A stretch of DNA of 35,312 nucleotides from Kiritimatiellia bacterium (GTDB lineage Bacteria > Verrucomicrobiota > Kiritimatiellia > SS1-B-03-39 > UBA6053), in assembly GCA_018401235.1 (NCBI GenBank), contig JAGYLC010000010.1, forward strand, positions 1 through 35,312, given 5' to 3'. A model generated the notes under the pieces. That model made no database searches. It was not told where the DNA came from and saw only the letters and a program-made list of their open reading frames with translations. Positions 1 through 35,312 of this stretch are shown piece after piece. The position numbers and the translations under genes were made by a program. The first letter of the stretch is position 1. Each line of letters starts with the position of its first letter.

Positions 1-1
1 A

Positions 2-181
2 CTGGAGACTCCGGAGGCGAATTTGGTGGCGGGAATGAAATGGTTCCAGGGAGCATACACTCAGCGTTTCAATTCCATGTTCAAGCGGCGTGGGCATCTG
101 TATCAGGGACGCTACAAAGCGATTCCTGTGGCAACTGATCCTCAGGATGGTGGCTTGGAGTATTTCCGTGAGGTGACATGA
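2..181 (+). pseudogene. REP-associated tyrosine transposase (Y1_Tnp / RAYT) fragment
   Basis: Reading the plus strand from base 2 gives 59 codons to a TGA at 179-181. The peptide contains GMKWFQGAYTQRFN and RRGHLYQGRYKAIPV, the conserved block of IS200-like REP-associated tyrosine transposases just upstream of their usual HLNP region. The 5' part lies outside the window. The reading frame stops at YFREVT, before the expected YIHLNP-like continuation, so the C-terminus is missing and the gene is probably dead. No second copy or intact insertion element is visible in the window. Such proteins normally process hairpin REP sequences, and two hairpins lie immediately downstream. The family call rests on remembered motifs, not a search. 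Confidence 0.72.
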
Positions 182-182
182 A

Positions 183-248
183 GACGCGTAATCAAAACCC
201 GCGTCATGATTTGAATCGTTGCGCACAGCGGCTGAAGCCACCGTGCGC
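183..248. repeat. Two stem-loops downstream of the transposase remnant (REP-like)
   Basis: Bases 183-188 (GACGCG) are complementary to 200-205 (CGCGTC) around an 11-nt loop. Bases 221-226 (GCGCAC) pair with 243-248 (GTGCGC), enclosing an inner GGCT/AGCC stem. The pair sits right after the RAYT fragment, where REP/BIME hairpins are usually found. The hairpins could equally act as a terminator or barrier, although no T-run follows. Confidence 0.4.
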
Positions 249-354
249 TTTCGATCATTCGTAAAAAATAGACCAAGCGCTACATTGTCCGTTGATACAA
301 ATTTTTGGAATTTTCTTCGGTTGTGGGCAAAATTTGGGGTATGGGCATAAGCAT

Positions 355-1377
355 ATGAACACGGAACCCTTGACTGAATCCGAAATTTCCGCCACCGTCG
401 CCACCCTGAAACGGGTTCGGGCGGAACTGAATACTGTCTTGTTCGGGCAGGAAGAGCTGATTGATCAGGTGGTGGTCTGCCTGCTTGCGGGTGGACATTT
501 GCTGTTGGAGGGCCTGCCGGGTCTGGGGAAAACCGAACTGGTTCGCTCCCTCAGTCGGGTGCTGGGTCTGGAGTCCAAGCGCATTCAGTTCACCCCGGAT
601 CTGCTGCCGGGTGACATTACCGGAAATCCGATGCTGCAGGATGTGGATGGAGTGCGGAGCTTTGTGTTTCAGCCCGGCCCTCTGTTTGGTCAACTGGTGC
701 TGGCGGACGAAATCAACCGGGCCAGTCCCAAAACCCAATCGTCGCTGTTGGAGGCGATGCAGGAGCATCGGGTCACCTGCATGGGGGTGCGGCACGAACT
801 GCCGAAGCCGTTTTTTGTCATGGCCACTCAGAATCCTATTGAACTCGAGGGAACCTATCCCTTGCCGGAAGCACAGTTGGACCGCTTTTTGTTTAAGTTG
901 ACCATTAGCGCAGGCGGACCGGAAGTCTTGCAACGGATCGTGGAGGAGCGTCGGCTGGGCGAAGAGGCGAGGGGAGAGGCGGTGATGCAACCGGATGAAC
1001 TGGTGGGCCTGATGAAGTTGACCGGGCGCATCCATTTGCCTCGGGTGGTATCCAATTACATTGCCCGGCTGGTGCACGCCAGTCACAAGGAACAGTCGAA
1101 GACGGCGGAGTCGATTAAATATGGTGCCAGCCCCAGGGCCGCTATTGGCCTGGCGGCGGCGGGTAGGGCGCGGGCGTTGATGCTGGGACGCGAAAACGTC
1201 AGTTATGACGACGTCAAGGCGGTGGCAATCCCGGTGTTGCAGCATCGTCTGGTGCTGGAATATCATGCAAAATTGGAAGGCTTTACCGGTGCTTCCGTGG
1301 CGGCGGCCCTGCTGGTAGAGGTGCCGGTTCACGCCGATCCGCTGCCGCCGGTAATTCAAGAGCGTGTTTCACCCTGA
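355..1377 (+). CDS. MoxR-family AAA+ ATPase
   Basis: This 340-residue protein is a complete MoxR-type AAA+ ATPase, a cytoplasmic chaperone-like ATPase usually working with von Willebrand A proteins in complex maturation or envelope stress. Walker A is GLPGLGKT (residues 53-60), Walker B is LVLADE (about 114-119), sensor 1 is the ATQNP segment (157-161), and PEAQLDRF follows (171-178). Length is typical. The ORF track extends it to a TTG at 292, but the ATG at 355 precedes the first conserved residues and is the more likely start. A secreted-protein gene and a STAS gene follow within a few bases, so the three are probably co-transcribed. The usual partners (DUF58, BatA/BatB-like proteins) are not in the window, so the client is unknown. 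Confidence 0.9.
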   Translation: MNTEPLTESEISATVATLKRVRAELNTVLFGQEELIDQVVVCLLAGGHLLLEGLPGLGKTELVRSLSRVLGLESKRIQFTPDLLPGDITGNPMLQDVDGVRSFVFQPGPLFGQLVLADEINRASPKTQSSLLEAMQEHRVTCMGVRHELPKPFFVMATQNPIELEGTYPLPEAQLDRFLFKLTISAGGPEVLQRIVEERRLGEEARGEAVMQPDELVGLMKLTGRIHLPRVVSNYIARLVHASHKEQSKTAESIKYGASPRAAIGLAAAGRARALMLGRENVSYDDVKAVAIPVLQHRLVLEYHAKLEGFTGASVAAALLVEVPVHADPLPPVIQERVSP

Positions 1378-1384
1378 TGCAGAC

Positions 1385-1963
1385 ATGAAACAGCTACTGA
1401 AATCATTTTTTTTCGTTTTGGGCGCAGCGGGGGTCCTTACGGCCTCCGCGCAGCTTGCATTACCGGAGGACTTTGAGGAAACCATTCGACCGGAGAGTTC
1501 GAGCAGACCTGAAACGCAGGTGGAAGAGCCGATGGACGAGGGGATGAAGCGCATGATGGACCAGATGACGGGTCGGAGTCTGCGTCAACCGATTCAGGAG
1601 CCTCCCGCCGAAGAATGGAATCGGATTCTGGAACAAATGAAGCAGCGGTTTCAACGCGGACCTGAACAAATTCGCGCCCGGGTGGTCCTGGCGGATGGCA
1701 GTCGGATTTCCGGCGACTTGCGCAACAGCAGTTTATTCGTACGGAATGCAGTGGGTGGCTTCCCTCTCCGCCTGCACGAAATCGAACGCATGCAGCCGGT
1801 GGAAGGGACGGATGGGCACTTTACCTTTGAACTCAGGGGAGGGGATCTCCTGCGTGGAAAACCCTCGCTTTCCGTGTTATCTCTCCAACGTACGGACGGT
1901 GGAGGCCAAATCGTGCGGATCTCCCATGTGCTGACCCTGATCCTGGAAATGGACGCTACCTGA
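1385..1963 (+). CDS. Secreted protein of unknown function
   Basis: A 192-residue protein starting at ATG 1385. The track start at 1364 would put residues in front of a good signal peptide. The N-terminus MKQLLKSFFFVLGAAGVLTASA is a basic, then hydrophobic stretch ending in a plausible signal-peptidase I site. The middle (about 25-90) is Glu/Met/Gln-rich and likely helical. The C-terminal part contains LADGSRISGDLRNSSLFV and FELRGGDLLRGKPS, the repeated 'hydrophobic, D/GG, x, G' strands seen in small beta-rich periplasmic domains that recur in planctomycete and verrucomicrobial proteins. It begins 7 nt after moxR and ends 2 nt before the STAS gene. It may be an envelope partner of the MoxR system (inference from position). 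I do not recognise a named family. Confidence 0.78.
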   Translation: MKQLLKSFFFVLGAAGVLTASAQLALPEDFEETIRPESSSRPETQVEEPMDEGMKRMMDQMTGRSLRQPIQEPPAEEWNRILEQMKQRFQRGPEQIRARVVLADGSRISGDLRNSSLFVRNAVGGFPLRLHEIERMQPVEGTDGHFTFELRGGDLLRGKPSLSVLSLQRTDGGGQIVRISHVLTLILEMDAT

Positions 1964-1965
1964 TT

Positions 1966-2358
1966 ATGTTTGAACTGACGCAACGCAAAAACGGATTTGT
2001 CCTGAAATTGGAGGGATTGCTTGATATCGGGCAGCTTCAACAGATTCAATTTCAACTTCGGGACGAGTGGGCGGGCATGGATTCCGGATTTTGCCTATTA
2101 GTGGATGTTTGCAGTTTCTCACTATTCACGGCGGATGCCCAGGCTTTGTTTGAGGGTCTGCTGGAAGAAGCCGAGGAGCAGGGCTTGCAACGCATCGCCG
2201 TACTGGGCGTAAGCACGAGGTTTGCCTCAGTTTTTTGTGACAGCATGGTGCGAACCGACCTGATGTCGATTTATCAATTTATGGACACCGCATACGAACC
2301 CAATTGGCAGCAGGAAGTTGACGAATGGCTGAATTTTCCTTTTGAGGTCGATGAATGA
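1966..2358 (+). CDS. STAS-domain protein (anti-sigma factor antagonist-like)
   Basis: A 130-residue protein filling one STAS fold: an initial beta-hairpin (MFELTQRKNGFVLKLEG), a helix (IGQLQQIQFQLRDEW), the central strand LLVDVCSFSLFTADAQALFEGL and a C-terminal helix. STAS proteins of the SpoIIAA/RsbV class bind anti-sigma kinases and are switched by phosphorylation of a Ser/Thr after the central strand. Here that loop reads VCSFSLFTADAQ, which offers Ser and Thr candidates but not the canonical D-S-[ST]. The gene follows the secreted-protein gene by 2 nt and is the third member of the moxR cluster. The fold call is fairly confident. The regulatory role is inferred. Confidence 0.7.
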   Translation: MFELTQRKNGFVLKLEGLLDIGQLQQIQFQLRDEWAGMDSGFCLLVDVCSFSLFTADAQALFEGLLEEAEEQGLQRIAVLGVSTRFASVFCDSMVRTDLMSIYQFMDTAYEPNWQQEVDEWLNFPFEVDE

Positions 2359-2409
2359 ACCCTATCCGTGATTTTTTAATTTAACAACCTAATCAACCCA
2401 ATCACATCT

Positions 2410-4032
2410 ATGAACCAGACTGTAACCGACACAACCGAATGGAAAAAATTAATCGATCATGCGGAGGAAATGTCCTCTCGACATCTTCGTGATCTGTTCA
2501 AGGAAGATCCGGATCGGGCGGACGCGTTTTCCCTGCAGGTGGAGGATGTGTATTTGGATTATTCCAAGAACCGGATCTCCTCGACCACATTGACACTTTT
2601 AATGGAGTTGCTGCGAGTATCCGGGGTGGAGGCGGCACGCGACGCGATGTTTGCGGGCGAAAAAATCAACCGGACCGAGGGTCGGGCGGTTCTGCACAGC
2701 GCCCTGCGTGCGCCTCGGGATGCGAACGTGATGGTGGACGGCGAGAATGTTATTCCCGCCGTGCATGCGGTATTGGACCGGATGGAGGCTCTCTCGACCC
2801 GGGTTCGCACCGGTGAATGGAGAGGACACACAGGGAAGGCCATCCGCAACCTGGTAAATATCGGGATTGGCGGATCCGATTTGGGGCCGGTGATGGTGAC
2901 CGAGGCCCTGAAATCCTTTACGGATCGAAATCTCTCGCTCTATTTCGTTTCCAATGTGGATGGGACCCATCTCGCGGAGTGTTTGCGATCTCTTGATCCA
3001 GAGGAAACCCTGTTTATCGTGGCCAGCAAAACATTTACTACACAGGAGACCCTGACTAATGCCCACAGCGCCCGCGCTTGGCTGCTGGAAGCTCTGGGGG
3101 AGGAATCGGCGGTTTCGAAACATTTCGTGGCCCTCTCCACCAATGCCGAGGCGGTGAAAGCCTTTGGAATTGATGAACAGAACATGTTTGAATTCTGGGA
3201 CTGGGTGGGCGGACGCTATTCGCTGTGCAGCGCCATCGGCTTGCCGATCATGATCGCGATTGGTCCGGAGAACTTCCGGTCGTTGCTGGACGGCTTTCAT
3301 ACCATGGATGAACACTTTCGCACCGCCGCCCCGGAGGAGAACCTGCCTATGATCCTGGCCATGCTTGGCGTGTGGTATAACAACTTTATGGGAGCGCACA
3401 GTCAGGCCATTCTTCCCTACGATCAGTATATGCACCGCTTCGCCGCCTATTTCCAGCAGGCGGACATGGAATCGAACGGCAAGTCCACGGACCGGCAGGG
3501 CCGACAGGTTGACTACCAAACCGGCCCCATTCTGTGGGGGGAACCCGGCACCAACGGACAGCACGCCTTTTATCAGTTGATTCACCAGGGCACAAAATTG
3601 ATTCCCTGTGATTTTATCGGGTTCGCCCGATCCCACAATCCGCTGGGAGACCATCACGTCAAATTGATGAGCAATTTCTTCGCCCAGACCGAGGCTTTGG
3701 CCTTCGGCAAAACCGAGGAACAACTGCGGGAGGAAGGGGTACCGGAAGAGTTGATTCCCCACAAAACCTTCGAGGGGAACCGACCGAGTAACTCCCTGTT
3801 GCTGCCGGAACTGACTCCCTTCAATTTGGGACTGCTGATCGCGGCCTACGAGCACAAAATCTTCACCCAGGGCATCGTCTGGAACATTTTCAGTTTCGAT
3901 CAATGGGGAGTGGAACTGGGCAAAGTCCTGGCCAAAGCCATTCTGCCGGAGCTGGAGGGTGACGCCCGTCCCGACGCTCACGACGGTTCTACTTCGAAAC
4001 TGATTGAAAGGTTCAAGCGGATGAGAGGGTGA
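2410..4032 (+). CDS. pgi: Glucose-6-phosphate isomerase
   Basis: A 540-residue cytoplasmic enzyme interconverting glucose 6-phosphate and fructose 6-phosphate in glycolysis and gluconeogenesis. The phosphosugar-binding signature [11 protein letters not shown] is at residues 150-160. SKTFTTQET, the [13 protein letters not shown] block, ESNGKS and the second PGI signature [17 protein letters not shown] follow in family order. The length matches bacterial Pgi (about 545), so the gene looks complete. It starts 51 nt after the STAS gene, so it may share its transcript or have its own promoter. A 513-codon antisense ORF over the same bases is a codon-bias shadow. Confidence 0.97.
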
Positions 4033-4195
4033 GAGGGGGAGTATGAGTGTGCCGCAAGGGCGTGGGGCTCTTACATTTCCCAGCGTTGCCTTTTTCAAAA
4101 AATCAGCCGTAGGAGGACGAGAACGATTGTTCATTTCCATTCGCAGATATAAATTAACATGGATTAATCAGAGTTTCTTCGATAAAGGGGTAGAA

Positions 4196-4867
4196 ATGGA
4201 CATAGAACATACTGAGATAGAAGCGGTGCTGTTTGATATGGATGGCACCCTAATCGACACGGAACGAATGGGGGCGGCCTCCTGGGATCATGCCGGAGAG
4301 GATGTGGGCCTGTTCGTGTCGGAGGACGTGAAGCGTCGGATGGTGGGACGCAATATGCTCGATATCCGTGCTTTGGTGGAGGAGGCCTTGCAGGGCGAGG
4401 ACGTGGACCCCCTGTTGGACCGGGCTAATTTTCATTATCATCGACTGGTCAGCGAATCCGTCCCTCCGATTAAACCAGGTGCGCTGGAGTTGTTGGAGTG
4501 GTTGAAGGAGCGATCCGTGCCGATGGCAGTGGCCACCTCCAGCCGGGCGCATCAGGCCGAGGACAAGTTGGGGCGAACCGGACTGCGCGAATTTTTTCAT
4601 TTTCTGATCGCGGGCGATCAGATCGACCGGGGCAAGCCGCACCCGGAAATTTTTCAGCGTGCGGCGGAAGGCTTGGGGCGGCCTATCGGCCATTGCGCGG
4701 TATTTGAGGATTCCCAGCCCGGAATCGAAGCGGCCCATTGCTCTGGTGCGTTTGCGGTGCTGGTGCCCGAATCGTGGCCCCCAGATCCTGACCTGGCTTT
4801 CTTTGCCCACGTCGTCCTGCAGGATCTGACCCGGGCCCCCGATGTGCTGGGGCCGCGATTAGCCTGA
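4196..4867 (+). CDS. HAD-superfamily hydrolase, beta-phosphoglucomutase / phosphatase type
   Basis: A 223-residue haloacid dehalogenase-like protein. Motif I VLFDMDGTLI carries the nucleophile Asp14 and Asp16. Motif II is VATSS (112-116), motif III is GKPHPEIF with Lys147, and motif IV is FEDSQPGIEAA with Glu171 and Asp172. The helical cap between motifs I and II (about residues 20-95) is the C1 type found in beta-phosphoglucomutase and small sugar- or phosphoglycolate phosphatases. The start at ATG 4196 is preceded by AAAGGGG at ribosome-binding distance. The longer track start at 4043 adds 51 residues without family similarity. The substrate cannot be read from the sequence. The adjacent pgi suggests, weakly, a sugar phosphate. 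Confidence 0.88.
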   Translation: MDIEHTEIEAVLFDMDGTLIDTERMGAASWDHAGEDVGLFVSEDVKRRMVGRNMLDIRALVEEALQGEDVDPLLDRANFHYHRLVSESVPPIKPGALELLEWLKERSVPMAVATSSRAHQAEDKLGRTGLREFFHFLIAGDQIDRGKPHPEIFQRAAEGLGRPIGHCAVFEDSQPGIEAAHCSGAFAVLVPESWPPDPDLAFFAHVVLQDLTRAPDVLGPRLA

Positions 4868-5405
4868 ATTACGATCAAGGAATATTTTCCGCATACCAAA
4901 TCCCGGCATTCGTCTTTTCAACGGAGGCGGGTGTTTGCACGGAGAGGCTCTTGCGGGTGAGTTCCACGGCCTGAGCATGGGCTCCTGCATCTTTCAGTTT
5001 GCATGCGAAGGCATCGCGGAGGAGAATGTCCTAAACGGAAACCGTTTCTATGGCCGCGCGCAATACATCGGCCATGGAATCCGGTGAGAAGGGTTTTTTC
5101 AAAAAGAAACGATGTGCATCCCCCATATTCATGGAAGCGGAGTGATTGGCGCCGGTAAAAAAGATCACGGGTATGTCCGTTTTGAGGGCTTGGAGTTTTT
5201 CCGCCCAGTCAATGCCGGAGCCGTCCGGATAGGAGTATAGTGGGCAGGGTACACATATGGATAAACGTTAGCAGGAAATATTCCACCCTTGGGAAAACCT
5301 CTAAATAGGCTAATATTAATTATTATATATTAATATAATTAGGTAGGCGAAGATCGGATCTTGATAAACTTGCAAAAACGATTCTCATCGGTCTTATTCC
5401 CGGTC
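4868..5405. other. Intergenic stretch between the HAD gene and the prenyltransferase gene
   Basis: Apart from the minus-strand receiver remnant, the stretch holds no intact ORF. From about 5300 to 5341 it becomes very AT-rich (ATTAATTATTATATATTAAT), unlike the surrounding sequence, and probably carries the promoter of the downstream prenyltransferase gene. I could not choose one -35/-10 pair with confidence. Confidence 0.45.
5031..5270 (-). pseudogene. Response-regulator receiver domain fragment
   Basis: On the minus strand, codons ending at a TAG (5031-5033) read YPDGSGIDWAEKLQALKTD, then IPVIFFTGANHS and HRFFLKKPFSPDSM. This is the second half of a CheY-like receiver: the region just after the phospho-acceptor Asp, the conserved Thr of beta-4 (FFTG) and the invariant Lys-Pro of beta-5 (KKPF). 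Upstream the frame reads PCPLYSYPDG, so the expected phospho-Asp and the N-terminal acidic pair are gone, and no start codon precedes it. Further in-frame sequence after the TAG (roughly 5030 to 4877) reads like protein but is not recognised. A decayed gene is the simplest explanation. Confidence 0.7.
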
Positions 5406-6239
5406 ATGAACGAGAAGATGTTGTCCTGGATCAAATTTGTCCGTTTGCCCACCGTACTCACGGTGCCGGGTGATTTGCTGGTGGGCGCGGCGGTGGTTGG
5501 TCGTGACGTGTCTTGGCCATCCGTGGTCGCGGTGGGGCTGGCTTATTTATTTGGCATGGCTCTAAATGATGTGATGGATGTTAAACAGGATCGAGTAGAA
5601 CGACCTGAACGTCCGCTGGCATCCGGTACGATTACGAGCACGCAGGGGAGGGTGGCGTGCACGGTTTTGGGCGTGGGAGCCTTGCTTATCCATCCTGAGG
5701 AATCACTGGGTCTGCTGCTGGGGCTGATTGTGCTGTACACCTTGCTCAAATCGGTCCATCCCCTCTTGGGAGCCCTGCTGATGGCGGCCTGTCGCGGTGC
5801 GGCAGTATGGATCGGGGCCGGGGCGCCTTGGGAACTTTCGTTCCCGTTGATCGGGGTGATGGGGTTTTGGATGCTGCTGATTGCGGGAATTACCCTGCTG
5901 GCGGACTTGGAGAACGACCCTGGAAAACCGGGAAGGGGACTGTCTGGAATAGTGGCGGGAGGTTGGCTGGGGGGAGTCACTTTGATCCTATTCAACTCGG
6001 GTTCCCCTTACTGGACGGGTATCCCATTTCTGCTTCTGGCGGCGATGCTGTGGCGGAATCATGTTGCCATCCGCCGTCAAGCATGTGTACTCCCACGAAA
6101 TATTGGCGTGTTATTATCCCTGCTGATTCCTTTACAGTCGCTGGTACTCATGGCGTATCAGCAGTTTCTCCCCGGGGCAGGGTTGTTGCTGACTTGGCCC
6201 TTGCTGCGATACATGGCAAAGCGGGTGGCAATGTCTTGA
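5406..6239 (+). CDS. UbiA-family membrane prenyltransferase
   Basis: A roughly 277-residue polytopic membrane protein with about eight or nine hydrophobic segments. The first Asp-rich motif is NDVMDVKQDRVERPERP (residues 54-70), the N-D-x-x-D-x-x-x-D...RP signature of UbiA enzymes that binds Mg-diphosphate. A second acidic motif, LADLENDPGKPGRG, occurs in the expected loop. The family transfers isoprenoid chains to aromatic or polyol acceptors in quinone, heme, chlorophyll or lipid synthesis. Nothing nearby identifies the acceptor. The ATG at 5406 is chosen; the track's TTG at 5361 adds 15 residues. Neither has a strong ribosome-binding site, so the exact start is uncertain. Confidence 0.85.
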   Translation: MNEKMLSWIKFVRLPTVLTVPGDLLVGAAVVGRDVSWPSVVAVGLAYLFGMALNDVMDVKQDRVERPERPLASGTITSTQGRVACTVLGVGALLIHPEESLGLLLGLIVLYTLLKSVHPLLGALLMAACRGAAVWIGAGAPWELSFPLIGVMGFWMLLIAGITLLADLENDPGKPGRGLSGIVAGGWLGGVTLILFNSGSPYWTGIPFLLLAAMLWRNHVAIRRQACVLPRNIGVLLSLLIPLQSLVLMAYQQFLPGAGLLLTWPLLRYMAKRVAMS

Positions 6240-6347
6240 ATAAGTAGGGGAAAACGCTTGCCCTTTGTTATTTTTATGTGCATAGAGATGCCCTTTCTTC
6301 CCCCAAATGCGGGGCATACAACACTAAAGATCTTTTGGAGATTTCCT

Positions 6348-6545
6348 ATGGGAACCGGACGTAAATTTAACAAAACCAATATCACCCGCCCCCGCAAAGG
6401 CGGCGCAGCCAAAGTCAACCGACAGAACACGCAGCGCAAACGCCTGATTGGCCTGGGCATGGACGAAGCCATAGTGGCCAAACTGAACCCGAAAGAAGTG
6501 CGGGATCACCTGAAGGCCCCGGCCAAAGTAACAGCCGCAAACTGA
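6348..6545 (+). CDS. Small basic protein (PVC-type), function unknown
   Basis: A 65-residue, strongly basic protein beginning MGTGRKFNKTNITRPRKGG and continuing VNRQNTQRKRLIGLGMDE, rich in Lys and Arg. The ATG at 6348 follows TTTTGGAG at good spacing. The track ORF starting at 6258 runs through the leader. The composition and the KFNKTN...RPRKGG beginning resemble a short basic protein family annotated in Chlamydiae and Verrucomicrobia (from memory). Its basic nature suggests nucleic-acid or ribosome binding, but that is inference. It ends 23 nt before fabI and is probably translated from the same message. Confidence 0.82.
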   Translation: MGTGRKFNKTNITRPRKGGAAKVNRQNTQRKRLIGLGMDEAIVAKLNPKEVRDHLKAPAKVTAAN

Positions 6546-6568
6546 AGTCGGCTTTAAGGAATCCTTAT

Positions 6569-7369
6569 ATGATCGAATCCGGAAAAACCTATGTGGTGAT
6601 GGGGCTGCTCGATGCGGATTCCATCGCCTTCGCCATCGGCAAAACCCTCGAGTCCTTTGGAGCCAAAGTGATTTTTACCGTTCAGAGCGAACGGATGAAG
6701 AAGATTTTCTTTGACCGCAGTAAATCCCTTACCGAAGCAGATCGCAGCAGTCTCGACATCCGCTTTTGCGATGTCACCGATGACCAAGAGGTCAAAACCT
6801 TGTTCGACGGCATCGACGGCGCAATTTCCGGACTGGTTCACTCCATTGCCTACAGCAACCCCAAGACTTGTTTGGGAGAGGAATTTCATACCGACGCCTA
6901 TGACGATCTGATGAAAGGCTTTCAAATCTCCGCAGTGTCGCTGGCCACGGTTACGCGGTACGCGCAACCCAAAATGACCGAAGGCGGATCCGTGGTGACC
7001 CTCACTTTCGCTTCCGAGCGCGCCTTCGCGTTCTACAACTGGATGGGTGTAAACAAAGCCGCGCTGGAAGCGGTGGTTCGCGGACTGGCCCGTCGCCACG
7101 GTAAAGATAACGTGCGCGTGAACGCGGTTTCCGCTGGACCTGTATTCACCATTGCCGCCAAACACATCCCCGGATTTGAAGAACTCGGAAACACCTGGGC
7201 CAAATCCAGTCCCCTCAGCTGGGACCCGAAGAAAGCCCAAGGCGAAGTGGCAGGTGCGGTTGCCTTCTTGTTGGGGCCCTATTCCAAGCAGATCACCGGC
7301 CAGACCCTCTACGTCGACGGTGGCGCCTCCATCATCGGCGGCGAATTGCTTCCCCACGAAGTGAACTGA
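6569..7369 (+). CDS. fabI: Enoyl-[acyl-carrier-protein] reductase (NADH), FabI-like
   Basis: A 266-residue short-chain dehydrogenase of the FabI type, which reduces trans-2-enoyl-ACP in the last step of each fatty-acid elongation cycle. Seen: an N-terminal nucleotide-binding segment with the SIAxxIG element (residues 18-24), HSIAYSNP (91-98), the catalytic pair Tyr156 and Lys163 in YNWMGVNK, then RVNAVSAGPVFTIAA and a C-terminal YVDGG. Numbering falls in register with E. coli FabI. In that alignment the Tyr146 position is Thr, next to Phe147, so the second conserved active-site Tyr is not kept. Length and order otherwise fit FabI. A divergent SDR with another substrate is possible but less likely. 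Confidence 0.82.
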   Translation: MIESGKTYVVMGLLDADSIAFAIGKTLESFGAKVIFTVQSERMKKIFFDRSKSLTEADRSSLDIRFCDVTDDQEVKTLFDGIDGAISGLVHSIAYSNPKTCLGEEFHTDAYDDLMKGFQISAVSLATVTRYAQPKMTEGGSVVTLTFASERAFAFYNWMGVNKAALEAVVRGLARRHGKDNVRVNAVSAGPVFTIAAKHIPGFEELGNTWAKSSPLSWDPKKAQGEVAGAVAFLLGPYSKQITGQTLYVDGGASIIGGELLPHEVN

Positions 7370-7464
7370 GTCTGTCCTCCCTATCTCACACAGAAGCTTT
7401 TTAAGGGCTCGCATCAGGCGGGAAAAGATCGTATAGATTTTGCAACCTTAGTCAGGAGTTTTGT

Positions 7465-8463
7465 ATGCATCTGTCCCGTTGTCTTGTTTGTTCGTTTTTT
7501 TTGGTTCTGCTTTCGGCCCGTGGGGAGGGGTGGATCGGGGGCGGGCGCAGCCAGTCTCAGACCATGCACGTAGAGGTATATGGAGGAATAGGGAAATTAG
7601 ACTCGATTTCCGGTCGGGTGCAGGAGACCCGAAATGGCAACATGATCAGCGGAGGGCTGAATACGGAGTTGAATGACCTCGGAATTAACGATGGCTCCGA
7701 ATCCTATTTGATCGGAGGGAAATTCATATGGAAATGGCTGAGTCTGCTGGTGGACTATCGGAGCAATACGATTGATGCCGCCGGTACTGCGGATACAGAA
7801 TTGAGATTAAATGTGGATTCAATTTCCTTTCAAGGCCAGAATCTGGAATATCTGTTGATCCCCGTGGACTCCACTTATCAGGTGGATTCCACCACCGACC
7901 TGCTGGGAGTCGGTTTACGCTTGACCCCCCTGACCCTCAATCCACAGGGCCGGATTCGCTTTACTCCCTGGATCCATTTGGGGGTGCAGTACATCCAGAC
8001 CGACTTTACGATTGATTCAGGTGGGACCGTCCGACTCGAGGCCGCCGGGTTCCAAGATCGCACCTACGCGGTGCAGGGGAGAGCGTCCGGCTCGGCGGAA
8101 TTGGTGATTCCCGAATATGGTCTGGGGGCGGAAGTTCGGATCCTCTTTCATGAACCGAATGCAACCGGCCCTGAATTGACCGTCTATGCCACTTGGAAAA
8201 TGCTCGATTTTGACGGGAATCTCAATACCATCGGCGTGAATGCGGATGAGTTCGATAATTTGGTTTTTGACTACAGCGCCTTGGAGTTGGGTCTGAATTT
8301 CTATTTTCCACTGGGAAGAGCCGCAGACCTGCTAGTTGGATTGTATATGGAGCAGGTGGAGGTGAATACGGGATTAACCTCGAAACCGAATCTGGGTGAT
8401 TTCACGCGGGAAGCCGATCTCGACTATACCCTCATCGGGCTCCGGGCTGGGCTTCGGTTTTAG
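7465..8463 (+). CDS. Predicted outer-membrane beta-barrel protein
   Basis: A 332-residue protein with a signal peptide (MHLSRCLVCSFFLVLLSARG) and alternating hydrophobic/polar segments typical of transmembrane beta strands, for example MHVEVYGGIGKL, RIRFTPWIHLGVQYIQTDF and LELGLNFYFPLG. The last strand, LIGLRAGLRF, ends in the C-terminal aromatic residue recognised by the BAM complex. The ATG at 7465 is preceded by AGGAG. It stands alone after fabI with its own leader. It resembles small OmpA/OmpW-like or DUF-type barrels, but no family signature is recognised. Confidence 0.72.
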   Translation: MHLSRCLVCSFFLVLLSARGEGWIGGGRSQSQTMHVEVYGGIGKLDSISGRVQETRNGNMISGGLNTELNDLGINDGSESYLIGGKFIWKWLSLLVDYRSNTIDAAGTADTELRLNVDSISFQGQNLEYLLIPVDSTYQVDSTTDLLGVGLRLTPLTLNPQGRIRFTPWIHLGVQYIQTDFTIDSGGTVRLEAAGFQDRTYAVQGRASGSAELVIPEYGLGAEVRILFHEPNATGPELTVYATWKMLDFDGNLNTIGVNADEFDNLVFDYSALELGLNFYFPLGRAADLLVGLYMEQVEVNTGLTSKPNLGDFTREADLDYTLIGLRAGLRF

Positions 8464-8672
8464 GAGAATCCCGCGGAACACAGGAGAGCCGGTGGGCGTA
8501 ACCGCCGCTTGCTTATCCCTACTTAAGCGGATTCCGCGTTGCATACATTCGGTTTTGAGCGAAGCGTGCTGTAGCCTCATTTCTCTCAAAATTGTATTCG
8601 AGCTTTCTTTCAGTTGCATCCCGCAGGAAATTCAGTATATAAACGCCCCTTTTCACCCTTCAGGAACTGATT

Positions 8673-10080
8673 ATGGCCAAGACACTTTTCGAAAAAATAT
8701 GGGACCGACATGTGGTGCGGGATTTGTCCGACGGCACGTCGTTAATTTACATCGACCGCCATTTGGTGCACGAGGTGACCAGTCCGCAGGCCTTTGAGGG
8801 ATTGCGGTTGACCGGACGCAAGGTGCGTCATCCGGAGCTGACCTTTTCCACCATGGACCACAATGTACCGACGGACGAAACCCGTTTGACCATTCAGGAC
8901 CCCATTTCCAAAGCCCAGGTTGAAGCTCTGGAGCACAACTGCAAAGAAAACGGTATTCATTTGTACGGCATTGGGGATGATCATCAGGGAATCGTGCACG
9001 TGATCGGCCCGGAAATGGGAATCACCGTTCCCGGCCTGACCTTGGTTTGCGGCGATTCCCATACCTCCACCCACGGAGCCTTTGGCACCCTGGCCTTCGG
9101 GATCGGCACTTCCGAAGTGGAGCATGTACTGGCCACCCAGACTCTGCGTCAAAAGAAACCAAAAACCTTTAAGGTGGAGTTTACCGGCAAGCTGAGCCCG
9201 CATGTGCACTCCAAGGACATGGTGTTGAAATTGATCGGGATGATTGGAACTGCCGGTGGAACCGGGTCCGTGTTTGAATTCTGTGGCGAGGCGATTCGGG
9301 CATTGTCCATGGAAGCCCGCATGACCATTTGCAACATGTCGATCGAAGGGGGAGCGAAAGCGGGTTTGATCGCGCCGGATCAGACCACCTTTGATTATAT
9401 TATGGCGCAGGACCGTCCCTTTGTTCCTAAGGAGAGGAGCTGGAGAAGGCCATGGCGGAATGGCGAGGACCGCCCGCCCAGCGATCCGGGCGGTGTTTGA
9501 CCGCACCCTGGTGATTGACGCCTCCCACCATTGCGCCGCAGTGAGAGCTGGGAGCGGTCCGGGTATGGTAATCGTGTGAATCAGCGGTGCCGGGTTGAAC
9601 GACGTGGCGGGCTACAGTGCCGGCGATGTCCGCAAGACGCTTAGATTACATGGGGCTGGAGCCTGGCAGAGATCTAGCAAACGCCTTTGGATATTGTGTT
9701 TTATCGGCAGTTGCACCAATTCACGTATTGAGGAACGTCAGGCGGCCGCAGTTCTGGATGGACATCAAAAGCGGATCACGTTCGTTTGGGTCGGTGGTTC
9801 CCGGCTCCCAGCAGGTTCCGCGAAGCAGGCGGAGGCGGAAGGACTGGACAGGTGTTCAAGGCGGCAGGTGCGCGGAATGGCGCTGGGCCGGTTGCAGCAT
9901 GTGCCTGGCCGCCGTTTCCAGACAAACTGGCACCATAAGAGCGCTGCGTCGACCTCAGACCGAAATTTCGAGGGGCGTCAAGGCGCGGGTGGACGCCTGT
10001 TGGTAAGCGAAATGGCAGCCGCCGCCGCCATTGCCGGACATTTTGTGGATATACGTACTTGGAACGGAGGAAAAAACTAA
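8673..10080 (+). pseudogene. leuC: 3-isopropylmalate dehydratase large subunit, frameshifted 3' half
   Basis: The first 250 or so codons (8673 to about 9430) are an intact LeuC N-terminus: [48 protein letters not shown]. From about 9432 (PKE where PKGE is expected) the homology hops repeatedly between frames: [11 protein letters not shown], an in-frame TGA near 9577, [11 protein letters not shown], then LDYMGLEPG in another frame, [32 protein letters not shown], and finally [10 protein letters not shown] to [14 protein letters not shown]. All three Fe-S cysteines are present in the DNA but in different frames. At least eight small indels are needed. As written the enzyme (leucine biosynthesis, partner of LeuD) cannot be made. 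Either the gene is recently dead or the sequence here is locally wrong. It overlaps leuD by one base (TAATG). Confidence 0.85.
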
Positions 10081-10724
10081 TGGACGCATTTACGACACAT
10101 CGAGGATTGGTGGCTCCCCTGGACCGGGCCAACGTGGACACGGATCAAATCATTCCCAAGCAGTTTCTGAAATCCATTCAGCGAACCGGCTTCGGACCCA
10201 GTGCGTTTTTCGACTGGCGATATGAACTGGACGGAAAGCCCAATCCGGATTTTGAATTGAATCAGCCCCGCTACGCGGATCGTTCCGTTTTGGTGACCCG
10301 CAACAACTTCGGTTGCGGCTCCAGTCGGGAGCATGCGGTATGGGCGCTGGCCCAGGATGGACTGCGGGTGATCGTGGCGCCGTACCGGGGCGAAGGCAAC
10401 GATTTCATTCCCGGATTCGCGGACATTTTCAAAAACAACTGTTCAAAGAACGGGATTGTCACCATTGAGTTGTCCGAAGAGGAAGTGGAGAGCATCTTTC
10501 AGACGGTGTATGCTCAGGAGGGCCTGATGGCCACGGTGGATTTGGAGGCGCAAACCTTGATCCTTCATGCGGGGGATGGGGAGAAGGTCTTCGCCTTTGA
10601 TTACGATTCCAGTGTCAAACACAAGTTGCTGAACGGATTGGACGATATCGAGGAGTCACTTCAATATCTGAATGACATCGAACGCTTTGAGGAAACCCAC
10701 GCCACCTGGATTCATCAAGGCTGA
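10080..10724 (+). CDS. leuD: 3-isopropylmalate dehydratase small subunit
   Basis: A 214-residue swivel-domain subunit of isopropylmalate isomerase. Signatures are [39 protein letters not shown] and [14 protein letters not shown]. The ATG at 10080 overlaps the last base of the leuC stop codon and has GGAGG upstream. The track start at 10059 lies inside leuC. The normally conserved APSFADIF is interrupted here as [18 protein letters not shown], an insertion of about ten residues. The gene is otherwise complete, although its partner leuC is broken in this sequence, so whether an active enzyme can form is uncertain. Confidence 0.93.
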
Positions 10725-10744
10725 ATGTAACGCTGCAGCTTTTT
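10717..10744 (+). terminator. Possible intrinsic terminator after leuD
   Basis: AAGGCTG (10717-10723) can pair with CAGCTTT (10736-10742), with one G-T wobble, around a 12-nt loop. The stem overlaps the leuD stop codon and runs into a short T stretch. The stem is weak and the T-run is short. Confidence 0.3.
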
Positions 10745-11202
10745 CAATCCCCCGAACCAGAACCTGTTCGAAAAGTCTTTTTTCTTATTCCGGCAATAAA
10801 CATGATATGTTTTCACCACCGAAACCCATAAAAGACAACCCTATATCCCCGCCTCGGATTTTTTAAGAGGGTATGTGGGGGATTAGTGACAAGCGGAACC
10901 CTAAAAGGATCCTCAAAGGGGTTTAACCCGTCAGCACGGGGCAACGCCCCGTTGGTTTGACCGCCAATTTGTATGCCGCCCCAAAAGGGGTCGCACTCCT
11001 TTTTCGAGGTTATAGCGAAGAAGAAATCTGACCCAAGCGGAAGGGTTAGATCATCCTTGAGCCTGAGGGGAAAACTGCTTGAGGAACTGATTACTCTGAT
11101 CGTGAAACCGCTGCCATGCGGGTCCGGTTTACCGGACCTCGACCCCGGTTTCCCTTTTCGTTTTCTAGATGGCCTGTCACTTGGCGTGCTGGTGGCGGAT
11201 GG
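10745..11202. other. Gene-free stretch downstream of leuD
   Basis: No ORF here resembles a protein family. Two short perfect hairpins are visible: ACGGGGC-AAC-GCCCCGT near 10936-10952 and CCCC-AAAA-GGGG near 10979-10990. The stretch runs into the minus-strand receiver fragment and looks like decayed coding DNA. Confidence 0.4.
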
Positions 11203-11342
11203 GAGATGAGGTCGATCCCACTCATGCCCGGTAATTTCAGATCCACAATCAAAAGGTTTCTGTCTTTTATCCGTTCAAGCCAGTGGACCCTTTCGTTGGT
11301 TTCCTCCATAACGGCAGACAACTATGCGAAAAATTCGAGCAT
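11203..11342 (-). pseudogene. Response-regulator receiver domain fragment (phospho-acceptor half)
   Basis: On the minus strand, starting near 11342, the frame reads MLEFFA, an in-frame TAG, then SAVMEETNERVHWLERIKD and LLIVDLKLPGMSGIDLI. The last part is the beta-3 strand and phospho-Asp loop of a CheY-like receiver domain (D-x-x-[LM]-P-x-x-[SD]-G). Homology stops after IDLI, and the conserved Thr and Lys parts were not found. It complements the other receiver remnant, which keeps only the second half, but the two lie 6 kb apart and need not come from one gene. Confidence 0.62.
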
Positions 11343-11451
11343 AGAACGAGCTGTGCATGCGACTGGGGGTTCGCCTTGACTCCCACCCCTCATTTCCCCA
11401 TGGTAAAATCATGTTCGTCCCTTTCACTACCCATAACCCAACTCTTGCCCA

Positions 11452-11811
11452 ATGAAGAATGAGCTGAAACCCTCCTGCTGCACTCCGCCCCCGCCCGCCC
11501 GATCCGCCGGCGCAGGAGTCCTCCTCCCCCCGCCTACCCAAAGCCCCAACCCAGCATCCGATTCGACCGCAGGAATGATTTTTATGCCCGGCGGCCAGTT
11601 CGTGATGGGAACCGATAGCTCCGAAGCCTGGGCAAGCGACGGCGAAGGCCCGGTCCGGGAAGTGAAGTTGTCCCCTTTCCTTATCGATAGCTGCACCTCG
11701 ACCACCCGGCCATCCACATCTCCTGGAACGACGCCGCCGCCTACTGCGCCTGGGCAGGGAAACGCCTGCCGACCGAGGCGAGTGGGAATTCGCCGCCCGT
11801 GGCGGACGAGT
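11452..11811 (+). pseudogene. Formylglycine-generating enzyme (sulfatase-modifying factor) gene, deleted and frameshifted
   Basis: The frame from ATG 11452 begins MKNELKPSCCTPPPPAR and continues GMIFMPGGQFVMGTDSSEAW and GEGPVREVKLSPFLID, the N-terminal core of FGE/SUMF1 proteins, which convert a sulfatase Cys or Ser into formylglycine. The expected continuation (YEVTN...F and about 90 residues) is missing. From about 11710 a shifted frame resumes with [20 protein letters not shown] and PTEA, and another one-base shift gives EWEFAARGG. The sequence ends there, losing the whole C-terminal half with the catalytic cysteines. This is an FGE gene damaged by one large internal deletion, at least two frameshifts and a 3' truncation. 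Confidence 0.78.
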
Positions 11812-11860
11812 TTTGACAGCAAGGGTTTGCAGATTCACATGTGTGTTTATGATCAACTTC

Positions 11861-12056
11861 CAAACTCTGAGCTCGCTCGGAGTGCGGAGAAATTCACTTC
11901 ACGATACTGGGCTCCTCCCCGATCCCCACCACTCCGCCGCCGTTAGTTTCCCGCGTGCGGGAAGCTAACGGCGGCGGGGTGGGTGGGGCGGGGGTGTGGA
12001 ACGGGCGAATTCCGGTATTGAATCTCTCCGCACCCCGAGGCGAGCTCAGGGTTTGG
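11861..12056. repeat. 196-bp imperfect inverted repeat with a strong central hairpin
   Basis: The centre (11934-11977) is a near-perfect stem: CCGCCGCCGTTAG pairs with CTAACGGCGGCGG, then a T-G wobble, then TTCCCGC/GCGGGAA with a 2-nt turn. Pairing continues outward through CCCCACC-AC (11924-11932) against GTGGGTGGGG. The outer arms CAAACTCTGAGCTCGCTCGG (from 11861) and the complement of 12019-12056 match at most positions. The arms in between are only weakly similar. A diverged third copy of the outer arm may lie near 12111-12141 (TTCAAACTGAGCTC). It lies between a dead FGE gene and the STAS gene. It could be a MITE-like element, an inverted duplication or a large transcribed hairpin. Confidence 0.7.
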
Positions 12057-12349
12057 TTTATTCGATGAACATCCATTTGGATTTGCGATGAACTTTTGTA
12101 AAATCCGCCTTCAAACTGAGCTCTATTCCTCAGCGAAGCGGCTTCCCGGCTCAAATGCGACTTTCATTATTCATTGAGTACGTGTTCAGCGTAGGTACCA
12201 ATATTGGGACAATCTGGAAGATCCGGATGATCTTGTTATCCTCAAAAAAAATAACCGTTCACTTGGCAAGCATGATCCCGTCAAAAAATGGGGAAAGTCC
12301 TGGTCGTGGTACTGTTGACTTCACAGAGGAGTGGTGATAATCCGTAATC
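12057..12349. other. Leader region upstream of the STAS gene
   Basis: No recognisable gene. One frame at about 12175-12318 reads YQYWDNLEDPDDLVILKKNN and onward to a TGA, which looks protein-like but matches nothing I know and has no start codon. A purine-rich AGAGGAG near 12324-12330 is too far from the ATG at 12350 to be its usual ribosome-binding site. Confidence 0.35.
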
Positions 12350-12880
12350 ATGGATACGACTACACAGCAATCAGACAGTAACCAAGCGGATGACCGCATA
12401 CAGGTAACAGTTGACGCCGATTTTGCGTTGGCGAGGGTTTTGGGGAGGGGGTCCTACAAAGTTAGCGGATCCGTGAAGCGCTTTGCAGCCAGTATCATGG
12501 ATCAGGGAAAACCGGTGTTGATCATTGATCTGGAGCAATGCGTGGGAATGGACAGTACGTTTATGGGCATGTTGTCGGGTATCAGTCAACGTTTGCAGAA
12601 GGAAGGGGGACGGAAAGTGGTCTTGACCGGGGTGTCCAAAAAACTGAATCATCTCATGATCACGCTCGGGATCAACCGTCTGGTGGAGATAAGGGAAGAC
12701 CTACCGGCCTCTTCCGCGGATCTAATTGATTTGGAGCAACCGGATGAGTCCCCGCTGGATTCGGCCCAGACCATGCTGGAAGCCCACGAAACCCTGGTTG
12801 AGATCGATAACGACAATCAACTGCGGTTTCAGGATGTGCTGGACTACCTGCGGGAAGACATTAAGCGACAACAATCTTAA
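12350..12880 (+). CDS. STAS-domain anti-sigma factor antagonist
   Basis: A 176-residue protein with a STAS domain (about residues 20-115): strand VLIIDLEQCVGMDSTFMGML followed by the helix and VVLTGVSKKLNHLMITLGINRLVEI. The GMDSTFMG loop keeps the D-S of the SpoIIAA/RsbV phosphorylation site, so this is a good candidate for reversible serine phosphorylation. The C-terminal tail (about 120-176) is acidic and helical. It lies 11 nt before a GAF-PP2C phosphatase gene, the classic pairing in partner-switching regulation, where the phosphatase dephosphorylates the antagonist and frees a sigma factor or other target. The matching HATPase kinase and the sigma factor are not in the window. Confidence 0.85.
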   Translation: MDTTTQQSDSNQADDRIQVTVDADFALARVLGRGSYKVSGSVKRFAASIMDQGKPVLIIDLEQCVGMDSTFMGMLSGISQRLQKEGGRKVVLTGVSKKLNHLMITLGINRLVEIREDLPASSADLIDLEQPDESPLDSAQTMLEAHETLVEIDNDNQLRFQDVLDYLREDIKRQQS

Positions 12881-12891
12881 CCCAAATTTTT

Positions 12892-14391
12892 ATGTTGCAG
12901 TTATTGGCATATGTAGGCGCCTACTGGTTAATCTCATTCGAGCTCCTTGCGGTTCTCCTGCTTCTTGCGAACTTTTTCGGGGCCTACTTTAGCATTCGTT
13001 TTCTTCGGAAAATTAGGCTGGAACGGGATAATTTGGTAAAAGAAAAAGAGGTGATATTCAACTATGTTCAGAATATCGGCGAAACCTTTACCGAATCTGA
13101 AACGTTGGATGTGGATCGGTTGATGCAGCGGGTTTTGTATTATGCCCTTCGCACTACTCATACTTCGGGAGGAGCGATTTATTTGCGGGAGAAAGGGGAT
13201 ATGTTACGGGCGAGGGCCGTATCCGGAGTGTTCCCTCCGATGTTCAATATTCATCAATTTTATGGGGGAATGGATGTTCGGGCACTCAAAAATGAACAGA
13301 TCGAGGAAATGATCCTCAACACCAAACTGTCTGTGGGGGAGGGCTTGATTGGGCAGGCCGCGGATTTTGGTACGCCGGTGTTGATTTCCAAAGCGGAGTT
13401 GGACCCACGGGTTCCGCACTTCGAACGCAGCCTATTGGACGTCAGTAGTTTGCTGCTGGTCCCCATGCGCTTTCGCCATGAAGTGATGGGAATTATTTGT
13501 GTGGTGAACCGGGTGGATCAGGTGCCGTTGGGGGAAAGGGATCAGAATTTATTGCAGGCGTTGGCGGATCAAGCGTCCTTGTCTATCTATTATGCGCAAT
13601 TCAGGGCCGCGCTGGAGGAGAAGCGTCGCATGGATCAGGATCTGGATCTTGCCAAGCGTATTCAGAAAAGTCTGCTGCCCCGCCAATTGCCCGAGGTGAA
13701 AGGTCTTTCCATACACGCGTTTAATCTGGCCGCCCAGGAGGTCGGGGGCGATTACTACGATGTGATTCCTTTGGATGACCAGCATGTGGGTTTAGCGGTG
13801 GCGGATGTGTCAGGGAAGGGAATTGGCGGCGCGTTGATGATGTCGATTTGCCGCAGTGTGTTGCGAGCCCACACCTCGCAAAACCTGGATCCTGCCTCGG
13901 TGCTGAAAGAAGTGAATCAAACCATGGTGGCGGACATGTATGAGGATATGTTTGTGACCATGCTGTACATGGTGTACAACACCGAAACTCGGGAATTGGC
14001 CATGGCCCGGGCCGGACATGACCCTGCCTTGTTTTTGTTTCCCGGGGAGGAAAACGTCAAACGCCTTGATAGCGGAGGCATGGGAATCGGTTTAGTTGAA
14101 GGCGAGTTGTTTGGGGAAATTATCGAAACTGTGCGCGTGATCCTCGAACCCGGAGCGGCGGTGATGGTTTATACCGACGGTATAACCGAGGCCATGAATA
14201 GTCAGCAGGAAGAATGGGGGCTCCAACTCCTCTCCCGTGCCTTTGTCAGCAGCCGTAGCTATTCTCCGACTGAAATTTCAGACCGCATACAACAACGGGT
14301 TCTTCAATTTGTCGGTGAAACACCGCAATACGATGACATGACGCTGATGGTACTGAAAGTAGACGATGAGGAATGTGACCTAGACGCGTGA
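12892..14391 (+). CDS. Membrane GAF-PP2C (SpoIIE/RsbU-type) serine phosphatase
   Basis: A 499-residue signalling phosphatase. Residues 1-40 form a hydrophobic N-terminal segment (YWLISFELLAVLLLLANFFG), a membrane anchor. A short coiled region leads to a GAF domain (about 75-235; SVGEGLIGQAADFGTPVLIS, LLVPMRFRHEVMGIICVVN). A linker helix with DLDLAKRIQKSLLP, typical of RsbU/SpoIIE phosphatases, precedes the PP2C domain (about 285-490). Metal-binding motifs GGDYYDV, VADVSGKGIGGAL, AGHDPALFLF and YTDGITEAMN are all present, ending in DDMTLMVLKV. It should dephosphorylate a STAS protein, most plausibly the one encoded 11 nt upstream. The GAF domain would sense an unknown signal. The gene appears intact. 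Confidence 0.92.
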   Translation: MLQLLAYVGAYWLISFELLAVLLLLANFFGAYFSIRFLRKIRLERDNLVKEKEVIFNYVQNIGETFTESETLDVDRLMQRVLYYALRTTHTSGGAIYLREKGDMLRARAVSGVFPPMFNIHQFYGGMDVRALKNEQIEEMILNTKLSVGEGLIGQAADFGTPVLISKAELDPRVPHFERSLLDVSSLLLVPMRFRHEVMGIICVVNRVDQVPLGERDQNLLQALADQASLSIYYAQFRAALEEKRRMDQDLDLAKRIQKSLLPRQLPEVKGLSIHAFNLAAQEVGGDYYDVIPLDDQHVGLAVADVSGKGIGGALMMSICRSVLRAHTSQNLDPASVLKEVNQTMVADMYEDMFVTMLYMVYNTETRELAMARAGHDPALFLFPGEENVKRLDSGGMGIGLVEGELFGEIIETVRVILEPGAAVMVYTDGITEAMNSQQEEWGLQLLSRAFVSSRSYSPTEISDRIQQRVLQFVGETPQYDDMTLMVLKVDDEECDLDA

Positions 14392-14527
14392 TTTATCAAA
14401 TAGACTTCGAGTGGCGGCGGATTTGAATCTTTTCCCCTACGGAGAAGTTACATAAATAGAGACCTATAAACGTGTTAAACAGGCGGGAATATTTTTTAGT
14501 TTTTTTCTCTTGGATTCGACTAGGGAT

Positions 14528-14575
14528 GGGGTCTATATAGTGTGTGTTAGTTCAGTTCTATACCACATCTTGTGG
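14528..14575 (+). promoter_or_regulatory. Pair of NrdR-box-like sites upstream of nrdJ
   Basis: Two 16-bp sites resemble the NrdR consensus ACACWATATATWGTGT. Site 1 (14528-14543) reads GGGGTCTATATAGTGT, with a good right half. Site 2 (14560-14575) lies over the dyad ACCACATCTTGTGGT. Their starts are 32 bp apart, three helical turns, matching the 31-32-bp spacing known for NrdR box pairs. They lie 76-123 bp before the proposed nrdJ start. NrdR represses ribonucleotide reductase genes when dATP is high. Its gene is not in the window. Confidence 0.6.
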
Positions 14576-14650
14576 TTTAAATAGGATATGACGCATACGA
14601 AACATACCAATACGATCCCACATCCACCCCATATCCAAAGGAAAATCCTC

Positions 14651-17422
14651 ATGACCACATCTGCACCCGAGCTCAAAAATGGCCTGCATATTCCCCGCAC
14701 CTTCAGCACGCCCGATACCAATCCTTTTGATCAGGTGAAATGGCAGAAGCGCACCGCGTCGATCAGCGATGAAAAAGGCGGTGTATTGTTTGAACAAACC
14801 GGAGTGGAAGTGCCGGAGAGTTGGTCAATGCTGGCGACAAACGTGGTGGCCTCCAAATATTTTTACGGAAAGGTGGGTACCAAGGAACGCGAGTTTTCAG
14901 TGCGCCAATTGATTCATCGGGTATGTCGAACCATAGCGGATTGGGGGCTGAAGGATGGTTATTTCGCCTCCCCGGAGGATGCGGAAACGTTTTATGCGGA
15001 GTTGAGCTGGTTGTGTGTGCATCAACACGGGGCCTTCAATTCCCCGGTATGGTTTAATTGCGGGCTATATCACCAGTATCAGGTGGGTATGGGCAGCGGG
15101 GAGGGGAGCTATTATTGGGACCCCGGCGAACAGAAAATTAAACGGGCCTCCACCCAATATGAATACCCCCAGTGCTCGGCCTGTTTTATTCAATCGGTGG
15201 ACGACACCATGGACAGCATCATGTCTCTGGCCCAGAGTGAAGCCATGTTGTTTAAATTCGGCAGCGGCACCGGGACGGATTTGAGTTCGATCCGTTCCTC
15301 CAAAGAAACCATGAGCGGCGGGGGAACTCCCAGCGGCCCTCTCAGTTTTCTGCGGGTCTACGACTCGGTGGCCTCGGTGGTGAAAAGTGGAGGCAAAACC
15401 CGTCGGGCTGCCAAAATGAATTCGCTGAAAGTGCAGCATCCGGATATCCTGGAATTTATTCAGGCTAAAACCAACGAAGAAAAGAAAGCCTGGGCCTTGA
15501 TTGAGCAAGGCTACAGCGGCGATTTCAACGGGGAAGCCTACGGATCGGTCTGCTTCCAAAACGAGAATTTGAGCATCCGGGTCACCGACGCGTTTATGCA
15601 GGCGGCGATCGACGACAAAGACTGGACCACGACCTGGGTGACGGATCCCGAAAAAGCCGGCCCCACCTACAAAGCCCGCGATTTACTCAACGCCATGGCC
15701 GAGGGCACCTGGATCTGCGGCGATCCGGGAGTACAATACGAGGATACCATCCAGCGCTGGCATACCTGCTCCGGTTCCGGCCCCATCAATGCCAGTAATC
15801 CCTGCTCGGAATACATGTTCCTCGACGATACCGCCTGTAACCTGGCCTCGCTGAATCTAATGAAGTTTTTGGACACCAATGGAAATTTCGACATTCCCCG
15901 TTTCAAAGCCGCCGTGGATATTTTCATTACCGCCCAGGATATTCTGGTGGACAACGCCAGCTATCCCACTGAGCAAATCGCTGCTAACAGTCATCGCTAC
16001 CGCACCCTGGGACTGGGTTATGCCAATCTGGGCGCGTTGCTGATGGGCAAGGGACACAGCTACGATTCGGATACCGGACGGAGCTTTGCCGGGGCGATCA
16101 CGGCGGTGATGCATCTGGAGGCCTTCTGCCAATCCGCCCGCATTTCCGAAGTGCTGGGTGCATTCGACGGATACGAAGTGAATCGGGAAGGTATGTTGCA
16201 GGTCGTTCAACAACATGCCGACGCCATTGCGGGCATCGGGGAAGGCTGTCCGTCCCAGTTGCTGGAGGCGGCGGAGGATCTGGGAGATCAGGTCTTAAAA
16301 TTGGGTCGTGATCACGGATTTCGCAACGCTCAAGTCACGGTGCTGGCCCCCACCGGCACCATTGGATTCCTTATGGACTGCGACACCACCGGGATTGAAC
16401 CGGATATCGCCCTGGTGAAATACAAAATGCTGGCCGGGGGCGGAATGTTGAAGCTGGTGAACCAAACCGTGCCCATGGCCCTTCGCCAGTTGGGATATTC
16501 CGGGGAACAAATCAGCGATGTCATTGCCTACATCGATGAAAACGATACCATCGAAGGGGCACCAAACGTGCAGGAGGACCACCTGCAGGTATTCGATTGT
16601 GCATTCAAGCCCCGGAACGGTATTCGCAGTCTGGGCTATCAATCGCATCTACGCATGATGGCGGCTGCACAACCCTTTTTGTCGGGAGCGATCAGCAAAA
16701 CCGTGAATATGCCGAAAACGGCCACGGTGGAAGAAATCGCCCATACCTATTTAGAGGGATGGAAACTCGGCCTCAAGGCCGTGGCGATTTATCGGGACGG
16801 CAGCAAGCGGAGTCAGCCGGTGAATTCCGGTAAAGACGCGGAGAAAGAGGAAGTGATCAAAGAAGGCGGCCCGCGTCGGATGCGCTTGGAGGATACCCGA
16901 CAATCGATCACCCATAAATTTGAAGTGGCCGGCCACGAAGGGTATTTGACCGTGGGCTTGTATCCGGATGGTTATCCGGGTGAACTGTTCATCACCATGG
17001 CCAAGGAGGGCAGCACGGTGGGAGGCCTGATGGATGCGTTTGGTACCGCCGTAAGTATCTGTCTGCAGTATGGGGTGCCGGTAGAAGCGCTGAACCGGAA
17101 GTTCATGCACGCCCGCTTTGAACCCAGCGGTTTCACAAAAAATTCGGACATCCCCATGGCCAAAAGTTTGGTAGATTACATTTTCCGATGGATGCACCTC
17201 ACCTTCGTGGAAAACAAGCCTGCGTTGGCTAACCCAGTGCCCGCTTCCGAATCGGTTGAATCGACGGAGGCCGTCATCGCGGGCTCGCCGGATCGGGTGG
17301 ACACCCAGTTCGAGCATTTCATGGACGACGCCCCCGCCTGCGATATCTGCGGCAGCATCACCGTCCGCAACGGGGCCTGTTACAAATGCTTTAACTGCGG
17401 AAATTCGATGGGGTGTTCTTGA
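14651..17422 (+). CDS. nrdJ: Adenosylcobalamin-dependent (class II) ribonucleotide reductase
   Basis: A 923-residue vitamin-B12-dependent enzyme that makes deoxyribonucleotides independently of oxygen. Seen: an N-terminal core (CVHQHGAFNSPVWFNCG), the substrate/allosteric region KFGSGTGTDLSSIRSSKETM, the NPCSEYMFLDDTACNLASLNL finger-loop motif, LAPTGTIGFLMDCDTTGIEPD, and a C-terminal TSCPD-like region ending in the zinc-ribbon redox tail CDICGSITVRNGACYKCFNC. ATG 14651 follows AAGGAAAA at proper spacing and is preferred to the ATG at 14588, which adds 21 His/Pro/Thr-rich residues. The upstream sites suggest NrdR control. No cobalamin riboswitch is apparent. No class I reductase is in the window. 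Confidence 0.95.
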   Translation: MTTSAPELKNGLHIPRTFSTPDTNPFDQVKWQKRTASISDEKGGVLFEQTGVEVPESWSMLATNVVASKYFYGKVGTKEREFSVRQLIHRVCRTIADWGLKDGYFASPEDAETFYAELSWLCVHQHGAFNSPVWFNCGLYHQYQVGMGSGEGSYYWDPGEQKIKRASTQYEYPQCSACFIQSVDDTMDSIMSLAQSEAMLFKFGSGTGTDLSSIRSSKETMSGGGTPSGPLSFLRVYDSVASVVKSGGKTRRAAKMNSLKVQHPDILEFIQAKTNEEKKAWALIEQGYSGDFNGEAYGSVCFQNENLSIRVTDAFMQAAIDDKDWTTTWVTDPEKAGPTYKARDLLNAMAEGTWICGDPGVQYEDTIQRWHTCSGSGPINASNPCSEYMFLDDTACNLASLNLMKFLDTNGNFDIPRFKAAVDIFITAQDILVDNASYPTEQIAANSHRYRTLGLGYANLGALLMGKGHSYDSDTGRSFAGAITAVMHLEAFCQSARISEVLGAFDGYEVNREGMLQVVQQHADAIAGIGEGCPSQLLEAAEDLGDQVLKLGRDHGFRNAQVTVLAPTGTIGFLMDCDTTGIEPDIALVKYKMLAGGGMLKLVNQTVPMALRQLGYSGEQISDVIAYIDENDTIEGAPNVQEDHLQVFDCAFKPRNGIRSLGYQSHLRMMAAAQPFLSGAISKTVNMPKTATVEEIAHTYLEGWKLGLKAVAIYRDGSKRSQPVNSGKDAEKEEVIKEGGPRRMRLEDTRQSITHKFEVAGHEGYLTVGLYPDGYPGELFITMAKEGSTVGGLMDAFGTAVSICLQYGVPVEALNRKFMHARFEPSGFTKNSDIPMAKSLVDYIFRWMHLTFVENKPALANPVPASESVESTEAVIAGSPDRVDTQFEHFMDDAPACDICGSITVRNGACYKCFNCGNSMGCS

Positions 17423-17476
17423 TATTCCGGGAAATGCATCCGTTTGTATATCCACCTCCTGGTCCGATTGCAACCC

Positions 17477-17495
17477 TCCGGCCGGAAAGGCCGGA
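17477..17495 (+). terminator. Hairpin after nrdJ
   Basis: TCCGGCC (17477-17483) pairs perfectly with GGCCGGA (17489-17495) around the 5-nt loop GGAAA. It lies 55 nt after the nrdJ stop. No T-run follows, so it is either a weak terminator or an mRNA 3'-end stabiliser. Confidence 0.4.
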
Positions 17496-17574
17496 TAACA
17501 GATATGCTCACTCTTCCCTCCCGATGGTTGGTCTTAGATCTTGAATCGTGGTGAGTGCGGAGTATGATCCATGC

Positions 17575-19095
17575 ATGTCCACTGAACCATTACTTTTAAT
17601 TACAGGCGCCACGGGTTACGTTGGCGGGCGATTACTGGAGCGACTGTCGAAGAAACCGGTGCGTTTGCGCGCAATGGCCCGAAAGCCGGAGGGGCTTAGG
17701 GACTGGTGGGGCGAGAGAGTGGAGGTGACGGCGGGGGATGTACTGGATCCGGCTTCGCTGCCGGATGTGCTGGAGGGAGTGGATACGGCGTATTACCTGA
17801 TTCATTCCATGGGGGGCGGAGGTGATTTCGAGGCGAAGGATGCTGAATCGGCGCGCAATTTTGGTAACGCGGCCCGCGCTGCCGGGGTGAAGCGAATTGT
17901 GTTTCTGGGTGGATTGGCGGATGAGCGGCAGGGACTTTCCCCCCACATGCGCAGTCGGCATCAGACCGGCCGCATTCTTAGGGAATCGGGCGTGCAAGTG
18001 ATTGAATTTCGAGCATCGATTATTCTGGGTGCGGGCAGTCTTTCTTTTGAAATGATCCGGGCGCTGGTGCAACGGCTTCCCATCATGATTACGCCTAAAT
18101 GGGCGCATGTGGAGGCGCAGCCGATTGCGATTGAGGATTTGATCGCCTATTTGGTTCAGGCGCTTGAGTTGGAGGACACTTCGAGCAGAATTTTTGAGAT
18201 CGGGGGGGCGGATGTAGTCAGCTACAAAGAAATCATGTACCTGTATAGCCGCGCCCGGGGTTTAAAACGTTGGTTCCTGCCGGTGCCGGTGTTGAGCCCA
18301 ACCCTTTCCAGTTTGTGGTTGGGGTTGGTGACGCCGCTATTTGCACGGGTAGGCAAGAAACTGATTGAAAGTGTCACTCATCCCAGTGTGATTCAGAATC
18401 CGACTGCGAAAGAGAAATTTTCGGTGGAACCTTGCGGAGTAGAGCAGGCGATTCGACAGGCGCTTGAGGAGGAGGACCGGGGGTATGCCCTGACCCGATG
18501 GTCGGACTCGCTGTCATCCGGTAATACCCTCAACTCATGGGCCGGAGTTCGCTTTGGCACCCGGTTGGTGGATTCGAGGGTGCGTGAGTGTCAGATTCCC
18601 CCTGAACGGGTTTTTCAGGCGGTGGAGAAAATCGGCGGCACGACCGGATGGTATTACGCTAACTTTTTATGGAAAATCCGGGGGGCGCTGGATGAACTGG
18701 TTGGAGGGGTGGGCATGCGCCGGGGACGTAGACATCCCCAGCGCTTGAGAGTAGGGGAGGTGGTGGATTGTTGGCGGGTGGAGTCTATTACTCCCGGATG
18801 TCTGTTGCGTCTGGGGGCGGAAATGAAACTTCCCGGACGAGCCTGGCTGGAGTTCGAAGTGGAACCCTCCGAAGACCCCGGCTCAAGCCGGCTGCGTCAA
18901 ACCGCGATTTTCGATCCTAAAGGATTGTCCGGGCTGTTGTACTGGTACGGCATCTTCCCCTTGCATGGACTCATCTTTAAGGGAATGCTTGAGGGAATAC
19001 ATAAAGAGGCCAAACTTCTACAGCAAGATGGCCAAGCCTACAATTTGAGGGAAAATAAAAATGGTAAAGAAAAACTATTGGTTAATGAAGAGTGA
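17575..19095 (+). CDS. NAD(P)-binding SDR protein with C-terminal DUF2867
   Basis: A 506-residue two-domain protein. The N-terminal atypical short-chain dehydrogenase begins LLLITGATGYVGGRLLERL (GxxGxxG nucleotide-binding motif), continues RLRAMARKP and AGDVLDPASLPDVLEGVDTA, then YYLIHSMG. The C-terminal half (about 300-500) matches the DUF2867 pattern: WYYANFLWKIRGALDELVGG, GEVVDCWRVESI, and YGIFPLHGLIFKGML near the end. Such fusions are common but biochemically poorly defined. ATG 17575 is used; the track start at 17548 adds nine residues. The last 35 nt overlap the EVE-domain gene, implying translational coupling. Confidence 0.85.
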   Translation: MSTEPLLLITGATGYVGGRLLERLSKKPVRLRAMARKPEGLRDWWGERVEVTAGDVLDPASLPDVLEGVDTAYYLIHSMGGGGDFEAKDAESARNFGNAARAAGVKRIVFLGGLADERQGLSPHMRSRHQTGRILRESGVQVIEFRASIILGAGSLSFEMIRALVQRLPIMITPKWAHVEAQPIAIEDLIAYLVQALELEDTSSRIFEIGGADVVSYKEIMYLYSRARGLKRWFLPVPVLSPTLSSLWLGLVTPLFARVGKKLIESVTHPSVIQNPTAKEKFSVEPCGVEQAIRQALEEEDRGYALTRWSDSLSSGNTLNSWAGVRFGTRLVDSRVRECQIPPERVFQAVEKIGGTTGWYYANFLWKIRGALDELVGGVGMRRGRRHPQRLRVGEVVDCWRVESITPGCLLRLGAEMKLPGRAWLEFEVEPSEDPGSSRLRQTAIFDPKGLSGLLYWYGIFPLHGLIFKGMLEGIHKEAKLLQQDGQAYNLRENKNGKEKLLVNEE

Positions 19096-19528
19096 ACCGG
19101 ACGCGTATTCAATTGATGACCTGGCGCGGGACGGTCGGGAACCCTGGAACGGAATTCGAAATTATCAGGCCCGGAACTTCTTGCGGGATAGCATGCAAGA
19201 GGGCGATCTGGCGCTGTTTTACCACAGTAATGCCACCCCTCCCGGTGTGGCGGGGGTGATGAAGGTGGTTTCGGGTCCGGAGCCGGATGAATTGGCTTTT
19301 GATCCTGACAGTGCCTACTTTGATCCCAAATCGAATCCGGACGATCCTACCTGGATTCAGCGTCCGATGGAGTTTGTGAAGAAGTTCCCCCGGTTCATCC
19401 CACTAAAGGAATTAAAAGAAGATCCTGAATTGGAAGGGATGCTGGTGGTCCGCAAAGGACAGCGTCTGAGCATTCAGCCGGTAGAAAAGGAGCATTTCGA
19501 CCACATTTGCCGGCTGGGGAAGGGATGA
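19061..19528 (+). CDS. EVE-domain protein (thymocyte nuclear protein 1-like)
   Basis: A 155-residue single-domain protein starting NYWLMKSEPDAYSIDDL and continuing WNGIRNYQARNFLRDSMQEGDLALFYHSNA, the hallmark of EVE domains, which belong to the PUA-like superfamily and bind modified bases in DNA or RNA. The start at ATG 19061 is needed to include the conserved YWLMKSEP strand, so the 35-nt overlap with the upstream gene is real. Length is typical for a stand-alone EVE protein. The bacterial role is not settled; modified-DNA recognition or RNA binding are both possible. Confidence 0.92.
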   Translation: MVKKNYWLMKSEPDAYSIDDLARDGREPWNGIRNYQARNFLRDSMQEGDLALFYHSNATPPGVAGVMKVVSGPEPDELAFDPDSAYFDPKSNPDDPTWIQRPMEFVKKFPRFIPLKELKEDPELEGMLVVRKGQRLSIQPVEKEHFDHICRLGKG

Positions 19529-19590
19529 TGGCAATCATCCACTTCCTTCTTTTTTCTGGAGTTTTCTAGCTAATCCTTTACGAGTCCCGT

Positions 19591-20814
19591 ATGCGATATT
19601 GGAATCGAATTGGAACTGGACTGTGGTTATGCGCCCTGCTGTGGGTGGCGGGGGTGCTGTGTGCACAGGGGTTGGATATTGAGAGTCGATACAGTCCGTT
19701 GAATCGTCAGCGCTCGCCGCGGAGATCCACGGAGTACATTATTCTTCACACCACCGAGGGGGGCGGCAGGGGGAGTTTGGAAAAGCTTCGGCGCTACGGG
19801 GAGGCGCATTATATGGTGGATGTGGATGGCAAGGTGACCCGTATTATTCAGCGTGACCGGATCGCCTTTCACGCGGGTCGCAGCATGTGGGATGGAAAGA
19901 CCAATATCGACAATATCTCCATCGGCATCGAAATCGTCGGCTATCACGACAAGCCGATCACCGCCAGGCAAATTGAGGCGGTCCGGGAGTTGTTGCGGCA
20001 ATTGAAATCCATTTATAAGATTCCGGACAACCGGATTCTGCCTCACTCTATGGTGGCCTATGGTCGTCCGAATCGTTGGCATTCGGTTTCCCACCGGGGG
20101 AGAAAGCGTTGTGGAATGCTGTTGGCCCGCGATGATGTGCGCCGTCAACTGGGGCTCTCAGGCAAACCGAGCTTCGACCCTGATGTGCGGTCCGGACGAC
20201 TGGTGGTGGCTGATCCGTATTTGAATACGGTGTTGTACACCGTGGTTCCGGTGGCGCAGCCTTCGGCGGGTCAGGATTCACTTTCGATGATTGCCCGAGG
20301 GCGCTCAGCCTGGGATATTGCCCGCGAAAACTTCAATTCACCTACCACGGTTTATATATTCCCGGATGGAACCCGCAGACGGGGGGATCAAATCACGGAT
20401 TGGAATCGAATGCCTCCCGGAACCCGGGTGGAGGTTGGATCGGAAGGAGCCGAACAAAGCAGTGATGTGGAGCGGGTACAGGTCATCGGACGGGACGGGA
20501 CCACCGCCGCGGAAATCGCGGGGGCGGCCATTACCCGGGAGAGTACAATATACTTTCTAAAGGACGGTTCGGTGAAACAGGGCAGTGAGTTATCCGCGGA
20601 AGGCTTGATGAATTTGCCGGACGGCACCGGCATGCTGGTGGGCTATGTGCACGGTGGAATCATTCGCGCCAATCGGAGGGCCTTCGATATTTGCGGTCCT
20701 CGCTGGAATTTGCCCACGACCTTTTACCGGATGCCGGATGGAACGATTCGCAGCGGACCGGAGATGAACGAGCGGAACATTCCTCTGGGCACCATGGTGT
20801 TTTTTCAACCCTAG
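19591..20814 (+). CDS. N-acetylmuramoyl-L-alanine amidase (Amidase_2), secreted
   Basis: A 407-residue exported protein. A signal peptide (GLWLCALLWVAGVLCAQG) ends near residue 27. An Amidase_2/PGRP domain follows (about 45-195): YIILHTTEGGG with the first zinc-ligand His, HYMVDVDGKVTRII, AFHAGRS, NISIGIEIVGYHD and the late HSVSHRGRKRCG segment. It should cleave the amide bond between muramic acid and the peptide stem in periplasmic peptidoglycan. The C-terminal half has three related short repeats, TTVYIFPDGTRRRGDQI, STIYFLKDGSVKQGSEL and TTFYRMPDGTIRSGPEM, each a beta-hairpin 'YxxPDGTxxxG' unit, which may be a wall-binding or protein-binding domain. Confidence 0.87.
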   Translation: MRYWNRIGTGLWLCALLWVAGVLCAQGLDIESRYSPLNRQRSPRRSTEYIILHTTEGGGRGSLEKLRRYGEAHYMVDVDGKVTRIIQRDRIAFHAGRSMWDGKTNIDNISIGIEIVGYHDKPITARQIEAVRELLRQLKSIYKIPDNRILPHSMVAYGRPNRWHSVSHRGRKRCGMLLARDDVRRQLGLSGKPSFDPDVRSGRLVVADPYLNTVLYTVVPVAQPSAGQDSLSMIARGRSAWDIARENFNSPTTVYIFPDGTRRRGDQITDWNRMPPGTRVEVGSEGAEQSSDVERVQVIGRDGTTAAEIAGAAITRESTIYFLKDGSVKQGSELSAEGLMNLPDGTGMLVGYVHGGIIRANRRAFDICGPRWNLPTTFYRMPDGTIRSGPEMNERNIPLGTMVFFQP

Positions 20815-20824
20815 TGTGGATCGT

Positions 20825-21211
20825 ATGCCAAAAAAGGATCCGGGTGTTCGGGAATTCGAATTGGAAGACGGGTGGGTCGCCTGGGTGGGGCGGACGGATG
20901 TGGATAATGATCGGCTGACCTTCAAACTCTCGTTTCCCCGGGATTGGTGGTTTCACGTCAAGGGATGTCCGGGTTCGCATGTGGTGCTGCATCACCCGGA
21001 TGCCGACGACCCCCCGAAATCGGTGATGGAGCAGGCGGGCCGACTGGCGATTCAGCACAGTAAGGCGAAGAAAGCGGGAAACGGGGCGGTGAGCGTGGCG
21101 CGAATATGCGACATCACCAAGGGCCGCAAGGCGCCGGCGGGGCAGGTGATTCTACGGAAATCACGGACGATGAAGATTCGCGTCGACCAGGACTTTCCCC
21201 AAAATTTTTGA
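20825..21211 (+). CDS. Stand-alone NFACT-R (DUF814) RNA-binding domain protein
   Basis: A 128-residue protein made almost entirely of an NFACT-R domain: DWWFHVKGCPGSHVVLHHPD (the D-x-W-x-H-V-K...PGSHV signature of RqcH/NEMF proteins), AGRLAIQHSKAKKAG, then ITKGRKAPAGQVILRKSRTM. In RqcH this domain binds ribosome- and tRNA-associated RNA during rescue of stalled ribosomes. Here the NFACT-N, HhH and coiled-coil parts are absent. ATG 20825 is preferred to the GTG at 20816. It begins 10 nt after the amidase stop codon and is probably co-transcribed. Its role is unknown; RNA binding is inferred from the domain. Confidence 0.85.
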   Translation: MPKKDPGVREFELEDGWVAWVGRTDVDNDRLTFKLSFPRDWWFHVKGCPGSHVVLHHPDADDPPKSVMEQAGRLAIQHSKAKKAGNGAVSVARICDITKGRKAPAGQVILRKSRTMKIRVDQDFPQNF

Positions 21212-21240
21212 TCCGATCAAACACTTCATCCAGAATTTGG

Positions 21241-21375
21241 TTTTTGACAGGATAACAGGATGATCCGGATAGGAAATATCTCATGGAAACAGCCTACAGA
21301 GGGTATAAAACAAATCCAATCCAGGAGTAGAAAGCCAAACAAACCATCCTGCCAATCCTGTTATCCTGTCAAAAA
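21241..21375. repeat. Inverted repeat with 21-bp perfect arms (ATCCTG-type)
   Basis: TTTTTGACAGGATAACAGGAT (21241-21261) is exactly complementary to 21355-21375, with weaker pairing continuing inward and about 93 nt between the arms. The right arm is itself built of 9-nt quasi-repeats, ATCCTGCCA then ATCCTGTTA then TCCTGTC. It lies 29 nt after the NFACT-R stop codon. As RNA it would form a long stem and could end or protect the message. It could also be a small non-autonomous mobile repeat. Confidence 0.85.
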
Positions 21376-21553
21376 TCCACTCTGCCACATTCAAGCGCCT
21401 ATTCACTTCTTGAACGAGGTTTATCCCTGTTTACAAAGGCGGGGAGATTCAATTCATCAGAAAAATGGGGAATGTCCTATCGCGTCGACGGATGCTGACG
21501 AGGATTTTATTCGAACGCCATAGCTTACGTGGTCGATAACTATGAAAAAATAA

Positions 21554-21694
21554 AGGACCACGGATAGCTTTGCCGGACCACGGATGAAAGAGGGAGTTGA
21601 CACGAAACATTTCAAGTGATGCTGAAGATGAAATGGAATAGGGACTATTTTATTTTGCTTGGTTTTATCCGTGGTCCGGCAGGGCTATCCGTGG
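21554..21694. repeat. CCACGGAT inverted-repeat element, copy 1
   Basis: The 28-nt arm at 21558-21585 pairs with 21667-21694. The only two differences are T-G positions that still pair as wobble in RNA. The left arm contains CCACGGAT twice, separated by AGCTTTGCCGGA. The spacer is 81 nt. A second copy is at 30473-30615. Extra half-units follow this copy up to about 21739. Confidence 0.9.
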
Positions 21695-21776
21695 GTTTCC
21701 TCCACTAAAAACATACGTGGTCCGGCGCAACCATCCGTTGGTATATTTTTTTCAAACAATCTTTTTCTGGAAGATC

Positions 21777-23174
21777 TTAAAACTCGAGGGTTTCCTGATA
21801 GGTAGGCGCGTAGCTATCCAGATTGAAATCGGCGGCCAGGGATTGCGCGAATCCGGTGGCCACGGAGGATTCGCCGTGGTTGAGCAGGATTTTTTTTGGT
21901 TGGGGGTCCAGTGAATGTATCCAGGTCTCCAACTCGGTTTTATCGGCATGGCCACTGAATCCGTTGATCTGGGCGATTCGGGCTTTGATTGGACACATCT
22001 GTCCCAGAATCCGGACTTCTTCGGGCCCGCTGAGAATGTGCCGCCCCAGGGTGCCTTCGGCTTGATAGCCGACAAACAGGATGGTGCTTTGTTCACGGCT
22101 GATGTTGGAGAGGAGATGATGCTTGATCCGGCCTCCGGTACACATGCCACTTCCGGCGATGATGCAAATAGTACCTTTAATCTGATTGAGGGCTTTGGAT
22201 TGACTGCGGGTGCGGGACATTTTGAGTCCCGGGAAATTCAGGGGGTGATTTCCGCTTTCCAGCAGCGCGATGGTCTCGTTGTCAAATAAATCCTTGTGTC
22301 GCCTAAACACCTCGGTTACCCGCACGGCCATGGGGCTGTCCAGAAAGACCATGGTGGAGGGGATTCGCTTGGCATACAATAATTCGGAGAAGTGATAAAA
22401 CAGATCCTGGGTGCGTTCCACCGCGAAACTGGGGATCACCAGGTTGCCGCCCCTTTTGTGGGTGTCGTTAATGATGTCGGCGAGTTGGCCGGGAATGTCT
22501 TCTTTTGGAGCATGAGTGCGGTCGCCGTAGGTGGATTCGAGTACCACCACATCGGCTCCGGGCGGAGTGACCGGATCGCGTAAAAACGGCATTTCCGTGC
22601 GCCCAATATCGCCCGAAAAGATAAAGGATTTTGATTTTCCGTCCTCTTCGATCTCGATTCGAATGCTGGCGGCTCCCAGGATGTGCCCGGCCTCGTACCA
22701 GGTGGCGGTAATGCCTTCGTAGAGATCCACCGGCGTTTGATATTGCACGCCCTGCAACAGAGTGATGGCGTTCTCCGCGTCGTCCACGGTGTAGAGGGGA
22801 TCGTATCCAAATTTAGGTTCACGACCTTGTTTCTCATGCCGTTTTTGCTTTTGCCGCATATCTTCCTGTTGGATGCGGGCGCTGTCGCGAAGGATGATAC
22901 TGATGATGTCCGTGCTGGCATCGGTGGCCATGATATGACCCTTAAAACCCTGGGCCACCAGGCGGGGAAGCAATCCGCAATGATCCAGGTGGGCGTGGGT
23001 CATGAGGATGACATCCACAGAGGAGGGTTCTACCGGAAAATCCGCCCAGTTTCGCTCCTGAAATTTACGCTCCTGAAAGTATCCGCAATCAACGAGAATA
23101 CGTCGTTTACCGGTTTCAAGCAGGGTGCAGGAGCCGGTGACATTGCGTGAGGCGCCGAGGAAGGTAAGTTTCAT
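21777..23174 (-). CDS. MBL-fold metallo-hydrolase with beta-CASP and RMMBL domains (RNA-processing nuclease type)
   Basis: A 465-residue protein of the CPSF73-like, RNA-specific metallo-beta-lactamase group. It starts MKLTFLGASRNVTGSCTLLE. Motif 2 is THAHLDHCG. The third-motif His is in YEAGHILGAAS, motif 4 Asp in FSGDIGR, and VVLESTYGDR starts the beta-CASP insert. GSGMCTGGRIKHHL, GFSGHAD and LLNHGE supply the late RMMBL motifs. All metal-binding residues appear present, so it should be an active endo- or exoribonuclease in the cytoplasm. It lies last in a run of five minus-strand genes, downstream of the HIT gene. Confidence 0.93.
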   Translation of the reverse strand: MKLTFLGASRNVTGSCTLLETGKRRILVDCGYFQERKFQERNWADFPVEPSSVDVILMTHAHLDHCGLLPRLVAQGFKGHIMATDASTDIISIILRDSARIQQEDMRQKQKRHEKQGREPKFGYDPLYTVDDAENAITLLQGVQYQTPVDLYEGITATWYEAGHILGAASIRIEIEEDGKSKSFIFSGDIGRTEMPFLRDPVTPPGADVVVLESTYGDRTHAPKEDIPGQLADIINDTHKRGGNLVIPSFAVERTQDLFYHFSELLYAKRIPSTMVFLDSPMAVRVTEVFRRHKDLFDNETIALLESGNHPLNFPGLKMSRTRSQSKALNQIKGTICIIAGSGMCTGGRIKHHLLSNISREQSTILFVGYQAEGTLGRHILSGPEEVRILGQMCPIKARIAQINGFSGHADKTELETWIHSLDPQPKKILLNHGESSVATGFAQSLAADFNLDSYAPTYQETLEF

Positions 23175-23210
23175 GGGTGGTTCTGGGGTTGGGGTGTTGG
23201 TAGCGGGGGA

Positions 23211-23612
23211 TTAGTTGTTTCGGGAAAGGGTTTCGCGGATTTTGGCGGCGAGAGCCTGCAGGTCATCGGGATCGGCGGGTTGCGCTTTGCTGAAATCCAG
23301 GTCACTGACCGCATGGATGGGAACCAGATGCAAGTGGCAGTGGGGAACCTCGAGTCCGGCCACGATCAGCCCCACCTTTTTGCAGGGGACATGTTCCTCA
23401 ATGGCGCGGGCGATGGGCCGGGCGGTGGTCAGCATCTTTTGCAACAGATCGTCGGGGAGATCAAAGATGTAGTCTATTTCCTGCTTGGGAATCAAGAGAG
23501 CGTGTCCATGATGGATTGGGCGAATGTCCAGAAAGGAGTAGAAGTCATCGTCTTCGTAGAGACGGGCGGAGGGAATTTCACCGGTGATGATTTTTGTGAA
23601 GAGAGTGGGCAT
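23211..23612 (-). CDS. HIT-family nucleotide-binding hydrolase
   Basis: A 133-residue histidine-triad protein starting MPTLFTKIITGEIPSARLYEDD. It carries the family's FLDIRPIHHGHALLIPK segment and the active-site triad VPHCHLHLVPI (H-x-H-x-H). HIT proteins hydrolyse dinucleotides or nucleotide phosphoramidates. The start at ATG 23612 matches the normal N-terminus; the track's 23705 start adds 31 unrelated residues. It precedes the metallo-hydrolase gene by 36 nt on the minus strand. The exact substrate is unknown. Confidence 0.93.
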   Translation of the reverse strand: MPTLFTKIITGEIPSARLYEDDDFYSFLDIRPIHHGHALLIPKQEIDYIFDLPDDLLQKMLTTARPIARAIEEHVPCKKVGLIVAGLEVPHCHLHLVPIHAVSDLDFSKAQPADPDDLQALAAKIRETLSRNN

Positions 23613-23723
23613 TTTTTGGATAGGGGATTTGGAATGAAGGATTTGGTTGAGTGGTTGGGAGAGATGGTTTAATAAGGTATCATTTCTTCTGAAAGAATTT
23701 CCCATTAAATTGAGGTCTGGAAT

Positions 23724-24281
23724 TCATTTTACGAGCAGGGGTCGCGCGTTAACGGGCTGCAGAGGGCGGTTGTTGGGAAGGCGCAGGGCGGAGGCGAAAG
23801 CCGAGATTTGGTTAAAGGAGGCGGGGACCGGGGCTTTTAGTATCAGCCACCGCACCCCTTCGGTGCAGGGTGGGGTGGTGAGGGAGCCGTTGTAGCGGAA
23901 ATAACGTTTATCCTCTGGAAGCAGAGAGCTGGCATCCCACAACTTCGGCAAGAGGCTTTGGTTGTGCTTTTCGCGGGGCAGGTGGGGAATGAGGGCAGCC
24001 AGGAATTCATTTTCGGGTCCTTCGTCTATCATCAGCCCCACCACCGCAAGTTGTCCCCGGGGATCGGCGTGGACGAAGTGGCCTTCCATGGGGAAGGACT
24101 TTCCATTAATAGTAGTGGATTGGTTGTGTCCGTTGCAGGCGCAGAATTCGGGAGAAAGCGAGGCCCAGTGTTCGGGACCCTTTTCGCCCAGGTAACTCCA
24201 GTGAGGCTCCGAAGTCCTGTGGGTACGGCATCCGGTCAGCAGGAGGAAAATACAACAGGGTGGGAACAGATATTTGATCAT
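23724..24281 (-). pseudogene. Alpha-carbonic-anhydrase lipoprotein with an internal deletion
   Basis: The 185-codon ORF starts as a lipoprotein (CCIFLLLTGC) and continues with the alpha-carbonic-anhydrase N-terminus HWSYLGEKGPEHWASLSPEF. CNGHNQS then joins straight to TINGKSFPMEGHFVHAD. In intact enzymes about 45-60 residues separate QSPI from this point, including the FHFH strand that supplies two of the three zinc-binding histidines. Only the third (MEGHFVH) remains. The rest (AVVGLMIDEG, YRYNGSLTTPPCTEGVRW with F in place of the first Y, PVNARPL) is normal. The deletion is in frame, so protein may still be made, but it should not bind zinc or hydrate CO2. It lies 11 nt after the PAP2-related gene. 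Confidence 0.78.
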
Positions 24282-24292
24282 AATAAAGTTGT

Positions 24293-24745
24293 TTACACAA
24301 GAATACCCACCACAATTCCTACCAGCATGCCGGCGAAAACCTCGAGTCGGGTGTGACCCAGAAGTTCGGCGAGCTTGGTGTGGGAGAGGTGGTGTTGGTG
24401 CAGGACTTCGTCCACGATTTGATTGAGGATTTTGGCTTGTTCGCCCGCGGCGCGGCGGACACTTTGCGCATCAAACATTACGATCATGGCAAAAAGAAAG
24501 GCCAATGCGAAGAGGGGACTGTGAAAGCCGGTTCGTATGCCAATATTAGTCGCGAGTCCGCAAACGCTGGCGGAGTGGGCGGAAGGCATCCCCCCGGTAC
24601 TCACGAAATAGGTGAAATCCATTTTGCGGGATTTCACAACTTCAGTGCTGAATTTAATCAATTGCGCCACCAACCAGGACAAAACTGCGGCTGTGATACC
24701 GGGATTGCCCCAGTCGGATTGATAGGCCAGCAGGTAAACTCCCAT
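24293..24745 (-). CDS. Divergent PAP2-family (DUF212) membrane protein
   Basis: A 150-residue membrane protein with about four hydrophobic segments. It has the family pattern WLVAQLIKFSTEVVKSRKMD, STGGMPSAHSASVCGLA, MIVMFDAQSVRRAAGEQAK and LGHTRLEVFAGMLVGIVVG. SAHS and GHTRLEV are remnants of the PAP2 phosphatase active-site motifs, so a lipid-phosphate-related function is plausible but unproven. The ATG at 24745 shares its last base with the stop codon of the kinase gene (TGATG), indicating translational coupling. The longer track start at 24784 lies within the kinase gene. Confidence 0.87.
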   Translation of the reverse strand: MGVYLLAYQSDWGNPGITAAVLSWLVAQLIKFSTEVVKSRKMDFTYFVSTGGMPSAHSASVCGLATNIGIRTGFHSPLFALAFLFAMIVMFDAQSVRRAAGEQAKILNQIVDEVLHQHHLSHTKLAELLGHTRLEVFAGMLVGIVVGILV

Positions 24746-25824
24746 CAGCGTCGCACCCGGGCATTGCCTTTCCAGATGCTCCACACCTGTTCCTCGTCGG
24801 CGGGTTGCCCGTAGTCGGTGAGCAGGGTGGCGGCCAGCGCCCCGGAGGCCCAGCCGAAGTGCGCGGATTGTTCCGCGTCCCAGCCTTTGAGAATGCCGTA
24901 GAGCAGTCCACCCACAAATCCGTCACCGCCGCCTATGCGGTCGAGCACATAGATGTCGCGGGGCTCGACGATATGCCAGTCATCCCCGGCGGATACGATG
25001 CAGCCCCATAGGTGATGGTTCACATGCACGACTTCGCGGAGGGTGGTGGCAAAAATGCTCGTTTTTGGATAGCGTTTTTTCGCAGTACCGATCATGCCTT
25101 TGAAGGACTCGATTTTTTCGTTGAGCCCTTCGCCGCCGGCTTCGGGTCCCTCGATGTTCAGGCAAAGCTGGAAATCCTCCTCGTTTCCAACCAGGATGTC
25201 GGAGAGGGAAGCAGTCTCGTCAAAGATGGCGTGCAACTCCTCTTCGCGGTTTTCCCAGAAGGTGGCGCGGTGATTGAGGTCAAAGGAAATCAGGGAGCCG
25301 TTCTTTTTAGCGATACGGGCGATTTCGAGGCAGAAGCGTCCGGTTTCGGGAGATAGAGCGGCAATGAGTCCGGACAAGTGGACGATTTGCACGCCTTCCT
25401 GGGCAAAAATACGTTCGAGATCGAAATCCTCCACTTGCAAGGTGCGCCCGACTTCTCCGGCCCGGTCGTTCGCCACCCGGGGACCGCGGGAGCCGAAGCC
25501 GGAATCCGCGAGATTGAACTGATGTCGGTAACCCCAGGGGTCGCCTTGGGGAACATGGGGACCTTCGACGGTGATGTGTCGGGCGGCGAGATTATCGAGA
25601 ATCATGCGTGAAACCGGGCTGCCCTCTACGAATTTACTGAGCACTTTCACTGGCAGCCCCAGGTGGGAGGCGACGCTGACTACGTTGGATTCGGCACTGG
25701 TTACCTGAATATGCAGGTGCGTGGCGGTGTGAAACGGCTGGCCGTATTCCGGGGTGAGACGTACGCCCATGCTGGTGGGAGTGAGCAGGGCGGTGGCGGC
25801 AGTCGATTTTAATGTATAGGTCAT
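24745..25824 (-). CDS. PfkB-family sugar kinase, 2-keto-3-deoxygluconate kinase-like
   Basis: A roughly 359-residue PfkB/ribokinase-fold kinase. It starts MTYTLKSTAATALLTPTSMG, has a middle part with VHLSGLIAALSPETGRF and ISFDLNHRATFW, then LVGNEEDFQLCL, and ends with the catalytic loop DRIGGGDGFVGGLLYGIL, where the Asp of GGGD is the catalytic base. TLREVVHVNHHLWG and FDLNHRATFW are typical of KDG-kinase-like members acting on sugar acids from uronate breakdown. The start is ambiguous: ATG 25824 (GGAG nearby), ATG 25833 or ATG 25884. It heads a minus-strand run with the PAP2-related, carbonic anhydrase, HIT and metallo-hydrolase genes, and is divergent from the protease gene. Confidence 0.85.
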   Translation of the reverse strand: MTYTLKSTAATALLTPTSMGVRLTPEYGQPFHTATHLHIQVTSAESNVVSVASHLGLPVKVLSKFVEGSPVSRMILDNLAARHITVEGPHVPQGDPWGYRHQFNLADSGFGSRGPRVANDRAGEVGRTLQVEDFDLERIFAQEGVQIVHLSGLIAALSPETGRFCLEIARIAKKNGSLISFDLNHRATFWENREEELHAIFDETASLSDILVGNEEDFQLCLNIEGPEAGGEGLNEKIESFKGMIGTAKKRYPKTSIFATTLREVVHVNHHLWGCIVSAGDDWHIVEPRDIYVLDRIGGGDGFVGGLLYGILKGWDAEQSAHFGWASGALAATLLTDYGQPADEEQVWSIWKGNARVRR

Positions 25825-25967
25825 AGGCTCCATATGGGTAATTGAGTACTGCCAAAAAAGGAAAGGTTTTCCAAGATCATTCATAGATTTGTTGTCAAAT
25901 CGAGGGTATATGGAGTATGATCTTGAACCTTTTCGAAAAAATGGTTGTCTATTCGACCTCGCCTACA

Positions 25968-25976
25968 TGATATAAA
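25968..25976 (+). promoter_or_regulatory. Extended -10 promoter for the tail-specific protease gene
   Basis: TGATATAAA (25968-25976) is an extended -10 element about 15 nt before the ATG at 25991. No clear -35 sits at 17 bp; TTGTCT lies 20 bp upstream. Transcription would start near 25983, leaving a leader of under 10 nt and no visible ribosome-binding site. Confidence 0.4.
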
Positions 25977-25990
25977 ATTGGATTTTCCCT

Positions 25991-28165
25991 ATGAAAGTAA
26001 ACATAAAACAGAGTTGTCTGATCGGTTGGATGTTGAGTTGCTTGCTTGGCGTGAACGCCGCCGTGGTTCCTCAGAGCGATGCCGGCGAAATCATGCGGCT
26101 GTTGGGTCAGGCGATGCCCGTGACCCATATAAGCCACGAACCCCTGTCTGAAAGCCTGATGCGACGCACTGTAGATAATTACCTCCGTTCACTCGATTTC
26201 GACCGCAGTTTACTTAAAGCCGAGGATGTTACGTACCTGCGTCGGCATGCCGCCACCCTGGAAAACGCTTTCAGAGGAGGCGATGCCGACTTTGCTTTTA
26301 CTACATTTGAACTGATCAAAGAGCGGGCCGAAAACCGGGTGGCCTTTGTCAACAAATTGTTGGATGAAGGTTTCGACTTCGAGAAAGATGAAAGCTTTGT
26401 GTGGCGTCGCAAGGATGCGCCCTGGGCAAAAGACGATGCGGAGTGGGACGAGCTGTGGCGCAAAAAAGTAAAAAACGAGTATGTGGGCATTCTGGTGAGC
26501 CGGAGAATCCGGGAGATGGAGGCGGAGGATGAGGCGGCGGAAAACGCGTCCAAAGCCGACGAGAATCCGGAGAATGAAGACGAAAGCTCTGATGACAGTG
26601 CCCAAACGGCTGTGGACAATGCCGCGGATGACGAACCAATTGAGGAGGCTATTGATTTAGAGTTGAATTTGACCCCGGAGGAGCGCATCCGTAAACGATA
26701 TGAACGCTTTAGTGAAGTGTTGAACGGTCATGATTCCGAATACATTTTGGGAGCCTTCCTGAGTAGTCTGGCCGGAGCATATGATGCCCACTCCAGTTAT
26801 ATGTCCCCACGCCGGGAAGAGGACTTTGATATTCAAATGCGCCTGTCCCTCACCGGTATCGGTGCCGAGTTAACCTATGACGAGGGGGCCGCCAAGATTC
26901 AGCGGGTAATGAAAGGGGGGCCAGCGGACCGGGACGGTCGCCTGCAATCGGGAGACAAGATCGTGGCGGTCCAGCAGGAGGGTGAGGAGCCCGTGGATAT
27001 TCTCTATTGGCCCCTGTACCGATCGGTTCGCCTGATTCGGGGTGAAAAAGGGACCATCGTCATCCTGCATGTGATCCCGGCCAGTGATTCCACCGGCACC
27101 CAGGTTCAGCTGATTGATATTGAGCGTGATGAGATCAAATTGGAAGAGAAGGCGGCGCGCTCCAAGATCTATGAATTGCAACGTGACGAGAATGTGCGAC
27201 GGTTGGGCATTATCAATCTACCTGATTTTTATGCGGATTTCAGTCGGGGCAACAATGGCGAGGAACCCACCAGCTCCGCCAAGGATGTGCGTCGACTGCT
27301 GGAGGAACTGAATGAAGAAGACGTGGAGGGGCTGGTCTTGGATTTGCGTAATAATGGCGGGGGAAGTCTGCGGGATTGCGTGGAAATGACTGGGTTTTTT
27401 GTGGATGCGGGTCCGGTGGTGCAGGTGCGATCCGGTCAGCGGGTCAGTGCCATGTCGGATCCCCATCGCGGAGTGGTGTTTGATAAGCCCTTGGTGGTGC
27501 TGGTGAACCGCTTAAGTGCCTCGGCCTCGGAAATTCTGGCCGCAGCCTTGCAGGATTATGGACGTGCGGTGATTGTCGGCGATTCCAAAACCCACGGCAA
27601 GGGCTCGGTTCAGACCCTGCTGCCGTTGGACCGTCGCAATGATCAGTACGGAGCCTTGAAGGTGACCACGGCCGGTTTTTATCGGGTAGATGGACGATCC
27701 ACCCAACTTAAAGGTGTCAGCCCGGATATTCTGATCCGCTCCCCCACGGACGTGATGGAGCTGGGCGAGGAGTATCTGCCCAACGTCATGCCCTGGAGCT
27801 GGGTGAAACCCCTGCGCTTCCGGCCCTTTGGCGACCTGCGCGAAGTCAATACTGAATTGACGAGGTTGTCCCGTGAGCGTTTGAGCGAACACGAAGACTT
27901 TCAACTTTATCAGGGGAAAGTTGATCGATTGGCCGAACGGGTACAACGTCGGGAAATCTCACTGAATTTCCAGGAGCGTTTGAAGCAAACGAAACTGGAC
28001 CGGGAACTGGACAACCTGCAAAGCCAAGGCCTCCAGATTTCCGTGGATGAGGAAGAGGAGGATGTTGAGGACGAAGAAGAGGACCGCCGGGCCATCCGAC
28101 CGGATAAGGACCTCATTCTGAAAGAGGGTCTGGAAATTCTCGCGGATTTGGTGGAGAGGGGGTAA
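25991..28165 (+). CDS. Tail-specific (C-terminal processing) protease, S41 family
   Basis: A 724-residue periplasmic protease of the Prc/Tsp type. A signal peptide (LIGWMLSCLLGVNA) is followed by the N-terminal helical region (RTVDNYLRSLDFDRSLL) with an acidic low-complexity insert at about 175-222, a PDZ domain (about 285-350, SLTGIGAELTYDEGAAKIQ, GGPADRDGRLQSGDKIVAV), and the S41 core with VLDLRNNGGGSL. The catalytic Ser (about 511) is in RLSASASEI and the Lys (about 537) in HGKGSVQT. A C-terminal DUF3340-like region ends in an acidic stretch (EEEEDVEDEEED). It degrades or trims proteins from their C-termini in the envelope. The catalytic dyad is intact. Confidence 0.93.
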   Translation: MKVNIKQSCLIGWMLSCLLGVNAAVVPQSDAGEIMRLLGQAMPVTHISHEPLSESLMRRTVDNYLRSLDFDRSLLKAEDVTYLRRHAATLENAFRGGDADFAFTTFELIKERAENRVAFVNKLLDEGFDFEKDESFVWRRKDAPWAKDDAEWDELWRKKVKNEYVGILVSRRIREMEAEDEAAENASKADENPENEDESSDDSAQTAVDNAADDEPIEEAIDLELNLTPEERIRKRYERFSEVLNGHDSEYILGAFLSSLAGAYDAHSSYMSPRREEDFDIQMRLSLTGIGAELTYDEGAAKIQRVMKGGPADRDGRLQSGDKIVAVQQEGEEPVDILYWPLYRSVRLIRGEKGTIVILHVIPASDSTGTQVQLIDIERDEIKLEEKAARSKIYELQRDENVRRLGIINLPDFYADFSRGNNGEEPTSSAKDVRRLLEELNEEDVEGLVLDLRNNGGGSLRDCVEMTGFFVDAGPVVQVRSGQRVSAMSDPHRGVVFDKPLVVLVNRLSASASEILAAALQDYGRAVIVGDSKTHGKGSVQTLLPLDRRNDQYGALKVTTAGFYRVDGRSTQLKGVSPDILIRSPTDVMELGEEYLPNVMPWSWVKPLRFRPFGDLREVNTELTRLSRERLSEHEDFQLYQGKVDRLAERVQRREISLNFQERLKQTKLDRELDNLQSQGLQISVDEEEEDVEDEEEDRRAIRPDKDLILKEGLEILADLVERG

Positions 28166-28272
28166 CGAGGTCTGCCTAAGTCTATGGATCAACCAAATAA
28201 AGGATGATAAATCTTATCCTCCTTCCGCCAGTGATAATAGCACAGGTAGAAGCAGATTAGTTGATCAAATTC

Positions 28273-28300
28273 TTGACAGATATGAAATCATCTGTATAGT
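28273..28300 (+). promoter_or_regulatory. Consensus-like sigma-70 promoter in front of the adenine methylase fragment
   Basis: TTGACA (28273-28278) and TATAGT (28295-28300) are separated by 16 bp. The ATG of the methylase ORF is at 28307, 7 nt after the -10, so the transcript would be leaderless or nearly so. No ribosome-binding site precedes the ATG. Confidence 0.6.
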
Positions 28301-28306
28301 AAAGTA

Positions 28307-28762
28307 ATGATTGATCCATCTTTTATTGAAATCGAAGGGGAGTACCCCGCACTTACTTTGCTTAAGGTCCCCCCGCCTCAATTGAAATGGTTTCCTCAGT
28401 TTCGATACATGGGCAGTAAGTATCGTTTGACGGATTGGTTGCACTCGGTGTTCCAGCAGTTGGACTTTGAAACCGCTACGGATGCGTTTTCGGGTTCCGG
28501 GGTGGTATCCTATTTGTTAAAAAGCATGCACAAACAGGTTTTCACCAATGACTCTTTACATTTCCCCTACGTGTTGAGTCAGGCGTTGATTCAAAACAAT
28601 ACCGTGAAACTTACCCGTTCCGATGTCGAATTTGTCTTGTCATTCAAAGCGGAACTCCCCCAACAAAAATTCATACAAACCACATTCCGTGATATCTTTT
28701 ACACGGCGAAAGACCTTGAATTTTTGGATGATTGCTGGGTGGGCATACGCAGTCTGAATTGA
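28307..28762 (+). pseudogene. D12-class N6-adenine DNA methyltransferase, truncated
   Basis: The 151-codon ORF has the N-terminal part of a D12 (Dam-like) methylase: FRYMGSKYRLTDWL (motif X), ATDAFSGSGVVSYLL (motif I, S-adenosylmethionine binding) and KQVFTNDSLHFPYVLSQALI. It continues FIQTTFRDIFYTAKDLEFLD as in full-length relatives and stops at TGA (28760-28762). The catalytic DPPY motif and the target-recognition part, normally another 150-250 residues, are absent, so it cannot methylate DNA alone. No restriction endonuclease gene is nearby. The promoter is intact, so a truncated protein may still be expressed. Confidence 0.78.
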
Positions 28763-28844
28763 GATCCAGAATCGTGGGTTAATCCACCGAATCTACACCC
28801 GGGTGATGGAAGAAGAGTTTCTCGAGGATATCACCCAGCTAAAA

Positions 28845-29594
28845 TCAGAGTTTGGACTGTAACCTTTTCCTCCAATACGCCAGGAATTCGACATTTCCGG
28901 CGGGGCCCTTTAGGGGGGAGCGGATGATGCCGATGCAGTCCAAGTCGAGTTCATGGGTGCCGAAGTTGCGGATGTCTTCGACCACCCGCTGCCGGATGTC
29001 TTCATCCACCACCACCCCTTTGCGCAGATGTTTGCGTCCGGCTTCGAATTGAGGTTTGATGAGGGAGATAATTGTGGCCCCGGGCAGGAGTACCCGGTCC
29101 GCGGCGGGCAGGATGAGCTTCAGGGAGATAAAGCTGGTGTCGATCACGCAAAAGGTCGGGCGGGGATCGAAGTCGGCGGCTTCCAGATAGCGGGCATTGG
29201 TGCTTTCGCGTACATCCACCCGCGGATCCTGTCGCAGGTCCCAGTGAAGTTGTCCTTTGCCGACATCCACGGCGTATACTTTGCGGGCACCGTGTTGGAG
29301 TAGACAATCGGTAAAGCCGCCGGTGCTGGATCCAATGTCGATAGCCACGGCGTCGGCGATGGGCAGATCCGGCCAGGCCTCCAGGGCCCCCATCAGTTTT
29401 TCGCCGCCGCGGCTTACGAAGGGCGGGGGCTGCTCCAGGTCCAGTTCGCAGTCATCGGCTACACTGAACCCCGGTTTGCCTGCGACCTGTCCATCGACCC
29501 GTATTTTTCCGGCGCGGATGAGGCGTTGCGCCTGCTCACGGCTTTCGGACAGGCCACGACGGGCTACCAGGACATCCAGACGAACTTTCCCCAT
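28845..29594 (-). CDS. tlyA: TlyA-family rRNA methyltransferase (S4 + FtsJ-like domains)
   Basis: A 249-residue protein. It has an N-terminal S4 RNA-binding domain (VRLDVLVARRGLSESREQAQ, IRVDGQVAGKPG) and an FtsJ-like methyltransferase domain with AIDIGSSTGGFTDCLLQHGA (SAM-binding motif I), VYAVDVGKGQLHW, FCVIDTSFISLKLILPA and LIKPQFEAGR. TlyA enzymes 2'-O-methylate 16S and/or 23S rRNA; related proteins have been called hemolysins. Length and motif order are normal. It follows the proline-rich membrane protein gene by 4 nt on the minus strand and converges with the methylase fragment. Confidence 0.94.
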   Translation of the reverse strand: MGKVRLDVLVARRGLSESREQAQRLIRAGKIRVDGQVAGKPGFSVADDCELDLEQPPPFVSRGGEKLMGALEAWPDLPIADAVAIDIGSSTGGFTDCLLQHGARKVYAVDVGKGQLHWDLRQDPRVDVRESTNARYLEAADFDPRPTFCVIDTSFISLKLILPAADRVLLPGATIISLIKPQFEAGRKHLRKGVVVDEDIRQRVVEDIRNFGTHELDLDCIGIIRSPLKGPAGNVEFLAYWRKRLQSKL

Positions 29595-29598
29595 AGCC

Positions 29599-30357
29599 TT
29601 AGGGCGTCTCTTTGAATGGGTTTGCCTGCAGGGCCTTGGGCGGTTCCAGAATCACGGACGCCGCCAATGCCCGTTTAAAGTTTGTGGCTTTTTTGAAATT
29701 GGGGCGACTCGTCTTGGTGCGAACCGTCCGCATGCTTTCGATGCGGAGGGTGGGCACCGACAGGGTGGTGGGAGAGAGATCGACCATCATGGAGCGTACG
29801 TTGTTGAGCGCCTGAGCCTCGGATTGAATGGCCCCGGTCAACCGCGCCGGATCGAGCTCGGCCGCCTCTTTCATTTCCGCAATTTCTTTGTAGGAATCCT
29901 TGTATTTTACTTCCTCAATGGCAGCCAGGCGTTTTACCCTTTTGTAAGGGGAGGGAGGGGCTGCGGTCACGGGCACTGGGTTGGGGCGCTTGGTTGTTGA
30001 AGAAGGGGTCGGTTGGGGATCAAAGCGGATGGGTTCCCTCGCAGATTTGGGCGGGGGGGATTGAGCTGGTTTTTCGAGAAGGGGAGGGGGAGTGGATTGG
30101 GCATCTTTAGTGGGTTCACCCGCCAGCCTGCCCAGAAAGGTTTCCAACGGACGTTCCAGCGGATCTGGTTCGTTTTTGGGAGCTTTTTTCCCGGTTCGGA
30201 GCTCCTCGGCTTCACGCTCCTCCCGATGTTTCCGCAGTTCAGCAGCCTTTCGCTTCGCTTCCTTCTGCTGCAGAAGATTTCCCACCACCCAAAAAATTCC
30301 CACAATCAGATAGATCAGATAGGTTAAGCCGGATTGAGCTAGCAGAGGTGTGTACAT
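29599..30357 (-). CDS. Membrane-anchored, proline-rich protein of unknown function
   Basis: A 252-residue protein with one N-terminal membrane segment (LTYLIYLIVGIFWVVGNLL, about residues 10-29). A charged helical, probably coiled-coil stretch follows (KEAKRKAAELRKHREEREAE). Then comes a disordered Pro/Ser/Lys-rich region (about 70-140; TPPPLLEKPAQSPPPKS) and a C-terminal helical part with EEVKYKDSYKEIAEMKEAAE and FKRALAASVILEPPKALQ. The start is set at ATG 30357; the track start at 30420 precedes the membrane segment by a polar extension. The FKRALAASVILEPPKAL end looks like a conserved interaction motif. It shares an operon with tlyA. No known family is recognised. Confidence 0.75.
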   Translation of the reverse strand: MYTPLLAQSGLTYLIYLIVGIFWVVGNLLQQKEAKRKAAELRKHREEREAEELRTGKKAPKNEPDPLERPLETFLGRLAGEPTKDAQSTPPPLLEKPAQSPPPKSAREPIRFDPQPTPSSTTKRPNPVPVTAAPPSPYKRVKRLAAIEEVKYKDSYKEIAEMKEAAELDPARLTGAIQSEAQALNNVRSMMVDLSPTTLSVPTLRIESMRTVRTKTSRPNFKKATNFKRALAASVILEPPKALQANPFKETP

Positions 30358-30472
30358 AGGATGGGTATAAAGGCGTGGAGTGGATTCGTCAATCAAATCC
30401 GGTCTACGGGATGAGCGCAAAAGAATTCACACATAGTGGAAGAGTATGCGCGGATGTTGCCCAATATAGTTT

Positions 30473-30615
30473 AGGACCACGGATAGCCCTGCCGGACCAC
30501 GGATGAGAAGTGAAGGAGATATGAAGCATTTTCAGATTATTTCTAAGGAAAAAATGGAAGGAGGGGGATAGGTTTTGGCGTATTCCTATCCGTGGTCCGG
30601 CAGGGCTATCCGTGG
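30473..30615. repeat. CCACGGAT inverted-repeat element, copy 2
   Basis: The 28-nt arms at 30477-30504 and 30588-30615 are perfectly complementary. The right arm is identical to that of copy 1 at 21667-21694. The 83-nt spacer is only partly similar to that of copy 1 (both keep a GA-rich start, a CATTT core and AAATGGAA). Confidence 0.92.
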
Positions 30616-30748
30616 GACTACTTATTCTGAACTTTTATGTGGGTCTGGAATCTGAATCCGTGGGTTTAATCCGCGATCTCACTATTTCCGCTGAAGAAAT
30701 TTCCACTGTAGGATTGCAAACCCGATAAAAAAAGTCGTAGTTAGTGTT

Positions 30749-30778
30749 TTGACATCTGCTAGTTGTGATGCATATAGG
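30749..30778 (+). promoter_or_regulatory. Candidate promoter and operator for the rrf2-suf cluster
   Basis: TTGACA (30749-30754) and TATAGG (30773-30778) are separated by 18 bp. Transcription would start near 30785, about 15 nt before the ATG at 30800. TATAGG and the downstream CCTACTATA form a short dyad over the start region, a possible site for autoregulation by the Rrf2 protein. Confidence 0.45.
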
Positions 30779-30799
30779 AAAAGGAACCTACTATAGACA

Positions 30800-31246
30800 A
30801 TGCTTAAGCTTGGAAAACAAACTCATTATGCGCTGGTTGCGCTGTTTCATCTGGATCAGGTTGATCCCGGTTCGCGGGTGAGCACCCATGAACTGTCCGA
30901 GCGGTATGATATTCCTGAACCGCATCTGGGCAAAGTGTTGCAAAAATTGTCACGGGCGGGTTTGTTGGTGGCGGTCAAGGGGGTGCAGGGGGGCTACGAA
31001 TTAAATACCTCCTTGCGAAATTTGGAATTGGGCGATTTGATCCTGGCCTTGGAGCCGTCCCCGCGACGACAGAGCGCGACTCCGCACACGATTTTGAATG
31101 CGTTTCCCTCCTGCTACATGCAGGGGATGGTTCGGGAAGTCGAGAGTCGGGTGCTTGACCGTCTACACCACATCAGCTTGAATGAATTATTAACTGAAAT
31201 GGAGGTCCCGGAGTATCGGGTATTTCCCCTGGAGATGTCCTTATGA
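30800..31246 (+). CDS. Rrf2-family transcriptional regulator
   Basis: A 148-residue winged-helix regulator. It starts KLGKQTHYALVALFHLDQVD, has the recognition helix region YDIPEPHLGKVLQKLSRAGLL and the wing VKGVQGGYEL, as in IscR/NsrR/SufR relatives. The C-terminal part contains only one cysteine (FPSCYMQGM), whereas [2Fe-2S]-binding members use three, so a cluster may be absent or ligated differently. It heads the suf cluster and its stop overlaps the next start (ATGA), so it very likely regulates Fe-S assembly genes (inference from context). Confidence 0.88.
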   Translation: MLKLGKQTHYALVALFHLDQVDPGSRVSTHELSERYDIPEPHLGKVLQKLSRAGLLVAVKGVQGGYELNTSLRNLELGDLILALEPSPRRQSATPHTILNAFPSCYMQGMVREVESRVLDRLHHISLNELLTEMEVPEYRVFPLEMSL

Positions 31247-31557
31247 GCGAAGTAGCTTTGTCGGAAGAGTCGGTGCGTGACGTACTGCGGAACGTGATTG
31301 ACCCGGAAATCCAGTACAACATTCTGGATTTGGGTCTGATTTACTCCGTGAAGGTACTGGAGGACAAGACGGTGGGGGTGGAGATGACGCTGACCTCTCC
31401 GGCCTGTCCCTTTGGTCCGATGATTATTCACGATGTGCGGGAATCCTGTCTCTCCGTGGGAGCGGAGGATGTGCAGATCGATCTGGTCTGGCAACCGCCC
31501 TGGAGTCCGGAGCGCATGAGTGAGGAAGCCAAGTTGGATCTGGGGTTTGATCTGTGA
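31243..31557 (+). CDS. MIP18/DUF59-family Fe-S assembly protein (SufT-like)
   Basis: A 104-residue single-domain protein with the DUF59 signatures NVIDPEIQYNILDLGLIYSV, EMTLTSPACPFGPMI and VWQPPWSPERMSEEAKLDLG. The conserved Cys in SPACP is present. Relatives (SufT, PaaD, MIP18/CIA2) help mature Fe-S proteins. It overlaps rrf2 by 4 nt and precedes sufC, separated only by a 175-nt gap that holds a heptamer inverted repeat. Confidence 0.9.
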   Translation: MSEVALSEESVRDVLRNVIDPEIQYNILDLGLIYSVKVLEDKTVGVEMTLTSPACPFGPMIIHDVRESCLSVGAEDVQIDLVWQPPWSPERMSEEAKLDLGFDL

Positions 31558-31561
31558 AGAG

Positions 31562-31674
31562 GTCAGAAGTCAGAGGTCAGGAGTCATTAGTCATTGGTCA
31601 CTAGTCAGTGGTCAATGGGAAAAGTCAACTCTACTGACTACTGACTACTGACAAATGACTAGTGACAAGTGACC
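31562..31674. repeat. Heptamer tandem repeats in inverted orientation between sufT-like gene and sufC
   Basis: Eight consecutive 7-nt units of the form GTCANNN (31562-31617, such as GTCAGAA GTCAGAG) are followed by a short A-rich turn with one further GTCAACT. Six units of the form NNNTGAC (31632-31673) then run in the opposite sense. The two arrays are complementary over much of their length and could form a stem of about 45 bp in RNA or a cruciform in DNA. The unit variants include GTCATTA, GTCATTG, GTCACTA and GTCAGTG. Confidence 0.9.
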
Positions 31675-31732
31675 TGAGGGTCTCAACACAAGAAAAATCA
31701 ATTTTTAACCTATCAAAACAAGAACAGTAAAC

Positions 31733-32488
31733 ATGGCATACTTAGACATACAAAACTTACACGCCAGCATTGGCGACATTGAAATCCTTAAAGGGGTGAA
31801 CCTGCAAATCAACAAAGGCGAGGTGCACGCGCTGATGGGTCCAAACGGCTCCGGTAAAAGCACCTTGTCCAGTGTGATTATGGGGCATCCCAGTTACGAC
31901 GTAACAGAGGGCGATATCCTGCTGGAAGGGGAAAGCATCCTGGAGATGGACCCGGACGAGCGGGCCCGCGCGGGATTGTTCCTCTGTTTTCAGTATCCGG
32001 TGGCGATTCCCGGGGTGAGCATTTCGAACTTCCTGAAGAAGGCGATGGATGCCCGTCATCCCGAGGGGAAAACTCCTGCCGGGCCGTTTTTAAAAGAAAT
32101 GCGTGAAAACATGGCCTATTTGGATATGGACAAGAGCTTCGCCAATCGGGGGCTGAATGAAGGCTTCTCCGGCGGCGAAAAAAAGCGGATGGAAATTCTG
32201 CAGATGATGATGTTCAAACCGGGAATCGCCATTATGGACGAAACCGACTCGGGTCTGGACATCGATGCCCTGCAGGTGGTCTCCAAGGGCGTTAACAAAA
32301 TGCGGGGTCCCGATCTGGGACTGCTGGTGATCACCCACTACGAACGCATCCTGAATTACATTGAACCGGAACACCTCCACGTCCTCATGGATGGTCAGGT
32401 GGTGATGTCCGGCGGACCCGAACTGGTCAAAAAGCTCGAAGAGTACGGCTATGACTGGGTTCGGGAACAAACTATGGCCACGGCCTAA
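31733..32488 (+). CDS. sufC: SUF Fe-S cluster assembly ATPase
   Basis: A 251-residue cytoplasmic ABC-type ATPase that drives the SufBCD scaffold. Walker A is GPNGSGKST (36-44). The Q-loop segment is [13 protein letters not shown]. The ABC signature is [14 protein letters not shown], and Walker B is [12 protein letters not shown], with ITHYERIL carrying the switch His. Length is normal. It begins about 175 nt after the sufT-like gene and is followed by sufB 21 nt later. Confidence 0.97.
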
Positions 32489-32509
32489 CCCCCATACCTG
32501 GAGCCTCCT

Positions 32510-33940
32510 ATGCCCGAATTTGATACAGACAGTGATTTGATTAAAGAATACAAATACGGTTTCTTTACCGATATTGAAAGCGATACCATCCCCAAAGGCC
32601 TGAACGAGGAAGTCGTCGCCATGATTTCCGGCAAGAAAAACGAGCCGGTGTGGATGCTAGAGTGGCGTCTCAAGGCCTATCGCCGCTGGTTGAAAATGAA
32701 AAGCCCCCGCTGGGCCTTCCTGGATTACCCTGAAATCGATTTTCAGAATATCCATTATTACTCTGCTCCCAAGCAGAATGTGGACAGCACCGAGCTGGAT
32801 CCCGAGTTGATGAAGACTTTCGAGCGTCTGGGCATCCCCATGAACGAACACGACGCGCTTTCGGGTGTAGCCATGGATGTGGTGTTCGACTCCGTTTCGG
32901 TGGGCACCACCCACAAGGAGCTGTTGGAAGAGCAGGGGATCCTGTTCTGCTCAATTTCCGAGGCGATCCAAAAGCATCCGGAACTGGTGAAAAAATACCT
33001 GGGCACCGTGGTGCCGCCCGGAGACAATTATTATGCGGCCCTCAACTCGGCGGTATTCACCGACGGATCCTTCTGCTACATCCCCAAGGGCGTGACCTGT
33101 CCGGTGGAATTGTCCACGTACTTCCGCATCAACGCGGCGGATACCGGTCAGTTTGAACGCACCCTGATTATCTGTGATGACCACGCAACCTGCTCGTATC
33201 TCGAGGGATGCACCGCTCCCGCACGTGACAGCAACCAGCTTCACGCCGCGGTGGTGGAAATTGTGGCTCTGGATCATGCGGAGGTGAAATACTCCACAGT
33301 TCAAAACTGGTATGCCGGAGACAAGGATGGCCAGGGTGGAATTTATAATTTCGTCACCAAACGCGGCCATTGCCGGGGCATTAAAAGCAAAATTTCCTGG
33401 ACCCAAGTCGAAGTGGGCGCGGCCATCACCTGGAAATATCCCAGTTGCGTGCTGGAGGGCGATGGAAGTTCCGGCGAGTTCTACAGCGTGGCCTTCACCA
33501 ACAACAAAATGCAGGCGGATACCGGCACCAAGATGATTCACGTGGGGAAAAATACCAGCAGCACCATCGTGTCCAAGGGGATTTCTGCAGGTCAGTCCAG
33601 CAATAATTACCGCGGACTGGTGAAAGTGTACCCCGGGGCCACTCACGCTCGCAATCACTCCGCCTGCGACTCGCTGCTCATCGGACGCGAGTGCAGTGCA
33701 AATACCTTCCCCTACATCGAATCCGAGGACGATACCGCCGCCCTCGCACACGAGGCGACCACCTCTACTATCAGTGAAGAACAGCTTTTCTATCTGAAGA
33801 GCCGTGGAATATCCGAAGAAGATGCAGCCTCCATGGTGGTGCGCGGATTCTGTAAGGACGTCTTTAAACACCTGCCCCTCGAATTTTCCGTCGAGGCGGT
33901 CAAACTATTGGAAATCAAACTTGAAGGCAGCATCGGCTGA
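32510..33940 (+). CDS. sufB: SUF Fe-S cluster scaffold protein
   Basis: A 476-residue SufB. It starts with [19 protein letters not shown] and carries [21 protein letters not shown]-region [39 protein letters not shown] and the late [20 protein letters not shown]. The central beta-helix builds the nascent Fe-S cluster together with SufD and SufC. Length and motif order match the family. It is spaced 21 nt from sufC and 13 nt from sufD, so the three form one operon. Confidence 0.97.
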
Positions 33941-33953
33941 CCCGGAGAACCCC

Positions 33954-35276
33954 ATGCCTACCCTCAATTTACCTTTAACCGACGAGCCGTCCATACTGGG
34001 CGGGTTCACCGAAACTCTGCTGGAGCATGCCCGCAAAGGCGAGCACGCCCTGTTGCAGGCCAAGCGCACCGCGTCTTACGAAACCTATTCCCAAATTCCG
34101 AATCCGGATCGGTTCCATGAAGAATATCGGCGTTTGGATCCAGATTTGTTCGCGATCAGCAACTTTCAACGTCTGGACATTCCCCTGGCAGATATTCCCT
34201 ATGCGGAGGCCGAGGAGGATGCGCATTACGATTTGATTATCTCGGTGACCCCGGATGGATTTTGCATAGAAGACCGAGAGGGTATCACCAAAGACGACGC
34301 GATTACCGTGTTACCGCTGCAGGAGGCGGCAAGCTCACATATCACCTTGCTGGAGCAGGCCATGGGCTCCGCCATGGTGGCGGAGGAGCAGCGCAAATTT
34401 CTCGATCTCAACGGCGCCTTCTGGAACGTAGGCTTTCTCATTCACGTCAAAAAGAAAGCCGAGATCAAGGGCGGGATTCTGATTCGTTATCACAACGACC
34501 GCCCTGACAGCATTTTGCTGCCGCGGCTGGTGGTGGTGGCGGAACAGGAATCGGTTTTTTCCATTGCCGAGCAGTTCACCTCCCCGGACGGGGTTTCCAC
34601 TCTGTGCATCAGCGGACGCGAATTTCTGCTGGACGCGGCGGCGGACGTGAAACTGGTTTCACTGCAGGGCTGGGGCGATCAGGGAATTCACATTGGTGAA
34701 GACTGGGCCCGGGTGAAACGCGACGCCAGAGTCAATCTCTTCAGCATGACCGTGGGCGGTAAGGTCAGCAAAATGACCGTGGGATGCGACGTGTGTGAAC
34801 CCAATGCAAACGCCTACCTGGGCGGAGTATTTTTCGCGGACCGCAACCAGCACTTCGACCAAAAAACCCTGCAATACCATTCCGCCCCCGACACCTATTC
34901 CAACATGTTGTACAAAGGAGCGGTGAAAGACAAAGGCTATTCGGTGTATCAGGGAATTATTCGAGCACTCAAAAATTGTGTGGGGGTGGATTCGTATCAG
35001 ACCAACAACAACTTGGTGCTCGATCCCACGGCCCGCGCGGATTCTATTCCCAGTCTCATCATTGACGCCGACGAACTGGCCTGCAGCCACGGAGCCACCT
35101 TCGGAAATATCGACGAAGAACAGCTCTATTACCTGCGCTCCCGCGGCATTCCCGAAGGGGAAGCTCGACGCATGCTGGTATTGGGATTCTTCGACGAAGT
35201 CATCGACCGCATTCCCTTCGAAAACATGCGGGATCACCTCCACGTAGTGATCGCCCGCAAATTTGGTGCTGTTTAA
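33954..35276 (+). CDS. sufD: SUF Fe-S cluster assembly protein
   Basis: A 440-residue SufD, paralogous to SufB. The N-terminal helical part (LLEHARKGEHALLQAKRTAS) precedes the beta-helix core, and the end carries YYLRSRGIPEGEARRMLVLG and FFDEVIDRIPFENMRDHL, the SufB/D C-terminal signature. ATG 33954 follows CCCGGAGAA and is the right start; the 33804 track start lies inside sufB. The stop is complete at 35276. The usual next genes (sufS, sufE/sufU) are not in the window but probably lie just downstream. Confidence 0.95.
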   Translation: MPTLNLPLTDEPSILGGFTETLLEHARKGEHALLQAKRTASYETYSQIPNPDRFHEEYRRLDPDLFAISNFQRLDIPLADIPYAEAEEDAHYDLIISVTPDGFCIEDREGITKDDAITVLPLQEAASSHITLLEQAMGSAMVAEEQRKFLDLNGAFWNVGFLIHVKKKAEIKGGILIRYHNDRPDSILLPRLVVVAEQESVFSIAEQFTSPDGVSTLCISGREFLLDAAADVKLVSLQGWGDQGIHIGEDWARVKRDARVNLFSMTVGGKVSKMTVGCDVCEPNANAYLGGVFFADRNQHFDQKTLQYHSAPDTYSNMLYKGAVKDKGYSVYQGIIRALKNCVGVDSYQTNNNLVLDPTARADSIPSLIIDADELACSHGATFGNIDEEQLYYLRSRGIPEGEARRMLVLGFFDEVIDRIPFENMRDHLHVVIARKFGAV

Positions 35277-35281
35277 ACCAG

Positions 35282-35312
35282 CAAGTGTCCGCGAAGTCCG
35301 TGCCGTCCGCGG
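35282..35312. repeat. Start of a further short-unit repeat, cut by the window edge
   Basis: After sufD the sequence contains three units with a 9-nt period, GTCCGCGAA, GTCCGTGCC and GTCCGCGG. This resembles one arm of the inverted repeats found elsewhere in the window. The partner arm, if any, is outside. Confidence 0.4.

Follow-up and report, generated by a model that had tools for sequence, protein, structure and literature searches.

The closest described relatives of the locus presented here are REPINs, which are defined as extragenic inverted doublets whose ends are conserved and whose spacer varies (PMC3116915). In ordinary REPINs, a RAYT (a transposase of the Y1 HUH type) mobilises the REP doublets in trans. 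The papers on REP-like systems that we found describe RAYT and not GxxExxY proteins; for the GxxExxY family, the open-access papers searched contain incidental mentions only, with neither a function nor an association with repeats. A GxxExxY-repeat system is likewise not described in the open-access literature searched, although one may exist all the same; the searches suggest that a partnership between such an enzyme and a repeat is apparently undescribed.

Here we analyse an inverted pair of 28-nt arms in a 35,312-nt stretch of DNA from a Kiritimatiellia bacterium (contig JAGYLC010000010.1; hereafter the window). The source genome, G000, comprises 2.49 Mb in 246 contigs. We regard 30473-30615 as probably a REPIN-like, non-autonomous element, with arms that a two-domain GxxExxY nuclease, resident in the same chromosome, would recognise as its sites. 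The pairing of gene and arms is well supported; that the GxxExxY enzyme mobilises or converts the arms is what we infer from it.

The Inverted Pair in the Window

Two copies of the element lie in the window, with the following features:

30415..30476, minus strand: outer extension of copy 2, about 62 nt (extent approximate), weakly conserved at 44% mean identity in 16 copies
30477..30504, minus strand: left arm of copy 2, CCACGGATAGCCCTGCCGGACCACGGAT, with an 8-nt unit recurring at 20-nt distance and a core that holds a free triplet
30505..30587, no strand: loop of copy 2, 83 nt, homologous to the loops of the family and diverged
30588..30615, plus strand: right arm of copy 2, ATCCGTGGTCCGGCAGGGCTATCCGTGG
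21558..21585, minus strand: left arm of copy 1
21586..21666, no strand: loop of copy 1, 81 nt
21667..21694, plus strand: right arm of copy 1, same letters as the right arm of copy 2
21713..21740, plus strand: third arm, degenerate, in tandem 18 nt past copy 1, ATACGTGGTCCGGCGCAACCATCCGTTG

A sequence-only reading had claimed perfect 28-nt arms for copy 2, and 30477-30504 and 30588-30615 are indeed exact reverse complements; its start at 30473, however, took in four flanking bases (AGGA). Its description of the two copies also agrees with what we found: the right arms are identical in window orientation, and the loops, at 81 and 83 nt, are related but diverged (56% identical). The left arm of copy 1 is two bases off, both in the middle triplet.

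When folded as single-stranded DNA and compared with 200 dinucleotide shuffles, the inverted pairs are far more stable than expected (z = -10.3 for copy 2 and -11.7 for copy 1); a lone arm folds no better than its shuffles (z -0.50 and +0.31). The 28-nt arm pattern has 32 + 38 matches (about 70) in G000 at up to 3 mismatches, against 0 for a reversed-pattern control. Because of these folding scores and the genome-wide count against the control, the inverted pair of copy 2 is not a product of chance. A search of Rfam returned no matching family.

Conservation and Geometry of the Arm Family

The loop is asymmetric, and all elements were turned to one orientation before comparison (n = 16 genomic copies). 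Leaving out the middle triplet, the arms are 99.5% identical; with the triplet included, identity is 96.2% for the left arm and 93.3% for the right. The loops are 53.1% identical, compared with 36.2% for loops shuffled and then realigned, and the 62-nt extension outside one arm reaches 44%. Arms and spacers therefore diverge at very different rates, and the earlier claim that the arms stay constant while the loops drift holds across the 16 copies, without the equal rates that the sequence-only reading had named as its refutation; the unequal divergence also supports the suggestion that the arms are either selected (for protein binding or structure) or homogenised. Even within a single element, the two arms can differ in the middle triplet, which argues against blind copying alone as what keeps the arms alike—a constrained arm with an unconstrained triplet at its centre is suggestive of site recognition.

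Close inverted pairs have a nearly uniform polarity, with 41 R-F pairs and 1 F-R pair at the loci read, and their loop length peaks at 80-83 nt; both observations bear out the idea that arm spacing may matter. Single arms and tandem arrays with a period of 44-50 nt are common. Placement is biased towards intergenic DNA: element midpoints fall within open reading frames of at least 200 aa in 4 of 24 cases, compared with 79% of random points. A CRISPR array was considered for the tandem arrays and rejected, given that the spacers within one array are near-identical and not unique.

A Two-Domain GxxExxY Nuclease at the ars Locus

On contig C101 of G000, an array of arms encloses a 266-codon reverse gene, with six clear arms of R orientation on one side and two of F orientation on the other; the gene adjoins arsC at an arsenic-resistance locus. 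The product is a GxxExxY protein by two profiles, TIGR04256 (104.9 bits; cut-off 35) and PF13366 PDDEXK_3 (100.5 bits; cut-off 22). All 19 proteins compared have the same residues of the GxxExxY motif and of the PD-(D/E)XK site (G26, E29, Y32, D68, K80, and Q93), and the six two-domain proteins also share E78. Its predicted structure (mean pLDDT 94.8) consists of two tandem restriction-endonuclease-like folds; the N domain keeps the catalytic residues, and the C domain is without the ExK motif. The best fold matches in the PDB are SSO0001, LHK-Exo, and lambda exonuclease, with E-values down to 1.3e-4 and full-length TM-scores of only about 0.3, because the query has two tandem domains; a sequence search of the PDB with the nuclease gave no match. 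The closest gene pair has dN 0.08 and dS 0.31, and the resulting dN/dS of about 0.26 indicates that the gene is under purifying selection. Plasmid records yielded one single-domain match only, so the nuclease gene looks chromosomal.

One might expect the arms to be moved by a RAYT, as in ordinary REPINs. The family has the anatomy for it—inverted doublets, conserved ends, a variable spacer, extragenic placement, and tandem arrays (PMC3116915)—and Y1_Tnp genes exist in G000 and its relatives. Yet arms of any type were found at 0 of 22 Y1_Tnp loci (full flanks, nine genomes), these genes are equally frequent in arm-free genomes, and the single arm does not fold, unlike a REP, each of which contains an imperfect palindrome. 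Since we found neither a palindromic REP nor a RAYT bracketed by the repeat, we do not file the arm family as REPIN and consider this explanation unlikely. Other inverted repeats lie near 11 of the 22 Y1_Tnp loci, several with palindromic cores such as CCCCGGAGGGG; with repeats of their own there and the arms at none, the genomes appear to hold RAYT/REP-type systems and, separately, the GxxExxY one.

Between inverted arms at close range, GxxExxY is the only gene found, and no transposase gene was seen there. This bears on a second alternative, in which a classical DDE transposon with terminal inverted repeats of 28 nt left the elements behind as MITE-like relics. Terminal inverted repeats, intergenic placement, conserved orientation, and loop homology across the family would all fit such relics. 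However, the missing transposase gene counts against them, as do the common single arms and tandem arrays; MITEs as a rule do not form singlets or tandem arrays of arms. The arms also stand far above the rest of the element in conservation, which is unexpected for decaying relics, and we judge a MITE-like origin very unlikely.

A third alternative takes the GxxExxY protein for a defence nuclease, with the arms as its own regulatory or protected sites spread by other means. The fold search, which leads to Cas4-like and lambda-exonuclease-like nucleases, is in keeping with this, and so is the rate of change: the nuclease homologues are 43-48% identical, compared with 80-91% for the neighbouring acr3 and arsC, and thus diverge much faster. 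Against it, the ars locus showed no gene for a defence partner, and fixed-polarity pairs, loop length, and about 70 dispersed copies would all be left unexplained. We regard a defence role of this kind as highly improbable.

Co-Occurrence and Co-Variation across Genomes

Only G006, G008, G009, and G010 yielded full-length homologues of the nuclease (43-48% identity); G010 has two, which makes five genes. These four genomes belong to one genus, other than that of G000. All five homologues adjoin arsC and are bracketed by inverted arms of a common layout and other letters. In the six relatives searched that have no such nuclease (G001, G003, G004, G005, G007, and G011), the three arm patterns searched gave no arms. 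Genus-mates of G000 have neither nuclease nor arms and another genus has both, so that host descent by itself does not account for the pairing; one genus contributes four of the five carriers, however, and the co-occurrence therefore represents few independent events.

Across loci, the arms consist of an 8-9 nt unit that recurs after 19-20 nt, on either side of a CGGCNNNG core, in four types with matching nuclease clades: GTGG, TTCG, GTTG, and GCAG. In the protein tree, the two genes with GTTG arms pair (100/100), as do the two with GCAG arms (100/99). G010 holds one gene of each of these kinds, so that arm type tracks the nuclease clade and not the genome. At the orthologous ars position, where acr3 and arsC are 85-90% identical, G000 has GTGG-type arms on either side and G008 has TTCG-type arms. 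Dispersed copies include the resident type—98 GCAG matches in G010 and 18 in G006, 26 TTCG matches in G008, and 46 GTTG matches in a partial sample of G009. Dispersed arms of non-resident types are also present, and may be relics of replaced nucleases.

These observations also weigh on the proposal that the arms are host binding or signal sites under selection (transcript ends, RNase III, or a nucleoid protein), with the nuclease gene merely adjacent. A long intergenic hairpin with conserved arms and drifting loops is what such sites might look like. On the other hand, same-genus genomes are without arms, the letters of the arms change with the nuclease clade, the nuclease gene invariably has arrays to its left and right in inverted order, and Rfam holds no match; host sites are accordingly improbable to us, and recognition by the nuclease remains our preferred reading.

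The sequence-only reading had proposed a search for empty sites and target-site duplications. A neighbouring ars intergenic site is arm-free in G000, whereas the orthologous site holds one arm in G008 and several in G009. A complete genome of the same genus, G002 (400 kb of it used), is too diverged and out of synteny for empty sites at base level, and the genomes of the arm-bearing set are all fragmented MAGs. The GCAG-arm relative in G010 is recently expanded, with about 25 copies, 136 bp between arm ends, and an inner TTCG arm in the loop; on one side or both, the recent copies in G010 have flanks in common, none has two unique flanks, and their ends are variable.

The genes acr3 and arsC are 85-90% identical at the protein level between genera (L061 in G000; L263 in G008; L280 and L265 in G009). 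The nuclease is absent from the same-genus genomes searched (G001, G003, and G004). The ars block including the nuclease may have been transferred horizontally.

Mosaic elements occur in G010 (L292-L329) and G006 (L315), where a GCAG-type pair has a TTCG-type arm inside its loop. The position of the inner arm is fixed, with 31 and 20 nt separating it from the outer arms, and the common flanks of these elements end near CCCGCTGAT / ATCAGCGGG.

Inverted Repeats at Other GxxExxY Genes

Inverted repeats flank 25 of 28 GxxExxY genes in G000 and its relatives, compared with 1 of 150 random places, when flanking is defined as an inverted repeat scoring at least 15 within 500 nt on either side. Most of the flanking arms repeat a unit of about 10 nt, which differs from gene to gene.

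The window has a second kind of inverted repeat at 21241-21375, with ends TTTTTGACAGGATAACAGGAT... / ...ATCCTGTTATCCTGTCAAAAA and a loop of about 75 nt. In a same-genus genome, these ends also lie on either side of a single-domain GxxExxY gene (L215, G001), and 21241-21375 therefore seems to belong to a parallel family as a member that carries no gene. Another GxxExxY gene (L112, at about 18055-18405 of C101 in G000) lies 9 kb from the first; it is flanked by CCACGGAGGCACGGAG-type repeats, with the phrase CTCCAGCGAAGCGGGTGG on both sides. At 11917-11994, the window also contains a near-perfect GC-rich palindrome with 38-nt arms (82% complementary) and a 2-nt gap, which might be a REP-type or terminator-like hairpin.

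In another phylum, the Pirellulales MAG JABWBD01 carries a short-loop version of the arm pair, GGCCCACGGATGGCAGCGCCGGACCACGGAT, with a loop of 10-14 nt (L118, L120, L121, L132, L146, L159, and L169). A cognate gene was predicted in the planctomycete MAGs that carry ATCCGTGG arms and was not found, which makes them an exception to the pairing; the JABWBD01 assembly is without the two-domain gene. The single GxxExxY gene of G039 is of the single-domain kind and lacks arms, no such gene was found in G040, and G041 has a more distant two-domain gene with other repeats flanking it.

Proposed Mechanism and Significance

We propose that the enzyme would nick or cut at the arms, perhaps once an inverted pair extrudes as a hairpin. 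The released piece might then be repaired or inserted, which would give arms at new intergenic sites as well as tandem arrays; cutting together with repair or insertion would keep the arms matched to the enzyme. The loops would drift because they carry little information beyond a roughly constant length.

We put forward a wider reading tentatively, as one that may well not hold: GxxExxY proteins could be the enzymes of a whole repeat-spreading class, parallel to REP/RAYT and built on a PD-(D/E)XK nuclease. Each lineage would have its own iterated inverted arms, and would spread or rewrite the arrays and scattered arm pairs of bacterial chromosomes; 21241-21375 would be another branch. If true, this would provide a function for the GxxExxY family, for which we found no assigned role, and would add a mechanistically different enzyme to REP-like systems. 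The four arm types would offer natural, co-varying protein-DNA pairs as a source for recognition rules, and it would become directly testable how the ends of such repeats stay identical, which is an old question.

Comparison with Known Systems

The arm family resembles REPINs and REP-RAYT (TnpA-REP) systems in its inverted doublets, near-invariant ends, variable spacer, and extragenic placement, in occurring also as singlets and in tandem, and in having an enzyme gene, resident in the chromosome, with these repeats on either side (PMC3116915, PMC8266576, PMC3733652). In contrast to those systems, the enzyme here is a PD-(D/E)XK GxxExxY protein and not a Y1 HUH transposase, and the arm is 28 nt long, with an 8-nt direct repeat around a free-triplet core and no palindrome. 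Like MITEs, the elements are short, non-autonomous, and intergenic, with inverted ends; unlike them, they have no transposase with these ends, occur as singlets and tandem arrays, and have arms far more conserved than the interior. By both profiles (TIGR04256 and PF13366) the partner gene is a member of the GxxExxY family, from which it differs in having two tandem domains, the second without ExK. Finally, the Cas4 and lambda-exonuclease-type PD-(D/E)XK nucleases have the nearest solved folds to the partner protein, although no PDB sequence matches it and full-length TM-scores stay at about 0.3.
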